Below, piece after piece: positions 1-62,571 of a stretch of 62,571 nt of DNA. The number at the start of each line of letters is the position of its first letter. Positions within the stretch are counted from its first letter, which is position 1. The notes beneath the pieces are model-generated. The model had not been told where the DNA came from. It saw nothing but the letters and a program-made list of their open reading frames with translations, and ran no database searches. This DNA is from Desulfobacteraceae bacterium. GTDB lineage: Bacteria > Desulfobacterota > Desulfobacteria > Desulfobacterales > SURF-7. The stretch spans positions 1 to 62,571 of the forward strand of contig QZKS01000030.1 of assembly GCA_003599865.1 (NCBI GenBank). The letters are read 5' to 3'. The position numbers and the translations under genes were made by a program.

Positions 1-189
1 TAGTTGGCCGGGCTTAATGGCACCGCTTGTTTCAAAAAGGGGCTTATAAACATCAAGAACCGTTTCCAGAATGGCTTGTGCTTCAAACGGTGAACATTCG
101 AGGCCGGATGCAATTTTATTCAGAAATTGCTGGTCAAGCTGCTTCTGAGCTAATCGGTTCCATTTTTGTAAGGCTGTGTTATTGATCAT
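1..189 (-). CDS. N-terminal part of an unknown protein, possibly DUF1670-like (runs off the window)
   Basis: Only the first 63 codons are inside the window; the frame stays open to base 1. The start ATG at 189-187 is preceded by a strong GGAGG ribosome site (191-200 read on the minus strand). The peptide begins MINNTALQKWNRLAQK and contains a stretch around residues 30-45 (LECSPFEAQAILETV) that reminds me of DUF1670 proteins, a family of unknown function often linked to mobile DNA. That assignment rests on memory of the family pattern and is tentative. No catalytic residue can be judged from the fragment. The flanking G/C-tract repeats fit an accessory context. Confidence 0.5.
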   Translation of the reverse strand, partial: MINNTALQKWNRLAQKQLDQQFLNKIASGLECSPFEAQAILETVLDVYKPLFETSGAIKPGQL

Positions 190-216
190 GATGAACCTCC
201 AGGTTATAAAGAGAGA

Positions 217-273
217 CACAATTCCGGCAAACTCCGGTCGGGCTACGCCCTCCCTCCGTTTGCCGGAATTGTG
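217..273. repeat. Long inverted repeat, 16-bp arms
   Basis: CACAATTCCGGCAAAC (217-232) is repeated as a perfect inverse at 258-273, with a 25-base GC-rich spacer. It lies just upstream of the partial gene at 1-189, and there is no T-run on either side, so it is not a simple terminator. It could be a mobile-element end, a REP-like element or an RNA hairpin in the leader of that gene. Confidence 0.7.
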
Positions 274-330
274 AGATCGGTTCATCATCATTACACTAAA
301 ATTCTCCTCTTTGCCATATGGCACAATTAT

Positions 331-426
331 AGGGGGGATTAAGGGGGGTGTAACAAAACCCTGATATTTTCCATAAATTTTTTCATCGAAAAATCGAGAC
401 ACCCCCCAGGCCCCCCTCAAGGGGGG
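331..426. repeat. G/C-tract repeats (GGGGGGATTAAGGGGGG type)
   Basis: Positions 331-350 hold two G6 tracts separated by ATTAA. Positions 402-426 hold C6/C6/G6 tracts, including the perfect hairpin CCCCCCTCAAGGGGGG (411-426). The two blocks are roughly inverse to each other. Such tracts are commonly dispersed in intergenic DNA of many bacteria; here they sit in the leader of the MBL-fold gene, about 10 bases from its ribosome site. Confidence 0.6.
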
Positions 427-444
427 AATTTAAAAGGAGACAGG

Positions 445-1101
445 GTGAAGGTTACCATTATCTATGACAACACGGTTTTCAGAAATGATCTTCAGGCGGA
501 CTGGGGATTTTCCGCCCTTGTGGAAACACAGGGGAAACGGATTCTTTTTGATACCGGCGGCAGCGGTTCGATTCTGCTTGCCAACATGAGCAGATTGGGA
601 ATCTCCCCCAGGGAGATCGACGAAGTCTTTATTTCCCACGCACACTTTGATCACATCGGCGGGTTGTCCGCTTTTCTCGATCAGAACCATGAGGTACGGG
701 TATATGTTCCGCGTTCCTTCCGGGGTGTCAAACATGCTGCGGAAGTGGTTGCAGTGGATCATGCAGACGAGCTGTCCGGCGGAATTTATTCCACAGGGGA
801 GCTGGACGGAATCGAGCAGAGCCTCTGCATTGAAACCCGGAAAGGGATTGTGATGGTAGCCGGATGTTCCCATCCCCGGATGGAGAATATGATAGCTGCG
901 GCTTCTGAATTCGGCACGTTGTATGGCATTATCGGCGGGCTGCATGGGCACGGACCGGAATCCCTGAAAGATTTCCAATTTATCTGTGCGACCCATTGCA
1001 CGCAATATCAAAAGGAAATCATGTCTTTCTATCCGGAGCGGTATGTTGCCGGAGGGGCCGGAACGGTCATTGATCTTCAGGATCAGGAGAATGCCGGATG
1101 A
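445..1101 (+). CDS. MBL-fold metallo-hydrolase (COG1237-like)
   Basis: A 218-residue cytoplasmic metallo-beta-lactamase-fold protein. The metal motif HAHFDHIGG lies near residues 64-72, and later metal-ligand candidates are the histidines in AGCSHPR (~140) and GGLHGHG (~165). The overall pattern, including THCTQYQKE near the C-terminus, matches the COG1237 group related to methanopterin-biosynthesis-like hydrolases; the real substrate is unknown. The start is GTG with AAAAGGAG just upstream. It is somewhat shorter than typical members (250-280 residues). The stop overlaps the next gene's ATG by 4 bases, so both are probably co-translated. Confidence 0.85.
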   Translation: MKVTIIYDNTVFRNDLQADWGFSALVETQGKRILFDTGGSGSILLANMSRLGISPREIDEVFISHAHFDHIGGLSAFLDQNHEVRVYVPRSFRGVKHAAEVVAVDHADELSGGIYSTGELDGIEQSLCIETRKGIVMVAGCSHPRMENMIAAASEFGTLYGIIGGLHGHGPESLKDFQFICATHCTQYQKEIMSFYPERYVAGGAGTVIDLQDQENAG

Positions 1102-1670
1102 GTGAAAAAAAATTCGATCCCCAAAAACTGGAAAAATTGAACAATCCGCAGCGGCTGGTGGATATTCCGCCGGCATATATCCGGGATAAACTGAACATGG
1201 CAGGACCGGGGATACTGGTCGAGATCGGTGCGGGAACCGCTTTTTTCTGCACGGCCTTTTATCAAATGTTCAAACCTTCAACAATCTATGCCTGCGACAT
1301 ATCGGATGTCATGATCCAATGGGTTGCGGAAAACATTTCGTCCCGGTATCCGGCGATCGTTCCGGTAAAGACGGATGAGGTTGCCGTACCGCTGGAAGAC
1401 GGGATCGCGGATCTCGTGTTTATGATCAACCTGCATCACGAGCTGCACAATCCGTTGCAGACCCTGGAAGAGTCATTCCGGCTGGTGAAACCCGGCGGCG
1501 GTATTTTTGTTGTGGACTGGAAAAAGAAGGATATGCCCGAAGGACCGCCTGCGGAAATCCGTTGCCTGCCGGAAGAGGTGGAAGAACAGATGGCCCGGGC
1601 CGGTTTTGAAAAGATGATGATCGACAATGAACTGCAGAAGCATTTTCTGGTTGTCGGCAGAAAGGGCTGA
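1098..1670 (+). CDS. Class I SAM-dependent methyltransferase
   Basis: A 190-residue Rossmann-fold methyltransferase of the Methyltransf_11 type. The SAM-binding motif I is VEIGAGTAFF (residues ~36-45), with an acidic motif II in YACDISD (~60) and a post-motif helix LVKPGGGIFVVDW (~128-140). The substrate cannot be deduced. It overlaps the preceding MBL-fold gene (ATGA), and the pair forms a two-gene unit with no clear partner downstream. Confidence 0.85.
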   Translation: MSEKKFDPQKLEKLNNPQRLVDIPPAYIRDKLNMAGPGILVEIGAGTAFFCTAFYQMFKPSTIYACDISDVMIQWVAENISSRYPAIVPVKTDEVAVPLEDGIADLVFMINLHHELHNPLQTLEESFRLVKPGGGIFVVDWKKKDMPEGPPAEIRCLPEEVEEQMARAGFEKMMIDNELQKHFLVVGRKG

Positions 1671-1730
1671 TGTGCGAACAGCCAGTAAATCCCGGAGCCA
1701 TGGCCCGGAGTCCTTACTGCCTGATAAATC

Positions 1731-2414
1731 TCAGGATCGTTCCCGATGGCATAAGGATGAAAATGGCGGGGCCGTTGCCCCTGTCAAGCCCAATAAAAGT
1801 TCGCTGGGAAGATCATCCCGGCAACCCCTTGCTCCGGAAGCAATGAGGTTGGCATTGGCATCATCTTCAAAGGTAACAATTTTTTGACCATACCCTAACG
1901 CCTTGAGCACAGTCATCCAGGTTTTCCCATTTTGAGTGGCATGGGGCACAAGGATTGCTTCTGCCAGAGCCGAAACCATATCATTCCGCAAAATGCTTTG
2001 GGAAGCTGTCGTCCGTCGGACGTCATCACCGAATAAAGATAAAACCAGCAACCGGCCTTCAGCAACTGCTTTTCGTGCCTCCTTACCCATCCGCAGGTTA
2101 TACAAACTTCTTGCCGGGCAAAGAATCACGGGTTGTGTACCTCGGAGCAGTAAATCAAGACAGTCCCGCTCCATTGGAGAGTGGAACCCCCCGATCATTA
2201 TCACTTTTTCGTCCCGCAGCTTGCGGATAAAATCGAAAGTCTTGATGATGATGCTGCCTGGACATTGAATGGAGCAGATCAGTCCAAGCAATGGATGATG
2301 AAGTATACTGAGGTCTCCCATCGCATAAAATATCGGGGCGGCAGCAATGGGCAGTCGACCCGCCGGAATTGCCGGATAATTTCTGTCACCCGGCTCAACT
2401 CGTCTAACCTTCAC
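1731..2414 (-). CDS. Stand-alone DprA/SMF-like Rossmann protein
   Basis: A 227-residue protein consisting essentially of one SMF/DprA-type Rossmann (SLOG superfamily) domain. The N-terminus (VEPGDRNYPAIPAG) and the stretch GGFHSPMERDCLDLLLRG (~75-92), followed by PVILCPARSL, match the nucleotide/ssDNA-binding core of this family. It lacks the extra N- and C-terminal domains of true competence DprA and is shorter, so a role in natural transformation is unlikely. Short DprA-like proteins are frequent in defence islands, and its same-strand upstream neighbour is an AlbA_2 gene beside a methylase relic. The last ~13 residues (APPFSSLCHRERS) look like recent read-through into spacer DNA. Confidence 0.7.
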   Translation of the reverse strand: MKVRRVEPGDRNYPAIPAGRLPIAAAPIFYAMGDLSILHHPLLGLICSIQCPGSIIIKTFDFIRKLRDEKVIMIGGFHSPMERDCLDLLLRGTQPVILCPARSLYNLRMGKEARKAVAEGRLLVLSLFGDDVRRTTASQSILRNDMVSALAEAILVPHATQNGKTWMTVLKALGYGQKIVTFEDDANANLIASGARGCRDDLPSELLLGLTGATAPPFSSLCHRERS

Positions 2415-2452
2415 ATTTTTCTCCAGCCTAAATCAGCCGCACTGATTTGTTA

Positions 2453-2486
2453 TTGGTTGCCAATGAAGCCATCGGCAACCGATTTT
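2453..2486 (+). terminator. Hairpin plus T-run
   Basis: GGTTGCC pairs with GGCAACC across a loop of about 12 bases and is followed by a run of eight T on the plus strand. It has the form of a rho-independent terminator, but no plus-strand gene is recognised immediately upstream, so it may be a relic or an antisense element over the dprA-like promoter. Confidence 0.45.
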
Positions 2487-2528
2487 TTTTGGATTAGTAT
2501 AAATTTATTTTATTTTAAACAGTTTTAT

Positions 2529-2547
2529 ACAATTAGTAACTAATTGT
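2529..2547. promoter_or_regulatory. Perfect 19-base palindrome, operator candidate
   Basis: ACAATTAGTAACTAATTGT has perfect 9-base arms around one central base. It lies in a very A+T-rich 185-base gap, 115 bases upstream of the dprA-like start. It could bind a dimeric repressor of that gene. No cognate regulator gene is adjacent except possibly the AlbA_2 protein itself. Confidence 0.45.
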
Positions 2548-2599
2548 TTTATTTTTAAATATTCAATTTTTGCATAACTCGAATTATATAAAAAAGCCT

Positions 2600-4294
2600 T
2601 TAAGCAAGACTTTTTTTAACAGGTTTATACAATTCCCATTCGCTTCCTTTGCCACGTTTGCCCTTTACAGGCTGAATATTTTTTTCCCGCCGCATTTCCT
2701 GGAGCAGGTTGGTGATGAAATGTTTTTTCTGATCAGCGGTCAAGACTTCTGATAATTTTTCCATCAGCAATTTATCGATTTCCGGACGGGTGGCGATACG
2801 GAATCGTCGTAAATAATCCTCCACCATTTTTTTATAATGCTGTTTATCAAATGCCCGCTTCCGGATATAGTCTGCCTTTGTTTCCGTTGCAGCGGCGACC
2901 TCCGCCGACACGAACAGATTGGGCCTGCGCCCCTCAATCAATTGTCTGGACTTTAACAGCCTGAATTCATTTTCCGTAAGCCGCTTGCCTTTCTGCACCT
3001 TGTCAAGGGCAATTACTTCCCACAGCCCCAGATCGGTTCTTTGCATCAGCATCCGCGTGTATCTTTCATCCATGATTTTGCCGATGATGCGGACATTCAC
3101 TTTTCCCGGCTTGCTTAAATCATAGTCCGGCATTGGAAAATTACGCTGACGCTGTTGGGTGAACATCCGTTTGATGCCGCTGCCGATGGTATCGATCATA
3201 TTGAGGTTGACCATAGCTTCGGCCAGAAAACGATTGCGGTAAAATTCAGGCGGCGCATCTTTCAGGATGACCTCCTCGATGCTGCCGGGGAGAAAATCAC
3301 CAAGATTTGTAAACAGAATCGCATCCGGCTCTTCAACCACATTGATACGCCCGTTCAACCGATAGTCCTGATGAGCGATACAGTTATGGAGGCTTTCCCG
3401 GATGACCCATTCATCATATTGTGAAATTTCAATGGGAAACAGCTCACCGCCGGGCATGTAGCGGTAAACCAGGTTTCGTATTTTAGAAAAAACCTGGTCT
3501 ACGGATAACAGCAGCGGAGGGCCGAAATGGGTATAGTCCCTGTCACTATTATTCTCCCCCTTAAGCAGCCATGTGATTCTGGCAATGGCAGGCGACAGGA
3601 AATGCTCGGACTCATTTTTACCCAGGAGAATTATGGCAGTCCGGGTGATCCTGCCGGAAATGCACATCTTGGCTTTATTTAAAAACGTAGCATCATTCCA
3701 TTGAGCCATCTCATCGGCTATCTGGGGATGTTTTTTTGAAAAATTCCGGCGCGCAACAACCACGGCCTGGGGGTCCAGATCGTATATTGATGCCTCATCG
3801 ATAATTCCAGCAGACCAGTCCTCGGCCGCCTGTCGCCGGATTCGTTCAATCTTCTGAAGGATCAATGGCCCTAAGGATTCATGGATACGGCCGTAGGCAA
3901 TGCCATCCCAGGTGGATGGTACGCCCCGCAGGGCGGGCGGAATCTGGAACATAATAACGCGACGGTCTTCGACCTGCAATTCGTGGATATGGGTAAAGGT
4001 GGTCTGATGATTGGTATGTTTTGAAATTTCCCGTTTCAATTTGTCCAATCCCGGCTTTTGATGCCGGTAACGGGTTCCGACAATCTGCCGGGGAAAGCGG
4101 TCGGTCACGCCGAATATCAGCCAGCCGCTGATCTGCCCGGCCAGATTCGCCTCATTGCTCAAAGCTGAAAAATACCGACCCAGATCATCAAAATCAAAAT
4201 TGTTTTTGGCTTCCTTGAATTCAACCCATTCGGTCTCCGCAGGCAAGGCCATCAGTTCCCGGAGTTTGGATTCAGGTACCTGAAGCATGTTCAT
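2600..4294 (-). CDS. AlbA_2 (Schlafen-like) domain ATP-binding regulator
   Basis: A 564-residue protein. Residues ~10-140 form an AlbA_2/divergent AAA-4 domain (ETEWVEFKEAKNNFDFDD, then SGWLIFGVTD and FQIPPALRGVP). Residues ~290-400 resemble the RecG-like HATPase_c_4 domain (ESLHNCIAHQDYRLNGRI, IGSGIKRMF). The C-terminal third looks winged-helix-like and basic. Such proteins are called transcriptional regulators or helicase-like in databases, but related Schlafen/AlbA_2 proteins recur in anti-phage islands; the activity here is not provable from sequence. The ATG overlaps the TGA of the methylase relic (ATGA), so it was once translationally coupled to a DNA methylase. Confidence 0.8.
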   Translation of the reverse strand: MNMLQVPESKLRELMALPAETEWVEFKEAKNNFDFDDLGRYFSALSNEANLAGQISGWLIFGVTDRFPRQIVGTRYRHQKPGLDKLKREISKHTNHQTTFTHIHELQVEDRRVIMFQIPPALRGVPSTWDGIAYGRIHESLGPLILQKIERIRRQAAEDWSAGIIDEASIYDLDPQAVVVARRNFSKKHPQIADEMAQWNDATFLNKAKMCISGRITRTAIILLGKNESEHFLSPAIARITWLLKGENNSDRDYTHFGPPLLLSVDQVFSKIRNLVYRYMPGGELFPIEISQYDEWVIRESLHNCIAHQDYRLNGRINVVEEPDAILFTNLGDFLPGSIEEVILKDAPPEFYRNRFLAEAMVNLNMIDTIGSGIKRMFTQQRQRNFPMPDYDLSKPGKVNVRIIGKIMDERYTRMLMQRTDLGLWEVIALDKVQKGKRLTENEFRLLKSRQLIEGRRPNLFVSAEVAAATETKADYIRKRAFDKQHYKKMVEDYLRRFRIATRPEIDKLLMEKLSEVLTADQKKHFITNLLQEMRREKNIQPVKGKRGKGSEWELYKPVKKSLA

Positions 4295-4416
4295 TCCTCC
4301 TCCCCGATGCCGCCCCGTCCCATGCGGTACTTGATGTCGTAGTTGATGATGAAATTGAGTTCCTCGTCGGTGAAGCCGTAATGCTTTGAAGGATAAGATT
4401 TTGCTTTTTTGAAGGT
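4291..4416 (-). pseudogene. C-terminal relic of an Eco57I-type DNA methylase
   Basis: Reading the minus strand in the frame that ends at TGA 4293-4291 gives about 41 codons, opened by a TAA and without a start codon. The text contains YPSKHYGFTDEELNFIINYD followed by IKYRMGR. That string closely resembles the extreme C-terminus of Eco57I-like/type IIG restriction-modification methylases. Everything upstream is gone; the next 90 bases show no coding similarity I recognise. I infer a deletion of the methylase body that left its last codons coupled to the AlbA_2 gene. Confidence 0.6.
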
Positions 4417-4500
4417 TTAAATATTCGAGAATTGATGGTGTGTCAACAGCCTTTTATATTCGACATGTTGCGTTTGATTTAAGAGGCTGTGATGTGCGGC

Positions 4501-5088
4501 TCACAGTGTCCGGATGTAGTTTTGCAGTCCGTCCAGAAACATCTGGACCGCCATCATGATCAACAGCATCCCCATGAGTTTGGCCATGGCCCGAAGTCCT
4601 TTCTGCCCCATAAATTGTAAAATCATACCCGATGACAGCAGGATGAAAAAAGAAATTCCCCAGGCAAGGGAAAGGGCGCCGATCCACGCCGCAATCCTGT
4701 CCGGCTCGCTGCCGGCCATGAGCAGAAGGGTTGCGATGGCGGACGGCCCGGCGATGAGCGGCATGGCCAGGGGAACGATAAACGGGTCCTCGCGCTCGGC
4801 ATCACTTTGGATGCCGTGCTGCGGAAACACCATCCGGATGGCGATCAGGAACAGGACAATTCCGCCGGTGATGCTGAGGGCGGATTGTTTGAGGCCGAGG
4901 ATGTTCATTATGGGCCCTCCGGCCATGAGGAAAAACATCAGGATGATATAGGCGATAATCAGTTCCCGGATCATGACGCCGGTTCTTTTTCGTTCCGGAA
5001 CCTCCTTAAGGATGGACTGAAAGATGGGGATATTGCCCAAAGGGTCCATGATAAAGAACAGAATCAACGTGGCGGATAAAAAGCTCAT
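4501..5088 (-). CDS. MarC/UPF0056 family inner-membrane protein
   Basis: A 195-residue protein with six predicted membrane spans. Family features are FFIMDPLGNIPIF near the N-terminus (residues ~11-23), GGIVLFLIAIRMVF (~75-88) and PLAMPLIAGPSAIATLLL (~107-124). The length is normal for the family. MarC proteins are integral membrane proteins of unsettled function, and the old link to antibiotic resistance is not supported. AAGGAAACC precedes the ATG. It is divergent from the ferredoxin-like gene at 5183. Confidence 0.9.
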   Translation of the reverse strand: MSFLSATLILFFIMDPLGNIPIFQSILKEVPERKRTGVMIRELIIAYIILMFFLMAGGPIMNILGLKQSALSITGGIVLFLIAIRMVFPQHGIQSDAEREDPFIVPLAMPLIAGPSAIATLLLMAGSEPDRIAAWIGALSLAWGISFFILLSSGMILQFMGQKGLRAMAKLMGMLLIMMAVQMFLDGLQNYIRTL

Positions 5089-5108
5089 TCGGTTTCCTTA
5101 TATATCTC

Positions 5109-5136
5109 TTGACAAAACAGGGCCTATGCCCCTAAT
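5109..5136 (+). promoter_or_regulatory. Candidate sigma-70 promoter overlapped by an inverted repeat
   Basis: TTGACA (5109-5114) is followed 16 bases later by CCTAAT (5131-5136), upstream of the ferredoxin-like gene. ACAGGGCC (5117-5124) in the spacer is repeated as GGCCCTGT at 5156-5163, an arrangement that would suit repression or a leader hairpin. Confidence 0.4.
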
Positions 5137-5182
5137 TGTCGAATCGTGTGATATCGGCCCTGTATGAATCGGGAGGTCGATT

Positions 5183-6052
5183 GTGCCGGACAGCGGACTG
5201 AAAGCCATTATAAAAGAAAAGGTTGCGATAAACAACAGAAACTGGGGCATTTTTGCAGCCATTTTTCAGATCGTGGACAAACTGGCCGGCTTCTCCCGGT
5301 ATCCGGTGGTCGGGCCGGTTTTAAAAAAAATTCTTCGGTTTGATCATCCGGAAAAAAATTATACCCAGGGGGTTGTGATCAGCCTGAACAAAAGCCTGTC
5401 CGCCGGAAAGGCCTGTGAGAATGTGGTGCTGCCGGTGATGCTGGTGGAAAAGGCGATCCGGGAATCCTCCTACCGGGCCATCATGCACAAATGCATCTGC
5501 CGGGATGGTGGGCGCAAGTGCAAGGATTATCCGGCGGATTTCGGATGTATTTTTATCGGCGAAGGGTCGCGGGTTACCGAGGAAAGAGGGATATCCCGGT
5601 CCGTTACAGTCGACGAAGCGCTTGACCATGTCCGGAAAGGAGCCCGGTACGGCCTGGTCTGCCAGTGCATCTGGGTGGAGGCGGAAGAGTTTGTCTGGGG
5701 AATCGATTCGGACAGGATGCACCATTTTCTGGAGATCTGTTTCTGCTGTCCCTGCTGCTGTGTGGCCCTGAAAAATTACCGGAAGGTGGACAAGGATATC
5801 CAGGACCGGTTCCGATCGGTCGGCTGGAAGGCCCGTGCCGTAAAGGAGTGTTCGGCCTGCGGCGTGTGTGAAACAAGATGTCCGAAACAGGCCATACGGA
5901 TTGAAGACAATCTGGTTCGTGTTTCGGAAGGCTGCATCGGCTGCGGCCTGTGTGCGGCGGCATGCCCGGAGAACGCCATGGATCTTGTTCAGATTTCGCC
6001 CATGAAACAGAATATCCATGAATATTTCTTCGGATTTTATCCGGAGGTGTAA
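5183..6052 (+). CDS. Cysteine-rich 2[4Fe-4S] ferredoxin-type protein
   Basis: A 289-residue cytoplasmic redox protein. Two classic [4Fe-4S] motifs lie at the C-terminus: CSACGVCETRCP (~223) and CIGCGLCAAACP (~252). The middle is unusually Cys-rich: MHKCICRDGGRKC (~107), VCQCIW (~161) and ICFCCPCCCVAL (~185), which could bind further metal or clusters. Proteins with this organisation occur in strict anaerobes without an assigned reaction; electron transfer is the safe call. The start is GTG with GGGAGG upstream. It ends 7 bases from the convergent MFS gene. Confidence 0.8.
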   Translation: MPDSGLKAIIKEKVAINNRNWGIFAAIFQIVDKLAGFSRYPVVGPVLKKILRFDHPEKNYTQGVVISLNKSLSAGKACENVVLPVMLVEKAIRESSYRAIMHKCICRDGGRKCKDYPADFGCIFIGEGSRVTEERGISRSVTVDEALDHVRKGARYGLVCQCIWVEAEEFVWGIDSDRMHHFLEICFCCPCCCVALKNYRKVDKDIQDRFRSVGWKARAVKECSACGVCETRCPKQAIRIEDNLVRVSEGCIGCGLCAAACPENAMDLVQISPMKQNIHEYFFGFYPEV

Positions 6053-6059
6053 TCCGCCA

Positions 6060-7418
6060 TTATCCGTTATCTTTTTTTTTCATGGTCAGAATCATCCAGA
6101 CCAGACGGCTGATGGATCTCAGCGGCTGCATCGGCCGAATCATGAGATGAATATCGCTGATCGGAACGTCTTCATCATCAATCCGGAAGGAATTCCATAA
6201 AAATGCAGCGAGAATCCCGCATATTCCGGAGATCAGGAAGCACAAGCGAAAGCCCGATATCTGGAAAAGGTCAATCAGCTTTCCGGCAATAATCGGTGGA
6301 ATTCCATTTGCGATCGAGATGCCGACAATCCATAGGGAGGTATATCCTACACGGTTTTCCAGAGGAACCAGGCACATCATGCCGCGGTATGCCACAATCG
6401 AAAAACCGGCGCTGAAAACCGATCCCGCAATGATGATCGGCAATGCCGGCATGGTCCAGGATGCATCGGGGATCACGGCAAACCATGAAAAAGCGATAAG
6501 AGAATGGGCTCCGATAAGGATGGACATGGTTTTATGACTGCCGTATCGTTCTGCATGTCTTGACCAGTACCGGACGGTCAGGGTAATGCCGAAGGCCCCG
6601 AAAGCCATGAAAATCATAATTTTTGTATCGCTGAACCCTAAAATATCCCTGAGATACAGTATGGATGAGACATTGATCCACATAATGGAAGACATGCTGA
6701 TAATGATAAAAAAAATGAAGAGCTTATACTTTTTGTCTTTCAGTGCCTGTAAAATTGCCGAAAATTTTTCATGGGCCGCCACTTCCAGCGGAGGACTCAA
6801 CCCGCCGGGAATGCGTCTGATATAAAAAATGCTGATCATGCCGGTTGTGACACCGACGAAATAAACCCAGTAAAAACGGTATGCTCCACCACTCATGCCG
6901 AGAATGTTGGCAATCGCAAACATAATGACAATCGTCAATGCTTGTGAAATAATGGTCTCGACCGCAAAATATGTCCCCAATGCGCTCTTGGGTACAACTT
7001 CATGGAGCCAGGGAAACCATGCGCTTACACCGAACGCTCTGACCATGGAAAAGCCGAGCGTCGCAAACAGCAGGATATGCCATGCTGCCTGCTCTCCCCA
7101 CCTGTTCACGGCGAACGGGATCGCAAAGACGGTGGAGGCAAAGAGGTTTCGAATCAGCCATGTGTAAATCAGAACCTTTCTCGGACCGTACTTTTCCACC
7201 GCTGACATGCTGAAAATGACGAGAAACAGGGAAAGGGGCAAAAAGGAGATCAGAATTCCCACCCAGGAAGACGGCATGTGGATGGACCGTCCGAACAGGA
7301 TGAGAACCTGTCCCACAATACACTGCCAGGAAATCAGATTGATACATGAAAACAACAGGAATCTTCTGGGTGCTGTCGGAAGATCTCTGATGCTTTTTAT
7401 AAAAGACAGGTTAATCAT
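6060..7418 (-). CDS. MFS transporter
   Basis: A 452-residue protein with about 12 hydrophobic spans. An MFS loop signature lies between spans 2 and 3 (AVEKYGPRKVLIYTW, ~75-89) and a related one in the second half (SRHAERYGSHKTMSIL). There is no signal peptide. The substrate is unknown, and no catabolic or resistance gene is co-oriented with it. The gene is monocistronic, convergent with the ferredoxin-like gene. Confidence 0.85.
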   Translation of the reverse strand: MINLSFIKSIRDLPTAPRRFLLFSCINLISWQCIVGQVLILFGRSIHMPSSWVGILISFLPLSLFLVIFSMSAVEKYGPRKVLIYTWLIRNLFASTVFAIPFAVNRWGEQAAWHILLFATLGFSMVRAFGVSAWFPWLHEVVPKSALGTYFAVETIISQALTIVIMFAIANILGMSGGAYRFYWVYFVGVTTGMISIFYIRRIPGGLSPPLEVAAHEKFSAILQALKDKKYKLFIFFIIISMSSIMWINVSSILYLRDILGFSDTKIMIFMAFGAFGITLTVRYWSRHAERYGSHKTMSILIGAHSLIAFSWFAVIPDASWTMPALPIIIAGSVFSAGFSIVAYRGMMCLVPLENRVGYTSLWIVGISIANGIPPIIAGKLIDLFQISGFRLCFLISGICGILAAFLWNSFRIDDEDVPISDIHLMIRPMQPLRSISRLVWMILTMKKKDNG

Positions 7419-7489
7419 ATTTTGACAGATATCATAATATGACGGGAAATTTGAGATTTTTCTGAATATGATGAAGACGGCTCAGATGA

Positions 7490-7909
7490 TTATACAGGTT
7501 TGTTGATCAGGTTCCCGGAAGATTTCTGGAAATTCTGTTTGACCTGTTCCAGTTGTGCGTGAAATTCCTGGTCAGTCAGTTCTCCCGTGCTATGCCGTTC
7601 GAACAGGGAAATGAGCTGAGGGGTAATCAACGAATCATCATGGCGGTTGGTATAGACCGGTATCCTTCCGTAATCAGAGGCTTGCCGGCTAAAGAGGCCT
7701 TTGTCCCGGAGCATTTTTTCCGTTTCCGGCGTTCGGGGGATTCCCGCCTCTTTCATGTCCTGTCGTAAGGCGGTCAGGTCTTTGCTGGAAAAGTTTTCCG
7801 GTTGATATCGGGAAAGAATTTCCTGAAGGATCTGTTTCTGGTCGTCCGTGAGCGGCTCCTGCTGCCCGGCAAGAGGGACCGTTGGATGCCCGGAATATTG
7901 AATTTTCAT
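7490..7909 (-). CDS. Small hypothetical protein with SHOCT-like C-terminus
   Basis: A protein of about 139 residues if translation starts at the ATG at 7909 (MKIQYSGH), which has AAAGGATG at good distance; an in-frame ATG three codons earlier (7918) is also possible. It is soluble and rich in charged residues and Gln. Residues ~105-130 (STGELTDQEFHAQLEQVKQN) resemble the short SHOCT helical motif found at protein ends and thought to mediate oligomerisation. The function is unknown. Neither neighbour suggests a role. Confidence 0.6.
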   Translation of the reverse strand: MKIQYSGHPTVPLAGQQEPLTDDQKQILQEILSRYQPENFSSKDLTALRQDMKEAGIPRTPETEKMLRDKGLFSRQASDYGRIPVYTNRHDDSLITPQLISLFERHSTGELTDQEFHAQLEQVKQNFQKSSGNLINKPV

Positions 7910-8058
7910 TGGATTCATCCTTTTGATTCATACGTTAAGGTCAGTGTAATATGATGCAAAACAAGTGCCAGGTTTGATCAAAACAAGTGAATATGTGGTT
8001 GCGACTCCCGCAGCGGGGCAAAGGTCTTTAAACGGCGAAGGGCTTCGTGAATTCCTTA

Positions 8059-10278
8059 TTATATATGTATGGTAAGCAGCGTAAAGTTGCCGTTATCCTC
8101 ATCAATGGGCTGGGCCGGGTCCTGTTTTTCCAGTTCCTCCATGGTTCCGATGCCGGTTTCGATCAGTTGTATTGATTTTTCGATGTGCTGCATGAATGTT
8201 CCGGGTCTCAGCATTTCTCCGTAGCACCGGGTATAGGAATAGATGCACAGGTTCTGTTTTTCCAGTTCCCGGGCCATGGGAATGGTGGCCTTGAGAAATT
8301 GAAGAACGTGTTTGACGATACTGACGGTGCGGGTCGGGAAAAAATCCCACAATACAACGGCAAAACAGAAATACAGGGTCGGGCGATAGGCCTTCAGGGT
8401 CACCGACTCATCATGCCTGCTGAAGCTCTGGGTCAGAATTTTTTCCAGGTAGTCATAGGGCATCTGATCCGGCGTTTTCTTCCGGACCCAGTTCAGCGCG
8501 AGGAAAATATCCAGAGCCTTCTGCCGGTATTCGCTTTTGGGCACGCTGATCGGCTTGCGGGCATCGGTAAAGAATTCTTCGTGGGTCAGCAGGATATCCT
8601 TGATAATCTGGGTGCAGACCAGAAGATAGATGGAGCGGTATCCGGTGGGCGAGACCATGATTCCCCGTTCAAACAGTTTTTCCGCCCTGGCAAACAGATC
8701 GATCACCTCGGATTTCAGTTGGCGGAAATCCGGAAACCGGTCGCCCGAATCCGCGCTTTCACGCATGCGCCGCAGGGTATTCACCGCCCTGGACAGATTG
8801 ATTACCGCATATTCACAGAAGAAATCCTCATCCAGGGTATTGCAGTTTTCCAGGATGAATTGGGCTTCCTCCTCTGCGCGTTTGAACTGAATCCCGGCAA
8901 TGGCGTGGGAAGGGGCTTCAATGGCAAGATTCCGGAAAAGAGCCATTCGAAGTGCCCTGGCATTGAGGTTGGTCGGGTCGATGCTCAATACGATTCGCAG
9001 GATCTCGTTGGCCTCCCAGAAACTTCTCCTGTAATAAAGGGTTTTCGCGATCTCGATCCCCAGAAGTGAATTGTGGGGAAAGGAAAAAAAACGGGTGATG
9101 GCGTTGGGTTCGATTTTTTCTTCCAGCTGCTCCGGAAACATGAAAAACTGACTTAACAGCTCGACCGAGGAGGGTTTGTTCTGCATGATTTCATCTTCCA
9201 GCAGATGGGGAATGAAATCCCAGTAAATGGAACTCCACAGTCCCGATACCCACCAGATGTTCAGGGTTTCTCCGTTAAAGAGGGTCGCTTCCTTTGGATG
9301 CGGGCAGAATACCGTACGGATGTCGCTGATCAGGATGCACTGGTGTGTGTAATCGGTCATCCGGATCACCGGATCGCCCGGAAGCTTGGCATTGAGGATG
9401 GGCAGGAGATAATTGTCCAGATTGGCAAAATCACCGGTCGCAATACCGATGGATAAAAAACGGTTTTTGGTGCAATAGTCGGACAACGCCCAGCGGATGG
9501 CCATCTGATGGGCCACGGATATGGCATTCCGGATGCTTCTCTGATAGGAGGTGGGGTAGTTGGCCCGGCCTTCCTTGGGAAAATCAATAAAAATGGTGGT
9601 AATATCGTATGACTTGACTTTTCCCCAGGTTCCGTACGGCAGCAGGTTGATGGAATTCTGGATATAATTTTTGACATTGTTCTTCAGCCAGACCACGGCG
9701 TCATGACCAATGACATCCCCCCGGCTGGACAGGGTCAGGCCGATTCTGACACCCTCATTGAAGCTTCGGGGCTGGTTGGTTTCCTGGCAGAGCCTGAAAA
9801 GGGTTTCATAATTCCAGGACGGGTCGATATCCGGCCGTTCATATCCCAGCCAGAATGAGAGACACCGCAGCGCATTCCGCTTATGGGGGGTATCTGCCGG
9901 TTCTTTTTTCAGCCGGGTCAGCATGGTGTTGGTCAGTTTGGGCAGATCGATCTTTTTTTTCTGGATCAGGGCATTGATCCGATCGGTCATGGCCCGCTCG
10001 GAGATGCCGATATTCAGGAGGGCATTCTTTTTTTTGAACAGTTCTTCGAATGTCAGATCTTTGGGAAAGGCAATGACGGAATTGTCCCTTGCATGGTTCT
10101 GGATAAACCGCGTAAGGGCATTTTCATCGCATTCAGGGATGAGGTTTTCCTGAAAGGCAAATTCGACAAAAGAATGAAAAACCTTCTGGTTGTCGCTTTT
10201 TTTAATGAAATTGTGTAATGTTTCAAGATTCGGGAAAACAGCCAGAAGCGCGGAATGGGCTTGTTTGTCTTTAATCAT
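8059..10278 (-). CDS. Large protein: possible degenerate cyclase-like domain plus helical repeats
   Basis: A 739-residue soluble protein of no family I can name with confidence. Residues ~195-330 have a rhythm like class III nucleotidyl cyclases: SYDITTIFIDFPKEG, an Ala-rich helix, RFLSIGIATGDF, then PGDPVIRMTDYTHQCILISD. The metal-binding aspartates are not clearly conserved. The C-terminal half is alpha-helical, with TPR-like spacing around LYYRRSFWEANEILRIVLSI. There is no signal peptide or membrane span. CAGGAA lies 6-8 bases before the ATG. It is divergent from the alcohol dehydrogenase operon, with a palindrome cluster between them. A regulatory or signalling role is only a guess. Confidence 0.65.
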   Translation of the reverse strand: MIKDKQAHSALLAVFPNLETLHNFIKKSDNQKVFHSFVEFAFQENLIPECDENALTRFIQNHARDNSVIAFPKDLTFEELFKKKNALLNIGISERAMTDRINALIQKKKIDLPKLTNTMLTRLKKEPADTPHKRNALRCLSFWLGYERPDIDPSWNYETLFRLCQETNQPRSFNEGVRIGLTLSSRGDVIGHDAVVWLKNNVKNYIQNSINLLPYGTWGKVKSYDITTIFIDFPKEGRANYPTSYQRSIRNAISVAHQMAIRWALSDYCTKNRFLSIGIATGDFANLDNYLLPILNAKLPGDPVIRMTDYTHQCILISDIRTVFCPHPKEATLFNGETLNIWWVSGLWSSIYWDFIPHLLEDEIMQNKPSSVELLSQFFMFPEQLEEKIEPNAITRFFSFPHNSLLGIEIAKTLYYRRSFWEANEILRIVLSIDPTNLNARALRMALFRNLAIEAPSHAIAGIQFKRAEEEAQFILENCNTLDEDFFCEYAVINLSRAVNTLRRMRESADSGDRFPDFRQLKSEVIDLFARAEKLFERGIMVSPTGYRSIYLLVCTQIIKDILLTHEEFFTDARKPISVPKSEYRQKALDIFLALNWVRKKTPDQMPYDYLEKILTQSFSRHDESVTLKAYRPTLYFCFAVVLWDFFPTRTVSIVKHVLQFLKATIPMARELEKQNLCIYSYTRCYGEMLRPGTFMQHIEKSIQLIETGIGTMEELEKQDPAQPIDEDNGNFTLLTIHI

Positions 10279-10306
10279 TGAAGATTCCTGTTCTATACGG
10301 GCAATC

Positions 10307-10370
10307 TGTTTTATGATAAAACATTATTTTTATCAAAACACTCTTAAATATTGCCATCTGTTTTATGATG
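10307..10370. promoter_or_regulatory. Operator-like cluster (TGTTTTATGAT repeats)
   Basis: TGTTTTATGATAAAACA (10307-10323) is a perfect palindrome with 7-base arms. A related inverse copy, TTTTTATCAAAACA, follows at 10327-10340, and a direct copy, TGTTTTATGATG, lies at 10359-10370. The copies lie between divergent genes, 110-173 bases before the alcohol dehydrogenase ATG, and probably mark a regulator's multi-site operator. Confidence 0.5.
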
Positions 10371-10479
10371 TACTAACGATATGTCTGATCATCAATCGTT
10401 CGTCAAGCCATTTTATTTTATGCCTGTGCAGGAAGGTTTGCTGTTTACCTGCCTATTGGCAAAACTAAGGAGGAAAAAA

Positions 10480-11655
10480 ATGCTGCCGGAATTTTATCAA
10501 TTTCACCATCCCACCAAAATGATTTACGGTGCGGGATTGGCATCCGATTTTTCACACGAGCTGGATGCATTGAACGCAAGAAGCTATTTTATGGTGTCGG
10601 ATCACGTTATCAATGGCCTTGGCTTGCTTGACAGTATCCGGGAAGGTATTGAACAGGGCGGGTTTACCATCACCGGGACCTATCTGGACGTGCCGCAGGA
10701 TGCTTCCATAACAGCCGTAGAGGAGATCAGCAGACTGGCAACCGAGACCGGAGCCGAAGGATTGATCGCCGTCGGCGGCGGGAGCGTCATCGATGCGGCA
10801 AAGGCCGCGAACTTTACCTTTTCCCACGGCGGTGACCTGATTGAGGATTATTCCGGTGCGGGAACCCTGACCGAACCGCTGAAGCCGCTGGTTGTCATCC
10901 CCACCACCGCCGGAACCGGGAGTGAGTGCACGCTGGTTGCGGTCATTTATGATGTGGAAAACAAGGTCAAACTGGCTTTTTCCGACGGGTTTCTTCTTCC
11001 GCGACTCGCGGTTCTGGACCCGGTCATGACCCAGTCTCTTCCGCCCAAGCTGACCGCCTCGACCGGAATGGATGCACTGACCCATGCCGTGGAGTCCTAT
11101 GTGGGTGTGGATACGTCCCCCCATTCCGAGGCACTGGCCGTAGCCGCCATTGAACTGATTTTCAATAATCTTGTCAAAGCCATCGAGGACGGAGATGACC
11201 TGGAAGCCAGGGGCGCGATGCTGATCGCTTCCAACATTGCCGGGACATCCTTTTCCCATTCCATGGTGGGCTGCGTTCACAGCATGGCCCATGCCACCGG
11301 AGGGCTTACCAGGGTTCCCCATGGGGTTGCCAACGGTATTCTGCTGGCCCATGGCATGGAGTACAATTTCGAGGAGTGCAAGGAAAAGTATGCCCGACTG
11401 GCCTATTTCATGGGACAGGATGTAACCGGTTTGTCCGTGGATGACGCAGCCCGGAAGGCCATCCAGGCGGTTCGGGACCTGCATAAAAAAATGCATGCCC
11501 TCGGAGCCATGCCCCTGAATCTGAGAGAGGCGGGTGTCAAGAAAGAGAATCTTAAGGCAATTGCAGCAGCGGCCCAGGAAGACGGCACCACGGTCTATAA
11601 TGTCCGTGAGGTTGTTGCAGAGGATATTCTGGTTCATTTGCAGAATGCATATTAA
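10480..11655 (+). CDS. Iron-containing alcohol dehydrogenase
   Basis: A 391-residue group III Fe-dependent alcohol dehydrogenase, NAD(P)-linked and cytoplasmic. It has GGGSVIDAAKA (~100-110, dinucleotide site), PTTAGTGSECT (~143-153) and the metal-site histidines in HSMAHATGG (~267). I chose the ATG at 10480, with AAGGAGG 5 bases upstream, over an upstream in-frame start at 10381 whose extra residues are not family-like. It opens a three-gene run with an SCP2 protein and an aldehyde:ferredoxin oxidoreductase, consistent with oxidising an alcohol to an aldehyde and then to an acid, or the reverse. Confidence 0.92.
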   Translation: MLPEFYQFHHPTKMIYGAGLASDFSHELDALNARSYFMVSDHVINGLGLLDSIREGIEQGGFTITGTYLDVPQDASITAVEEISRLATETGAEGLIAVGGGSVIDAAKAANFTFSHGGDLIEDYSGAGTLTEPLKPLVVIPTTAGTGSECTLVAVIYDVENKVKLAFSDGFLLPRLAVLDPVMTQSLPPKLTASTGMDALTHAVESYVGVDTSPHSEALAVAAIELIFNNLVKAIEDGDDLEARGAMLIASNIAGTSFSHSMVGCVHSMAHATGGLTRVPHGVANGILLAHGMEYNFEECKEKYARLAYFMGQDVTGLSVDDAARKAIQAVRDLHKKMHALGAMPLNLREAGVKKENLKAIAAAAQEDGTTVYNVREVVAEDILVHLQNAY

Positions 11656-11681
11656 TCTATCATGTAAAAAGGAGAGATCAC

Positions 11682-12095
11682 ATGCCTGTTTTTGAAAGTT
11701 CTGAAAAATTTAATGAGGTTCTGGGTGGATTTTTTCGACTGCTCGGCGATACGCCCGAGATTGCCGACAAGCTTCTGGCTTCCAAGCTGATCATCCGTTT
11801 TAACTATACGGACCCGGACCTGGTGCTGGTGATTGATTGCTCCGGCGAGAAAATAGAGGTTCGATCCGGAGATATGGACACCAAGGCGATCGTAGACATG
11901 AAAATGAGTTCGGATATTGCCCATAAATTCTGGTTCGGCAAGGTCAACCTGACCATGGCATTGACCCGGAGACAGATGATTGCCAAGGGACCGGTTCCGA
12001 AAATCCTGAAACTTCTGCCGGCCATTAAACCCAGTTATGCCATGTATCCCAAGTATCTGGTAGAAAACGGCTATGGTCAGTACAATATTCATTAA
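11682..12095 (+). CDS. SCP2 sterol-carrier-domain protein
   Basis: A 137-residue protein made of a single SCP2 (sterol carrier) domain, a fold with a hydrophobic tunnel for acyl or other lipid-like ligands. The typical pattern DPDLVLVIDCSGEKIEV (~46-62), then MDTKAIVDMKMS and the late helix WFGKVNLTMALTRRQMIAKG, is visible. There is no signal peptide. It lies 26 bases after the alcohol dehydrogenase and 37 before the AOR, so it may present a hydrophobic alcohol or aldehyde to these enzymes; that is inference from order. Confidence 0.85.
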   Translation: MPVFESSEKFNEVLGGFFRLLGDTPEIADKLLASKLIIRFNYTDPDLVLVIDCSGEKIEVRSGDMDTKAIVDMKMSSDIAHKFWFGKVNLTMALTRRQMIAKGPVPKILKLLPAIKPSYAMYPKYLVENGYGQYNIH

Positions 12096-12132
12096 GCGGA
12101 TCGTATCAACAAAACGGATATGAGGTGACAGG

Positions 12133-14022
12133 ATGGAGAAACAACAGATGGGGGGGTATGCAGGAACCATTTTATATGTTGACCTGACCACCCGAAACAT
12201 ATTGAAAAAGCCTCTGGATCCGGTTTTTGCCAGGGAAAACATCGGCGGCCTTGGGTTCAGCACCCGGATTTTTCTGGACCTGATTCAGGCAAAACCGGAT
12301 TTTGATGCATTGTCGCCGGACAACCCCTGCATTCTGATGACCGGGCCGCTGACCGGGATGATGATGAACGGGGTGGCCCGGTGGACCGTATGCGCAAAAT
12401 CTCCATATACCGGTTTCTGGGGTGACGCCAATGTGGGCGGTCATTTCGGAGCCGGCCTCAAATTCGCAGGATATGACGGCATCGTCATCACCGGCGCCTC
12501 GGAAAAACCGGTTTTTCTATTCATCAAGGATGATCTTGTTGAGATCAGGGATGCCGGACAATACTGGGGAAAAGATGTTTACACGGTGACCGATTCCATG
12601 AAGGCGGATCTCAAGAACGAGTCGTTTAAAAAAGCGCAGGTGGTGACCATCGGGCCGGCAGGCGAAACCCTTGTCCGTTTCGCATCCCTGGTCCATGACA
12701 AGGGGCATGTTGCGGGCAGAACCGGCATGGGCGCCGTCTGGGGGTCCAAAAAACTCAAGGCCGTCTATGTGACCGGCAGCAGGAAGATTGCGCCTGCCGA
12801 CCCGGACCGGTTGAAAGAGCTTCGGAATGAACTCAAGGAGGTCTATGAAGGGAGCATCTTCATCTCCGCCATGATGTCATCGGGGACCCCTTCCCATATG
12901 GATGTCGGCATCATTTCCGGGGATATTCCCATTAAAAACTGGCAGCTGACCGAATGGAGTGAAATCGATGAACTGGGACCGGCTGTCATTGAAGAACGGA
13001 TCCATGCCGGTAACAAGACCTGCTTTGGATGCGGGGTTGCCTGTAAAAAAGAAGCGGAAGTCAAGGAAGGGCCGTTTCAGATGAAAAAGGGGCCCAGTCC
13101 GGAATATGAAACCGTTGCCACCTTCGGTACCATGTGTCTGAACCCGAGTATCGAGTCGGTAGCCAAGGCCAATGAAATCTGCAATCAATACGGCATGGAT
13201 ACCATTTCCTGCGGTTCCACCATCGCCTTTGCCATTGAATGTTTTGAAAAAGGATTGATTACGGAAAAGGATACCGATGGACTGGAACTGACCTGGGGAA
13301 ATTCCGAGGCCATCGTTAAAATGGCGGAAAAGATCGGAAAACAAGAGGGCTTCGGTGCCATACTCTGCCAGGGAAGTCAACGGGCGGCGGATCATATCGG
13401 CGGTAATGCCCATGATTTTCTGACAACGGTGAAGGGCCTGGAAGCACCCATGCATGATCCCAGAGGCGCCCATGGCTATGGACTGGCTTATGGCGTATCT
13501 CCCCGGGGCGCCTGCCATGAGGCAAGCCTGACCTTTGAGGTGGAAGGCGGTGCCATTTTTATTCCCGAGATTCCGGAATTATCCAGTGAACTGCCCATGG
13601 GAAGCGAAGGCCGGGCAGCACTGAATGTGGCTACCCAGGATTACGGGATGTTTTTTTCCAATTGCGCCGTATTCTGCAACCTGGGAGCCGGGCCGCTGAC
13701 GGCTACCCCCGCCATTGACATGGTGAACCATGTCACCGGATTTGACTATACCCTGGAAGAAGTCATGGAGATCGGAAAAAGGGTCTGGTATCTGAAACGG
13801 GGATTGACCAATCTGTTCGGTGCACGGGCAAAAGACGACAGGCTGCCCAAGCGGCTGATGACGCCGATGGAGGAAGGCCCGACAGAAGGAAGCGTGCCGG
13901 ACATGGACCTGATGCTCAATGAGTTTTACGAGATGCGGGGCCTTGACCGGGAAGGCGTCCCGAAAAAATCAGTCCTCCTGGATCTGGGGCTGGGCAAGCT
14001 GGCGGAATTGCTGTATCCATAG
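12133..14022 (+). CDS. aor: Aldehyde:ferredoxin oxidoreductase (W/Mo-bis-pterin)
   Basis: A 629-residue AOR-family enzyme that oxidises aldehydes to acids with ferredoxin as acceptor, or reduces acids at low potential. The N-terminal domain begins GGYAGTILYVDLTT. The [4Fe-4S] cluster cysteines are in CFGCGVACKK (~297-304), with a later Cys candidate in NCAVFCNLG (~514). Pterin-binding stretches include DPRGAHGYGLAYGVSPRG (~440-457). The length matches the family. It is third in the ADH-SCP2-AOR operon. Tungsten versus molybdenum cannot be decided here, and no pterin biosynthesis gene is adjacent. Confidence 0.93.
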   Translation: MEKQQMGGYAGTILYVDLTTRNILKKPLDPVFARENIGGLGFSTRIFLDLIQAKPDFDALSPDNPCILMTGPLTGMMMNGVARWTVCAKSPYTGFWGDANVGGHFGAGLKFAGYDGIVITGASEKPVFLFIKDDLVEIRDAGQYWGKDVYTVTDSMKADLKNESFKKAQVVTIGPAGETLVRFASLVHDKGHVAGRTGMGAVWGSKKLKAVYVTGSRKIAPADPDRLKELRNELKEVYEGSIFISAMMSSGTPSHMDVGIISGDIPIKNWQLTEWSEIDELGPAVIEERIHAGNKTCFGCGVACKKEAEVKEGPFQMKKGPSPEYETVATFGTMCLNPSIESVAKANEICNQYGMDTISCGSTIAFAIECFEKGLITEKDTDGLELTWGNSEAIVKMAEKIGKQEGFGAILCQGSQRAADHIGGNAHDFLTTVKGLEAPMHDPRGAHGYGLAYGVSPRGACHEASLTFEVEGGAIFIPEIPELSSELPMGSEGRAALNVATQDYGMFFSNCAVFCNLGAGPLTATPAIDMVNHVTGFDYTLEEVMEIGKRVWYLKRGLTNLFGARAKDDRLPKRLMTPMEEGPTEGSVPDMDLMLNEFYEMRGLDREGVPKKSVLLDLGLGKLAELLYP

Positions 14023-14080
14023 AGAACATTATGTTCATGCCGGATTCTATGGGTGGTCGCTTCTGTCCGGTTCCTTCCGG

Positions 14081-16171
14081 TCAAGCCGGCGGCAATTGCA
14101 ATTGGTCACCGGCAAAGGAATCCGGCCCGCTCCGGGACAGACCTCCCGAATGGTTTTTCAGGCGGAAATGGTTGAGGAGTTCCCTGACATGGGCTGCCTG
14201 GGAAGCCAGTTCCTGAGACGCTGCAGAGGTTTGCTCGGCATGGGCGGTATTCTGCTGGGTAACACTGTCGATCTGGGCCAGACCCTGGTTGACCTGGGAA
14301 AGGCCCATGGCCTGTTCATTGCTGGCGGATGCAATTTCTCCCAGCAGATCAGCCACCTTGGTGGTGTCGGATTGAATCTGGGAAAGGGTTCCGGCCGTGG
14401 TTTTCACCATACCGTTCCCATCGGCGATTTTTTGAACGGCGGATTCAATCAGCAGGGCAGTTTCTTCCGCGGCCTTGGCGCTTCTTCCGGCCAGGTTGCG
14501 GACTTCCTGGGCCACCACGGCAAAACCCTTGCCGTGTTTTCCCGCCCGCGCCGCCTCCACCGCCGCATTCAGCGCCAGCAAATTGGTCTGAAAGGCAATA
14601 TTGTCGATAGTACTGATAATTTTCTGCATTTCCTTGCTGGCGTTCGTAATCTCGCCCATGGCAACGGTGACTTCCGTCATTTGCTGAACACCTTCTTTTG
14701 CAGCCTCGCGGGCTTTGGAAGACAATTCCTCGGCCTGCCTTGCATTTTCCGCATTGGTAGTGGTCTGTGAGCCGATTTCCGTTAAGGAACTGGTGATCTC
14801 CTCCAGGGAGGCAGCCTGTTCCGTCGCGCCCTGGGAAAGGGACTGGCTGGCATCGGACACCTGTGTTGAGCCGGAGGCCACCTGGAATACAGCCTCATTG
14901 ACCTGAGCCAGAATCTGATTTAAATTTTGGTTCATGGCCTGCAAGGATTTTCCCAGGCTGTCCACGTCTGAATTCAGTTGAACCTCATGGGTTAAATCTC
15001 CCTGAGATATGGATTCAGCCAGTTTGCCTTTGGCCTCCAGGCTGTCCGCCATGAGGTCCAGTGTCCGGGCCAGGCGGCCGATTTCATCCTTCCGTTTCAG
15101 GTTGAGTCTGCGGGACAGATCGCCCCGGCCAATGGCATCGGCCAGTCCGATGGTTCGCGTTATGGGGCTTGAAAGGGAGCGATAGACAAAAATACTTAAG
15201 GCGGCCATGACGGCAAAAATACTCAAGACACCGGCTCCAATGGCCCAGTTGCTGATTTTTTCAGCGTGTTTCACCTTGGTGTCACCCAGTTCCGTAATTT
15301 CATTGGCCATGGTTTTGGATTGTTCACCGGATTCGGTGCTTTGCCGGATGGCAGTCTGATTTTTCGACCATAAATCAACGATTTGATTCTCGATGGCATC
15401 AATTCCATTGATTTTTTCATGGACTTTTTGCCAGACCGAAAAAAAAGCATCTACCCCGGCAGCCTTGATCATGGTTTCCGCGTTTTGCACCTGCAGATCA
15501 ATCTCCTTTTTCAGCTCCTGCCGTTTGGAAGAATATTCGTCAGTCCGCGCATTCAAAAAAAGATTTTCATTCAAATTGAGCATGATTTCGTTCTTAATCC
15601 CCAGAAGCTGATGAAATTCTTTACGAACGGCGTCTTTTTGCGGTGAAAGCCGGTCACCATTGATCGAAAGCTCGTTTTCTTCCTGATCAACAACCTGAAT
15701 GATATCATTCAGCAAGGAATCGATTGTCAGAAAGGTATCGCGGAGTTCAACCTTGGCCCGGTTCATGGCAAGGGTATTTTCAACGATGGATGAAAACAGT
15801 TTGGCGCTTTCCTCCTCCAGCTGCTTCATGCGGCCTAAAAGACTTTGAATTTCCGGGTCTTCTGTGGACAGCTTGATGGTTTCCATCACCCCTGACAATT
15901 GATCCCGAAGCGTTCGGGATGCCTGAACCAGGTTGTCATCCGCAGACCGGATAAAGCGATCTTCAGTCATTACAATCGTTGAAATCATACCGGACGAGAC
16001 CTGGCTGAGGCGGCTGATCTCATTTTCATGCTTGATGAAATTCTGCATATACCGGCCGATGCCGCCGATCATGAACATGCCTGAGATACCGATCACGGAT
16101 AGAATAATGATTCTGGCTTTAATGGAATAGATATTGATTTTCCGCCGATCTTTTTCAAATGCGACAGTCAT
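14081..16171 (-). CDS. Methyl-accepting chemotaxis protein
   Basis: A 696-residue transmembrane chemoreceptor. TM1 is around residues 20-42; a ~230-residue periplasmic helical domain follows (four-helix-bundle-like, many Glu/Asn); TM2 is near 295-320 ([16 protein letters not shown]); then a HAMP domain and a long cytoplasmic coiled coil. The signalling tip contains the [15 protein letters not shown] region. No CheR pentapeptide is visible at the C-terminus. I start at the ATG at 16171 with AGGGTGAT upstream; a TTG 18 bases earlier lacks a ribosome site. It follows a secreted Cache-domain gene by 41 bases, probably in one transcript. Confidence 0.9.
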
Positions 16172-16212
16172 TGAAATCACCCTGCTCAATCATTTAGTTT
16201 TCCATTTGCTGT

Positions 16213-16674
16213 TTATTCATAGACGCCTGCCGCCATCACGGCGGTTGTATTGGGCACCCGATAAACATAGGTCAGCTTCGGAACCGGAACATTGGAATCC
16301 GGTTTAGGCCAGTAATAGCTTATCCATCCTTCCCCTTTTTCCTTGGCCACATTGATGAATTCGGCAAAGAACAGCTTGCCGTTTTTGTCCTTGATATTGA
16401 ACAGGTTTTTACCGATGAGCTGGGGTCTTTCCGGATGGGCGATATTGGCCTGTTTTTCAATGTCAATACAGAACACATAACTGTCTTTCCAGACAAAGGG
16501 GCCATTTTTATCATTGACAACCTTCAATGTTTCCTCAAGGCCTTTTTCCGTTGCCATCTTTGCCGCTTCCTTGCATTTGGCAACCGCTTCGTCCTTTGTG
16601 GCCATTTCTTCCGAATAAACAGAACCTGCCATACAGATCAAAGCCAGACTCATCAACAATGCAATCTTTTTCAT
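16213..16674 (-). CDS. Secreted single-Cache-domain protein
   Basis: A 153-residue protein with a clear signal peptide (MKKIALLMSLALICMAGSVYS). The rest is a Cache_2-type sensor domain: a long helix (DEAVAKCKEAAKMATEKG), then NGPFVWKDSYVFCID, HPERPQLIGKNLFNI, GEGWISYYWPKP and the C-terminal LTYVYRVP strand. Such domains bind small acids, amino acids or amines. It has no membrane anchor or output, so it probably works with the adjacent chemoreceptor. AAAGGAGG precedes the ATG at 16674; an upstream in-frame extension reaching 16869 lacks these features. Confidence 0.88.
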   Translation of the reverse strand: MKKIALLMSLALICMAGSVYSEEMATKDEAVAKCKEAAKMATEKGLEETLKVVNDKNGPFVWKDSYVFCIDIEKQANIAHPERPQLIGKNLFNIKDKNGKLFFAEFINVAKEKGEGWISYYWPKPDSNVPVPKLTYVYRVPNTTAVMAAGVYE

Positions 16675-17002
16675 TACCAGCCTCCTTTTGAAGTAATATG
16701 GGACTACTTGAATGGGCCGAAAGCAATATTCCGCTTGAATGACCTGAACCGTTTCGGCCGGAACCACTATAAAAATGTTGGATTGTTTACGATAGATTAT
16801 ATAATATGGATCAGCATGTTGTTGCGTATGATTATGGTTGATAATATATTTTTTTGCTGTTGTTGTCAATCCTGTTTATAGCGGACTGTTGATATTAGAA
16901 CTTTGCGCTGCTTTTTTCTTGCAGGAAAAGGCGTATGGATGTTAGAACCAGAAAACCATTCATTCCGGATAAAAACCGAGTACTTAAAAAAAGGAGTCCC
17001 TG
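16675..17002. other. Intergenic region between divergent units
   Basis: 328 bases without a recognisable gene. The half next to the Cache gene is A+T-rich and holds the minus-strand sigma-70 type promoter listed separately. The plus-strand end carries only the AAGGAG ribosome site of the acyl-CoA dehydrogenase; I saw no convincing promoter for that gene. Confidence 0.6.
16841..16869 (-). promoter_or_regulatory. Candidate sigma-70 promoter for cache-mcp
   Basis: On the minus strand TTGACA (16869-16864) is followed after 17 bases by TATTAT (16846-16841). The -35 is perfect and the -10 matches five of six consensus positions. Transcription would start about 160 bases upstream of the Cache-domain ATG. 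Confidence 0.6.
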
Positions 17003-18166
17003 ATGGATTTCGGTTTGTCAACAGAACAGGCCATGCTGAAAAAAGAGGTTCGGAAATTCGTGACCGATAAGATTGAGCCCTTTGCGGACCAATGGGATGA
17101 AAAGAACTATCTTCCGGTGGAAGAGGTTCTCAAACCCATGGGAAAACTGGGGTTTTTCGGTTCCGTGATTCCGGAGGAGTATGGCGGAGAAAATATGGGA
17201 TTCCTGGCGGCCATGATCGTTACCGAGGAGATCGCCAGAGGCTCCAGTTCCCTCCGGGTCCAGATGAATCTGATTGAGCTGGGGTGTGCCTATCCCATTT
17301 ATCTGTATGGTTCGGAGGAATTGAAAAGAAAATTCATACCCAGGTTATGCAGGGCGGAATATCTCGGCGGGTTTGCCATTACGGAACCCAATGCCGGATC
17401 GGATGTCATGTCCATGGAAACGACTGCCGAAGACTGCGGGGATCACTGGCTGCTGAACGGCTCCAAAACATGGATCTCCAATGCCCATATCGCCGATATT
17501 CTGATCTGTTATGCCTATACGGACCGGGCCGAAAAAGGCAAGGGGCTTTCCGCCTTTGTTGTGGAACTGAAAAAAGCCAACGGCGTGACCACCAGCGAGC
17601 TTTCCAAGCTGGGATCACACTCTTCTCCCACCGGAGAGATTTTTTTCCGCAACACAAAAGTGCCTAAAGAAAACATACTCGGCAAACCGGGAGATGGCGC
17701 GAAAATCGTTTTTCATTCCCTGAATCAGACTAGGCTTTCCGCTGCATCCGGCGCGGTCGGATGCGCACAGGCCTGCCTGGAAACAGCCGTCAAATACTGC
17801 AATGAACGGGAGCAGTTCGGTCAGCCCATCGGAAAGTTTCAGATGAACCAGGATTTGATCGCCCGGATGTCCACGGATATCGAGGCGGCAAGGATGCTGG
17901 TATACCGGGCGGCCTGGCAGAAAGACCAGGGGTATACAAACAACGGTCTGGAGGTGGCCCAGGCCAAATATTTTGCCGGGGAAACCGCCATGAGATGTGC
18001 GAATTTTGCCATGCGGATCATGGGCGCCTATGGATATTCCACGGAATACCGGATTGCACGGTACTATCGGGATGTTCCCACCTATGTAATCGTCGAAGGC
18101 TCTGCCAATATATGCAAACAGATTATTGCCATGGATCAGCTTGGGTACAGGAAGGCCGGCAGGTGA
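17003..18166 (+). CDS. Acyl-CoA dehydrogenase
   Basis: A 387-residue FAD-dependent acyl-CoA dehydrogenase that introduces the alpha,beta double bond in acyl-CoA and passes electrons to ETF. Family blocks are GGFAITEPNAGSD (~120-132), the FAD-contact WISNAH stretch, AQACLETAVKYCNEREQFG (~255-273), QAKYFAGETAM, and the C-terminal GAYGYSTEYRIARYYRD. The catalytic glutamate candidate is in VEGSANI (~369). The chain length of the substrate is not decidable. AAGGAG precedes the ATG. The stop overlaps the next gene's start by one base. Confidence 0.93.
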   Translation: MDFGLSTEQAMLKKEVRKFVTDKIEPFADQWDEKNYLPVEEVLKPMGKLGFFGSVIPEEYGGENMGFLAAMIVTEEIARGSSSLRVQMNLIELGCAYPIYLYGSEELKRKFIPRLCRAEYLGGFAITEPNAGSDVMSMETTAEDCGDHWLLNGSKTWISNAHIADILICYAYTDRAEKGKGLSAFVVELKKANGVTTSELSKLGSHSSPTGEIFFRNTKVPKENILGKPGDGAKIVFHSLNQTRLSAASGAVGCAQACLETAVKYCNEREQFGQPIGKFQMNQDLIARMSTDIEAARMLVYRAAWQKDQGYTNNGLEVAQAKYFAGETAMRCANFAMRIMGAYGYSTEYRIARYYRDVPTYVIVEGSANICKQIIAMDQLGYRKAGR

Positions 18167-18942
18167 TGGCGGAAATGGATCAGGAATTACGGCTGTCCGT
18201 AATGACATTGAATCTGCGGTTCGGCAGGGCGGATGACGGACCCAATAGCTGGGAGAACCGGAAGGAACGCTATGTTTCCTTTTTCCAGGACCATAGACCT
18301 GATTTTTTCGGCATGCAGGAAGCCAATGGTTTCCAGATCGATTTTCTCCGCCGGCAGCTTGCGGAATACGATTGTATCGGCCGGCGGGTGCCTTCTCCCC
18401 CATATTGGCAGGATAACATCATTTTTCATAAAAAAGAGTGGGTCTGTTCCGGGTTTGAACGATTTTTTTTCAGCCATACCCCCATGATCCCCAGCCGTTT
18501 TCAGGACAGCAAATGGCCGCGGCAGTGTATCCTCGGCAATTTTCAAAAGTCAGGAAAATCGGTGATGTTCCTCAATACGCATTTTGATTTTCTTCCATCC
18601 GTCCAGGAACAGAGTGCAAAAATGATCGTTGAAAAACTGTCGGAATACGATGATCCGGGGGCTTCTGTTTTGATTACCGGTGATTTCAATGCCCTTCCCG
18701 ATAGTCCGGGATACCGGGAGTTTACTACCCGGGGCAATTTCAAGGAAGTATTTTCCGGGGAGTACTCCGGGACATATCATGACTTTACGGGCACGCATAC
18801 GGGACGGCATATTGACTGGATCCTCTACAGGGGTCCGATGGAGCTGGTAAGCAGAAGGATGGTCGTCGATCCGTATCAAGGCGGATACCTGTCGGATCAT
18901 TTTCCGGTTCTTGCGGAATTCAGGATAGGAGCTGAAAAGTGA
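18166..18942 (+). CDS. Endonuclease/exonuclease/phosphatase-family hydrolase
   Basis: A 258-residue EEP-superfamily phosphodiesterase or phosphatase. The Mg2+-site motifs are all present: MTLNLRFG (~10), the catalytic Glu in MQEANG (~47), LNTHFDF (~138), TGDFNALPDSPGY (~166-178) and the terminal SDHFPVLAEF (~245). There is no signal peptide, so it is cytoplasmic. The substrate could be a sugar-phosphate, phospholipid or nucleic acid. It overlaps the acyl-CoA dehydrogenase stop (TGATG), suggesting translational coupling, though no metabolic link is obvious. Confidence 0.88.
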   Translation: MAEMDQELRLSVMTLNLRFGRADDGPNSWENRKERYVSFFQDHRPDFFGMQEANGFQIDFLRRQLAEYDCIGRRVPSPPYWQDNIIFHKKEWVCSGFERFFFSHTPMIPSRFQDSKWPRQCILGNFQKSGKSVMFLNTHFDFLPSVQEQSAKMIVEKLSEYDDPGASVLITGDFNALPDSPGYREFTTRGNFKEVFSGEYSGTYHDFTGTHTGRHIDWILYRGPMELVSRRMVVDPYQGGYLSDHFPVLAEFRIGAEK

Positions 18943-19063
18943 GGACGGTTTACCTTCGTTTCATCAACATTGCAATTTCCAAAAAATCAATATAGATTCT
19001 CTGAAATGTGAATCTTGATACCGGATGGTCAATCTGTTGAACAAATGAAATCAGGGGGATGAC

Positions 19064-20098
19064 ATGATCAGATGTATCTTGGCCGTGGCTGTTATTTTTC
19101 TGGGAACCATTGGTTTTCGTTCGGATGCAGCAGCCGAACCGATTACGATTAAATTTTCCACGCTGGCCCCGAAGAACAGCGGAACGGTCTATGAAACAAT
19201 CAAGAAGGAAATCAAGGAGCAGACCCATAATGAGGTGAACTTCAAAGTATATTATGGCGGAATCCAGGGCGACGATTATGACGTCATCAAAAAGATGAAG
19301 CTGGGGCAGCTCCAGGGCGGTTCCATTACCGCCCATGGTCTGGGGGAGATCGTACCGGAAGTCCGATTGCTGGAACTGCCGTACCTGTTCCGCAATATGG
19401 AAGAGGTCACCCATGTTCGAAAAGAAATGGAACCGGACCTGGTCCGGAAGTTTTCAGAAGCGGGTTATATCCACCTCAACTGGTATGATATCGGTTTCAA
19501 TCATGTGTTTACCAAAATTCCCATCACATCCATTGAGATCGCAAGGCAACAGAAATGGTGGATGTGGGAGGGCGATATCCTGTACCAGACAATCTATGAT
19601 TCGTTACAAATATCGCCTGTTTATCTTTCGTTGACCGATGTCCTGACCTCTTTGTCGACAAAACTCATTGATGCGGCTCCTGCACCGCCTTATGCGGCTA
19701 TCGCCTTCCGGTGGCAAAATAAATTCAGTTATATGGATGAGCGTCCGATTTCCAGTTCATTCGGCGCCATGATTGTCAAAAAGAGTCTCTGGGATCAGAT
19801 TCCTCCAAAGAACCAGTCGATCATTCAGGAAATATTCAAGACCCATATCAACCGGGCAACCCAGGTTAACCATGACCGTTATCTCCAGTGCATATCTGCG
19901 TTGAAACAAGGCGGGATTGAGATTGTGCGGAATCCGGCGGACAGTGATATGGAAAAGCAACTGCTGGAAGCAGGGGTAAAGACAAGAGAGGCCCTGGCCG
20001 GCAGACTCTACTCCCGGGAACTGCTCGATAAGATGATGTCCATACTGGAAAATTACCGCAAACAGCACCCGGATAGCCGAATCCTTGCATTAGATTAG
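19064..20098 (+). CDS. TRAP transporter solute receptor (DctP family), orphan
   Basis: A 344-residue secreted protein of the TRAP/DctP solute-binding family. The signal peptide spans residues 1-24; the mature part starts EPITIKFSTLAPKNSG. Family landmarks are VYYGGIQGDDYD (~65), ELPYLFRNMEEV (~107) and SLTDVLTSLSTKLIDAA (~190), where family members often carry ligand-contacting residues. No DctQ/DctM permease gene lies anywhere in the window. A close paralogue is at 22453. It may serve a distant TRAP permease or act as a periplasmic sensor. Confidence 0.9.
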   Translation: MIRCILAVAVIFLGTIGFRSDAAAEPITIKFSTLAPKNSGTVYETIKKEIKEQTHNEVNFKVYYGGIQGDDYDVIKKMKLGQLQGGSITAHGLGEIVPEVRLLELPYLFRNMEEVTHVRKEMEPDLVRKFSEAGYIHLNWYDIGFNHVFTKIPITSIEIARQQKWWMWEGDILYQTIYDSLQISPVYLSLTDVLTSLSTKLIDAAPAPPYAAIAFRWQNKFSYMDERPISSSFGAMIVKKSLWDQIPPKNQSIIQEIFKTHINRATQVNHDRYLQCISALKQGGIEIVRNPADSDMEKQLLEAGVKTREALAGRLYSRELLDKMMSILENYRKQHPDSRILALD

Positions 20099-20111
20099 AT
20101 CAGATCAGATT

Positions 20112-20148
20112 GGATAAGGGGTTGAAGTTCATCTGCCTGTCCTTATCC
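20112..20148 (+). terminator. Possible hairpin after the TRAP receptor gene
   Basis: GGATAAGG (20112-20119) pairs perfectly with CCTTATCC (20141-20148) across 21 bases. No T-run follows, so intrinsic termination is uncertain; it may only stabilise the 3' end. Confidence 0.3.
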
Positions 20149-20264
20149 CGGATGGGAATGAAATAGCCGGTGATGGGTGAAGAATATCTGTCGCAAGAAT
20201 CGTTAAGATATGTTAGAGAAAATGTCGCATAGCCTTATGGAACAAATAAAAGGAGATCGCGGAC

Positions 20265-20645
20265 ATGACGGAATATCTAATTGAAATCCATGACCGGTAC
20301 CTGTATGTCCGGTTCCGGGAAGGCAGTGTCTTTTCTGAGAGACTGATCCGGGAAGCGCTGGCAAAACAGCGGGAAGCGGAAGAACACAAGATCCTGAACG
20401 ATATCTGGGATACGCGGGGCTGCATGCCGGATGAAAAATTGAACAACCCGTCAATCGACCGGATTATCGGATTTATCAAGAGTCTTCATTTCCCGGACCG
20501 GTATCATCGGAAAACGGCATTGATTGTCGACAGTGACCTTGCGTATGGGATATCGAGGATTTATCAGGCTCTATCAGAAGAACTCCCCTTTGAAATCGAA
20601 ATTTTTCGGGATGATCAGCAGGCAAGGGAATGGGTACTCTCCTGA
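20265..20645 (+). CDS. Small STAS/SpoIIAA-like protein
   Basis: A 126-residue soluble protein. The strand-helix pattern (YLIEIHDRYLYVRF, then KILNDIWDTRG, HRKTALIVDSD, IEIFRDDQQAREWV) looks like the SpoIIAA-like/STAS-like fold used for lipid or nucleotide sensing, but no phosphorylatable serine is evident. The function is unknown. AAAAGGAG lies upstream of the ATG. A second protein with a similar layout is encoded at 53587. Confidence 0.6.
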   Translation: MTEYLIEIHDRYLYVRFREGSVFSERLIREALAKQREAEEHKILNDIWDTRGCMPDEKLNNPSIDRIIGFIKSLHFPDRYHRKTALIVDSDLAYGISRIYQALSEELPFEIEIFRDDQQAREWVLS

Positions 20646-20661
20646 TTGCTGCAAGAAAATC

Positions 20662-20689
20662 AAGCCACCCGTTCCGGAACGGGCGGCTT
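20662..20689. terminator. Bidirectional terminator hairpin between convergent genes
   Basis: CCCGTTCCGGAACGGG (20668-20683) is a perfect palindrome, extended by AAGCC/GGCTT on the outside. It lies between the convergent ends of the STAS-like gene and the DUF4136 lipoprotein gene. The flanking T/A runs are short (three). Confidence 0.55.
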
Positions 20690-20712
20690 TCCGATTCAGC
20701 CGGTCATGCTTA

Positions 20713-21270
20713 TTACGGATTCAGCCGGTCGTAAATCATTAACGATAAATTATAGGTGGCAAAGCCCAATCGGCCTTCAAAACTCCATCCCTGTGGCCCG
20801 GCACCGATGGAAGAGGCGGAAACATCTGCCGTGTAGATCTCCTTTTTGGTTTTCGCATCCGTAAGATGAACGGTTGTGTGGATATAATCAAATCCGCCGG
20901 TCATGGCATTCCAGTTCTGATCCACACGGGTATTGGTAAACGAAATGACCAGATCACTTCCATAGGTGGATTTGTCGTTCATGGACATGCCGAAGGTCAG
21001 CTTTTTGTTGGTGAACAGATCGGTCATGTAGGGCTTGAGTCCTTCATAGTAGTTTGTCGCGATCACTTTTCCCCAGGCGTCCTTGGATTCATAGCCCAGC
21101 TTTTCCCAGTCGTTGATGCCCAGATCCAGCCAGTGGACATGGATCGTGCCGTAGGTCTGCTGCGTGAAATTCGCCGGCGCTTCCTTGTTAATGGAATAGC
21201 GGGACGCACAACCGGTCAGGAACATCAACGCACTGACCAGCATCAGTGTAATGGGTATCAATTTTTTCAT
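20713..21270 (-). CDS. DUF4136-type outer-membrane lipoprotein
   Basis: A 185-residue lipoprotein: positively charged start, hydrophobic stretch and lipobox LTGC at residues 18-21. The mature region (KEAPANFTQQTYGTIHVHWL through LGFATYNLSLMIYDRL) has the DUF4136-like layout; the function of that family is not established. AAAGGAG precedes the ATG. It is 51 bases downstream of the 3-hydroxyacyl-CoA dehydrogenase gene on the same strand and may share its transcript. Confidence 0.7.
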   Translation of the reverse strand: MKKLIPITLMLVSALMFLTGCASRYSINKEAPANFTQQTYGTIHVHWLDLGINDWEKLGYESKDAWGKVIATNYYEGLKPYMTDLFTNKKLTFGMSMNDKSTYGSDLVISFTNTRVDQNWNAMTGGFDYIHTTVHLTDAKTKKEIYTADVSASSIGAGPQGWSFEGRLGFATYNLSLMIYDRLNP

Positions 21271-21321
21271 GAAATGTCTCCTTTATGCAGAATTAAATTG
21301 TATTCAACGGTTTTAAAATGA

Positions 21322-22173
21322 TTATTTCCGGTAATCATACCATCCCTGACCGGCCTTTCTGCCGATGTGTCCGGCATCCAGTTTTTCCCGGAATGCATTG
21401 GGCAGCTTGAACCGTTCTCCATAAGCGCCGGTGAGGATACCGTGAACCTTGTCCAGAAGATCCAGGCTGATATTGTCGCTCAATCGGAAGGGCCCGACAG
21501 GATGCCCCAGCCCCAGTTGGCAGGCGGTATCAATATCCTCAATGGTTGCAACGCCTTCATCCAGAAGCTTGTAAGCCTCGTTCATGAGCGCGCAGAGAAT
21601 CCGGTTGACAACGAATCCTTCCACATTTTTCACCTTTACCGGCGTTTTTCCGATAGCCTGACAGAATTCCATGCCGGCGGCAATGGTCTCTTCGGAAGAG
21701 AGCAGGCCGGGAATGACTTCCACCAGCTTCATGATGGATGCCGGAGAAAAGAAATGAAGCCCGATAAACCGGTCCTGCCTTGCAGCCGATGCCAGCCTGG
21801 TGATGGAAATCGATGAGGTGTTGGATGCGATGATGCAATCCGGTTTGCAGATTTCATCGAGCTCCTTATAGGCTTTATGCTTGATCTCCAGAACTTCCAG
21901 GATGGCTTCGATCACCAGATCCGCATTTTCAAAACCGGAATACGTATCGACAGCCGTCACACGGTTGAGAATCGCCGTTTTTTCAGAGGCTTCCAGCTTG
22001 CCTTTTTCAACCTGCTTGGACAGAATGGTGTCGATTCTTTTTTTGCCCTGATCGGCCAGCTCCCGGGTGATCTCTTTCATTACCACATCCATTCCGGCCC
22101 GGGCGCAGCATAGTGCAATCTCGGCGCCCATCATTCCCGCTCCGAGCACACCGACTTTTTGAAATGTTTTCAT
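21322..22173 (-). CDS. 3-hydroxyacyl-CoA (3-hydroxybutyryl-CoA) dehydrogenase
   Basis: A 283-residue single-function enzyme oxidising 3-hydroxyacyl-CoA to 3-ketoacyl-CoA with NAD. The Rossmann motif is VLGAGMMGAEIA (~8-19). The catalytic His is in GLHFFSPASIMKLVEVI (~138-154) with its Glu partner, and the C-terminal domain begins around NRILCALMNEAY (~187). The length is normal for the short 3-hydroxybutyryl type. It fits beta-oxidation or butyryl-CoA metabolism with the acyl-CoA dehydrogenase and crotonase in this window. AAAGGAATC lies upstream of the ATG. Confidence 0.93.
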   Translation of the reverse strand: MKTFQKVGVLGAGMMGAEIALCCARAGMDVVMKEITRELADQGKKRIDTILSKQVEKGKLEASEKTAILNRVTAVDTYSGFENADLVIEAILEVLEIKHKAYKELDEICKPDCIIASNTSSISITRLASAARQDRFIGLHFFSPASIMKLVEVIPGLLSSEETIAAGMEFCQAIGKTPVKVKNVEGFVVNRILCALMNEAYKLLDEGVATIEDIDTACQLGLGHPVGPFRLSDNISLDLLDKVHGILTGAYGERFKLPNAFREKLDAGHIGRKAGQGWYDYRK

Positions 22174-22452
22174 GTTTTTGATTCCTTTGTTTATCTATTG
22201 GTTTTTTGGGCAGGTGCCTGTCCGCACCTTCATGATCCTCAAGAAAAGACGAAAAATATCTTTAATCATGGATTTCACCGAAAAACAAGGAAGAATCAGA
22301 CGTCCCGGAATCGATCATTGACACCCCTTTGGTTCTTGAATATACAAAGATACTTGACAGGGTAGCCGCATTTGGAATCCTGTCGCTTTTAAAAAAATGC
22401 AGCGAAATCCAACGACCGGCTTCAAACCGTTTTGACATAAGGAGTCCATGAT

Positions 22453-23496
22453 ATGATGAAAAAAATGATCCTGTTTTTCGCACTGGCTGTTTTTTTAAAC
22501 CCTTCATTTTCCATGGCGGATCAGCAGGCCGCTACCATCATCAAAATTGCCACCCTGGACCCCAGAGGTTCCCTGAATGCGGATCTGTTTGAGGAGCTTA
22601 AAAAAGAAACAGCCGCACAGACCTGCAACAAGGTGAAATTAAAAGTCTACTATGGCGGCGTGCATGGGGATGCCAAGAATGTCCTGAACAAGATGAAGGT
22701 AGACCAGATCCACGGGGCAATGCTGGCAGGATACGGACTGGGACAGATCGTGCCGGAAGTGCAGGTCACGGGGCTGCCCTATATATTCAAAAATTACGAT
22801 GAGGTTCAATATGTCCGGGACAAACTGCAGGACCATATGGAACAGGCTTTTGAAAAAGAGGGCTATATCATCCTCGGCTGGTATGATATCGGATTTGTCT
22901 ACAGCTTTACCAAGGTTCCGGTCACTTCCCTGGAAATCGCCCGACAGCAGAAATACTGGGCACCGGAAGGCGATCCGCTGGCCCAGGCCGTTTACCGGTC
23001 CATCGGAATCGCACCGATATCCCTTTCGCTCACCGATGTGCTGACCTCCCTGTCCACCCGTCTCATTGATGCGGCCAGCGCACCCCCCATCGCGGCGGTC
23101 GCTTTCCGCTGGCATACCAAATTTCAATACATGACCGAATATCCTTCCTCCAATGTCCTGGGCGGTCTGGTGATCACCAAACCCATCTGGGACACCGTGT
23201 CACCTGAAAACCGGAAAAAGGTCCTGGCGCTGACCCGCGCATTCTGCCGAAAGGTTCAGGAGGGTTTTCGAAAACAGAATGAACAGAGTATAGAGATCAT
23301 GAAAGAGTCCGGAATTTCCATCGTCCGGATTCAAAATGCCGAAGGATATCAGAAATTCATTGATGATACCGCACAAAAGTCCATGACCGCGATGAGCGGC
23401 GTGATGTTTTCCCAGGAACTGCTGGATCGGATGCTGGGTTATCTTGCGGAATACCGGAAGGCGAACCCGGGCAGCCGCGTGGAAAGAATTGATTGA
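22453..23496 (+). CDS. TRAP transporter solute receptor (DctP family), second orphan paralogue
   Basis: A 347-residue secreted DctP-family receptor with signal peptide MKKMILFFALAVFLNPSFSMA. It is clearly paralogous to the gene at 19064: both share KVYYGG, GLGQIVPEV/GLGEIVPEV, WYDIGF, SLEIARQQK/SIEIARQQK and SLTDVLTSLST. Again no permease gene is adjacent. AAGGAG is upstream of the ATG. It is followed after 73 bases by the SDR fusion gene on the same strand. Confidence 0.9.
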   Translation: MMKKMILFFALAVFLNPSFSMADQQAATIIKIATLDPRGSLNADLFEELKKETAAQTCNKVKLKVYYGGVHGDAKNVLNKMKVDQIHGAMLAGYGLGQIVPEVQVTGLPYIFKNYDEVQYVRDKLQDHMEQAFEKEGYIILGWYDIGFVYSFTKVPVTSLEIARQQKYWAPEGDPLAQAVYRSIGIAPISLSLTDVLTSLSTRLIDAASAPPIAAVAFRWHTKFQYMTEYPSSNVLGGLVITKPIWDTVSPENRKKVLALTRAFCRKVQEGFRKQNEQSIEIMKESGISIVRIQNAEGYQKFIDDTAQKSMTAMSGVMFSQELLDRMLGYLAEYRKANPGSRVERID

Positions 23497-23569
23497 GCCA
23501 TATCGGAATGCTGCGGAAAATGTTCAACAAAGGTCTATTGTACGATAAACTGAAATAGAGGGAGCAACC

Positions 23570-25594
23570 ATGAGTCGATGTCTGATAACCGGAGCCAATG
23601 GCTTTCTGGGAAAACACCTGGTGGAACGGCTGATACAAAACGGCCATGAAATTACCCTGCTGATGAGAAACCCTGAGAATCCCGACAAAAAAAAGCTGGT
23701 CGAAGGCTGGCGAAATCAGGCGGACATGGTCAGGCGCCACGGGCGTGATGCAGCCGTCACCGTCTGGAACGGGGATGTGGGAAGGTCCAATCTGGGGCTG
23801 GAACCGGCATGCACGGTTTCCGGTTTTCATCATGTCTACCATCTGGCCGCAATCTATGATCTCGGGGCGGATGAAACCCTGACCATGAATACCAATGTAA
23901 CGGGAACCGAATATCTCCTGAAAAAACTGGATGCAGACGGTTTTTCCGGATGCCTGCATTTTGTAAGCTCCATTGCGGTTGCCGGAAATTTCCAGGGGGA
24001 GTTCAGCGAACGCATGTTTGATGAAGGCCAGACGCATAAACATGTTTACAACCGCAGCAAGTATGAATCGGAAAAAATCGTACGGGAAAAACGATCAGGC
24101 GGGAGTGCCTATGAAATCCGGATTTACCGTCCGTCGGCGATTGTCGGCCATTCCAAAACCGGTGAGATGGATCGTATTGACGGCCCCTATTACGGTTTTT
24201 TGCTGGTTTCCGCCCTGAAAAAGATTCTACCGCCCTGGATGCCGCTGGTGGCGCCGAAAATCAACACCCTGATGGATATGGTCCCGGTAGATTATGTGGC
24301 GGACGCGATTTACACCCTGAGCATGATGGAAAAAAACGAACTGACCGAGGACTTGTTCTGCTTTCATCTGACCGATCCCAAGGCCCCGACCATGTCAAGA
24401 CTGACGGAACTGATCCTGAGTTCTGCAAACGCTCCCCGGATGCAGTTCACGTTTTCAACAGACTGGGCCAAACCATATCTTGCCATGATGGGGAAATCAG
24501 CCAATCTGAAAACCATTGAACTGCTGAAGAACGGCCTTCTGGGCAGTCTGGATATTCCGGTGCAGACTTTTGATGCCATGATGCCCGAAGTGCGGTTTAC
24601 TGCCGGAGAAACCACCCGCCTCCTGAAAAACAAGGGAGTGGTTCTGCCGAAATTGGAAACCTATGTGGACGCCCTCTGGGATTACTACAACCGGCATCTG
24701 GACCCGGACCGGAATAAGGAGGAACGGTGCGAACGCGTATTCCGCGGCAAGGTGGTATTGATCACCGGCGGATCGGAGGGAATCGGCTTTTCCAGCGCAA
24801 AACGTTGTGCCGCCTATGGCGCAAGGCTGGTTCTGGCTGCCCGAAATCCGGATAAGCTGAACAGTGCACTTTCCAGACTTGCGCCCATTGCCGAGAAAAA
24901 TGGCGGCAGCGTGGAAGTCTTTACCTGCAATATCTCCAACCTGAACGAATGCGATGCCTTGGTGGACCATGTTTTAAAACAATATGGTCATGTGGACATC
25001 CTGTTCAACAATGCCGGGCTTTCCATCCGGAGATCCATCGGCAAAGCACTGGACCGGTTTCACGACTTCCAGCGCACCATGCAGACCAACTACTTCGGTG
25101 CGCTCCGGATTCTCCTGGGCTTTCTGCCGTCCATGATCGAGAGAAAGAGCGGACATGTCCTCTACTCCTCCACCATGGGAACCCTGGCGCCTACACCCAG
25201 GTTCGGCGCCTATGCCGCCAGCAAGAGCGCCATGGACGCTCTCAGCGATTCCATGGCAGCGGAATTTGCAGACCGTAATATCTACTTCACCTCCATCAAA
25301 TTCCCCATGGTGAAAACCGGGATGCTCGCACCCACAGATGACTTCAAGGACATGCCCGCCGCCTCACCGGAATTTGCCGCCCAGATGTTTGTGGACGCTG
25401 TCCTCAACAAACCCCGCAAGCAGATGACCGGTCTTGGTATGGCAATCGGTATTATCAATCTTCTGAAACCCAATATGATGACGCAGGTGTACAACTACTT
25501 CTATAAAATCTGGCCGGATGAAAAAGAAGACTACCCGGAAATGAAACCCGACCGGAAGCTGGTGAAAAAGGTGATTCCGACAACGCCGATATAG
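23570..25594 (+). CDS. Two-domain SDR fusion: extended SDR (epimerase-like) plus KDSR-like reductase
   Basis: A 674-residue fusion. Residues 1-~370 are an extended SDR, with NAD motif TGANGFLGKHLVERL (~6-20) and catalytic Tyr/Lys in YNRSKYESEKI (~160-170). Residues ~388-640 are a classical SDR, with VVLITGGSEGIGFSSAKR (~391-408), NNAGLSIRRS (~480) and the catalytic tetrad in YSSTMG and YAASKSAMD (~545). The second half resembles 3-ketodihydrosphingosine reductases. Both domains appear intact, so two consecutive reductions or oxidations on a lipid-like substrate are plausible. GAGGGAG is upstream. Confidence 0.85.
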   Translation: MSRCLITGANGFLGKHLVERLIQNGHEITLLMRNPENPDKKKLVEGWRNQADMVRRHGRDAAVTVWNGDVGRSNLGLEPACTVSGFHHVYHLAAIYDLGADETLTMNTNVTGTEYLLKKLDADGFSGCLHFVSSIAVAGNFQGEFSERMFDEGQTHKHVYNRSKYESEKIVREKRSGGSAYEIRIYRPSAIVGHSKTGEMDRIDGPYYGFLLVSALKKILPPWMPLVAPKINTLMDMVPVDYVADAIYTLSMMEKNELTEDLFCFHLTDPKAPTMSRLTELILSSANAPRMQFTFSTDWAKPYLAMMGKSANLKTIELLKNGLLGSLDIPVQTFDAMMPEVRFTAGETTRLLKNKGVVLPKLETYVDALWDYYNRHLDPDRNKEERCERVFRGKVVLITGGSEGIGFSSAKRCAAYGARLVLAARNPDKLNSALSRLAPIAEKNGGSVEVFTCNISNLNECDALVDHVLKQYGHVDILFNNAGLSIRRSIGKALDRFHDFQRTMQTNYFGALRILLGFLPSMIERKSGHVLYSSTMGTLAPTPRFGAYAASKSAMDALSDSMAAEFADRNIYFTSIKFPMVKTGMLAPTDDFKDMPAASPEFAAQMFVDAVLNKPRKQMTGLGMAIGIINLLKPNMMTQVYNYFYKIWPDEKEDYPEMKPDRKLVKKVIPTTPI

Positions 25595-25757
25595 TGAAAT
25601 CTTGATAGATTTTAAAAAGATGCATCCATAAAGAAGTTCGAAAAAAAATTAATATTAAGTTCGGGGAAAGTATCAAATATTGAAACTAATAATGTTGGGC
25701 TGTGTTACGAACAGGTTATTGTCTATCCATCAAAGCAAATATAACATATTGCCTTTT

Positions 25758-25773
25758 TATCTCATGTGAGATA
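25758..25773. promoter_or_regulatory. Palindrome upstream of the restriction island
   Basis: TATCTCATGTGAGATA has perfect 7-base arms around TG. It lies in an A+T-rich 277-base spacer, 99 bases upstream of the radC-like gene that opens the restriction operon. It could be the operator of a controlling regulator, but none is encoded nearby. Confidence 0.4.
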
Positions 25774-25871
25774 GCACATGGCAGGAATATCGCATAATAT
25801 CAAATATTTTTGCAATCTGTTAAATAAACTGAAGCTTGGTCATAAAGACATTGAAGAACAGATGAGATCAG

Positions 25872-26612
25872 ATGGTGGTGAGATTGAATTCACATGAGAA
25901 AAAAAAATCCAAACGATCTCTGAATCCAGTGTCCTCAAAATCACTGGGTTCTGAAGGACATAGAGAGCGACTGCGTAAAAGATTCAATAAGTCGGGTCGT
26001 AATGCGTTGGCCGATTATGAGTTGATAGAGTTGCTGCTTACCTATGTCATGCCTCGAATCGACACCAAACCATTTGGAAAAGCACTGCTATATCAGTTCG
26101 AAACCATTCTGTCGATTTTACAACAGCCGGAAGAGAACCTTATGAAGGTAAAGGGTATTGGCCCGCAGACAGCATTTTTTATTAAGGTGGTTCATGCCTG
26201 TTTGACCCGCTGCATGGAATCGGCGGTTGAAATTCAGACCGCAATCACCGGCCCCGAAGATATTTTTGCTTTTACCCGATTGCATTTGGGTTCACAGATC
26301 AACGAATGCGCTTACGCGCTTTATCTCGATACCGCAAATCATATCGTGCACCATTCACAGGTGGCGACCGGTACGGTTGATCGTGCCACTATCTACCCTC
26401 GAGAAGTTTTAAAGCCGGCACTGGTAAACAATGCGACAGGTTTGGTACTCATCCATAACCACCCCAGTGGTCAACCGATTCCATCGGAAAAGGATTTGGA
26501 AATTACCCGGATGCTGGAAGAGGTTGCCGCGCCCCTTGGCATTAAATTAATAGACCACATGATTGTAACCCGGACACAAGCGTATAGTTTGAAAACAGGG
26601 AAACTGTTATGA
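25872..26612 (+). CDS. radC: RadC/JAB-domain protein
   Basis: A 246-residue protein. A helix-hairpin-helix region lies at ~70-105 (VKGIGPQTAF). The JAB/MPN metalloprotease-like domain follows, with the metal motif HNHPSGQPIPSEKD at ~195-208. The length fits RadC. The repair role of RadC is disputed, and the family is frequently carried on mobile elements and restriction islands. The start codon lacks a strong ribosome site and could be a few codons off. It overlaps hsdR by 4 bases, so it is the first gene of the restriction operon. Confidence 0.85.
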   Translation: MVVRLNSHEKKKSKRSLNPVSSKSLGSEGHRERLRKRFNKSGRNALADYELIELLLTYVMPRIDTKPFGKALLYQFETILSILQQPEENLMKVKGIGPQTAFFIKVVHACLTRCMESAVEIQTAITGPEDIFAFTRLHLGSQINECAYALYLDTANHIVHHSQVATGTVDRATIYPREVLKPALVNNATGLVLIHNHPSGQPIPSEKDLEITRMLEEVAAPLGIKLIDHMIVTRTQAYSLKTGKLL

Positions 26613-29600
26613 GTACTCTTGCGGAATTGGGAGAAATTTGTGTGGAGCTCGCTGTTCTTATGGAGCAGGCTGCAAACAATCTTGAAACCAATCCTTGTTT
26701 GAGTATGGAAAAACTGAAAATTTGGACACGCGGCCTGATCCGGATTTTATTGGCATTTGAGGGGGTAACAGAACCCAAGGATGATGCTGATTCATCCCGG
26801 TTAAACCTTTTGAGCAATCGTGGCTTGCTCCCATCTGAATTATTGCCTTTTTTTTATGTTATTCAGGACAAAGGTACTGATGATACATGGCCGCCGGAAG
26901 CTGAAAAGAAACGGGCGTCTTTGTGCATGAAGCCGGCGGCCCATTTGGCAATCTGGTTTGTGAAATCCTATGGGCCTCACCTGACCCAACATACTGCCAA
27001 TTCAGCGGATATCGAAAGCATTATCCAATCAATTCGAAAAACACCACCAGCGGATTCGGTAAGACATTCTGTCCGTAAGGTCGCATCCCGTAGAGCAAAT
27101 ACCTTGAAGCTTACCGAAGAAGAAACCCGGGTGATTATCGATTATCAACTGCGGTCCACAGGTTGGCAGGCGGATTCATGGGCGCTCCGTTATTCACTGG
27201 GGGCACGACCTGAAAAAAGTGTGAATAAGGCGATTGCAGAATGGCCGACGGCTTCCGGCCCGGCAGATTATGCCATGTTTGCCGGGCTTGATTTTATCGG
27301 ACTGGTTGAGGCTAAAAAAATCGGTAAAGACGTATTATCTGATTTGATTCAGGGCAAACGCTACAGCCGGGATGCCCAATTGGACGGTCAGGCCCGGTTT
27401 GTCGGCGGTCCCTGGGGTGAGTACAAGGTTCCATTCCTATTTGCTACCAATGCCCGACCATATCTGGAGCAACTCAAAGAAAAATCCGGTATCTGGTTTC
27501 TGGATGCGCGGGTTTCCACCAATCATCCACGCCCATTGCAAGGATGGTATTCGGCTGAAGGGCTGGTGGCATTGCAAGCACAAGATATTGCCGCTGCCCA
27601 TGCCGAGTTGGCAAAAGAACCTTTGGACTACCTTGGCCTGCGGGATTACCAGAAAATAGCAGTAACACAAATTGAGGCTGCGTTGGACCAGGGGAAAAGT
27701 CGACTACTGGTGGCCATGGCAACCGGTACCGGCAAGACCCGGCTGGCTCTGAGTTTGATTTATCGCCTGATCAAATCAGGCCGTTTCCGGCGCATTCTGT
27801 TTGTGGTAGACCGCACCGCACTGGGTGAACAGGCGGGTGATAAATTTAAGGAAACCCGGCTGGAAGAATTAAAGACCTTTGATCAGATTTATGATCTCAA
27901 AGAAGTGGATAAAATCGATATTGAACCAACGACCAAGGTGAATATTGCCACCGTACAAAGCCTGATGCGAGCGATCATGTATCCGTCCGAAACCCGGAAA
28001 ACACCCAGTGTCGGACAATATGACTGCATCATCGTTGATGAAGCCCACCGGGGATATACATTAGACCGCGAGTTGGGCGAAGATGAATTGCCGTATCGCG
28101 ATCAGAGCGACTTCCTCAGCAAGTATCGACGCGTGATCGAACATTTTGATGCGGTCAAAATCGGTCTTACTGCTACACCGGCCCCCCACACCATCGAAAT
28201 ATTCGGCCGTCCTGTTTATACTTACTCCTACCGGGAAGCAGTCGTTGATGGTTGGCTGATGGATCATGAACCGCCCCACCAGTTGCTTACCAATCTGGCC
28301 AAGGATGGGATCAAATGGGAAAAAGGGGATACCATTCCCGTGTATGATCCAGCCACCGGTCAGATTACAAATATTGAAGATATTCCCGATGAAGTGAAAC
28401 TGGAAATTGATCATTTCAATAAACTGGTACTCACCAAACCCTTTAACCGCACGGTGATCAAGGAACTGGTGAAACATCTCAACCCGGACGGTGAAGCCAA
28501 AACACTCATCTTTGCCGCTACGGACGATCATGCCGATATGGTGGTGCAGCTTCTGAAAGAAGAATTTGAAGCGGCCGGCGTGCCTGTCACCGATGACGCC
28601 ATTGTCAAAATTACCGGCTCCATTGACCGGCCGGAAGGTATGATCCGCAAGTATAAAAATGAACGGCTGCCCAATATTGTTGTTACCGTAGATCTGCTCA
28701 CCACAGGTGTAGATGTGCCGGAGATCTGCAATCTGGTGTTTATCCGCCGTGTTCGTTCCCGTATTTTGTTTGAGCAGATGCTGGGCCGCGCCACTCGCCT
28801 TTGCGACCGCATTCAGAAAACCCATTTTACGGTTTTTGATACGGTCCGGATTTATGAAGCTTTGTCACCGGTAAGCGCCATGAAACCGGTTGCCGCCAAT
28901 CCAGCGGCGTCGCTGGGGCAACTGGCCGATGCGTTGGAACATATGGCCGAAGACAAGGTTGATTCCGCAGTATTGAAAAACCAGGTGGAGCAGATCCTGG
29001 CCAAACTGCATCGCATGATCAAACGTCTGGATGCCGATGGGCAAGCGGAATTCAAAACCCTTTCCGGAGGCCAGTCAGTACAGCAATTTATCAATGAATT
29101 AAAAGGGGTATCACCGGATGTCTGTAATCAAAAACTGGCGGAACGAAAAATATTGCTGGCGTTTCTGGATGAAAACCGCCATCGTCAAAAACAGCAGCTT
29201 ATTTCCAACCACCCGGATGAACTTCATTCCCATACACGCGGCTACGGGGATGCAAAAAAACCCGAGGATTATCTCAATGCCTTTCGGGAATTTATCATCA
29301 CCCATATGAATAAAATTCCGGCCCTGGCCATTGTCTGCCAACGGCCCCGGGACCTGACCCGCAAGGCCCTGAAAGAATTGAAGCTGGCTCTGGACCAGGC
29401 CGGTTTTACCGAAAAAAATCTTCAGGTGGCCTGGAAAGACTGGAAAAACGAAGACATTGCGGCCGATATCATCTCGTTTATCCGCCGTCAGGCCATGGGT
29501 GATCCTCTGGTCAGTCATCAGGATCGGATTCAAAAGGCCATGTCCCATATTTATACCATGCGGGACTGGACCGCCGTGCAGCGCCAGTGGCTGGAACGGA

Positions 29601-29773
29601 TCGAAAAACAACTCCTGACCCAGACCGTGCTGGATCATGAAGATTTTAACCGCGGCGCCTTTGCCGCCCACGGCGGTTTTAACCGTTTAAACAAAATTTT
29701 CCAGGGCAATTTTCAGCAAGTACTGGATGACATCACTTTAACCCTATACCCGGAAGGCCGGGAGAGTGCATAA
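26609..29773 (+). CDS. hsdR: Type I restriction enzyme R subunit
   Basis: A 1054-residue motor-nuclease subunit. Residues ~1-120 resemble a DUF4145-type N-terminal extension. The PD-(D/E)xK nuclease has Asp220 and E-A-K at 234-236 (GLVEAKK). The SF2 helicase has Walker A ATGTGKT (371-377), DEAH (477-480) and GLTATPAPH (~518). Motif VI-like QMLGRATRLCDR follows near 730, then the EcoEI_R_C-type helical tail. It cleaves unmodified DNA after translocation, in complex with HsdM and HsdS. All key residues appear intact. It overlaps radC (ATGA) and lies 10 bases before hsdM. Confidence 0.95.
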   Translation: MSTLAELGEICVELAVLMEQAANNLETNPCLSMEKLKIWTRGLIRILLAFEGVTEPKDDADSSRLNLLSNRGLLPSELLPFFYVIQDKGTDDTWPPEAEKKRASLCMKPAAHLAIWFVKSYGPHLTQHTANSADIESIIQSIRKTPPADSVRHSVRKVASRRANTLKLTEEETRVIIDYQLRSTGWQADSWALRYSLGARPEKSVNKAIAEWPTASGPADYAMFAGLDFIGLVEAKKIGKDVLSDLIQGKRYSRDAQLDGQARFVGGPWGEYKVPFLFATNARPYLEQLKEKSGIWFLDARVSTNHPRPLQGWYSAEGLVALQAQDIAAAHAELAKEPLDYLGLRDYQKIAVTQIEAALDQGKSRLLVAMATGTGKTRLALSLIYRLIKSGRFRRILFVVDRTALGEQAGDKFKETRLEELKTFDQIYDLKEVDKIDIEPTTKVNIATVQSLMRAIMYPSETRKTPSVGQYDCIIVDEAHRGYTLDRELGEDELPYRDQSDFLSKYRRVIEHFDAVKIGLTATPAPHTIEIFGRPVYTYSYREAVVDGWLMDHEPPHQLLTNLAKDGIKWEKGDTIPVYDPATGQITNIEDIPDEVKLEIDHFNKLVLTKPFNRTVIKELVKHLNPDGEAKTLIFAATDDHADMVVQLLKEEFEAAGVPVTDDAIVKITGSIDRPEGMIRKYKNERLPNIVVTVDLLTTGVDVPEICNLVFIRRVRSRILFEQMLGRATRLCDRIQKTHFTVFDTVRIYEALSPVSAMKPVAANPAASLGQLADALEHMAEDKVDSAVLKNQVEQILAKLHRMIKRLDADGQAEFKTLSGGQSVQQFINELKGVSPDVCNQKLAERKILLAFLDENRHRQKQQLISNHPDELHSHTRGYGDAKKPEDYLNAFREFIITHMNKIPALAIVCQRPRDLTRKALKELKLALDQAGFTEKNLQVAWKDWKNEDIAADIISFIRRQAMGDPLVSHQDRIQKAMSHIYTMRDWTAVQRQWLERIEKQLLTQTVLDHEDFNRGAFAAHGGFNRLNKIFQGNFQQVLDDITLTLYPEGRESA

Positions 29774-29783
29774 GGAGAAATAG

Positions 29784-31211
29784 TTGACCACCATTGAAAT
29801 TGTTCAGAAACTATGGAGCTTGTGTAATGTCCTGCGGGATGACGGCATCACCTATCATCAATATGTCACGGAACTGACCTATATTCTTTTTCTGAAAATG
29901 GCTCAGGAGACCGGTGCGGAAAAGAAAATTCCTGCAGGGTATCGCTGGGCGGATCTCACGGCAAAAGACGGCACCAAGCAACACCAGTTTTACCGCAAAC
30001 TATTACTGGAGCTGGGTACCAACAGCAAGAACCGGGTTCAGGACATTTACGCCAATGCAAGTACCAATATTGATGAACCCAAAAACCTGGCCAAAATCGT
30101 TACCGCCATTGACGGGCTGGACTGGTACAGTGCCCGGGAAGAGGGGCTGGGGGATCTGTATGAAGGTTTGCTTCAGAAAAATGCAGATGAGAAGAAATCC
30201 GGGGCAGGCCAGTATTTTACCCCCCGCCCGCTGATCAGTGCCATGGTGCAACTGGTGCAGCCCCAGTTGGGGGAGCGCTGCGGCGATCCGGCCTGCGGCA
30301 CCTTCGGGTTCATGATTGTTGCCGATCAATACCTGAAAGAAAAGTATGATAACTATTTCGGCCTGACCACGGAGCAACAGGAGTTTCAGCAGAAACAAGC
30401 CTTTACCGGCATCGAACTGGTGCGGGATGCCCACCGCCTGGCACTCATGAACGCCATGCTGCATAATATCGAGGGTGAGATACGGCAATCTGATGCCTTG
30501 TCCGGCGAAGGCAAGGTGTTCCGGGATTACGATGTCATCCTCACCAATCCGCCTTTCGGCACCAAACGCGGCGGTGAGCGCCCCACCCGGGATGATTTGA
30601 CCTATCCCAGCTCCAACAAGCAGCTCAATTTTCTGCAAATGATCTACCGCTCCCTGAAAAGCACCGGCAAGGCCCGTGCTGCGGTCGTGCTGCCGGACAA
30701 TGTCTTGTTTGCCGACGGCGACGGCCAAAAGATCCGGGCCGACCTCATGGATAAATGTGACCTGCACACGGTGTTGCGCCTGCCCACTGGCATTTTCTAC
30801 GCCCAGGGGGTCAAGACCAATGTGCTCTTTTTCACCCGCGGAAAAAAAGACAAAGGCAATACCCAGAACGTCTGGTTTTATGACCTGCGCACCAACATGC
30901 CCAATTTCGGCAAGCGCACCCCCTTGACCGTGGAACATTTTAAAGAATTTATCCACGCCTTTGGCAATGACCCGTATGGAAAGGCCAGACGCAAGGATCA
31001 GGGCGAAAGCGGCCGTTTCCGCTGCTTTACCCGCGCGGAGATCGCCAAGCGCAATGATTCCCTGGACATCACCTGGCTGCAGGATGACAGTGTCCGAAAC
31101 GGTGATGATCTGGCCGATCCAACAGATCTGGCTGATGAAATTCTGGCCCAGCTCAGCATCGCCACCCAGGAAATGCAGGAACTGGCACGGCTGCTGGGGG
31201 AGACGAATTGA
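29784..31211 (+). CDS. hsdM: Type I restriction-modification M subunit (N6-adenine methylase)
   Basis: A 475-residue adenine-N6 methylase subunit. The N-terminal helical HsdM domain covers ~5-130, followed by GAGQYFTPRPLISAMV (~140). The SAM motif is DPACGTFGF (168-176), with Phe where Gly or Ala is usual, and the catalytic motif IV is NPPF (255-258). The start is TTG with AAGGAG upstream. It modifies host DNA at the site set by HsdS and forms the M2S core. It overlaps the DUF1016 gene's region only marginally. Confidence 0.95.
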   Translation: MTTIEIVQKLWSLCNVLRDDGITYHQYVTELTYILFLKMAQETGAEKKIPAGYRWADLTAKDGTKQHQFYRKLLLELGTNSKNRVQDIYANASTNIDEPKNLAKIVTAIDGLDWYSAREEGLGDLYEGLLQKNADEKKSGAGQYFTPRPLISAMVQLVQPQLGERCGDPACGTFGFMIVADQYLKEKYDNYFGLTTEQQEFQQKQAFTGIELVRDAHRLALMNAMLHNIEGEIRQSDALSGEGKVFRDYDVILTNPPFGTKRGGERPTRDDLTYPSSNKQLNFLQMIYRSLKSTGKARAAVVLPDNVLFADGDGQKIRADLMDKCDLHTVLRLPTGIFYAQGVKTNVLFFTRGKKDKGNTQNVWFYDLRTNMPNFGKRTPLTVEHFKEFIHAFGNDPYGKARRKDQGESGRFRCFTRAEIAKRNDSLDITWLQDDSVRNGDDLADPTDLADEILAQLSIATQEMQELARLLGETN

Positions 31212-31213
31212 CC

Positions 31214-32281
31214 ATGTCTAAAAAAATCATCATCCCCAAGGATTATGCAACCGTTTTGCAGGAAATCAAAAACCGTGTACGCAAGGCCCAATACGATGCT
31301 TTAAAAAGTGTGAACCGGGAAATGATCGCCCTGTATTGGGATATCGGCAACATTATTGTGACCCGCCAGAAACACTCTACCTGGGGCCGATCCGTGGTGG
31401 AACATCTGGCAGCGGATCTGCAGGAAGCGTTTCCCGGTGTTTCCGGTTACTCGGCTTCCAACCTGTGGCGTATGCGCGGTTTTTACATGACCTATGCTGA
31501 TGATAAAAATCTCGCACTCCTGGTGCGAGAAATCGGCTGGAGTCATAATATTTTGATCATGGAAAAATGTAGCGATGCCAAAGAACGGGAATATTACATC
31601 CGCATGACCCGTCAATACGGCTGGACCAAAAATGTGCTGGCCCTCCGCATTCAGGATCAGACCTATGAAAAGACCCTGCTGGGTCAGACCAATTTTGATC
31701 AAAATCTGCCTGAAAAGATTCAAAACCAGGCCAAGCTGGCGGTGCGTGATGAATACACCTTTGATTTTTTGGAATTGGGCGAAGAGCACAGCGAAAGGGA
31801 ACTCGAACGCTCCATCATAGCCAAGATCGAACAATTCCTGCGGGAAATGGGCGGGATGTTCGCCTTTATGGGCAGCCAGTATCGGCTGGAGATCGAGGGG
31901 GATGAATTTTTTATCGACCTGTTGCTCTATCACCGTGTCCTCAAATGCCTGGTGGCAATTGAACTGAAAATCAGTGAGTTCAAGCCCGAATACGTGGGCA
32001 AGATGCAGTTTTACCTGGCCGCCCTGGATACCCAGGTGCGTCAGCCGGATGAAAATCCCTCCATCGGTATGATCCTGTGCCGTAGTAAAAAACGGACCAT
32101 TGTCGAATACTCCCTTCGGGAAAGTAATAAACCCATTGGTGTGTCAGCCTACCGCACCCTTCGTCGCCTTCCGGCGGAGCTGAAAGGCAAACTGCCGAAC
32201 CCGGAGCAGATTGAGCGGTTGTTGGCGGCGGTGGAGTTGCCTGGAAGGAATGAAGGTACTGGCAATGGGAGTGTGGTATGA
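31214..32281 (+). CDS. DUF1016/YhcG-type PD-(D/E)xK nuclease-domain protein
   Basis: A 355-residue protein with an N-terminal DUF1016_N helical domain (YWDIGNIIVTRQK, GYSASNLWRMRGFY) and a C-terminal PDDEXK nuclease domain (~235-290: GDEFFIDLLLYHR, then VAIELKIS giving the E-x-K pair). Such proteins are repeatedly found inside type I restriction operons, and a nuclease or accessory defence role is inferred. I chose the ATG at 31214 with GGGGGAG upstream rather than the overlapping TTG at 31208. It overlaps hsdS by 4 bases. Confidence 0.88.
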   Translation: MSKKIIIPKDYATVLQEIKNRVRKAQYDALKSVNREMIALYWDIGNIIVTRQKHSTWGRSVVEHLAADLQEAFPGVSGYSASNLWRMRGFYMTYADDKNLALLVREIGWSHNILIMEKCSDAKEREYYIRMTRQYGWTKNVLALRIQDQTYEKTLLGQTNFDQNLPEKIQNQAKLAVRDEYTFDFLELGEEHSERELERSIIAKIEQFLREMGGMFAFMGSQYRLEIEGDEFFIDLLLYHRVLKCLVAIELKISEFKPEYVGKMQFYLAALDTQVRQPDENPSIGMILCRSKKRTIVEYSLRESNKPIGVSAYRTLRRLPAELKGKLPNPEQIERLLAAVELPGRNEGTGNGSVV

Positions 32282-33861
32282 TGGGCAATGAAAAGCGAAA
32301 CCTGCCGGTGGGTTGGTCGAAGACAACATTGGGCGATATTGCAATTTTGCGCAATGAAAAAGTAGATCCTTTGACCATTGAATCTCAGCCCTATATTAGT
32401 TTAGAACACATTGATTCTGGTATAAATCACATTTCAAGTCATGGGATGAGTACAGAAGTAAAAAGTTTAAAATCGGTTTTTTTTTCAGGAGATGTACTTT
32501 ACGGTAAACTAAGACCTTATTTGAATAAAGTCTGCCAACCTCACTTCGATGGTGTTTGTTCAACGGATATCCTCGTTTTTCAGCCTTCTTTAGCAATTAA
32601 TAATAATTTATTATTGCGATATCTTTCCAGGAGGGAAACCGTTGAATATGCAAATAGACATTCAAAAGGCATCAACCTACCGCGGATTAGCCCAAATCAA
32701 CTAGGAAAATTGATAATTTACCTTCCCCCTTTGAACGAACAAAAACGAATCGTCGCCAAAATCGAAGAACTCCAAGCCCGCAGCAGCCATGCTCGCGAGG
32801 CCCTGGAATCCATCCCCGACCTACTGGAACAGCTCCGTCAATCCATCCTGGCCGCTGCTTTCCGGGGCAATCTGACCAAAGCATGGCGAAAAGAACAGGG
32901 GAAAAAATTAGAACCGGCATCCGATTTGCTCAAACGCATTCGTGTTGAACGCCGCAAACGCTGGGAAGAAGCAGAACTTACAAAACTCAAAGCCAAAGGC
33001 CTTACCGGAGAAAACCTGGACGAGGCGTTTGCCAAACAAAGAAAAAAATATAAGGAACCGACTCCGTTGGATACTTCCGGCTTACCGGAACTGCCGGAAG
33101 GTTGGTGTTGGGAAAAAATGGATAATATATGTATAAAAGTTATGGATGGGGCTCATCATAGCCCTCCTAATGGACCGAGTGGAGATAGGATGTACATAAC
33201 TGCAAAAAATGTCCGACCTTGGAGAATTGATCTTAGCAATATTACATACATATCTGAAGATGAGCATCAAAAAATTTATTCCCGATGTGACGTTCAGTAT
33301 AATGATATCCTTTATGTTAAAGATGGTGTTAATGCAGGGATGGCGTCTTTAAATAATATAAAAGAACCGTTTTCATTGTTATCTAGTGTGGGTGTTTATA
33401 GACCAGAAAAGGGATTGATATCAGAATATGCTGTTGCATATCTAAATAGTCCGTTGGGTCATCGACTTATGTTATCCATGGTTTCCGGTAATGCAATTAC
33501 TCGATTAACATTATCAAAGCTGAAAGAATCTTTTATCCCGATCCCTTCAATTGATGAGCAAAGGGCTATTTGTAAACTATTGTTGTTGTATTTAGATAAA
33601 TTAAATTCTCTACAAAAAATATATGATGAAAAGCTATCTTCACTACATGAATTTGATCAATCCATCCTCTCCAAAGCCTTCCGCGGCGAGCTGGTCCCCC
33701 AAGACCCCAACAACGAACCCGCTTCCATCCTCCTTGAACGTATCCGGCAGGAAAAAGTCCGTCTGGCAGAAACACAGAAATCAAAAACAAAGCAAAAAGG
33801 TAAAAAGATGAAACGCCAAAAAACAACCCAACAAGATATCGCAAGGAGGATTGATTGTTGA
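32278..33861 (+). CDS. hsdS: Type I restriction-modification S (specificity) subunit
   Basis: A 527-residue subunit with two target-recognition domains (residues ~10-155 and ~275-440), each followed by a conserved coiled-coil spacer. The spacers are alike: DLLEQLRQSILAAAFRGNLT after TRD1 and HEFDQSILSKAFRGELVPQD after TRD2. The TRDs read DNA half-sites and the coils set their spacing. The TRD DNA is markedly A+T-richer than the spacer segments, as expected for swapped TRDs. It overlaps its neighbours on both sides. Confidence 0.95.
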   Translation: MMGNEKRNLPVGWSKTTLGDIAILRNEKVDPLTIESQPYISLEHIDSGINHISSHGMSTEVKSLKSVFFSGDVLYGKLRPYLNKVCQPHFDGVCSTDILVFQPSLAINNNLLLRYLSRRETVEYANRHSKGINLPRISPNQLGKLIIYLPPLNEQKRIVAKIEELQARSSHAREALESIPDLLEQLRQSILAAAFRGNLTKAWRKEQGKKLEPASDLLKRIRVERRKRWEEAELTKLKAKGLTGENLDEAFAKQRKKYKEPTPLDTSGLPELPEGWCWEKMDNICIKVMDGAHHSPPNGPSGDRMYITAKNVRPWRIDLSNITYISEDEHQKIYSRCDVQYNDILYVKDGVNAGMASLNNIKEPFSLLSSVGVYRPEKGLISEYAVAYLNSPLGHRLMLSMVSGNAITRLTLSKLKESFIPIPSIDEQRAICKLLLLYLDKLNSLQKIYDEKLSSLHEFDQSILSKAFRGELVPQDPNNEPASILLERIRQEKVRLAETQKSKTKQKGKKMKRQKTTQQDIARRIDC

Positions 33862-34295
33862 CTGACAAACTGCCTGTGACAAGTGATTTGATTCTGTATC
33901 AGACGGAAGACGGAAAAACCCGAATTGAGGTTCGGCTGGAAGAAGAAACTGTATGGATGACCCAGGCGGCCATGGCGGAACTGTATCAAGGAACCAAACA
34001 GAATATTAGTCTGCATCTGAAAAAAATTTTTGAAGATAAGGAGTTGGATGCGGACCGAGTTGTCAAGCAATACTTGACAACTGCCACGGATGGCAAACAA
34101 TATCGTACCAAATTCTATAACCTGGAGGTCATTTTATCGGTAGGGTATCGTGTCCGTTCCCGAAGAGGCACGCAGTTTCGATGACGGGCCACCGAACAGT
34201 ATGAGATTTATAATATTCACCGTCTCAAACACGAGGCGGAAGAAGAGTTCTTTAAGGATGATGTCGAGCTGAAAAAATATTTGAAGGAGAGCTGA
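33858..34295 (+). pseudogene. rhuM: Truncated rhuM-like gene
   Basis: The N-terminal ~108 residues match RhuM-family proteins, which are common companions of type I restriction systems: EVRLEEETVWMTQAAMAELY, then YNLEVILSVGYRVRSRRGTQ. The frame is then closed by TGA at 34182-34184, exactly where the family reads FRxWATEQ. After the stop the same frame continues RATEQYEIYNIHRLKHEAEE and ends at 34295, so most of the normal C-terminal half is missing. A nonsense codon plus internal deletion is the simplest explanation. The start is TTG at 33858 (or 33855) with GGAGG upstream. Confidence 0.7.
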
Positions 34296-35575
34296 TGTCT
34301 TTTGAAAAACTGGGCCTTCGGGCCGAACTGTTAAAAGCTGTTGCAGGCCAAGGATATACGGAACCAACGCCCATTCAGACCCGGTCGATTCCCGTGATTC
34401 TGGAGGGGCACGATATTCTGGCCGGTGCACAGACCGGGACCGGCAAGACAGCGGCTTTTGCCCTGCCCATTGTCCAGATGCTGAGTGAAGATCAGGCTGC
34501 GAAGAAAAAGAGGCAGCCGCGAGCCCTGGTTCTGGTTCCCACGCGGGAACTGGCGGCTCAGGTGGGGAAGGTGATGCAGGATTTTGGGAGGCGTCTGTCC
34601 CTGCGTTCAGCGGTGATTTATGGCGGGGTGAATATTAACGCGCAGATGGTGAGGCTGAACCGCGGAGTGGATATTGTGGTGGCAACCCCGGGACGGCTGC
34701 TGGATCATACCGGGCGAAAAACCCTGGATCTTTCCCGGGTGAAGATTCTGGTGCTGGATGAGGCGGACCGGATGCTGGATCTGGGGTTTCTGGATGATAT
34801 CCTTGCGGTGGCGTCGTTCATGCCGGTGAAACGTCAGACCCTGCTGTTTTCCGCGACCTACCCGGACAGTATCAAACGTCTGGCCGATGAAATGCTGGAT
34901 AATCCCCGGCGGATTGAAGCGACGCGTCCGAATCTGGCGGCGGAAGGGGTAACCCAGGTGATGTATCGGGTGGAGAAGCTGCGCAAACGAGAGCTTCTCA
35001 CGGCTTTGATCCGGAAGGAGAACTGGCGGCAAGTGCTGGTGTTTACGAGAACCCGGTATGGCGCGGACAAGCTGACCGGACAATTGGTTGCGGACGATAT
35101 TGCTGCTGCCGCCATTCACAGCAGCAAAAGCCAGTCCATTCGAAACAGGACCCTGGCGGAATTCAGAAACGGGTCGGTTCGGGTTCTGGTGGCAACCGAT
35201 GTGGCGGCAAGGGGACTTGATATCAGCAGCCTGCCGCATGTTGTGAACTATGATCTGCCGGAAATTCCGGAAAATTATGTGCATCGTATCGGCCGCACCG
35301 GCCGTGCCGGAGAAAAGGGCGTTGCGGTTTCGCTGGTGTGCGATCAGGAGCAGGCGCTTTTGGTGGAAATCGAGCGGCTGTTGAACCGGAAAATCCCGGT
35401 CAAACATCTGACCGGATTTTATCCCAGGCAGGATCATGATCCGGATATTGTCGAGGCCAAACGGAATCTCAAGGAAAGAGCGCTCGAAAAACAGAAAAAA
35501 AACATGGAACGGAAATCGAAAGTTCCACGAAAGAAAACAAAGAAAGCAAAGACCGGAAAAAGGAAGAAACGGTAG
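34295..35575 (+). CDS. DEAD-box RNA helicase (RhlE-like)
   Basis: A 426-residue DEAD-box RNA helicase. Visible motifs: Q motif with PTPIQ (~26), AQTGTGKT (~46-53), PTRELAAQ (~79), DEAD (~155), SAT (~188), and HRIGRTGRAG (~328-337). The basic C-terminal tail is Lys/Arg-rich and probably binds RNA. It unwinds structured RNA in ribosome assembly or decay. AAGGAG precedes the ATG, which overlaps the stop of the rhuM relic. It is convergent with a second helicase of the same type at 35604. Confidence 0.93.
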   Translation: MSFEKLGLRAELLKAVAGQGYTEPTPIQTRSIPVILEGHDILAGAQTGTGKTAAFALPIVQMLSEDQAAKKKRQPRALVLVPTRELAAQVGKVMQDFGRRLSLRSAVIYGGVNINAQMVRLNRGVDIVVATPGRLLDHTGRKTLDLSRVKILVLDEADRMLDLGFLDDILAVASFMPVKRQTLLFSATYPDSIKRLADEMLDNPRRIEATRPNLAAEGVTQVMYRVEKLRKRELLTALIRKENWRQVLVFTRTRYGADKLTGQLVADDIAAAAIHSSKSQSIRNRTLAEFRNGSVRVLVATDVAARGLDISSLPHVVNYDLPEIPENYVHRIGRTGRAGEKGVAVSLVCDQEQALLVEIERLLNRKIPVKHLTGFYPRQDHDPDIVEAKRNLKERALEKQKKNMERKSKVPRKKTKKAKTGKRKKR

Positions 35576-35603
35576 GGGTATCGGGTACCCACAAGGGGCA
35601 GCC

Positions 35604-36839
35604 CTATGATTTTTTCTTTTTCTTTTTTTTCTTCTCCCACTCCTCCTGCTCCCGGATCAGATCCTCGATGCTTGCATTGTCAGGGAGACTGTCAATGGTC
35701 ATGGAATATTCTTTTTTACTGATGGTTATCTCTTCGATTGGTTTGTTCAACAATTTCTGAATGGCGTCCAGCTTTTCCTTCTCTTCCCGGCTGCAAAAGG
35801 ATATGGCATCTCCCTTGTTGAATCCGCGGCCGGTCCTTCCGATCCGATGGACATAGTTCTCCGGATCATCCGGGATGTCGTAGTTGATCACAAAATGGAC
35901 ATCCGGGATATCGATTCCCCTGGCACTCACATCCGTGGCAATCAGGATATTGCTTTCCCCTTTTTTGAACCCTTCCATGACAAGGGTTCTCTGGGCCTGT
36001 TCTTTCTCCCCATGGATGGCGGAAGCCTTTATTCCGGAACGTTCCATGGCTTTTACTACCCTTTCGGCCCGGACGCGCGTCCGCACGAATACGATCAGTC
36101 TGCTGTCCGGATGTTCGTTGATAAATCGTTCCAGAAAAAACCGCTTGTCATCCATTTCCACAAACATGACATAGTGGGAAACATTTTTGGAGACCGGATC
36201 ATCCGGAGAGATCTGGATGCGGATTGCCGTGCTTTTCACCTGGGAATAGGCAAGCTGTTTGATCTCCTTATTGATGGTGGCCGAGAAAAAAAGGGTCTGG
36301 TGTCTGTGGGCAAGTATTTTTTTGACGCACTGGATATCCTTGATGAATCCTTTTTCCAGCATCCGGTCTGCTTCATCCAGGACAAGGGTATGAATGCCCC
36401 GGATATCAATATGCCGCTGGTGGATCAGGTCGAACATCCGTCCCGGTGTAGCGATCAGAATATCAATACCGGCCTGCAGTTTCTGGATCTGGGCATGCTG
36501 TTCGACCCCGCCGTATACCACAACGGTTTTTACCTTGGTGTGCCGGGACAACCGGTTGAAAACATCACCGATCTGCAAGGCCAGCTCCCTGGTGGGAACC
36601 ATGACCAGGCACTTGATGCCTGTCGAGCGCTTGCTGGTTTTATAGCGATGAATTTTATCAATCACCGGAATGGCAAACGCAAGGGTTTTGCCTGTTCCGG
36701 TCTGGGCAATGGCAAGGACATCCTCGCCTTTCAGGATGGACGGGATGGATTTATACTGGATATCCGTAGGTTTCTTGAATCCCAGCCCGGTAAGATTGAT
36801 TTTGATATCTTCCGAGATATGGTATTGGTCAAATTTCAT
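35604..36839 (-). CDS. DEAD-box RNA helicase (RhlE-like), second copy
   Basis: A 411-residue helicase with the full motif set: PTDIQYKSIP, AQTGTGKT (~45-52), PTRELALQ, DEADRML (~155), FSATINKE, and YVHRIGRTGRG (~330). The last residues are an almost pure lysine tail. It is distinct in sequence from the convergent copy at 34295, so it is not a recent tandem duplicate. It is probably monocistronic; AGGGGGTG precedes the ATG. The role in RNA remodelling is inferred from family membership. Confidence 0.93.
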   Translation of the reverse strand: MKFDQYHISEDIKINLTGLGFKKPTDIQYKSIPSILKGEDVLAIAQTGTGKTLAFAIPVIDKIHRYKTSKRSTGIKCLVMVPTRELALQIGDVFNRLSRHTKVKTVVVYGGVEQHAQIQKLQAGIDILIATPGRMFDLIHQRHIDIRGIHTLVLDEADRMLEKGFIKDIQCVKKILAHRHQTLFFSATINKEIKQLAYSQVKSTAIRIQISPDDPVSKNVSHYVMFVEMDDKRFFLERFINEHPDSRLIVFVRTRVRAERVVKAMERSGIKASAIHGEKEQAQRTLVMEGFKKGESNILIATDVSARGIDIPDVHFVINYDIPDDPENYVHRIGRTGRGFNKGDAISFCSREEKEKLDAIQKLLNKPIEEITISKKEYSMTIDSLPDNASIEDLIREQEEWEKKKKKKKKS

Positions 36840-37044
36840 GGCACCCCCTGTTTTGATTTAAGAAAAAATTTCATTTGCCGGGAATATACCGCTTGCCGGG
36901 ACAATTCACAATTGTTCTTTATCAAAAAACGATAAGCCCCTAAAAAAGTCTTAATTCCGTGGTGATAAAATCAATTTCAAAAATTCGAATTTTATGGTAG
37001 GATTCTGAAATAATTTAAATTCCAACCATCATTGCGATAACAGA

Positions 37045-39387
37045 ATGCCTGAAAAACCAACATACGAAGATGGGGTAAACCAGTGCAAGGCACTTGAAGC
37101 GGAAAACAGCCGTCTCCGGCAGGAAACCATTCACCTGAAGCTTTTTAAAAGCGCTGTTGAAGCCGCATCCGATGCCATCGGCATGGCGACGGCCGAAGGA
37201 TATCACTGGTACCAGAACAACGCCTTTGATGAACTTTTCGGGGATATCGGCAGCAATCCCACGGCAACCCTTTATGTGGATGAAAAAGTCGGTATAGATG
37301 TGTTCCGGACCATTATGGCAGGACGGGAATGGATCGGTGATGTTTTGATGCATGGCCGCAGCGGCGGAATTCTGGACATTCATTTGCGCGCTTACCCGTT
37401 TAAGGATAAAAACGGAAAGGTTCTGGGTCTGGTTGGCGTGCATACCGATATTACCCGTCAGAAGAAGGTGGAATCCGCCTTGCTGGAAAGTGAATCCCGT
37501 TTGAAAAAAGCCCAGGCTGTTGCAAAAATCGGAAGCTGGGAATACGATTTCAGCACCAATGAAATCTGGGGGTCCAAAGAAGCGGCTTCCATTCTGGGCA
37601 TCGAGGGTCGCGAATCCGTATTGCCGTTATCGCGTGTGGAAAACCTGATTGTGGAAAGCGGGAAGGTTCAGCAGAATCTGCATAAGATATTAGAGAAAAA
37701 CAGGGCATATGATCTTACATTCAAGGCCAGGCGGGAAAATGACGGAGAGGAAATCTGGATTCATCTGACAGCCGAGGGAATCAAGGACAAAGGGGAATCG
37801 TTCAAGGTGATCGGTATCCTTCAGGATGTTACCGATCAGCAGCGAACAGCCGGAGCACTCCGGGAAAGCCGGGAGCGTCTGCATGCGATCTTTGAAGCAA
37901 CGCCCGATCCCATTGTGGTTTACAACCGGGAGGGTCACCCGGAGTTTATCAACCTGGCTTTTCAGGAAGTTTTTGGATGGACGTTTGATGAGTTGCAGGG
38001 AAAGATTATTCCCTTTGTGCCGGAAGATCAGAAAACGGTTTCCATTCGTGAAATTGAAAAGCTGTATCAGACGGAGATTCCGGCCCGATTTGAAACAAGG
38101 CGTCTGACAAAGAGCGGAAAAATACTGGATGTCCTGATCAGCGCTTCGGTGATCAAGGGGATAAAAGGGGAGCATGCCGGCATGGTCGTGAATATATCCG
38201 ACATGACCGAACGGAAGAAACAGGCGGCTCAGTTCCGGCAGGCGCAGAAAATGGAAGCCATCGGTACGCTTGCCGGAGGCATTGCCCATGATTTCAATAA
38301 TATTCTCAGTGCGGTGATGGGATATTCGGAGTTGGCATTATACAAGGCAAAAGACGGAAAACCCAACCGGAAGGAACTGGAAAAAGTGCTGAAAGCCGCT
38401 GAAAGAGCCACCGATCTGGTCCAGCAGATCCTGAATTTCAGCCGGCAGGCGGAAAAGAAAATTTCAGCCGTCCATATCAAACCGATCATCAGGGAAGCCT
38501 TGAAACTGATGAGAGCATCCCTGCCCGCGACCATCGAAATCCGGCAGGAAATGGATGGATCTTTTGGAAAAATCAATGCGGATGCCACGCAGATTCATCA
38601 GATTATCATGAATTTATGTGTCAATGCCGGTCATGCCATGGGGGACAGCGGAGGAATACTGCGGGTCTCCCTGCAGGAAATGGATCACATTGATGCCGGT
38701 ACATCCTCGTTTTCCGAACTTACGCCCGGCCGATATCAGAAAATCTCCGTATCCGATACCGGACACGGTATTCCAAAAGCCGATATGGAACGTATTTTTG
38801 ATCCGTTTTTTACGACCAAGGAAAAAGGAAAGGGCACGGGAATGGGCCTGGCGGTCGTCCACGGCATTGTTCAAAGCTACGGAGGGGCAATTTCCGTAGA
38901 CAGCGAACCGGGGAAAGGTTCTACATTCAATATCTTTCTTCCGGTAGATGCTTCGATACCCTTATTGAACGCGGATCAGGAGAAAGGGATTCCCCTTCCC
39001 ACCGGAAATGAAAATATCCTGCTGATCGATGACGAAGAAACCCTGGTGGATATCGGAAGGCGGATGATCGAACGTCTCGGGTATCAGGTGACGGCATTCC
39101 AGTCCGGAACAGCCGCCCTGGAAGCGTTCAGGGCCAGGCCAAATCAATTCGATCTTGTGATCACGGATCAGACCATGCCGAAAATAACCGGCGCGCAACT
39201 GGCCCATGAAATGCTTTGCATCCGTCCGACGCTGCCGATCATCCTTTGCACCGGATACAGCGCCCAGATATCGGATGAGATGATCAAAAAAATAGGCATC
39301 AAACGAATGATCATGAAACCGTTTCTTGCGAAAGATGTCGCTGTCGCCATCCGCGAGCTGCTGGACGGCATTCCGGATATCGTTTAA
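37045..39387 (+). CDS. PAS-domain hybrid histidine kinase
   Basis: A 780-residue cytoplasmic sensor kinase. It has three PAS-type domains (~25-140, ~150-275 and ~280-395, each closing with a PAC-like segment such as [13 protein letters not shown]). The HisKA phospho-acceptor region follows ([16 protein letters not shown], ~411-426), then an HATPase_c domain ([29 protein letters not shown]) and a C-terminal receiver. The receiver's phosphorylatable Asp is in [10 protein letters not shown] (~710). No transmembrane span is seen. No response regulator gene is adjacent, so the partner is elsewhere. Confidence 0.93.
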
Positions 39388-39394
39388 GCTTCCT

Positions 39395-41152
39395 TCACAA
39401 CGAACCGGCCGCGCTGTTTTCATAGGTCCAGTCACCCCAGACCTGATCGATGATTTTGAACAGCAGCGGCTGGATGACTTCTTCGGCAGTCCTGCCGTAC
39501 AGAAAATCCACATGTTTGGTGTCGGAGATAATAAAGTCGATCAACTGGCTTTTTTCCGGAAGGATTTCGACTTTATTCAGATCGTCGACCGTTTCAATCC
39601 GGTAAACCCGTTTGTAACGATGGGGATAATAACGGCTGTATTTGATGTTTTTCGGGCTGGAAACCGGGTCCGTAGTGCTCCAGAAGTGGAACAGCGGGAT
39701 ATCGGCCGGAAAAGCATCCGCATGTCTGGAATAGTTTAGCCTGGTTTCATCCATTCGTTTAAAGCCTTCTCCATTATAAATGGCTTTGAGGATCTGAAAT
39801 CCCATACCCAGAGGTACGGATTCCATTGCTTTGGCCAGATATTGCTGCGCAAACTCCTTGTCATCCAAATGATTTTCCGGATTGACCAGGAAATTCAGGT
39901 TGCCGATATTATGATTCAGGATAAAGCGATTGATCTGTTTCAGGACGGGCGGCTGGGTCATGAGCCAGAAGACTTCCTGAATCGGAACATAGCGAAGCCG
40001 CAGCATGCGGGCAAGATGGTTAAGCCACAACCCGGAGGGAAATACCAGGTGGGTATTTTTTTTGAAAAATTTGGGTGATCCCAGGGTGATGATCCCTTTT
40101 ACCATGGACAGGTTTTGATCCGCCTCCTGTTCATCCGGCAGAATCCGGTCCAGAATCGTTCTGCCGGCCTGGCTCAGGGTTTGATTGTCTTTCAGGTTTT
40201 TTCGAAGGCCCCAGTTCAGGACCATATTTTCCGAGATGATTCCGCCCATACTGTGCCCCATCAGGATAGACGGCTTGCCTTTACTGCGCGCGTGGATAAA
40301 TTTGACTACGGTAGGAAGGTCATGGTCGATCAGGGTGTCGATGGTGTAATAGGGATCGAATTTTCCCTCATTGATGCCTACCCCCCGGGGATCGAACAGA
40401 TAGGTCCAGTACCCCATATCCGCAAAATCCTTGGCAATGGAATAGCGGTTGCTCAGGTTATAGCAGCGGCTGTTGTTCGCAAAACCGGGTACCAGCAAAA
40501 CGGATGGCCGGTTGTCGGCCATGGTGACGGATTCGATGCTGACCAGGCGCTGAAATCCAATCTCTTTTCCGTCGCTGGTGTAATCTTTGTAATAGACGAT
40601 TTCATAATCCCCGCGCCCGTTAAATTCCTTCTCATCGATCCTGCTTTCAAAATAAGCAGGCGCTTTCTTTACCTGAAGCGCTTCCCGCAGAATCACCCTG
40701 CGCGAAGCCTCCTCCAGAATGGCATCCAGATGGATTTCTTCGATTTTAAACTGGTTGCGCACGAGACGGATCAGTTCCTCCCGGTTCAGAATAATCACGT
40801 CTTCGGTCAGAACCAGGCGCCGGCGATGCACCTCTTCCATGAGAATATGCTTGATGGCCTTTCGGGGAATCCGTTTTCTGGTGGTTTTGAGAAAGATGTG
40901 ATACAGGGTCAGCGCCAGTTTTGCAGCAGCCCGGTTCCGGATCTGCTCCTGGGTTTCCAGCATCTGACTGGATATGGGCAGGCCCATGCTGAGCTGCCCT
41001 TTTTGAAAATTGCTGTACAGATTATAGCCGGCATTCACCATTTTTGTGGGAATATCATTCAGGATAGTTTGTACAACCTGTTTTGGCAAGAGTGTAATTT
41101 TTTTCAGAAAGCTTTTTTTCTTTTTTTTCACTGCGGGAAAACCTTTTTCCAT
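39395..41152 (-). CDS. Large alpha/beta-hydrolase (lipase/PHB-synthase-like)
   Basis: A 585-residue protein. The first ~190 residues are basic and helical and have no clear family match. The C-terminal ~390 residues are an alpha/beta-hydrolase, with SVLLVPGFANNSRCYNLS (~217-234), DPRGVGINEG (~258) and the nucleophile elbow GHSMGG (~300). Asp and His candidates are STTDPVSSP (~510) and ISDTKHVDFLYG (~553). The layout recalls eukaryote-type acid lipases and PhaC-like enzymes, suggesting ester hydrolysis of a hydrophobic substrate. No signal peptide is evident. It is convergent with the kinase gene. Confidence 0.82.
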   Translation of the reverse strand: MEKGFPAVKKKKKSFLKKITLLPKQVVQTILNDIPTKMVNAGYNLYSNFQKGQLSMGLPISSQMLETQEQIRNRAAAKLALTLYHIFLKTTRKRIPRKAIKHILMEEVHRRRLVLTEDVIILNREELIRLVRNQFKIEEIHLDAILEEASRRVILREALQVKKAPAYFESRIDEKEFNGRGDYEIVYYKDYTSDGKEIGFQRLVSIESVTMADNRPSVLLVPGFANNSRCYNLSNRYSIAKDFADMGYWTYLFDPRGVGINEGKFDPYYTIDTLIDHDLPTVVKFIHARSKGKPSILMGHSMGGIISENMVLNWGLRKNLKDNQTLSQAGRTILDRILPDEQEADQNLSMVKGIITLGSPKFFKKNTHLVFPSGLWLNHLARMLRLRYVPIQEVFWLMTQPPVLKQINRFILNHNIGNLNFLVNPENHLDDKEFAQQYLAKAMESVPLGMGFQILKAIYNGEGFKRMDETRLNYSRHADAFPADIPLFHFWSTTDPVSSPKNIKYSRYYPHRYKRVYRIETVDDLNKVEILPEKSQLIDFIISDTKHVDFLYGRTAEEVIQPLLFKIIDQVWGDWTYENSAAGSL

Positions 41153-41375
41153 TCCATGTGTTAACCAAATGCAATCCGTGATGTTCCGGAATCATTACCC
41201 CGGAACAGGGATAGAATAAATGGATTTTTCGATAAATTCAAGAATTGTCGACAAAATGAACCGAAAGCGGACAAAAAAAGATTGGATGATGGCGGTATGT
41301 TTTGCAAAGCAAGTGTGGGTCATTCGTGCCCGCCTTTGAGAATCGCGGGCACGAATGACATTGCGGTTATTCAAA

Positions 41376-43556
41376 TCACGGGGCTGTAATACGTCCCATG
41401 GCAATACCTTCACTGCCATAGACGGCCTCCGGAATTCCTGCTCCGAAAGCACCGCCCAGATATTTCCACAGCGGCATCCATTCTTTCAGCTCCTGCATGC
41501 CGGGTGCCGCCGGATCGGCATCGATTCGGCACGGCAAATAATCTGCCGGATCACCCATATTGATGGGGTCGCCGTTTGCATGCTTGGGAACGATGGGAAG
41601 CAGGCCGTAGCTTGCAGTCGTGATCACATGCATCATCTGCATGGCGTAGAGGTCAACCACGCATCTGTAGAGATCGGTGCCGGCAAGATCCAGTTCCGTA
41701 TCACAGGAGGTGCAGATAGGATCATCAAAGTTACAAAGTTTTACACTGGATACTCCCTGAAGATAGGGCGCCATCGCAATGTTATATTCCACCCGGACGC
41801 CGGAGAAATTCAGGTAGTAATCGGACCCGAGCTGGGGCGCCAGTGTCAGTCCGGCTTCCAGGACATTCCGGATTTCACCGGCTGTCAGGTACACGGACAT
41901 GAGTGGATAACCCGGAAGCGGCTGGTTCTGATCCGGCGAGATGCCGAGCGGCAGGGTGTTATAGATATCCGCAAAGGTGATCACCCCGGTTTTACCCGGA
42001 TCGATGTTGTGACGGATCACCCCGCTGGGTACGACACTGAACGCAAAGGGTGTCTGGTCGGCAGAATAGAATACAAGCTGGGTGGAGATGGCCCGGTTTG
42101 CATCAGCCACCAGGTTTCCGAGAGTGGATTCCTGCAATGTCCGCAGGGTCAGGCTGAAATCGGTTCCGGATATGGGAGAACCCAGCTCCACACCCAGGGG
42201 GGCCAGACCGGCATTGATTCCGTCATTGTAAAGTCCGATCATGCCCTGCACATAGGGGTCACCCGGGATGGTGTCGTCGATGGTGATCAGGGTGAATTTC
42301 GAATCCACAATCCGGCCCTGGGAGATGCTGTAGGCAACATCCATCCGGCTGATATATCTGCCATATGCGCCGGGTGAAAAGATCAATGTTCCGGATTCAT
42401 TGAAGGCCTCGTGTGTGGCCGTATGCTCATGCCCGGATGCAATCAGATCGATTCCATCCACACCATTGGCCAGGTTGGCATCCTCACCCTCCCCGGAACT
42501 GCTGACGCCTGTGTGGGACAGTGCGATGATCAACTGGGCCTGATCGCTGTTTTTCATTTCATCCACCTGACTCTGGATAAAATCAAAATCATGATTGAAT
42601 GTAACAGGCGGGGCTATGGGAGCTTTTTCGTCCGCATCTTCTCCCATCAATCCCAGAAGACCGACCTTCAGGCCGTTGTCCAGTTCGATGACGCTTTTGC
42701 CGCTGATTCTGCCGATTCCTTTAAAATATTCCAGTCCGTCATCGGATGTACCGGCTTCACCGTCCGTCACCATATTGGTGGCAAGAACAGGTGTGGAAAA
42801 GCCATTGGTGAAAGCATTGTTCAGCAGCATGGAGAGACCGGCCGGAGACCAGTCAAACTCATGATTGCCAAGGGTGACGGCGTCATATCCCATCATGGTG
42901 AAAAACTGGAAGGCAAGGGGATCGGCCGCGGTCAGGTCGTAGTTGGTTCCCATCAGGAAGTCGCCGGAATCCAGCAGCATGACCGGAACATCTTTGGCTG
43001 CCTGCTCGGCCCGGACCTGGTTGATCACGGTGGCAATCCTTGCATATCCGCCGGTCACGTCATCATCATTCAGCGTATCCGGAGAGTAATCCAGAAAAGG
43101 ACCGTATCCCACGGCATGGTGATGGAGATCCGAGGTTTGAAGGACGGTGACAAGGACCGTATCCTGGTCTCCGCCTTCCCTGACCTGGAATATCCTGGCA
43201 TCAACGTCCTTTCTGCCGGATTCGTTTCTTGTGGTTGTGGTCAGGAGATTCAATCCGGCGAGAAAAAACTCACCCGGCTCTTTGATCTGTAAACCGTCTG
43301 ACGGTTCGATAAAGGCTCTCATGCCGTTTTCCACCGGTTCAAACTTGCCGGTAATATCATGGGAAAGATTGAGGTATGCCCGAAATGTTTCCGGCACCGC
43401 CCCGTCTTCAAACTGAATCAGGATTTCAACCGGTTCAAAATACAGGGTCTGTAAGGATGCGGGTTTTTCGATAGTTGCCACATCAACAGCATGCGCTTGC
43501 ATGGGCAGTAAAACAGCCATGCCGATCATGAATAACCATAAAAACGTTTTTCGCAT
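41376..43556 (-). CDS. Secreted bifunctional metallophosphatase/5'-nucleotidase
   Basis: A 726-residue exported protein with signal peptide MRKTFLWLFMIGMAVLLPMQ ending at AHA. An N-terminal ~120-residue beta-rich segment of unknown type precedes the calcineurin-like phosphoesterase domain: QTSDLHHHA, LDSGDFLMGT, LGNHEFDWSPAG, ALSHTG and SGHEHTATH. The C-terminal 5'-nucleotidase domain follows (STLGNLVADANRA). It would release phosphate from nucleotides in the periplasm. AAAGGAGG precedes the ATG at 43556; an in-frame extension upstream lacks a signal peptide. Confidence 0.92.
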   Translation of the reverse strand: MRKTFLWLFMIGMAVLLPMQAHAVDVATIEKPASLQTLYFEPVEILIQFEDGAVPETFRAYLNLSHDITGKFEPVENGMRAFIEPSDGLQIKEPGEFFLAGLNLLTTTTRNESGRKDVDARIFQVREGGDQDTVLVTVLQTSDLHHHAVGYGPFLDYSPDTLNDDDVTGGYARIATVINQVRAEQAAKDVPVMLLDSGDFLMGTNYDLTAADPLAFQFFTMMGYDAVTLGNHEFDWSPAGLSMLLNNAFTNGFSTPVLATNMVTDGEAGTSDDGLEYFKGIGRISGKSVIELDNGLKVGLLGLMGEDADEKAPIAPPVTFNHDFDFIQSQVDEMKNSDQAQLIIALSHTGVSSSGEGEDANLANGVDGIDLIASGHEHTATHEAFNESGTLIFSPGAYGRYISRMDVAYSISQGRIVDSKFTLITIDDTIPGDPYVQGMIGLYNDGINAGLAPLGVELGSPISGTDFSLTLRTLQESTLGNLVADANRAISTQLVFYSADQTPFAFSVVPSGVIRHNIDPGKTGVITFADIYNTLPLGISPDQNQPLPGYPLMSVYLTAGEIRNVLEAGLTLAPQLGSDYYLNFSGVRVEYNIAMAPYLQGVSSVKLCNFDDPICTSCDTELDLAGTDLYRCVVDLYAMQMMHVITTASYGLLPIVPKHANGDPINMGDPADYLPCRIDADPAAPGMQELKEWMPLWKYLGGAFGAGIPEAVYGSEGIAMGRITAP

Positions 43557-43640
43557 AGAGCCTCCTTTCACGTTAAAAAGTTTTATCAGCCGGGCAAAAC
43601 CAGGAGTAAAGAATACCGTAGTGCATTGTTGCCCATCAAT

Positions 43641-43676
43641 GAAAAAGCCGGGCAACCCTTATCCAGTCAGCCCGGC
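43641..43676 (-). terminator. Rho-independent terminator of the sensor/MFS operon
   Basis: On the minus strand GCCGGGC (43676-43670) pairs with GCCCGGC (43653-43647), followed by TTTTTC. It lies about 130 bases after the stop of the TPR gene, so it should end the five-gene transcript and insulate the 5'-nucleotidase gene. Confidence 0.65.
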
Positions 43677-43805
43677 AAATTCCACTATTGTTCAGATATT
43701 ATGGATAAAACCATAGTTTGTATGGATAAACAGCGTTTATCGCATGGAAAAGGATTTGTCAAGTCGAATGATACTGTTTCCGGCTGTTTATTCCCACCCC
43801 TTTTT

Positions 43806-44927
43806 TTATTTACAGAATCCTTTGCTTGTAAGATAGTTCATGGCCTTGCAAAGCCCTAAATCGCAGGCTTTTTTCGCATTGCCGCAGATTCGTTCCAGCT
43901 CATTCAATTCCAGAAGAATGCTTTCCCGGTCTTGCATGTTTTGGGAGAGTTCCGGAGAAAGCCGGAGCACCTGGCTGAAATCGTTCAAGGCCCTTTGATA
44001 CTGATACAGATTTTTATATGCTGCGCCCCGGAAAAGATAGGTATACACCTTGTCCGGCTGAATCCGTATCGCCTGATTAAAATCCTCTATGGCTTTCCAG
44101 TATTCCGCAAGATGATAGTTGGCGATTCCCCGGTTGTTGTAGGCAGCCGCGTAATCGGCATCCATCCGGATGGCTGCGTCATAGTCTTTGATGGCGCGGT
44201 TTATCCGGTCCAGGTTGAAATATGCCGTCCCCCGGTTGTTGTAGGCCTTGGGATTGGATTTGTCGAGCTGAAGACTTTTGTCCAGGTATTCGACAGCCTT
44301 GTATGGATCGGCATATTTGCCGTTCTGCCACAGACCAACGGCTTTGCGATTCCATTCCGCGGCGGTCAGAGCCTTGATGGTTGTACTGTATTGCTTTTCC
44401 AGCTCCTCTTTTTGAGGAGGAACTGCCTGGCCGGGCTGCTGCTGAAGCGCCTGGTTCTGTTTTTCCAGGTTCCGGATGATGTCGAGCAGTTCTACTTCCC
44501 GCTGCTGAATTTCATGATATTTTTCGATCAGGGTCTGATCTTCGGCCAATGTCTGCATCTTTTTTTCAAGCGTGGTGCTGTCCACTTCCAGTTGCAGGAC
44601 AAGGATGATGCCGAAGCCGTCTTCCGTGGCGTAATTTTTTTGGGAAACGATTTCCGACCGGACAATTCCGGAAGCAACTGCCGTGATTTCATCTTTTTTC
44701 AGCCTGAAGTTTTCGACAACCGTCAGGGATTCAATATAGGTTCCGGCTTTTTCCAGGGCTTCCAGCTTGGCTTTGGCAATGGCAGCGATTCGGGCATCAT
44801 CCGGCGACTGGCTTCCGGAAAAGGGTTGGTCAACTTCCTGAGAAAACTGTTTCCGTTCCGCGTGAGATGCCGTGGCCAACAGGAAGAAAAGGGCGGTGAG
44901 CAGAACTGTTTTTTGAATCCATACCAT
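43806..44927 (-). CDS. Secreted FlgT-N-like / TPR protein
   Basis: About 373 residues with a signal peptide (VLLTALFFLLATASHA). Residues ~25-125 resemble the LPP20/FlgT N-terminal fold (IAAIAKAKLEALEKAGTYIE, then TAVASGIVRSEIVSQK). A coiled coil follows (~130-170), then at least four TPR units (NPKAYNNRGTAYFNLDRINR, YAAAYNNRGIANYHLAEYWK and relatives), so it is probably a periplasmic scaffold. I favour the ATG at 44927; a TTG at 44933 sits 2 codons upstream. It is the last gene of the five-gene operon and begins within 10 bases of the MFS gene's stop. Confidence 0.85.
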   Translation of the reverse strand: MVWIQKTVLLTALFFLLATASHAERKQFSQEVDQPFSGSQSPDDARIAAIAKAKLEALEKAGTYIESLTVVENFRLKKDEITAVASGIVRSEIVSQKNYATEDGFGIILVLQLEVDSTTLEKKMQTLAEDQTLIEKYHEIQQREVELLDIIRNLEKQNQALQQQPGQAVPPQKEELEKQYSTTIKALTAAEWNRKAVGLWQNGKYADPYKAVEYLDKSLQLDKSNPKAYNNRGTAYFNLDRINRAIKDYDAAIRMDADYAAAYNNRGIANYHLAEYWKAIEDFNQAIRIQPDKVYTYLFRGAAYKNLYQYQRALNDFSQVLRLSPELSQNMQDRESILLELNELERICGNAKKACDLGLCKAMNYLTSKGFCK

Positions 44928-44933
44928 AAACAA

Positions 44934-47009
44934 TCAATCCTTATTTTCTTTTTTGTCTGCAAATACCATTACAAACAGAATGCTGGAGACGGCCGTATAC
45001 GCGCCGATCAGGGCAAGTGATCCGGTATATCCGAACCGGGATATTAGCGCACCTGACAGAACCGGTGCAAGAACATTTCCAATTCTTTCCGCCTGGCGGT
45101 AAATGCCGAGTCCCGGCCCAAGACCGGCTTGGTTTACAGACGGAAGCTGTGATGCGAGCTTTACCTGGTTGGAGACGGAAAAAGCATGGGAAAAACCAAG
45201 AAGGACAATCCCCAGTGCAATCCAGAACACACCCGGAAAAAAGTAACAGGGAAGGAGGGCGATGCCGGAAAAGAGACCGCCCCGGAAAATGAACGGTTTC
45301 GGACTGGGAAACCGGTCTGTCCATTTTGCGATGCCCTGGCTGAAAATAATCATCACCAGGCTGTACAGCATGATATAACGTCCGATATCCGATTGCCTGC
45401 TGCCGAGGGATTCCAGAAAAAGCGGAGCGATATAATAAATAAATCCGATCAGGCAGATTTTATTGGGAATGCTTTGGAAAAAAACCAGTGCTGAAAAATT
45501 CCGGTCTGAAAACAGGGTGACGAGGTTTTGGATAAAAGATGTCCGGGAGGAGCCGGTTTCCGGTTTTGAAACACGCTTGGCGGATGTTCCGGATGAGATG
45601 AACATCAGAAAAAGGGTGGAGCTGACGGCAATGGCAGCGCCGATCAGAAACAGCAAGCGGAATCCGATCCGGTCCGACAGCATCCCTCCGATGGCGGAAC
45701 CGCATAGGGTTCCCCCGTAAAAAGCGGATAAAAAGATCGCCATTCCTTCTGCCCGGTTATCGGCTGTTGTCTGCTGTATAATGAACATCTGGGCGGTCAT
45801 GAATACCGTACCAAAGCCAAATCCGGCAATGGCACGATACACAACCAGGGACAAAATGGTTTCCGCCATACCGCTCAATAAGAGTCCTGCAGCGCTGATG
45901 ACGGCTCCAAGCAAAAATGATTTCCGGTGACCGATTTTTTCCGCCAGATATCCTCCCATCGGAAGGCTGATGGTGACCAGCAGCATGAAGGACGAGATCG
46001 GCAGCCCCATGGCAATATCCCTGGATAGATAGGGCATCGGCCGATACAGTTGTCCGGCGAAAATCGGGAGAAAAGAAATGCTGAGTGATTCGGAAAAAAC
46101 GAACAGGAACAGTGCCGGCCGGATCAATGATGAGGATGACACGCGGATGGCTTGATCCGGGCCGTTCCGGTTCCATCCGAAGCGGCTGATCATGGAAATG
46201 ACGCTTGATGCAAGGCTTTTCATCCGCTCGCTGTTCCGGTTTGTTTCCGGTTGCAGCAGAAAAAGGGGAGAAGAGAGTTGTATGATCTTTTTCCATTTTT
46301 TGCTGAATTCGCGGTGTATTTTTTCAAAATAACGGATCAGGACATCCAGAAAATCGATATGGGTCCGGGTAATGGACGCATCCAGCGCTCCGTTTGTTGT
46401 CACTTCCCGGATTTCAAAAGAGGCCTGTTGGACAGGGATGGTAAAGGTCCATGCAACCATAAAGAAGAGAAAGTCAAGGATGGCGAGAATGGAAATCAGG
46501 ATGATGGTGCCCGTGTCAAGGGCGATTTCATGGACATGCCGGTTTATCCGCTCCGGATCGATACCGAGCATCAATACACCCTGGGGCCGGCTGTCTTTCC
46601 CGGTCAGCGGAAATGAAATCCGGAAGTCGCCTGTTTGACCGTCACCGGGGTTTTCCGGCGGCTGCCCGGATTGACCGGCTTCCGGATAAAATGATTGCTG
46701 GTCGCAATAATAGAGAAGATTTCCGGATAGGTCATGGATGGCGATAAAAGAGATCTCCTGGGTTTCGCTGATGATTTTCCGGAGCAGTGCTTTCAGACCG
46801 AAGAATTTTTGAATGGATACTCCTTTTTGCAGAATATCTTCCAGGTTGATCCGGAGGCTGTTTCCTACGGTATTGAGGTTGGACCGGACCGCCGCAAGAT
46901 AGCTGGTTTTAAAGGACGTTACATTGATATGGAAGTAGATGAGCTGGGAAGCGAGCAGCGTTCCCAGAATGATGAGGATGATTTTTCGATCCGGGCTAAT
47001 CCATTTCAT
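44934..47009 (-). CDS. Fusion of a periplasmic-sensor/HAMP-like module to an MFS transporter
   Basis: A 691-residue inner-membrane protein. Residues ~9-27 are TM1, ~28-165 a periplasmic sensor-like domain (ISFIAIHDLSGNLLYY is single-Cache/PAS-like), ~168-190 TM2, then a HAMP-like linker. From ~290 a full 12-span MFS domain follows, with the loop motif GGYLAEKIGHRKSFLLG between spans 2 and 3. I start at the ATG at 47009, which overlaps the previous gene by 14 bases; an upstream extension shows no extra domain. A transporter fused to a receptor input domain is rare. Ligand and substrate are unknown. Confidence 0.85.
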   Translation of the reverse strand: MKWISPDRKIILIILGTLLASQLIYFHINVTSFKTSYLAAVRSNLNTVGNSLRINLEDILQKGVSIQKFFGLKALLRKIISETQEISFIAIHDLSGNLLYYCDQQSFYPEAGQSGQPPENPGDGQTGDFRISFPLTGKDSRPQGVLMLGIDPERINRHVHEIALDTGTIILISILAILDFLFFMVAWTFTIPVQQASFEIREVTTNGALDASITRTHIDFLDVLIRYFEKIHREFSKKWKKIIQLSSPLFLLQPETNRNSERMKSLASSVISMISRFGWNRNGPDQAIRVSSSSLIRPALFLFVFSESLSISFLPIFAGQLYRPMPYLSRDIAMGLPISSFMLLVTISLPMGGYLAEKIGHRKSFLLGAVISAAGLLLSGMAETILSLVVYRAIAGFGFGTVFMTAQMFIIQQTTADNRAEGMAIFLSAFYGGTLCGSAIGGMLSDRIGFRLLFLIGAAIAVSSTLFLMFISSGTSAKRVSKPETGSSRTSFIQNLVTLFSDRNFSALVFFQSIPNKICLIGFIYYIAPLFLESLGSRQSDIGRYIMLYSLVMIIFSQGIAKWTDRFPSPKPFIFRGGLFSGIALLPCYFFPGVFWIALGIVLLGFSHAFSVSNQVKLASQLPSVNQAGLGPGLGIYRQAERIGNVLAPVLSGALISRFGYTGSLALIGAYTAVSSILFVMVFADKKENKD

Positions 47010-47946
47010 CCTGCTGTCCTTTGAGTGCAGTCTGCATCCGGTGGATGGCATCGGCGGTTTCATGATCCGGATTCAGTTCGCTCCATTGCCGGAGCGCATG
47101 ACGGAGATTGTCTTCCGCTTCACGGGTTTTTGCCTGAAATTCTGCAATCAGGTCATGCAGAACCAGCAGACTGTTTCCGCCGGACGTGCTGAAGGTTCGG
47201 ACAGGAGCGTTTCGGTCTTGCAGATCATGGTTGAGGCGTTCCGCCAGCCGGCGGGACGGACGGGTCAAAAACAGATGAATCATGACCGCCATTACCAGTG
47301 CAGTTACGACCAGTGACAGAAGCAGTTTTTTCCCTGTGCCGCTGATCAGGATTTCTTTTTGGCGGTCCAGTATGGATTGGGAAAAGATGAGCGCAAGTAT
47401 TCCTGATTGGCTGTCCAGTGCAGATGAAATGGGGAAGAGGATATAATACCTGCCGTTATAAAGCGGCGTGCTTGAGCCGGTTTTGCGAAAATCGGAAATG
47501 GATCGGATGGGGAGATCGATCTTCTCTTTTGTCGTATCCGCCGGAAATGTCTTCCGGATCGGACCCTGCCGGGATGCATCGCCGGGTCCGGATGGTTTTG
47601 CCCTTCCGGAAGAGAAGAACAGTGCACCCTGATCGTCAAAGATCATGACTTCATCGATATCTTCGGTCAGTTGATAAACCGGTGCGATGAGATTGTCCAT
47701 GCCGGTAAAGTGATCCAGGCTTTTTCCGAATTTAAGCGCCGATTCGATCCTTCTTTTCAGGTCCTTTCCCAGGATTTCATATTTGGTGGTCAGGGTTTTC
47801 AGGAGGAGGGATTCAAATGTCGACACACTGAGGAGTGTTCCCAGGATCTGGGAGACAACCAGCAGGACGATGGCCATGAGAACAATTTTCCAGGTCGTGT
47901 TCAGCCGCACCCGGCGTACAGGAATGAATGGTTCGGGGTCAGCCAT
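46996..47946 (-). CDS. Membrane sensor protein with periplasmic domain and HAMP-like/coiled-coil output
   Basis: A 316-residue inner-membrane protein. TM1 is ~18-40, the periplasmic domain ~41-205 (IDEVMIFDDQGALFFSSG is Cache-like, then YYILFPISSALDSQSGILAL), TM2 ~207-228. A short HAMP-like and coiled-coil cytoplasmic tail ends the protein. No kinase, cyclase or GGDEF output follows. The layout parallels the first 280 residues of the next gene, the sensor-MFS fusion, so the two may form a heteromer. It overlaps neighbours by 8 and 14 bases. Confidence 0.8.
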   Translation of the reverse strand: MADPEPFIPVRRVRLNTTWKIVLMAIVLLVVSQILGTLLSVSTFESLLLKTLTTKYEILGKDLKRRIESALKFGKSLDHFTGMDNLIAPVYQLTEDIDEVMIFDDQGALFFSSGRAKPSGPGDASRQGPIRKTFPADTTKEKIDLPIRSISDFRKTGSSTPLYNGRYYILFPISSALDSQSGILALIFSQSILDRQKEILISGTGKKLLLSLVVTALVMAVMIHLFLTRPSRRLAERLNHDLQDRNAPVRTFSTSGGNSLLVLHDLIAEFQAKTREAEDNLRHALRQWSELNPDHETADAIHRMQTALKGQQDEMD

Positions 47947-48742
47947 GTTTATGGATTCCTGCTACGGGACTTTTGGAGAAATGAATTTCGTATCGTTCCG
48001 GAATTCTGCTGATATGATGAGGGTCACAGATTTCATCCACGGGCGTGTGCACGCCCGGGATCTCACAAATCCGGAACCCATGGTATCCTTCCCGGAGAAT
48101 TTTTTCCTGCTTCTGAAAATCCGTAAGCCCGGCGACCTGATCCGTCTCAGGTAATGAGGAAGGGGTCGATTTCAGATTCCGATACACAATATAGCGCAGC
48201 TTGCCGCCATACTTGTACTTCAGTCCGACAATGATAAAGCCGCTCTTCAGAAGGGTATTCACGTTCCAGTAATTATAGGGGGAAACGGTTGCCAGAAGGT
48301 GGTCGAATCGTTCCTGCTCCCGGATCAGACGGATTGCCTGACAGTTCATCTTATAGGCCAGGTTGTTTCCCCGATACAGGGGATGAACGCAAACCATTTG
48401 AAAATTGACAGATCTTCTGCATTCTTCCTTTGAAAAACCGATATCCGATCCCAGATTCCATTCCTGATCCGTCGCGTCCGGGTAGTATACGTTTCGGAAT
48501 GCCACCAGTTCATTTTCAACCAGTACGCCGATGATAAATCCTTTTTCCGAAAGATGGGAACGCATAAACTCGGGCGGAAATGGCTGGAGCATATCTTTCC
48601 GGCTCAGTCTCTCTATAATCATGTACTGAAGACGCATCACTTCAGCAAGGCAGTTTTCATCCAGAACCTTCATGACGGCTGAAAGCTCCGGTGAGAGCTG
48701 GTTTCCTATTCTTCTGCGGATTTTTCCTGTTTCCACGATCAT
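47939..48742 (-). CDS. GNAT-fold acetyltransferase
   Basis: A 267-residue cytoplasmic protein with a central GNAT domain. The acetyl-CoA loop is in VCVHPLYRGNNLAYKM (~136-151), preceded by a beta-strand; LLATVSPYNYWNVNTLLKSG (~170-189) is the typical beta5-alpha4 region where substrates sit. The N-terminal ~60 residues are helical. The C-terminal ~60 residues are unassigned. The acetylated substrate is unknown; it could be a small molecule handled by the transporter or a protein of the same operon. It overlaps the upstream gene by 4 bases. Confidence 0.82.
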   Translation of the reverse strand: MIVETGKIRRRIGNQLSPELSAVMKVLDENCLAEVMRLQYMIIERLSRKDMLQPFPPEFMRSHLSEKGFIIGVLVENELVAFRNVYYPDATDQEWNLGSDIGFSKEECRRSVNFQMVCVHPLYRGNNLAYKMNCQAIRLIREQERFDHLLATVSPYNYWNVNTLLKSGFIIVGLKYKYGGKLRYIVYRNLKSTPSSLPETDQVAGLTDFQKQEKILREGYHGFRICEIPGVHTPVDEICDPHHISRIPERYEIHFSKSPVAGIHKHG

Positions 48743-49914
48743 TTTTCCGATTTCACCGTCTCAATGGTTTCATAAATTTCATCCGCAGCTCCCAGAATAT
48801 CCACAGAGGGGTCATATCCGATCATCTGTGCCGTTTTCAGGTTGATGGCGATTCGGGGCGGGTCCTCGAACACCTGGTCGAGGTCCCGGGGTTTGGCGCC
48901 ATGGAAAATCCGGGCAATGGTCTTGGCATGAAACAGGGCAATATATTTGAAATCGGCTCTGGCAATACTCATGAGCACGCCATGTTTGACTTCCCTGGAC
49001 CCGACCTGGGAGAACGTGGGAATTTTCCGTTCGTAAAAAGGTTTCAGGAGGACCGGCATGTTTTGCAATGACACGCCGCGATGAACCGTAATGTAGCAGG
49101 CGTCGACTTTTGGTGCGAGTTGCCGATGGCAGGCCTGTACGGCCTTTTGCGCCTCCTCTTCGGACACATTGGAAAAGGGCGCATGGCAGGACACGATTTC
49201 AAAATCAAGTTCTTTGGCCACTTTTTCCACATCGTCAATGGCGGCATAGGTTTTTCCGTCCGGTGTATCGTGTTCGTAGACAATGCCCAGTTTCCGGAAT
49301 CCGAAAATACTGTGGAAGATCCGGATCTGACGTTCGTATCGTGTGGGATCGACCCGGGCATTCACATGATCAAGGCCCGAGTCGTCAACGCCCTTGATGA
49401 TGCCGGACCGGACCGGATTGCTGGAGGAGAGAACAATGGTCGGAACGCTGTGTTCATTGGTGGCCAGATCCTGGCCGGCCTTTGTGCCCATGGCCAGCAT
49501 GAGATCGATGTCCTTCCGCTGATTCAGCCTGACAAGAATTTCCGTCCGGGTTTTTTTTCGGAGGGCATCATCCCAATTGCATGACCAGTAGGCATCTGCC
49601 GGAAATTCAATATACCGGCTTTTGGCGTTTTTGGACAGCGCTTTCCACAGCTTCCGGGTATCGTTCTCATCCTGCTGTTGCGGCAGGTCTATGGATTCCA
49701 TCCAGCCCAGCTCGACAAATGCCGCAGTCAGGGCGCGGAGATTCATGGGGTAGTTGATGTACGGGCCTGCTTCCAGGTAACCGATGCGCCATTTCCGACC
49801 CTGGTTTGAGATGGGTGCCGTCGAATATTTTTCCGCCTCGGCAGACCGGCAGGAAGGGCTCATCAGCACAACCACAAGAAAGGAAAGCAGCAGTCGATTG
49901 AAAATCATTTGCAT
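48739..49914 (-). CDS. ABC_sub_bind-type periplasmic binding protein
   Basis: A 391-residue protein with a signal peptide (RLLLSFLVVVLMSPSCRSAEA). The fold is type I periplasmic binding protein of the ABC_sub_bind family: WRIGYLEAGPYINYP (~40), DIDLMLAMGTKAGQDLAT (~135), RKLGIVYEHDTPDGKTYAAI (~205) and the closing DLDQVFEDPPRIAINLKTAQ. Members usually feed ABC importers, but here no ATPase or permease follows; the next genes are GNAT, membrane sensors and MFS. It probably captures a ligand for the sensors. It is the first gene of the operon. Confidence 0.88.
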   Translation of the reverse strand: MQMIFNRLLLSFLVVVLMSPSCRSAEAEKYSTAPISNQGRKWRIGYLEAGPYINYPMNLRALTAAFVELGWMESIDLPQQQDENDTRKLWKALSKNAKSRYIEFPADAYWSCNWDDALRKKTRTEILVRLNQRKDIDLMLAMGTKAGQDLATNEHSVPTIVLSSSNPVRSGIIKGVDDSGLDHVNARVDPTRYERQIRIFHSIFGFRKLGIVYEHDTPDGKTYAAIDDVEKVAKELDFEIVSCHAPFSNVSEEEAQKAVQACHRQLAPKVDACYITVHRGVSLQNMPVLLKPFYERKIPTFSQVGSREVKHGVLMSIARADFKYIALFHAKTIARIFHGAKPRDLDQVFEDPPRIAINLKTAQMIGYDPSVDILGAADEIYETIETVKSEK

Positions 49915-49969
49915 TATATTCTCCAGTTCCCCGGTAAACGGGAAAGACGGCAGTGACTTGATTGTTCAT

Positions 49970-49991
49970 GCAGATGGCACAGGCAATCTGC
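49970..49991. promoter_or_regulatory. Inverted repeat at the start of the five-gene transcript
   Basis: GCAGATGGC (49970-49978) and GCAATCTGC (49983-49991) form an imperfect palindrome matching at eight of nine positions. It lies just downstream of the predicted transcription start, a position suited to a repressor or a leader hairpin. Confidence 0.4.
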
Positions 49992-50002
49992 AAAGCGGGC
50001 TG

Positions 50003-50031
50003 ATTATAAAGAACCGGCAGCGGAAATACAA
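50003..50031 (-). promoter_or_regulatory. Candidate sigma-70 promoter of the five-gene operon
   Basis: On the minus strand TTGTAT (50031-50026), 17 bases of spacer, then a perfect TATAAT (50008-50003). Transcription would begin near 49996, about 80 bases before the binding-protein start. The -35 matches only three of six positions, so an activator may help. Confidence 0.55.
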
Positions 50032-50045
50032 TTATAATTTTGGGG

Positions 50046-52253
50046 TTATCCTCCGCATCCCAGGGTCGGGTCCTGAACGACCGGATTTCGGCGGTTGCGC
50101 TTCTTTTTCCGGATCTGGCACAGCAGGGTTTTGTAAACCGGAAAACCGGATATCTCGTCAAACTGTGCCAGATCGGTAATCATATTCACATTGGCTTCCT
50201 TCCATTCATCCGTACCTAAGGGGCCGCCGCCGCCGACCGGGGCGTACACGAAGCCATGCATGATCTTGTCCGTCACATACGCCCGCATTTTTATTGAACC
50301 TCTGACGGTTTTGATGCTGATCACATCCCCGGTTTTGATGTCGCGGTCTTCGGCGTCCTTATGGTTCATTTGAACGGCTGGATAGGGGTATCGCTTGATG
50401 AAGCCGGGAATGGCCCGCAGGCTGGATTTCATGTCCGGCTTGAACGGCCCGGTGCCCAGCACCAGCGGATAGGTTTCAAACAATTCGGGATTGCTGACCG
50501 CCGTCTCATCCGACTCTTCATATCGGGGAATGCCGCTGTATCCATATTGCTCAAGAATCGTGGATTTGATCTCAAACTTGCCGGAGGGGGTTTCAAAGCC
50601 GGGTTTTCCATCCTGACGGAGCATTCCTTTTTCCCATTTGCGGTATTCCATGGGAACGGTCTCTTTTCGGAGAACATGTTTCGGGGCGTTTTGCAGGTCT
50701 TCCATCGTAAATCCGGAGTCGCTCAGGATGTAGTCCAGGAGTTCCTCCCGGGTCTGCGGGTACAGGTTTCCGTATCCGAGTTTTTCCGCCAGTTCCGACA
50801 GGATCTGACGGTTCGGTTTTGCCTCTCCGACCGGATCGATCATTTTTTCCCGCAGGCGAAGGCAGGTTCCATAGTAGCAGTAAGACTCCTGTTCAAAAGC
50901 GGTTGTGGCCGGAAGGACGATATCGGCGTAAGAGGCATCCTGCGTGAGCTGTAAGTCGATGCATACCAGAAATTCAAGAGTTTCCAGGGCTTTTTTCCAG
51001 ATATGGGAGGCCGGCCAGGAGGTCAGAATGGAAGCTCCCTGGATGATCATGGCCCTGATTCGGTAAGGATCTCCATCAATGATCGATCCGGGAAGGATAT
51101 TGGCGTGGGGTTCGCCGCCGCAGAAATGGGAGTATACCGGGAAGCGCCCTTTGCCGATGGATTTTTCAAATCCGGGTGTTGCAATCTGCCGGCCTGTCGG
51201 CAGCGGAAAGCGGTTTTCGCTTCTTAAAAAACACCGTCCGCCTTCCACATCCAGTTGTCCGGCCAGTGCCCAGAGAACCATGACCGCCCGGATATTCTGC
51301 ACGCCGCTCTTGGTATATTCCAGGCCCGTATACATCACATAGCTTGCCCCCTCCGCTTCTGCAATGCCTTGGGCCAGATATTCGATTGTATGTACCGGAA
51401 TGCCGGTGGTGTTGGAAACATATTCGGGTGTAAACGCTTTTACGTATTCGGCGAACTCGTCAAACCCGGTTGTCCAGTTTTCCGCAAAATCGGCATCGTA
51501 GCGATGGTCCCGGATCAGAATATGGGACAACCCGAGCGCCAGTGCGCCGTCGGAACCGGGTCGGATGGTGATCCATCGGCTGCCGGGAAGATCCGCGGCT
51601 TTTGTTTTTCGGGGGTCGATGACGATGATTTCGGCTCCTTCCTCTGCCGCCGCCTTCAGGCGCTGAAACATTTCCGGAGGAGTCGAGGTGGAGGGATCGG
51701 TTCCCCAGACCAGAATCAGATCGGAATTGTCCACATCGGAAAACATATCAATATGAAGGCATCCCATGGTCAGCTTGGGTGCCAGAACGCCCAGGGCCGT
51801 ATAGCAGGGGGCCCCGACGCCAAAGGTGTTGGGGGAGCCGAATGGAAACAGGACACTGGATGCCAGATAGATTTCCGAACCTTTGAGCTGGAAAATATCT
51901 TTAAAGGATCTTTCATAGGTGCCGGTTCCGGTATAGATTCCGACGGTTTCCGGACCGTGTTGGTCTTTGAGCGCATTCAGTTTCCGAACCATGATATCAT
52001 AGGCCTCATCCCAGGACACCGGTTCAAACGAATGGGTTCCTTTGGGGCCGGTTCTTTTCAGCGGACGGGTCAGCCGATGCCCGCCATAGATGATTTCTTT
52101 TGCACTGGCGGAAATGGGACACAGGACTTTTCCGGCCGGAGCATCCGGGTCCGGTTCCAGACGGTCTATCCGGTTTTCATCATCAAAGGTAACGATAACG
52201 CCGCAGCCGGGGCTGTGAAAGCACAATCCGCATATGCCGTGTTTTTGTCTCAA
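50046..52253 (-). CDS. Molybdopterin oxidoreductase (DMSO-reductase superfamily)
   Basis: A 735-residue bis-MGD enzyme. The N-terminal [4Fe-4S] ligands are in CGLCFHSPGCG and the later Cys of KVLCPIS (~8-50). The probable metal-ligand Cys is in FGVGAPCYTALG (~150), after GSPN, as in thiosulfate-reductase and acetylene-hydratase-like members. The C-terminal molydop_binding domain begins near 610. There is no Tat signal, so it is cytoplasmic, and no electron-transfer or membrane subunit is adjacent. The reaction is unknown. The TTG start lies 8 bases after the methyltransferase stop, with AAAGGTAG as ribosome site. Confidence 0.9.
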   Translation of the reverse strand: MRQKHGICGLCFHSPGCGVIVTFDDENRIDRLEPDPDAPAGKVLCPISASAKEIIYGGHRLTRPLKRTGPKGTHSFEPVSWDEAYDIMVRKLNALKDQHGPETVGIYTGTGTYERSFKDIFQLKGSEIYLASSVLFPFGSPNTFGVGAPCYTALGVLAPKLTMGCLHIDMFSDVDNSDLILVWGTDPSTSTPPEMFQRLKAAAEEGAEIIVIDPRKTKAADLPGSRWITIRPGSDGALALGLSHILIRDHRYDADFAENWTTGFDEFAEYVKAFTPEYVSNTTGIPVHTIEYLAQGIAEAEGASYVMYTGLEYTKSGVQNIRAVMVLWALAGQLDVEGGRCFLRSENRFPLPTGRQIATPGFEKSIGKGRFPVYSHFCGGEPHANILPGSIIDGDPYRIRAMIIQGASILTSWPASHIWKKALETLEFLVCIDLQLTQDASYADIVLPATTAFEQESYCYYGTCLRLREKMIDPVGEAKPNRQILSELAEKLGYGNLYPQTREELLDYILSDSGFTMEDLQNAPKHVLRKETVPMEYRKWEKGMLRQDGKPGFETPSGKFEIKSTILEQYGYSGIPRYEESDETAVSNPELFETYPLVLGTGPFKPDMKSSLRAIPGFIKRYPYPAVQMNHKDAEDRDIKTGDVISIKTVRGSIKMRAYVTDKIMHGFVYAPVGGGGPLGTDEWKEANVNMITDLAQFDEISGFPVYKTLLCQIRKKKRNRRNPVVQDPTLGCGG

Positions 52254-52258
52254 TTGAG

Positions 52259-53200
52259 CTACCTTTCACCCACCATGAGCTGTGAGTTGATATGTTCCCA
52301 CAGGTTTTCGGTTTTTCGTATTTTCCAGGAAACATTTTCTTCCGCCGTGATCCGGAGCGGCGGATTCAATACGCCGTCTTCACCGGCAAACAGCCGTTTC
52401 ATGGTTTCCGTACCCCGGCATGCGTATTTCCCGGTTGTTTTTCCGCTCAGCCAGAGTTCCGGGTCCACAAAGGCTTCATCCCAGGAAAAGGGATCGGAAA
52501 ACACGAACATGGCATTCCGGTTATCCAGGACCCGGTTGATCTCCACCAGATGACGCAGGGGATGGGGGACCTTTTCCAGGATATTCATGGAAGCGACGGT
52601 TGAAAAGGTTTTCCGGGGAAAAGGCAATGCCATGGCATCGGCAACGATAAAATCAAGCCGGTCGGTTTTCCAGCCATTGGTGAAATCATAGGATTGTTTT
52701 TCCGTAATCATCCCCTCGACCACCATGTCGAATTCCAGTCGTCGGGATATCATCAGCTCCCTTGCCTTTTGAATAAAGGAAAGGGAGTTGTCGATGCCGA
52801 TGACCCGGGTATGGGTCCGGGTCAGTTCAAAGGACAGCCTGCCGGTGGAGCAGCCGATATCCAGTGAAAATCCTTCCGTATTCTTGAAATAAGAGGACCA
52901 TTTTTTGTAGGCATCGGTTGCCTTGGGATCGTTCAAGAGATCACCGTAGTGGCTCCACAGATAGGATGACAGCATTCCCTTGGAATTGTATCCCCTGTTC
53001 TCCGTCAGGATGGATAATGATTTCCGGGGCAGCAGGATGGCAACTCCCTTGTGAATGGGGTATCGGTTTCCACAGATGGTGCATGTCAATTGCCCTTCGA
53101 TGATGTCATCGTGCTGTTCCGCCTGAATTTCCAGGTCCAGCCGGGATTCCTGACCCGGACATTCCGGGCAGGCCAGCATTTCTTGCAGCCATTTTTTCAT
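52259..53200 (-). CDS. Methyltransferase with Trm112-like zinc-finger N-terminus
   Basis: A 313-residue protein. Residues 9-47 carry CPEC and CTICGNRYP pairs, a Trm112-like zinc ribbon. The SAM-binding domain follows, with LDIGCSTGRLSFEL (~112-125), an acidic motif II in VIGIDNS and FIVADAMALPFPRKTF (~180). I start at the ATG at 53200; an in-frame upstream extension adds residues without family character. It lies immediately before the molybdopterin oxidoreductase, with stop and start 6 bases apart, so it may modify that pathway's substrate. The substrate is unknown. Confidence 0.85.
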   Translation of the reverse strand: MKKWLQEMLACPECPGQESRLDLEIQAEQHDDIIEGQLTCTICGNRYPIHKGVAILLPRKSLSILTENRGYNSKGMLSSYLWSHYGDLLNDPKATDAYKKWSSYFKNTEGFSLDIGCSTGRLSFELTRTHTRVIGIDNSLSFIQKARELMISRRLEFDMVVEGMITEKQSYDFTNGWKTDRLDFIVADAMALPFPRKTFSTVASMNILEKVPHPLRHLVEINRVLDNRNAMFVFSDPFSWDEAFVDPELWLSGKTTGKYACRGTETMKRLFAGEDGVLNPPLRITAEENVSWKIRKTENLWEHINSQLMVGER

Positions 53201-53586
53201 ATCAAGCGCCTTTCCAGATTGATGGGAAGTGATTCTTGCTTGTTTCGCCGGATTGAAAGGACGGTCTGATGGAAATCGACAGCGGATGATATGGCAAGGA
53301 ATCGTTTTCACCGTGAATACTTGGGGAGACTTCCGTGATTAGACGGCTTGTCTGATAATCATGCGCAAGACCGATTTTTCAATTCAGGTTCTCTTTAAAT
53401 AATCAAAAACAGCTCGGATTGCAAGGAGTGTTATGGGATGTGTCCGGGTATGGATCATGAAATACTCCGGTTGCGGGTTTTTCAAAGAGTAAACAAATGA
53501 TTGACGATACAGTCAAATTGATATAACAACGTGAATTATGACCGGAGTAAAAAACAACCATTATCCTTTCAGGTGAACGATCAGGT
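53201..53586. other. Intergenic region between divergent genes
   Basis: 386 bases holding no gene I can support. It contains the promoters of the minus-strand methyltransferase/oxidoreductase pair and of the plus-strand STAS-like gene. I saw no convincing -10/-35 pair, hairpin or repeat. The half nearer 53586 is A+T-richer. Confidence 0.6.
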
Positions 53587-53988
53587 ATGCTCAAATTTCA
53601 GGCCATAGAAGAGAAACGACTGCTGATCATCAATTGTCCGCCGGAGCTGGATTATGTGTATGCCTCAAACATATTATCCAAGATCTATTTTGAAAAAGAA
53701 GGCAAGTATTCTTCATACAACAGTTTCGTGAACCTGTCTTCCCTTGAAAAGAACAATCTCAACTTAAGCGCCTACATGGAATCCATGAGGGTCTATTTTT
53801 CGATGAAGCCCAAAGACATCCCTGTCCGGATTGCGGTTCTGGTCCGTCCGGAATTCATCGATTCCATTTCCATGGTTCACAAAGTGACCTCGGAATTCAA
53901 CAACATCTCCCTGTTGATCTCCACAAAGCCCGAAGAGTGTGCATCGTTTCTGAATGTCGATCCGGAAGCCATTTTGGGTTCGTCATAG
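53587..53988 (+). CDS. Small STAS/SpoIIAA-like protein, second
   Basis: A 133-residue soluble protein. The layout resembles the one at 20265: an N-terminal strand pair (FQAIEEKRLLIINCPPEL), a middle FVNLSSLEKNN, then VRIAVLVRPEF, an amphipathic helix and ISLLISTKPEECASFLN. A STAS/SpoIIAA-like fold is likely, but the function is unknown. A start at ATG 53587 is supported by an AGGT-type site. The next gene on the strand is 215 bases away. Confidence 0.55.
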   Translation: MLKFQAIEEKRLLIINCPPELDYVYASNILSKIYFEKEGKYSSYNSFVNLSSLEKNNLNLSAYMESMRVYFSMKPKDIPVRIAVLVRPEFIDSISMVHKVTSEFNNISLLISTKPEECASFLNVDPEAILGSS

Positions 53989-54203
53989 ATTCGTCAGCTT
54001 TTAATTGCCGCGGGGTCGGGTCGAAACTTCTCCTGGCTGCTCTTTCCGGATGACTTCCTGAAAAAAGACGATGGGATGGATAAGCTGATGCGATTAAGCC
54101 GTCTATGCTGCTTAAAAAAATGACTGTATCCAATCTTATCTTTCTGATATAACCGATGACAATAACGAATCAGCAACCCAAATAAAAAACGTAAGGTGTA
54201 CCA

Positions 54204-54734
54204 ATGACAATATCCATCCGAAGCCGTAATCCGTTTATCCGTTTAATTGCAGGTCTGTTTTTCATCAGTCTGTTGCTATTTGCCGTTGGTTGCAGCAATG
54301 ACGGAACTTCCATCAGCACCGGGGAGAACGACTCCGAGACCCGGGATGAACTCCATGATATGGAACAGGAGGTTCATCTCCAGATCAATGAATACCGCCA
54401 GTCCCAATTTTTATCTACCCTTCGGTGGAGTGAAACCATAGCGGATTATTGCAGAACCCACAGTCTGGATATGGCTGCCGGAAGGGTTGCTTTCGGACAT
54501 AGCGGGTTCGAAACCCGGATTGAAGGAATCGGGCAGACCCTTTTCTATGAATCCGCGGCAGAAAATGTTGCCTACAACAATTATGCAGATCCGGCAAGTA
54601 CGGCTGTGCAGGGATGGCTGATGAGTCCCGGACATCTGGCCAACATTCAGGGCGATTTCGACCTGACCGGTATCGGTGTTGCCATGAGTGACGATGGCCT
54701 GTATTATTTTACGCAGATTTTTATTCGTCAGTAA
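54204..54734 (+). CDS. CAP/SCP-domain lipoprotein
   Basis: A 176-residue lipoprotein. The hydrophobic N-terminus ends in a lipobox-like FAVGC (~29), followed by a flexible SNDGTSISTGEND linker. The CAP (CRISP/Antigen 5/PR-1) domain covers ~55-175, with the typical HSLDMAAGRVAFGHSGF, ESAAENVAYN and GWLMSPGHLANIQ. The two histidines and the Glu usually forming the CAP cavity are present. Bacterial CAP lipoproteins are surface or periplasmic and of unsettled function. The crotonase gene follows 28 bases later. Confidence 0.85.
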   Translation: MTISIRSRNPFIRLIAGLFFISLLLFAVGCSNDGTSISTGENDSETRDELHDMEQEVHLQINEYRQSQFLSTLRWSETIADYCRTHSLDMAAGRVAFGHSGFETRIEGIGQTLFYESAAENVAYNNYADPASTAVQGWLMSPGHLANIQGDFDLTGIGVAMSDDGLYYFTQIFIRQ

Positions 54735-54762
54735 CCCGATTGGAATCAATGGGGCAAAATGC

Positions 54763-55542
54763 ATGGAAAACATTATTCTGCAACAGGAAAATGAAATCGC
54801 GATCCTGACCATCAACCGGCCGGGGTTTAAAAATGCGCTGGACGGCCGGACCTATGATGAGTTTGCCCTGGCCGTAGACAAGGTGAAAAACAATACCGGA
54901 ACCAGGGTTCTGGTGATCACCGGGGTGGAGAATTCCTTTTGCTCGGGGATCGATCTTTCGTATGCAAGAGCGCTTACCAAATTGAGCCAGATCGAATTCA
55001 TGGCCATGATGAAAAAGGTCCAGGCGACCTTTATGTTTGAAAATCTAAGTATACCGGTGATTGCCGCGGTCAATGGGTATGCCCTGGGAAACGGCTGTGA
55101 TATTGCCCTTGCCGCGGATTTTATTTATGCGGCGGAGAGCGCTGTTTTTTCCATGGCCTACACCAATGTGGGCATGATCCCGGATCTGGGAGGAACCTTC
55201 CGGCTCACACGGCTGGTGGGACCTTCCATTGCCAAGGAGCTGATCCTGACCGGTGACCGGTTTACGGCAAGCCGGGCCCTTGAAATCGGGATGATCAGCC
55301 GGGTCCTGCCGGATGCCGACCTGATGGGAGCAGTGACGGCGTTTTCTGAAAAATTGGCAAAAAGAGCCCCTATCGCCATGTCTATGGCAAAACGATCGAT
55401 CAATAACAGCCTGGCGGCCGATCTGGCAACAACCCTTGATTTTGAGGCATACAATCAAAGCCTGTGCATTAAAAGTGCGGATTCTTCCGAAGCGGTCGCA
55501 GCCATGATGGAAAAACGCAAACCGCTGTTTTCCGGCAGATAG
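54763..55542 (+). CDS. Enoyl-CoA hydratase/isomerase (crotonase) family protein
   Basis: A 259-residue crotonase. The oxyanion hole (CSGIDLSYARA, ~62) and VNGYALGNGCDIALAADF (~100-117) are recognisable. At the usual hydratase glutamates it shows Asp in NGCD and no Glu in the MAYTNVGMIPDLGGTFRL loop. IPD-LGG is commoner in isomerases such as PaaG-like enzymes, so double-bond isomerisation may be more likely than hydration. The ATG at 54763 is chosen because the N-terminal strand starts there (MENIILQQENEIAIL). It belongs with the beta-oxidation genes elsewhere in the window. Confidence 0.9.
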   Translation: MENIILQQENEIAILTINRPGFKNALDGRTYDEFALAVDKVKNNTGTRVLVITGVENSFCSGIDLSYARALTKLSQIEFMAMMKKVQATFMFENLSIPVIAAVNGYALGNGCDIALAADFIYAAESAVFSMAYTNVGMIPDLGGTFRLTRLVGPSIAKELILTGDRFTASRALEIGMISRVLPDADLMGAVTAFSEKLAKRAPIAMSMAKRSINNSLAADLATTLDFEAYNQSLCIKSADSSEAVAAMMEKRKPLFSGR

Positions 55543-55572
55543 CCTGGCAACCTCAATAGAAGGAGATGGAGA

Positions 55573-56382
55573 ATGAAGGCTGGATTCCGGATCATGAATA
55601 TTGGCGTTGCGGGACTGCCGGAAAATGATGCCCGCAGAATCCGGGCATTGAATGTAATCTCGGTGATTGCCGCATCAGTCTCAACCGTGTACTTGATTTT
55701 CTATATGATCTCCGGTGCAATGGTGCCGATGATCATCAATATTGCGGCGATCCTGTCCTACCTGGGTACTTTCTGTTTAACACACCGTCGAAAATACCGG
55801 TCGGCAAGAGTCTGGATTTTTTCAGCGCACATGATCCATGTGGCGATTTTAACGGTAATCATATATACCCGGCATACGGGTTTCCATTTTTATTTCCTTT
55901 CCATTCCTGCCCTGGTGTTTCTGGTGTTTGAGTATGAGAACATGTTCGATAAGCTGGCACTGAGCCTTACCGCGATCATTTTGTTTTTTGTTTGCGAGAT
56001 TGTGACGTTTCCCGAACCGCTCATTCAGTTGTCGCAAATGGCCAACCGCATACTGTACCTGACATCCATCTTAACTGTTTTTTGGGGGCTGATGCTTGTT
56101 ATTTTTCTGTTTACCCGCAACATCAAAATCCATGAAGAAGAACAGGGCAAACTCATCCAGGAGCTTCGAAAAGCCCTGTCCGAGGTGAAAACACTGAGGG
56201 GGTTTTTACCGATCTGCGCATCCTGTAAAAAAATACGGGATGACCAGGGCTATTGGAACCAGATTGAGTCTTATATCCGGGACCGGTCGGAGGCCGAGTT
56301 CAGCCACAGCATCTGCCCTGATTGCGCGAGGAAGCTTTATCCGGAATTGCATCTGTTCGATGAACAGAAAATAAAACAATAA
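55573..56382 (+). CDS. Six-span membrane protein with C-terminal CxxC module
   Basis: A 269-residue protein: six hydrophobic spans (from ~28 to ~185), a short coiled coil, then a tail with ICASCKKIRDDQGYWNQ (~215) and SICPDCARKLYPE (~245). The two CxxC pairs suggest a zinc- or redox-binding module. The same tail occurs at the ends of several sensory proteins, where its role is unknown. There is no kinase or cyclase domain. AAGGAG precedes the ATG. It ends 12 bases before the convergent sigma-54 activator gene. Confidence 0.75.
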   Translation: MKAGFRIMNIGVAGLPENDARRIRALNVISVIAASVSTVYLIFYMISGAMVPMIINIAAILSYLGTFCLTHRRKYRSARVWIFSAHMIHVAILTVIIYTRHTGFHFYFLSIPALVFLVFEYENMFDKLALSLTAIILFFVCEIVTFPEPLIQLSQMANRILYLTSILTVFWGLMLVIFLFTRNIKIHEEEQGKLIQELRKALSEVKTLRGFLPICASCKKIRDDQGYWNQIESYIRDRSEAEFSHSICPDCARKLYPELHLFDEQKIKQ

Positions 56383-56393
56383 CAGGTAATATT

Positions 56394-57728
56394 TTATGTT
56401 TCGGCCGGTTCGATGATGCTCAGCCGTTTGATTTTCCGGCGCAGTGTGTTTTTATCAATACCCAGCTTTCGGGCGGTGATGACCTTTTTCCAGTGATTCT
56501 GTTCCAGCGCCTGCTGAATGGTGGTTCTTTCGATCTCCTTGAGTGTCAACCCTTTCGGGGCATGAAACGGTTCAATTCCGGGTGCGATTCGTTCCGGAAG
56601 ATGATGCAGGCCGAGAAGGGAATCCCTGCACAGTACAAATGCATGCTCTATGCTGTTTTCAAGCTCCCGCACATTGCCCGGCCAGTCATAGAGCATGCAG
56701 GCTGCCATGGCTTCCTGCGTCAGGCCGAGTATTTTCCGGTTTGCGGCGTAGTTCTGGTGTTTGATAAAATGATCGATCAGGAGGGGGATATCTTCCTTTC
56801 TCTCCGAGAGCGGCGGCAACGACAATTTGATCACATTGATGCGATAGAACAGATCTTCCCGGAACAGATTTTTTCCAACCTGTTCTTCCAGGTTTCGATG
56901 GGTCGCGGTAATTACCCTTGCGTTGGTTTCCACTGACTTCCTTCCGCCAAGGGGCTCGTATGTTTTATCCTGAAGAACGCGCAGCAGCCTGACCTGTGCT
57001 GCCTGAGAGATATCTCCGATTTCATCCAGAAAGATAGTGCCGTTTTGCGCAAGGGCGAACCGGCCGGGTTTATCCTGTTTGGCATCGGTAAAAGCCCCTT
57101 TTTTATACCCGAACAATTCGGATTCCAGCAGGGTATCCGGAAGGGCTCCGCAGTTGACAGCGATAAAAGGGCCGTTTTTCTGCGGGCTGTTGCTGTGGAT
57201 GGCCCTGGCGATCAATTCTTTGCCTGTACCGGTGGGGCCTTCGATCAGGACCGTGCTCTGGCTTTCCGCAATCTGCGGCAGGATGGAGAAATAACGCTGC
57301 ATTTTTGGATTTTTGCTGACAATATCCTCAAACGAGTGCTCTTTCAGGAATGCTTTTCGCAGTTCCAAGATGGGCGTCAGGTCCCTGAAAATCTCAACGC
57401 CTCCGATAATATTGCCATTCCCGGCCTTTAACACGGCCGTGTTCAGGCTGATGGGGATGCGTTTTTCATCCGCCCGGGTGATATATAGTGGATAGTTTGA
57501 AAAAGACTCCCCGGTTTCGATGGATTGGCGAAGCCGGCAGTTTTCACTGCAGATATCGGTCTGAAAAATTTCGCGGCAGGACCTGCCGATCACGTCTTTT
57601 CGGTTAAATCCGGTGATTTTTTCCGCCGCCCGGTTAAAAGACATGATTTTCAGTTCCGGCGTGACGGTAAATACGCCCTCTTCAATGCTTTCCAGAATAA
57701 TCTGGTAATGGTTCAGGATGGAGTGCAT
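56394..57728 (-). CDS. PAS-domain sigma-54-dependent activator
   Basis: A 444-residue NtrC-type enhancer-binding protein without a receiver domain. A PAS domain covers ~10-120 (FNRAAEKITGFNRKDVIGRS). The AAA+ domain has Walker A in GPTGTGKELIARAIH (~167), the sigma-54 contact loop as GAFTDA rather than GAFTGA (~216), and Walker B IFLDEIGDI (~236). A Fis-type HTH ends the protein (TARKLGIDKNTLRRKIKRL). The PAS may sense redox or a metabolite. AAAGGAGG precedes the ATG. It is divergent from the usp-tmc operon, whose sigma-54 promoter it likely activates. Confidence 0.93.
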   Translation of the reverse strand: MHSILNHYQIILESIEEGVFTVTPELKIMSFNRAAEKITGFNRKDVIGRSCREIFQTDICSENCRLRQSIETGESFSNYPLYITRADEKRIPISLNTAVLKAGNGNIIGGVEIFRDLTPILELRKAFLKEHSFEDIVSKNPKMQRYFSILPQIAESQSTVLIEGPTGTGKELIARAIHSNSPQKNGPFIAVNCGALPDTLLESELFGYKKGAFTDAKQDKPGRFALAQNGTIFLDEIGDISQAAQVRLLRVLQDKTYEPLGGRKSVETNARVITATHRNLEEQVGKNLFREDLFYRINVIKLSLPPLSERKEDIPLLIDHFIKHQNYAANRKILGLTQEAMAACMLYDWPGNVRELENSIEHAFVLCRDSLLGLHHLPERIAPGIEPFHAPKGLTLKEIERTTIQQALEQNHWKKVITARKLGIDKNTLRRKIKRLSIIEPAET

Positions 57729-57747
57729 GCCGCCCTCCTTTCGGAAA

Positions 57748-57780
57748 TGTTCAAAGGGTTCATTTGGTTCCCTTTGAACA
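57748..57780. promoter_or_regulatory. Perfect 11-base-arm inverted repeat: activator binding site candidate
   Basis: TGTTCAAAGGG (57748-57758) and CCCTTTGAACA (57770-57780) are separated by 11 bases. The site is ~20 bases before the activator's own ATG and ~100 bases upstream of the sigma-54 promoter, fitting an upstream activating sequence that could also autoregulate the activator. Confidence 0.65.
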
Positions 57781-57800
57781 TATCACAAAGCAACAAATTG

Positions 57801-57812
57801 TTCCATATGGAA
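57801..57812. promoter_or_regulatory. Short perfect palindrome TTCCATATGGAA
   Basis: TTCCATATGGAA is a perfect 12-base palindrome between the inverted repeat and the sigma-54 promoter. It may be a second regulator site. Confidence 0.4.
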
Positions 57813-57880
57813 TATTCATAATCCGGTGGAATTTTTCATATGTTTCATTAAATTAGTATGTTGTCTGATATTGATTCATT

Positions 57881-57896
57881 CGGCATTAACTTTGCT
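57881..57896 (+). promoter_or_regulatory. Sigma-54 type (-24/-12) promoter of the usp-tmc operon
   Basis: CGGCATTAACTTTGCT has the invariant GG (57882-57883) and GC (57894-57895) exactly 10 bases apart and a good match to TGGCAC-N5-TTGC. It lies 80 bases before the usp ATG. The adjacent divergent gene encodes a sigma-54 activator. Confidence 0.7.
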
Positions 57897-57975
57897 ATTT
57901 CACATGAACAATGCAGATATCATTAAAATCGGTGGAATGAAAAACAGATTGTGCTTTTCAAAGGAGGCAAAAACC

Positions 57976-58899
57976 ATGTTTGATAAAATTCTGTTTGCAA
58001 CCACAGCATCACCAACCTGTGACAATGCTGCCAATGTCGCCTTTGATCTGGCGAAAAAGTATAAATCCAGACTGTTCATATATCATGCGTTTGGCATACC
58101 GTCGCGCGGGGCCAGCCCTTTTGCCATGGATGTCCGAACCGGTGAGGAGGAAGTTGTCGGTGAGGATTATACGGCATGGGTGAAGGAGGAAATGAAAAAC
58201 ACCTATGAGAAGCAGTTGCGGGAGGTGGAGAATTGTGTTGTGGAATGCACGGTCGGTGTCCCGCATCGTGAAATATTGAGAAAAGCCAGACAGGAGAGTG
58301 TGGACCTGATCGTCATGGGCGCGCATACGCGTCAGGAAGATGTCGGCGCATCCCGATACCGGAATATCGTCGGCAGCACCATGCAGAAAGTCGCCAAAAG
58401 TGCACGCTGTCCGGTTTTGATCATCAGCCGGCCCTGTGCGACCTGTTTCTGGTATTTCAACGCCATTGTGTTTGGAACTGATTTTTCAAAGGCAGCTTAT
58501 TCCGCTTTCTTGTTTGCATTAAAGGTGGCCAAAGAAGTCGGCTGCAAGCTGTATCTGTTTCATGCCGTAGATCTGACGGAAACCAGAATCGGAAGGGAGC
58601 AGGATCAGCGTTCCATTGAAGGCCGGATTGAAGAAGCCAAACAAAAGATGAACCGCCTTTATATTCCGAAAATGAAAGGATTTGATAATTATCAGATTGA
58701 GGTATGGGAGGGCATTCCCCATATCGAGATCCTCAAGTTCGCCCGGGAGAAAAGCGGAGATTTGATTGTCATGTCCCATCATACCCATGAAATTGATCCG
58801 GAAAACGCACTTCTGGGGAGTACGGTTGAGCAGGTTGTCCTGCGTTCCGCCTGCCCTGTTGCCAGCGTCAATCATCCGGATAAGGTCGAAATGGAATGA
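57976..58899 (+). CDS. Tandem universal stress protein
   Basis: A 307-residue protein of two UspA domains. The first (~1-150) has KILFATTASPTCDNAA and an ATP-site pattern VMGAHTRQ...GSTMQKVAKSARCPVLI; the second (~155-300) has VFGTDFSKAAYSAFLFALK and VMSHHTHE...LGSTVEQVVLRSACPVASV. Both nucleotide sites look intact. I use the ATG at 57976 (AAGGAGG upstream); an in-frame extension from 57826 would cover the sigma-54 promoter and is rejected. It is first in the operon with tmcDCBA. Confidence 0.9.
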   Translation: MFDKILFATTASPTCDNAANVAFDLAKKYKSRLFIYHAFGIPSRGASPFAMDVRTGEEEVVGEDYTAWVKEEMKNTYEKQLREVENCVVECTVGVPHREILRKARQESVDLIVMGAHTRQEDVGASRYRNIVGSTMQKVAKSARCPVLIISRPCATCFWYFNAIVFGTDFSKAAYSAFLFALKVAKEVGCKLYLFHAVDLTETRIGREQDQRSIEGRIEEAKQKMNRLYIPKMKGFDNYQIEVWEGIPHIEILKFAREKSGDLIVMSHHTHEIDPENALLGSTVEQVVLRSACPVASVNHPDKVEME

Positions 58900-58985
58900 T
58901 GACCTGATGAAACCGGACAGAAGTTCACGGCAGCAGATTTCTGCTTCCGGAATCATTGACAATGCTTCCTATTGGGGGTTGCCAG

Positions 58986-60248
58986 ATGAACCAGACAAAG
59001 AATTGGGATTGGAATACGGCTGAAAAAATTGTTTCTCTAAAAGAATGGGGAGATGAAGCAAACTGGGTCGAAGATTTTCAGATCAGTGGTGATGGAGAAC
59101 AGGTTGCCGCCATTGTGAATATCGGTCCGGAAGAATTCAGTGTCCGCACCGGTAACGGGCAGTGGGATACCTCTTTTGATAAAATATGGAACCTGCGTTT
59201 TCTGCTGGATGGAAGGCTGGCTGCTTTTGTTTCCATCGACGGTGAATGGACTGTCGCAGTGGATGACAACCCGTGGGAAAACCGGTTTGAATATGTATGG
59301 AATCTTGTTTCCAGTCAGGACGGGGCGCACATTGCGGCTGCGTTTCAGGCAGACCGGAAATACGGGATGGTTCAGGATGATGCTCCATGGGAACAGACTT
59401 ACTATAATATTTCAGAAATGGCCATGAGTCCGGATGGCAGCCATACCGCCGCTTCGGTCCAAACCGTTTCCCTGAATGAAGGGGAGATCGGAAAATTTGC
59501 CGCCGGTGTTTTTACGGCTGCGTTGAATGGAAAGGCCTGGAACCGGAATTTTACCAATGTATGGAAGGTTGCCTTTCATCCCAGCCGGGAATCCATTGCC
59601 GCTGAAATCAGGCTTGGCCGGTCTGATTACACCATCGCGGTCGATGGAATCCCATGGAACCGGAACTATAACGCAGTCTGGGAACCTTGTTACGATCCGG
59701 CAACCGGAGCGGTTACCGCACCGGTGCGAATCGGAAGTGCCTGGTATCTTGCGGAAAATGGAGATATTTTATGGGACAGGGGTTTTGTGCAGTTATGGCA
59801 TCACCTGTTCAGTCCGGACAGCCGCAAAATCGCTGCGGTTGTGGCAACGGATTTCGGGAAGTGGACGATTGCCGTTGACGGCAAGCCATGGCGGGTCAAT
59901 TTTGATGAACTGGTGATGGACCCGGTATTCAGTCCGGACAGCCAAAAGCTTGCGGCGATTGTCAAAAACAGGGGGCAGTGGTCGATCGCCGTGGATGGCA
60001 AGGTATGGGACAGCCATTTTGATATGACCTGGAAACCGGTTTTCAGTCCGGATTCACAATTTGCTGCGGTTGCGGTGGAATCGGAAGGAGGATACACCTT
60101 TGCGCTGAACGGGCGCATCTGGAATGACCGCTATCAGGCTGTCCGGGACCCTGTTTTCAGCCCGTCCGGAGACAAGATGCTCCTGCGATACATCCATGAT
60201 GGTCGTTATTTCCGGAAAGTCATCTCAACCGGTGATTTTCCATCCTGA
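58986..60248 (+). CDS. tmcD: TmcD-like tryptophan-rich repeat protein
   Basis: A 420-residue cytoplasmic protein built from about ten tandem repeats of ~41 residues. The consensus is W..IAVDG.PW...F..VW.P.FSPDS..IAA.V; clear copies contain VAVDDNPWENRFEYVW, IAVDGIPWNRNYNAVW, IAVDGKPWRVNFDELV and IAVDGKVWDSHFDMTW. A beta-propeller-like fold is inferred. The Trp-rich protein of the sulfate-reducer Tmc complex (TmcD) is of this size and type, and the next genes are tmcC, tmcB and tmcA. The ATG at 58986 was preferred to an earlier TTG. There is no signal peptide. Confidence 0.8.
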   Translation: MNQTKNWDWNTAEKIVSLKEWGDEANWVEDFQISGDGEQVAAIVNIGPEEFSVRTGNGQWDTSFDKIWNLRFLLDGRLAAFVSIDGEWTVAVDDNPWENRFEYVWNLVSSQDGAHIAAAFQADRKYGMVQDDAPWEQTYYNISEMAMSPDGSHTAASVQTVSLNEGEIGKFAAGVFTAALNGKAWNRNFTNVWKVAFHPSRESIAAEIRLGRSDYTIAVDGIPWNRNYNAVWEPCYDPATGAVTAPVRIGSAWYLAENGDILWDRGFVQLWHHLFSPDSRKIAAVVATDFGKWTIAVDGKPWRVNFDELVMDPVFSPDSQKLAAIVKNRGQWSIAVDGKVWDSHFDMTWKPVFSPDSQFAAVAVESEGGYTFALNGRIWNDRYQAVRDPVFSPSGDKMLLRYIHDGRYFRKVISTGDFPS

Positions 60249-60262
60249 AAAAGGGGGTGGCA

Positions 60263-60922
60263 ATGCACGACTTATATTCCTTTCTTACCGGGCCGATAGC
60301 GGCTTTTTCCCTGATTGTATTTTTCGGCGGCATGCTGTTTAAAATACTCAACATGGTGTACACGGTATATCGAAAAGAACGATTTATTCTCAGCTATATC
60401 AGTCTTCGATACGGACTGCGGTCACTGGTCCACTGGCTCACCCCGTTTGCAACGGAGAATATGAGACAGCACCCGGCCATGACAGCCGTCACCTTCCTGT
60501 TTCATATTTGTCTCCTGCTGGTCCCTGTCTTCCTGCTTTCCCATATTGTCCTGATGGAAGAATTGCTGGATATCCGATGGCTTGCACTTCCGGATTCGGC
60601 AGCGGATGGTATGACGGCTATGGTTGTGGGAGGCTGTATTTTTTTCCTGGCACGCAGAATCATATCCCCGGAAGTTCGTTATCTGACGAGCGCATCCGAT
60701 TATTTTCTGCTGGCGCTTGTGGTTCTTCCTTTTTTAAGTGGTTTTTATGCATTTCACCAATGGCCGGGTTATCCCTATGCGGTGATTTTCCATATTCTTT
60801 CCGGTGAAATATTGCTGATAGCCATTCCCTTTACCCGGCTGAGCCATATGATTGTCGGGTTGCTTACAAGAGTTTATACCGGATCGGAATTCGGGAAGGT
60901 AAGGCAGGCAAAAGATTGGTAG
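60263..60922 (+). CDS. tmcC: TmcC-like membrane cytochrome b subunit
   Basis: A 219-residue NarI/DsrM-type membrane protein with about five spans. Candidate heme-b histidines are in LVHWLTPF (~52), FLFHICLLL (~78), LSHIVLME (~90), FHQWPGY (~165) and VIFHILSGE/LSHMIVGL (~175-200). It would carry electrons between the periplasmic cytochrome (tmcA) and the cytoplasmic FeS subunit (tmcB), via menaquinone or directly. The ATG at 60263 has GGGGG 5 bases upstream; a GTG at 60257 is the alternative. Confidence 0.85.
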   Translation: MHDLYSFLTGPIAAFSLIVFFGGMLFKILNMVYTVYRKERFILSYISLRYGLRSLVHWLTPFATENMRQHPAMTAVTFLFHICLLLVPVFLLSHIVLMEELLDIRWLALPDSAADGMTAMVVGGCIFFLARRIISPEVRYLTSASDYFLLALVVLPFLSGFYAFHQWPGYPYAVIFHILSGEILLIAIPFTRLSHMIVGLLTRVYTGSEFGKVRQAKDW

Positions 60923-60973
60923 CATGAACATGTCAATGCAAGTTACAATTATAATGGATGAAGGAGAGCAGCA

Positions 60974-62329
60974 ATGACGGAACCTGTAGTCAAGACGGAT
61001 GGTCATCCGGAAAATCCGCAGGAAAGTCCGATCAAGGATGAAGGTCTTGAAGCCGGTGTCGCAAATCTTTCGGGAGACCGGATTGAAAAGGTGATCCATC
61101 AAATATTGAAGGATGAAACCGCTGCCCGCTTTAAGGCATATATCGAAACCTGCGTTCATTGCGGGTTATGCTCCAATGCATGCCATTTCTATCTATCCAA
61201 CGATAAGAACCCCGCATTTTCACCGGCAGGCAAGGTCAAGCAGACCATTTGGGAAATGATGAAGCGCAAGGGCCGGGTCGCACCGGACAGTATCCGGAGA
61301 ATGTCCGAAATCGCACACACGGAATGCAATCTCTGCAAGCGATGCTCCATGTACTGCCCTTTCGGTATCGATATTGCCTATATGATGCTGGTGGTAAGGC
61401 GCATCTGCCATAAGCTGGAAGTTACGCCCCTGTATATTCAGGATACGGTCAACAGTCATTCGGCCACCATGAACCAGATGTGGGTGAAGGAAGATGAGTG
61501 GGTGGATACGCTCCAGTGGCAGGAGGAGGATGCCCGGGAGGAAATACCGGATATCCGCATTCCTCTGGAAAAGGAAGGCGCGGAAATTATGTATTCGGTG
61601 ATCGCACCGGAACCGAAATTCCAGGCGGAATTGATTTATCAGGCCGCGATTCTTATGAAAACCGCAGGGGTTGACTGGACCATGCCGGCCACTCCGGGAT
61701 GGGACAACAGCGATATGGCCATGTATACCGGAGACAATGAAATTATGGGCCGGCTGAAACGAAAGCACTTTGAAACCGCCATGCGGCTTCGTGTTAAAAA
61801 AATTGTGATGGGAGAATGCGGGCATGCATTCCGGTCGGTATATGATATGGGGAACCGCTGGCTGGGGTGGCGGATGCCGCCGGTACGGATTGTTCATGCC
61901 ATCGAGTTCTACTATGATTTACTGAAGGCCGGAAAAATAAAGATCAAAAAGAAATATCAGGAGCCGGTCACGCTGCATGATCCGTGCAATGTTTCCAGAG
62001 GAGGCGGACTTCATGAAAAAGCACGGTATGTGGTGAACGCCATTTGTGAAAATTTTACAGAGATGCATCCGAATCGGGAGCACAACTATTGCTGCGCTGC
62101 CGGCGGCGGGGTTATCAATTGCGGCCCTCCTTACAAACTGAACCGGATGAGAGGCAATCGCGTCAAGGCCGATCAGATTGCCGATACCAAGGCAAAAATC
62201 GTCATTGCCCCCTGTCACAATTGCCACAGCGGCCTGGAGGATATCAGCCGTCATTATAAACTGGATGTGGAGATCAAGTTTCTGATCAATATTCTGTATG
62301 AAGTCATGGAAAAGCCTTCACAGGAGTAA
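60974..62329 (+). CDS. tmcB: TmcB-like HdrD-type iron-sulfur subunit
   Basis: A 451-residue cytoplasmic protein with two [4Fe-4S] motifs, CVHCGLCSNAC (~58) and CNLCKRCSMYC (~118). They are followed by CCG-type cysteine-rich regions: GECGHAFRS (~280), HDPCNVSRGG (~336), YCCAAGGGVINCGPP (~375) and APCHNCHSG (~415). The second CCG domain is complete; the first is reduced. This is the arrangement of HdrD/DsrK/TmcB proteins, which handle thiol/disulfide or cofactor electron transfer. AAGGAG precedes the ATG. It sits between tmcC and tmcA. Confidence 0.9.
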   Translation: MTEPVVKTDGHPENPQESPIKDEGLEAGVANLSGDRIEKVIHQILKDETAARFKAYIETCVHCGLCSNACHFYLSNDKNPAFSPAGKVKQTIWEMMKRKGRVAPDSIRRMSEIAHTECNLCKRCSMYCPFGIDIAYMMLVVRRICHKLEVTPLYIQDTVNSHSATMNQMWVKEDEWVDTLQWQEEDAREEIPDIRIPLEKEGAEIMYSVIAPEPKFQAELIYQAAILMKTAGVDWTMPATPGWDNSDMAMYTGDNEIMGRLKRKHFETAMRLRVKKIVMGECGHAFRSVYDMGNRWLGWRMPPVRIVHAIEFYYDLLKAGKIKIKKKYQEPVTLHDPCNVSRGGGLHEKARYVVNAICENFTEMHPNREHNYCCAAGGGVINCGPPYKLNRMRGNRVKADQIADTKAKIVIAPCHNCHSGLEDISRHYKLDVEIKFLINILYEVMEKPSQE

Positions 62330-62331
62330 TG

Positions 62332-62385
62332 CCGGGAGTCGGTTTTTCCGGCCGACCGGTAAACGGTCAAACCGGCTGACTCCGG
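62332..62385 (+). other. Structured spacer between tmcB and tmcA
   Basis: The 70 bases between stop and start can fold: CCGGGAGTC/GACTCCGG outside and GGTTT/AAACC inside, with GACCG/CGGTC at the top, leaving the AAAGGAG ribosome site (62388-62394) free. No T-run follows. It may set the mRNA ratio of the cytochrome to the other subunits. Confidence 0.45.
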
Positions 62386-62399
62386 TCAAAGGAGAAAAA

Positions 62400-62571
62400 A
62401 TGCGAAAAATCATGTTGATAGCGTGTTTCCTGCTGCTTCCTGCGATCCGGATGCTGCCGGAAACGCATGCTCAGGAAGATATGGAACGGATTGATAACCG
62501 TGTTTTTGAAAATCCGGTCCGGTCGGAAGCCTTATTCCCGCATGATTCCCACAATGAAAAAGCGGAAATTG
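62400..62571 (+). CDS. tmcA: Start of TmcA-like cytochrome c3 (runs off the window)
   Basis: 57 codons are visible. A signal peptide (MRKIMLIACFLLLPAIRMLP) ends near THAQ. The mature start contains NPVRSEALFPHDSHNEKAEI; FPH(D)xHN is the classic axial-His segment of class III (tetraheme) cytochromes c3. No CxxCH heme site lies inside the window. Position after tmcB supports TmcA, the periplasmic electron entry of the Tmc complex. AAAGGAG is 6 bases before the ATG. Confidence 0.85.
   Translation, partial: MRKIMLIACFLLLPAIRMLPETHAQEDMERIDNRVFENPVRSEALFPHDSHNEKAEI

Follow-up and report, generated by a model that had tools for sequence, protein, structure and literature searches.

A five-gene operon joining an orphan substrate-binding protein and a GNAT to a Cache-sensor/MFS fusion: a possible cassette for self-sensing export

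Our question was what an ABC_sub_bind receptor, an acyltransferase, two membrane sensors, one of them fused to an MFS transporter, and a TPR protein might do together. Genes predicted to encode these proteins are neighbours in a 62,571-nucleotide stretch of DNA from a Desulfobacteraceae bacterium (hereafter, the window). All five are on the reverse strand, in the order A-B-C-D-E: a substrate-binding protein (SBP), a GNAT, a sensor, a sensor/MFS fusion and a TPR protein. Genes A/B, B/C and C/D overlap by 4, 8 and 14 bases, and the ATG of gene E is 6 bases past the stop codon of gene D. These distances agree with a sequence-only reading made earlier, which gave the same overlaps and placed the last gene within 10 bases. 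Note that gene D could have a longer start at 47063, and gene E a TTG start at 44933. Downstream of gene E, on the same strand, the hairpin GCCGGGC...GCCCGGC is followed by T5 (positions 43676 to 43642). This region folds with a z-score of -3.89, a value equalled by none of 200 shuffles, and is absent from the output of a consensus terminator scan. It is a likely intrinsic terminator that probably ends the transcription unit. A promoter scan found six sites against a shuffle mean of 7.7, and so no excess. We conclude that the five-gene operon is real.

Gene A (48739 to 49914, reverse strand) encodes an orphan periplasmic SBP of the ABC_sub_bind family (Pfam PF04392; 55.2 bits, cut-off 25.9), with a hydrophobic, signal-like N terminus. 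The nearest solved structures, by profile search, are 3lkv, 6hni and 3lft. The best NCBIfam match is TrpX (NF041285), at 52.2 bits, far below the equivalog cut-off of 390. As claimed earlier, the binding protein comes without an ABC transporter: a scan of eleven window proteins between 37 and 54 kb revealed neither an ABC permease nor an ABC ATPase. The same reading had accepted that a classical ABC partner, normally replacing the MFS in relatives, would count against it. Proteins matching an ABC signature motif turned up within five genes of the SBP at 9 of 68 loci. Several are plainly not importers: inspection of the first residues by eye points to ABC-F-like, UvrA-like and exporter-like proteins among them, and a profile identifies one as a TPR protein. 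The single clear adjacent ABC importer was a Liv-type ATPase pair at locus L075 (one of the two was scanned). Hence, an ABC permease/ATPase is not the usual substitute for the MFS.

Gene B (47939 to 48742, reverse strand) encodes a 267-residue protein that scores 15.1 bits against Acetyltransf_1, below the cut-off of 20.7. Eleven of 12 family members match this profile at E 0.1, and 6 of 10 relatives scanned singly pass the cut-off, which places the family in the GNAT superfamily by way of its relatives. The blocks CVHPxxxG and ATVSPxN are invariant in all 12 rows. The FeeM profile (PF21926) matched one member, at L018, below its cut-off of 27 (19.7 bits, E 8e-4), and did not match the window protein. 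Judged on sequence, gene B encodes a divergent GNAT-fold acyltransferase of no specific family. Gene E (43806 to 44927, reverse strand) has a hydrophobic, signal-like segment at residues 1-19 and matches TPR_1 in three stretches (76.9 bits).

The 316-residue product of gene C (46996 to 47946, reverse strand) has no match in Pfam, and no output domain was found in it. Its hydrophobic segments are at 21-39 and 208-226. An AlphaFold (AF2) model, of low confidence (mean pLDDT 68), predicts a single Cache domain, with a long helix and a mixed sheet, between two TM helices, followed by a coiled coil. The model matches the WalK ectodomain 4ywz with Z 11.3 over 137 residues, and WalK and chemoreceptor Cache domains with Z about 9-11. 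By Foldseek on its own, the model had two matches at E 0.001. These results bear out the proposal of a membrane sensor lacking enzymatic output. Gene D (44934 to 47009, reverse strand; 691 residues) has hydrophobic segments at 10-28 and 168-186. Its predicted Cache-like sensor matches dCache_1 weakly (E 0.0019, under the cut-off) and is matched by a profile built from gene C. The MFS part scores 155.5 bits against MFS_1 (cut-off 33.4; best stretch 317-649 in a 709-residue reading). In relatives, C-like and D-like sensors share one chain with the MFS; such chains, with two Cache-like units and about 760-920 residues, occur at many loci. This strengthens the idea that the two sensors form a pair.

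Is the arrangement conserved? A search for related loci with the single GNAT protein found none, and one with the GNAT alignment found 10. The order A-B-C-D-E occurs at L023 and L025 (one genus) and at L024 (another genus), A-B-C-D at L020 and L021, B-C-D-E at a contig end at L028, and a rearranged version at L026. L022 and L027 have kinases between the SBP and GNAT genes, with no C or D seen in the stretch examined. Homologues of gene E are found at L023, L024, L025, L026 and L028, and the TPR protein is restricted to part of the GNAT-type loci. SBPs from three syntenic relatives are 62-76% identical to that of gene A. The sequence-only reading had proposed a search for this gene order, with random contexts in relatives as the result that would speak against it. 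The contexts are not random: SBP-GNAT-sensor-sensor/MFS recurs in other genera, and the TPR gene in some. Its claim of a system is therefore supported, and the wiring that it drew between the parts is, for us too, a proposal.

At other loci the GNAT position is taken by epimerases, racemases, a GCS2-type ligase or an aminoacyl-tRNA-synthetase (aaRS)-like protein. The SBP search listed 78 matches, of which 71 lie within the stretches examined (the window, three others and 60 more); left out were G506:C1:3231570, G598:C107, G586:C76, G516:C1:2191020, two at G468:C166, and G029:C250. For an 81-locus count, L014, L015, L059, L061, L062 and L018 were removed as duplicates of L023, L024, L026, L025, L021 and L132, respectively. 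A 64-locus test centred on the SBP kept the first five, whose twins are outside that set. In this test, a sensor-MFS gene was within 6 kb of the SBP at 28 of 64 loci. The enzyme set comprised GNAT, DapF-like, ornithine/alanine racemase-like, GCS2-type ligase, aaRS-like and AstA proteins. A member was present at 26 of the 28 loci with the sensor-MFS and 3 of the 36 without (Fisher p 2e-12), though the test is partly circular and p optimistic, because the set was picked after inspection of the neighbourhoods and several loci share a genus or genome. Without GNAT loci, the same comparison gave 20 of 22 against 2 of 35. Conversely, 11 of 16 phylum genomes with a sensor-MFS have an SBP within 5 kb, where counts are lower bounds because scoring took in two and four candidates per genome and used a cut-off of 1e-60. 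The other five loci have no such SBP, and at L119 and L120 this is not obviously due to contig ends. Across 38 loci, SBP distances rise with MFS distances (r 0.76, a value reached in none of 2000 permutations), in part through shared ancestry. At L080, a DapF-like enzyme and the sensor-MFS form a single 1212-residue ORF. At the level of sequence, the recurring theme is a partnership between an orphan ABC_sub_bind receptor, a Cache-sensor/MFS fusion and a predicted amino-acid enzyme.

We also placed the SBPs in a midpoint-rooted tree of 84 rows, leaving out the SBP of L022 and the split SBP of L021. MFS-linked SBPs are not one clade; the label MFS_other requires at least 14 changes and MFS_GNAT 6, yet the labels cluster more than shuffled ones do. 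A supported group (100/99) holds the window SBP and 11 other rows. Nine of its 12 rows are from GNAT loci (the window, L013, L020, L021, L023, L024, L025 and two of L026), and the other three, L060, L063 and L064, have no MFS seen. L132 and L027 are also GNAT loci, but their SBPs lie elsewhere in the tree.

What might such a set of genes achieve? The reading we favour, tentatively and with close to even chances of being right, is that this operon represents one form of a conserved cassette for the synthesis, export and monitoring of a small molecule derived from an amino acid. We infer the ligand class, the direction of export, the gating and the relay from SBP to sensor as follows. In the cytoplasm, GNAT B would acylate an amino acid or amine, and the MFS part of D would export the product. 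Outside, the exported molecule would be read by a sensor pair, made up of the Cache part of D and the stand-alone Cache subunit C, and this pair would open or close the MFS. The soluble receptor A would bind the same molecule and present it to the Cache sensors; in relatives, homologues of A may present ligand to kinases or chemoreceptors. A broader claim, possible and rather doubtful, is that this represents a new class of self-sensing export, comprising a swappable amino-acid-tailoring enzyme (GNAT, racemase, epimerase, or a GCS2-type or class-I-aaRS-like ligase), a Cache-gated MFS and an orphan ABC_sub_bind reporter. Here, the SBP would report the outside level to the transporter, and other copies would report to histidine or Ser/Thr kinases and chemoreceptors. 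The opening abstract of PMC7584622 offers a precedent for a Cache domain that senses a signal made by the cell itself. Each part comes from a known superfamily, and the novelty appears to lie in the combination. No described system of this composition had been known to the earlier reader; likewise, we found no description of the whole gene set among the titles and abstract starts of open-licence PMC papers. If the self-sensing export reading is true, the locus encodes a type of transporter in which the protein's own extracellular sensor, together with a loose binding protein, controls the flux, and sulfate-reducing bacteria and their relatives would have a further family of possible chemical signals. 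Enzyme swapping around one transporter would then offer a direct route to predicting what each version exports.

The transporter could instead face the other way. In such sensor-gated uptake, which we judge unlikely, the SBP would capture a nutrient or signal resembling an amino acid and deliver it to the Cache sensors, the MFS would import it, and processing inside the cell would fall to the GNAT or racemase. ABC_sub_bind proteins are normally uptake receptors, and TrpX is the best, if distant, NCBIfam match of gene A. Furthermore, racemases, DapF-like epimerases and AstA, which adjoins L091, could convert imported amino acids; AstA there, and racemases generally, can have a catabolic role. 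However, ligases and acyl/formyl transferases, which are not catabolic, account for several of the replacement enzymes. The GCS2 ligase, formyltransferase, GNAT and class I LysRS-like protein are predicted users of ATP or an activated group, and such spending would fit a product for export better than the breakdown of an import. The LysRS-like assignment concerns protein X526. This is not a diverged GCS2 ligase (hhalign probability 0.1%), has no match to PDB sequences, and gave nothing by Foldseek at E 0.001. In a second structure comparison, class I LysRS 1irx reached Z 12.7 (next row 6.8), which counters an unrecognised fold; X526 is a putative catalyst resembling class I LysRS. That an enzyme acts on the cargo, as first suggested for the GNAT, gains from the other amino-acid enzymes in the same place, and the GNAT itself may take this step. 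The MFS also argues against uptake, by its motif C. The MFS sequence motifs A and B are conserved across the family, as are most glycines of motif C, which in DHA drug:H+ antiporters reads GxxxGPxxGG. Most of this exporter-like glycine spacing is retained. The proline, however, is absent from every one of the 37 rows (of 38 aligned) that have residues at this place, so the DHA motif is not matched. Finally, we know of no arrangement in which MFS uptake depends on an SBP.

The MFS might transport nothing. As a 'transceptor' like UhpC or CbrA, it would form a sensory complex with the SBP and gene C, with output on other proteins; we consider such pure signalling decidedly improbable. It would suit the missing enzymatic output of gene C, and other SBP copies adjoin histidine kinases, Ser/Thr kinases (with WD40) or chemoreceptors (MCPs) at many loci. 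Because of this company, the ABC_sub_bind protein of this family looks like a receptor. A dCache-type histidine kinase is also within 6 kb of the MFS at eight loci, and the kinases at L022 and L027 fit the same idea. Against it, gene D carries no known signalling output domain, and its conserved motifs are as expected of a working transporter. A point against the favoured reading is that kinase-type matches are not clearly tied to a missing MFS: they lie within 6 kb at 15 of the 36 MFS-free loci and at 7 of the 28 MFS-bearing ones. Neither a sensor-MFS nor a kinase-type profile was seen at 24 of 81 SBP loci. Those 24 include MCP and kinase cases (L022, L070, L093, L104 and L106), and an SBP-kinase ORF exists among the loci of this SBP family.

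There is a slim chance that a metallophore/opine pathway is at work, making a metal chelator for secretion. Staphylopine (Cnt) clusters have a DapF-like racemase, an MFS exporter and an SBP together, and some relatives join a DapF-like or ornithine-racemase-like gene to an MFS and an SBP. However, the five window genes include no match to a racemase, a nicotianamine-synthase-like protein or an opine dehydrogenase, no ABC importer was found, and the Cache sensors would be left unexplained. A chance neighbourhood of unrelated genes is scarcely credible: the version with a GNAT occurs in few genomes (3 of 395 in the phylum; 4 of 59 relatives, including its own genome), but conserved order, fusions and enrichment reject it.

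How does the favoured cassette, for making, exporting and monitoring a small molecule, compare with known systems? Gene A belongs to the Pfam family of TrpX, from the TrpXYZ tryptophan ABC transporter, but falls far short of the TrpX equivalog score, has no permease or ATPase found beside it, and is from a family that keeps company with sensor-MFS proteins, kinases or MCPs. The FeeM N-acyl amino acid synthase applies a GNAT-type fold to amino acids, as gene B may; the likeness extends to the weak match at L018, under the cut-off, but not to the window protein. Compared with staphylopine clusters, the combination of DapF-like enzyme, MFS and SBP is the same in some relatives, whereas the Cache sensors and, in relatives, the aaRS-like protein are different. 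LuxP-LuxQ is an autoinducer receptor pair in which a periplasmic binding protein reports to a membrane sensor, as gene A would, and here too the ligand may be self-made. However, the SBP family is another one, and LuxQ has kinase output, whereas gene C has no Pfam domain and the sensor of gene D is fused to, and ends in, the MFS. UhpC, a transporter-type sensor, and CbrA share with gene D a transporter fold tied to sensing. As described in the opening abstract of PMC7096432, CbrA has an SLC5-like domain joined to a kinase; in gene D no kinase is attached, and an outside Cache sensor instead precedes the MFS.

Five minus-strand genes of the window, from 49914 to 43806, form a compact operon. 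In order, they encode an orphan ABC_sub_bind receptor (A, hereafter SBP), a GNAT (B), a membrane sensor (C), a sensor joined to an MFS transporter (D), and a TPR protein whose N terminus looks signal-like (E). The A/B, B/C, and C/D overlaps are 4, 8, and 14 bases, and E starts 6 bases after D. The operon proposed by the sequence-only reading is thus confirmed, and the overlaps make co-transcription of A to E very likely. Beyond E is a candidate terminator, comprising a hairpin and T run (43676-43642, minus strand). The surrounding stretch folds better than 200 of 200 shuffles (z -3.89); the hairpin is absent from the output of a consensus terminator scan. Probably, this is the end of the operon. 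A molybdopterin oxidoreductase gene (50046-52253, minus strand) lies 131 bases upstream of A. In L013, the sole same-genus relative with the operon, such a gene is also immediately upstream (87% identical). A homologous ORF occurs in one other SBP neighbourhood (L089). Because no homologue was found beside the remaining GNAT-type loci, we left this gene out of the system. Elsewhere in the window, 53587-53988 (plus strand) encodes a 133-aa protein with no Pfam match.

Protein A matches PF04392 in Pfam (55 bits), has 3lkv, 6hni, and 3lft as solved relatives by profile, and misses the TrpX equivalog cut-off by far. The window's own B protein is below the GNAT profile cut-off. Among its family, 11 of 12 members match GNAT at E 0.1, and 6 of 10 scanned singly pass the cut-off; by profile, the family is GNAT. 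No Pfam domain was found in C. Its predicted layout (mean pLDDT 68) is a TM segment, long helix, mixed sheet, second TM segment, and coiled coil. At E <=0.001, Foldseek matched it to two models, each of a Cache-containing receptor. In a second structural comparison, the rows were mostly Cache ectodomains; C scored Z 11.3 against WalK 4ywz (137 residues, 3.1 A), 10.6 against 3lid, and about 9-11 against amino-acid chemoreceptors. D matches MFS_1 (155 bits) and a profile made from C matches its N-terminal part. Hence, the C and D sensors are related. In E, a hydrophobic N terminus precedes TPR repeats.

The GNAT is present in 4 of 59 relatives (own genome counted), in 3 of 395 genomes of the phylum Desulfobacterota, and at 10 loci in genome_contigs. 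With duplicates out, 11 further GNAT-type loci remain, the window not counted (L013, L020-L028, and L132). All share the locus with an SBP except L028, which begins at a contig end. Both C and D occur in seven (L020, L021, L023-L026, and L028). A double-sensor MFS takes their place in L132, and the L013 sequence stops inside C. No MFS was found within the fetched stretches of L022 and L027; between SBP and GNAT, the former has a Ser/Thr kinase with WD40 and the latter two histidine kinases. The complete A-B-C-D-E order recurs in L023 and L025, of one genus, and in L024. E was found in these three, L026, and L028; none was seen in L020 or L021. In L132, from a distant phylum member, GNAT, SBP, sensor-MFS, and DapF-like genes share one locus, joining the GNAT-type loci to those of the second arrangement described next.

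Searched with an SBP profile at E 1e-60, the order Desulfobacterales (242 genomes) gave 78 matches spread over 45 genomes; neighbourhoods were examined for 71. In a common second arrangement, the SBP gene often faces an MFS gene whose product has about 760-920 aa and two Cache-like units. The chain runs C-like unit, D-like unit, MFS, and we take it as a natural C+D fusion. The fusion is evidence that C and D belong together as a natural pair. The two parts remain separate genes in L091 and L096. Amino-acid enzymes adjoin the two-unit MFS in these loci. Beside sensor-MFS genes are DapF-like proteins (TIGR00652, up to 111 bits, just below the 114.65 cut-off), ornithine-racemase-like proteins (NF040742, 220 bits; cut-off 480), true alanine racemase (TIGR00492, 232 bits, above the cut-off of 168), GCS2-type ligases, and, at one locus, AstA. 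One phylum family (L121, L122, L124, and L125) has convergent SBP and sensor-MFS genes together with a formyltransferase-like one, a further amine-modifying enzyme; one of these four similar loci was scanned (L121 protein). At L080:641-4279 (plus strand), a DapF-like epimerase and sensor-MFS form a single 1212-aa ORF. At a contig end, the ORF L128:104-2422 begins with a partial SBP and runs on as sensor-MFS; this is either a natural fusion or an assembly fault.

Many sensor-MFS genes are followed by X526, whose members are about 490-575 aa long (L083:9175-10752, minus strand, plus 14 related ORFs). Members adjoin racemases and sensor-MFS. Three members scanned had no Pfam match (L083, L068, and L082) and three no NCBIfam match (L068, L083, and L090). 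The predicted model is confident (mean pLDDT 91). Foldseek found no significant match; in a second comparison, the model aligned with class I lysyl-tRNA synthetase 1irx (Z 12.7, 286 residues, 4.3 A), then with other class I synthetases and MshC (Z about 5-7). In the family alignment, an invariant HxG follows a strand and resembles the HIGH motif. Judged by its model, X526 is perhaps an amino-acid-activating ligase.

Do these genes travel together? Among 44 sensor-MFS loci, gathered from several baits with duplicates removed, 38 have an SBP within 5 kb and 34 have one or more of the set's enzymes (GNAT 9, DapF 11, ornithine/alanine racemase-like 8, Alr 3, GCS2 6, X526 13, AstA 1). The SBP-baited and MFS-baited sets are cleaner. 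In the former, 28 of 64 loci have an MFS within 6 kb. An enzyme is present in 26/28 of these and in 3/36 without MFS; the enrichment is descriptive and its p of 2e-12 optimistic, because the enzyme list was drawn post hoc from the same neighbourhoods and several loci share a genus or genome. Excluding GNAT loci, the figures are 20/22 and 2/35. In the MFS-baited set, 16 of 395 phylum genomes have a sensor-MFS, with an SBP within 5 kb in 11. As for the others, none was seen in L119 or L120, a weaker ABC_sub_bind-like gene (75 bits) adjoins the MFS in L123, at a contig end, and L127 and L128 are at contig ends. SBP and MFS distances correlate (r 0.76; 0/2000 permutations as high); common descent could by itself have the same effect. 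We conclude that, as gene neighbourhoods, SBP, MFS, and amino-acid enzyme travel together.

The SBP also keeps other company. Of 81 SBP loci, the fetched stretch includes a sensor-MFS in 38; another 19 have a kinase-type profile match somewhere within it, and 24 show neither. Kinase-type matches within 6 kb of the SBP (15/36 loci without MFS, 7/28 with) prove little alone about a receptor role. By Pfam, SBP genes adjoin histidine kinases (L027, L064, L069, L070, L091, and L103), MCPs (L093, L104, and L106), and Ser/Thr kinases with WD40 repeats (L021:2302-7956 and L022:3600-8008). A second SBP in L021 is split over two frames, and the L022 SBP ORF continues into kinase sequence. In eight loci, a histidine kinase of one dCache family is found no more than 6 kb from the MFS (L068, domains confirmed; L126, a weak match; L077, L080, L084, L130, L131, and L132). 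Dedicated importers beside the SBP are rare. At L075:3699-6481, the SBP directly follows Liv-type ABC ATPase genes, possibly an ancestral or converted uptake context. A ligand receptor reporting to different membrane outputs fits best; in the window, the output would be the C-D pair. In excerpts of the sources, stimulation of receptors by solute-binding proteins is an accepted idea (PMC9602780) and a dCache domain can act as an autoinducer receptor (PMC7584622).

The sequence-only reading had an SBP without ABC transporter relay a periplasmic ligand, via paired sensors, to gate the MFS. Its observation is stronger than could then be known, since the operon is part of a wider family with recognisable logic; the mechanism stays a proposal. 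We tentatively favour, at a little under even chances, an arrangement in which the amino-acid enzyme would make a cargo, the MFS would export it, and the Cache domains and SBP would read its level outside. Two points favour export: a number of the partner enzymes would use up ATP or activated groups, and the motif C glycines are largely kept. Against export count the motif C proline, absent throughout the sensor-MFS family, and the racemases or AstA, which could serve uptake; we consider sensor-gated uptake unlikely. Signalling without transport is more improbable still.

For a Cache-MFS fusion with SBP and amino-acid enzymes, our searches of open-licence PMC papers turned up no title or abstract opening that describes one. 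LuxP-LuxQ is a binding protein plus membrane sensor, and A with its sensors is somewhat alike; the operon differs in the defining features of that system. Some relatives resemble staphylopine clusters, again with different defining features. As described in an excerpt of PMC7096432, CbrA likewise has a transporter fold in sensing, and its defining features set it apart from the operon.
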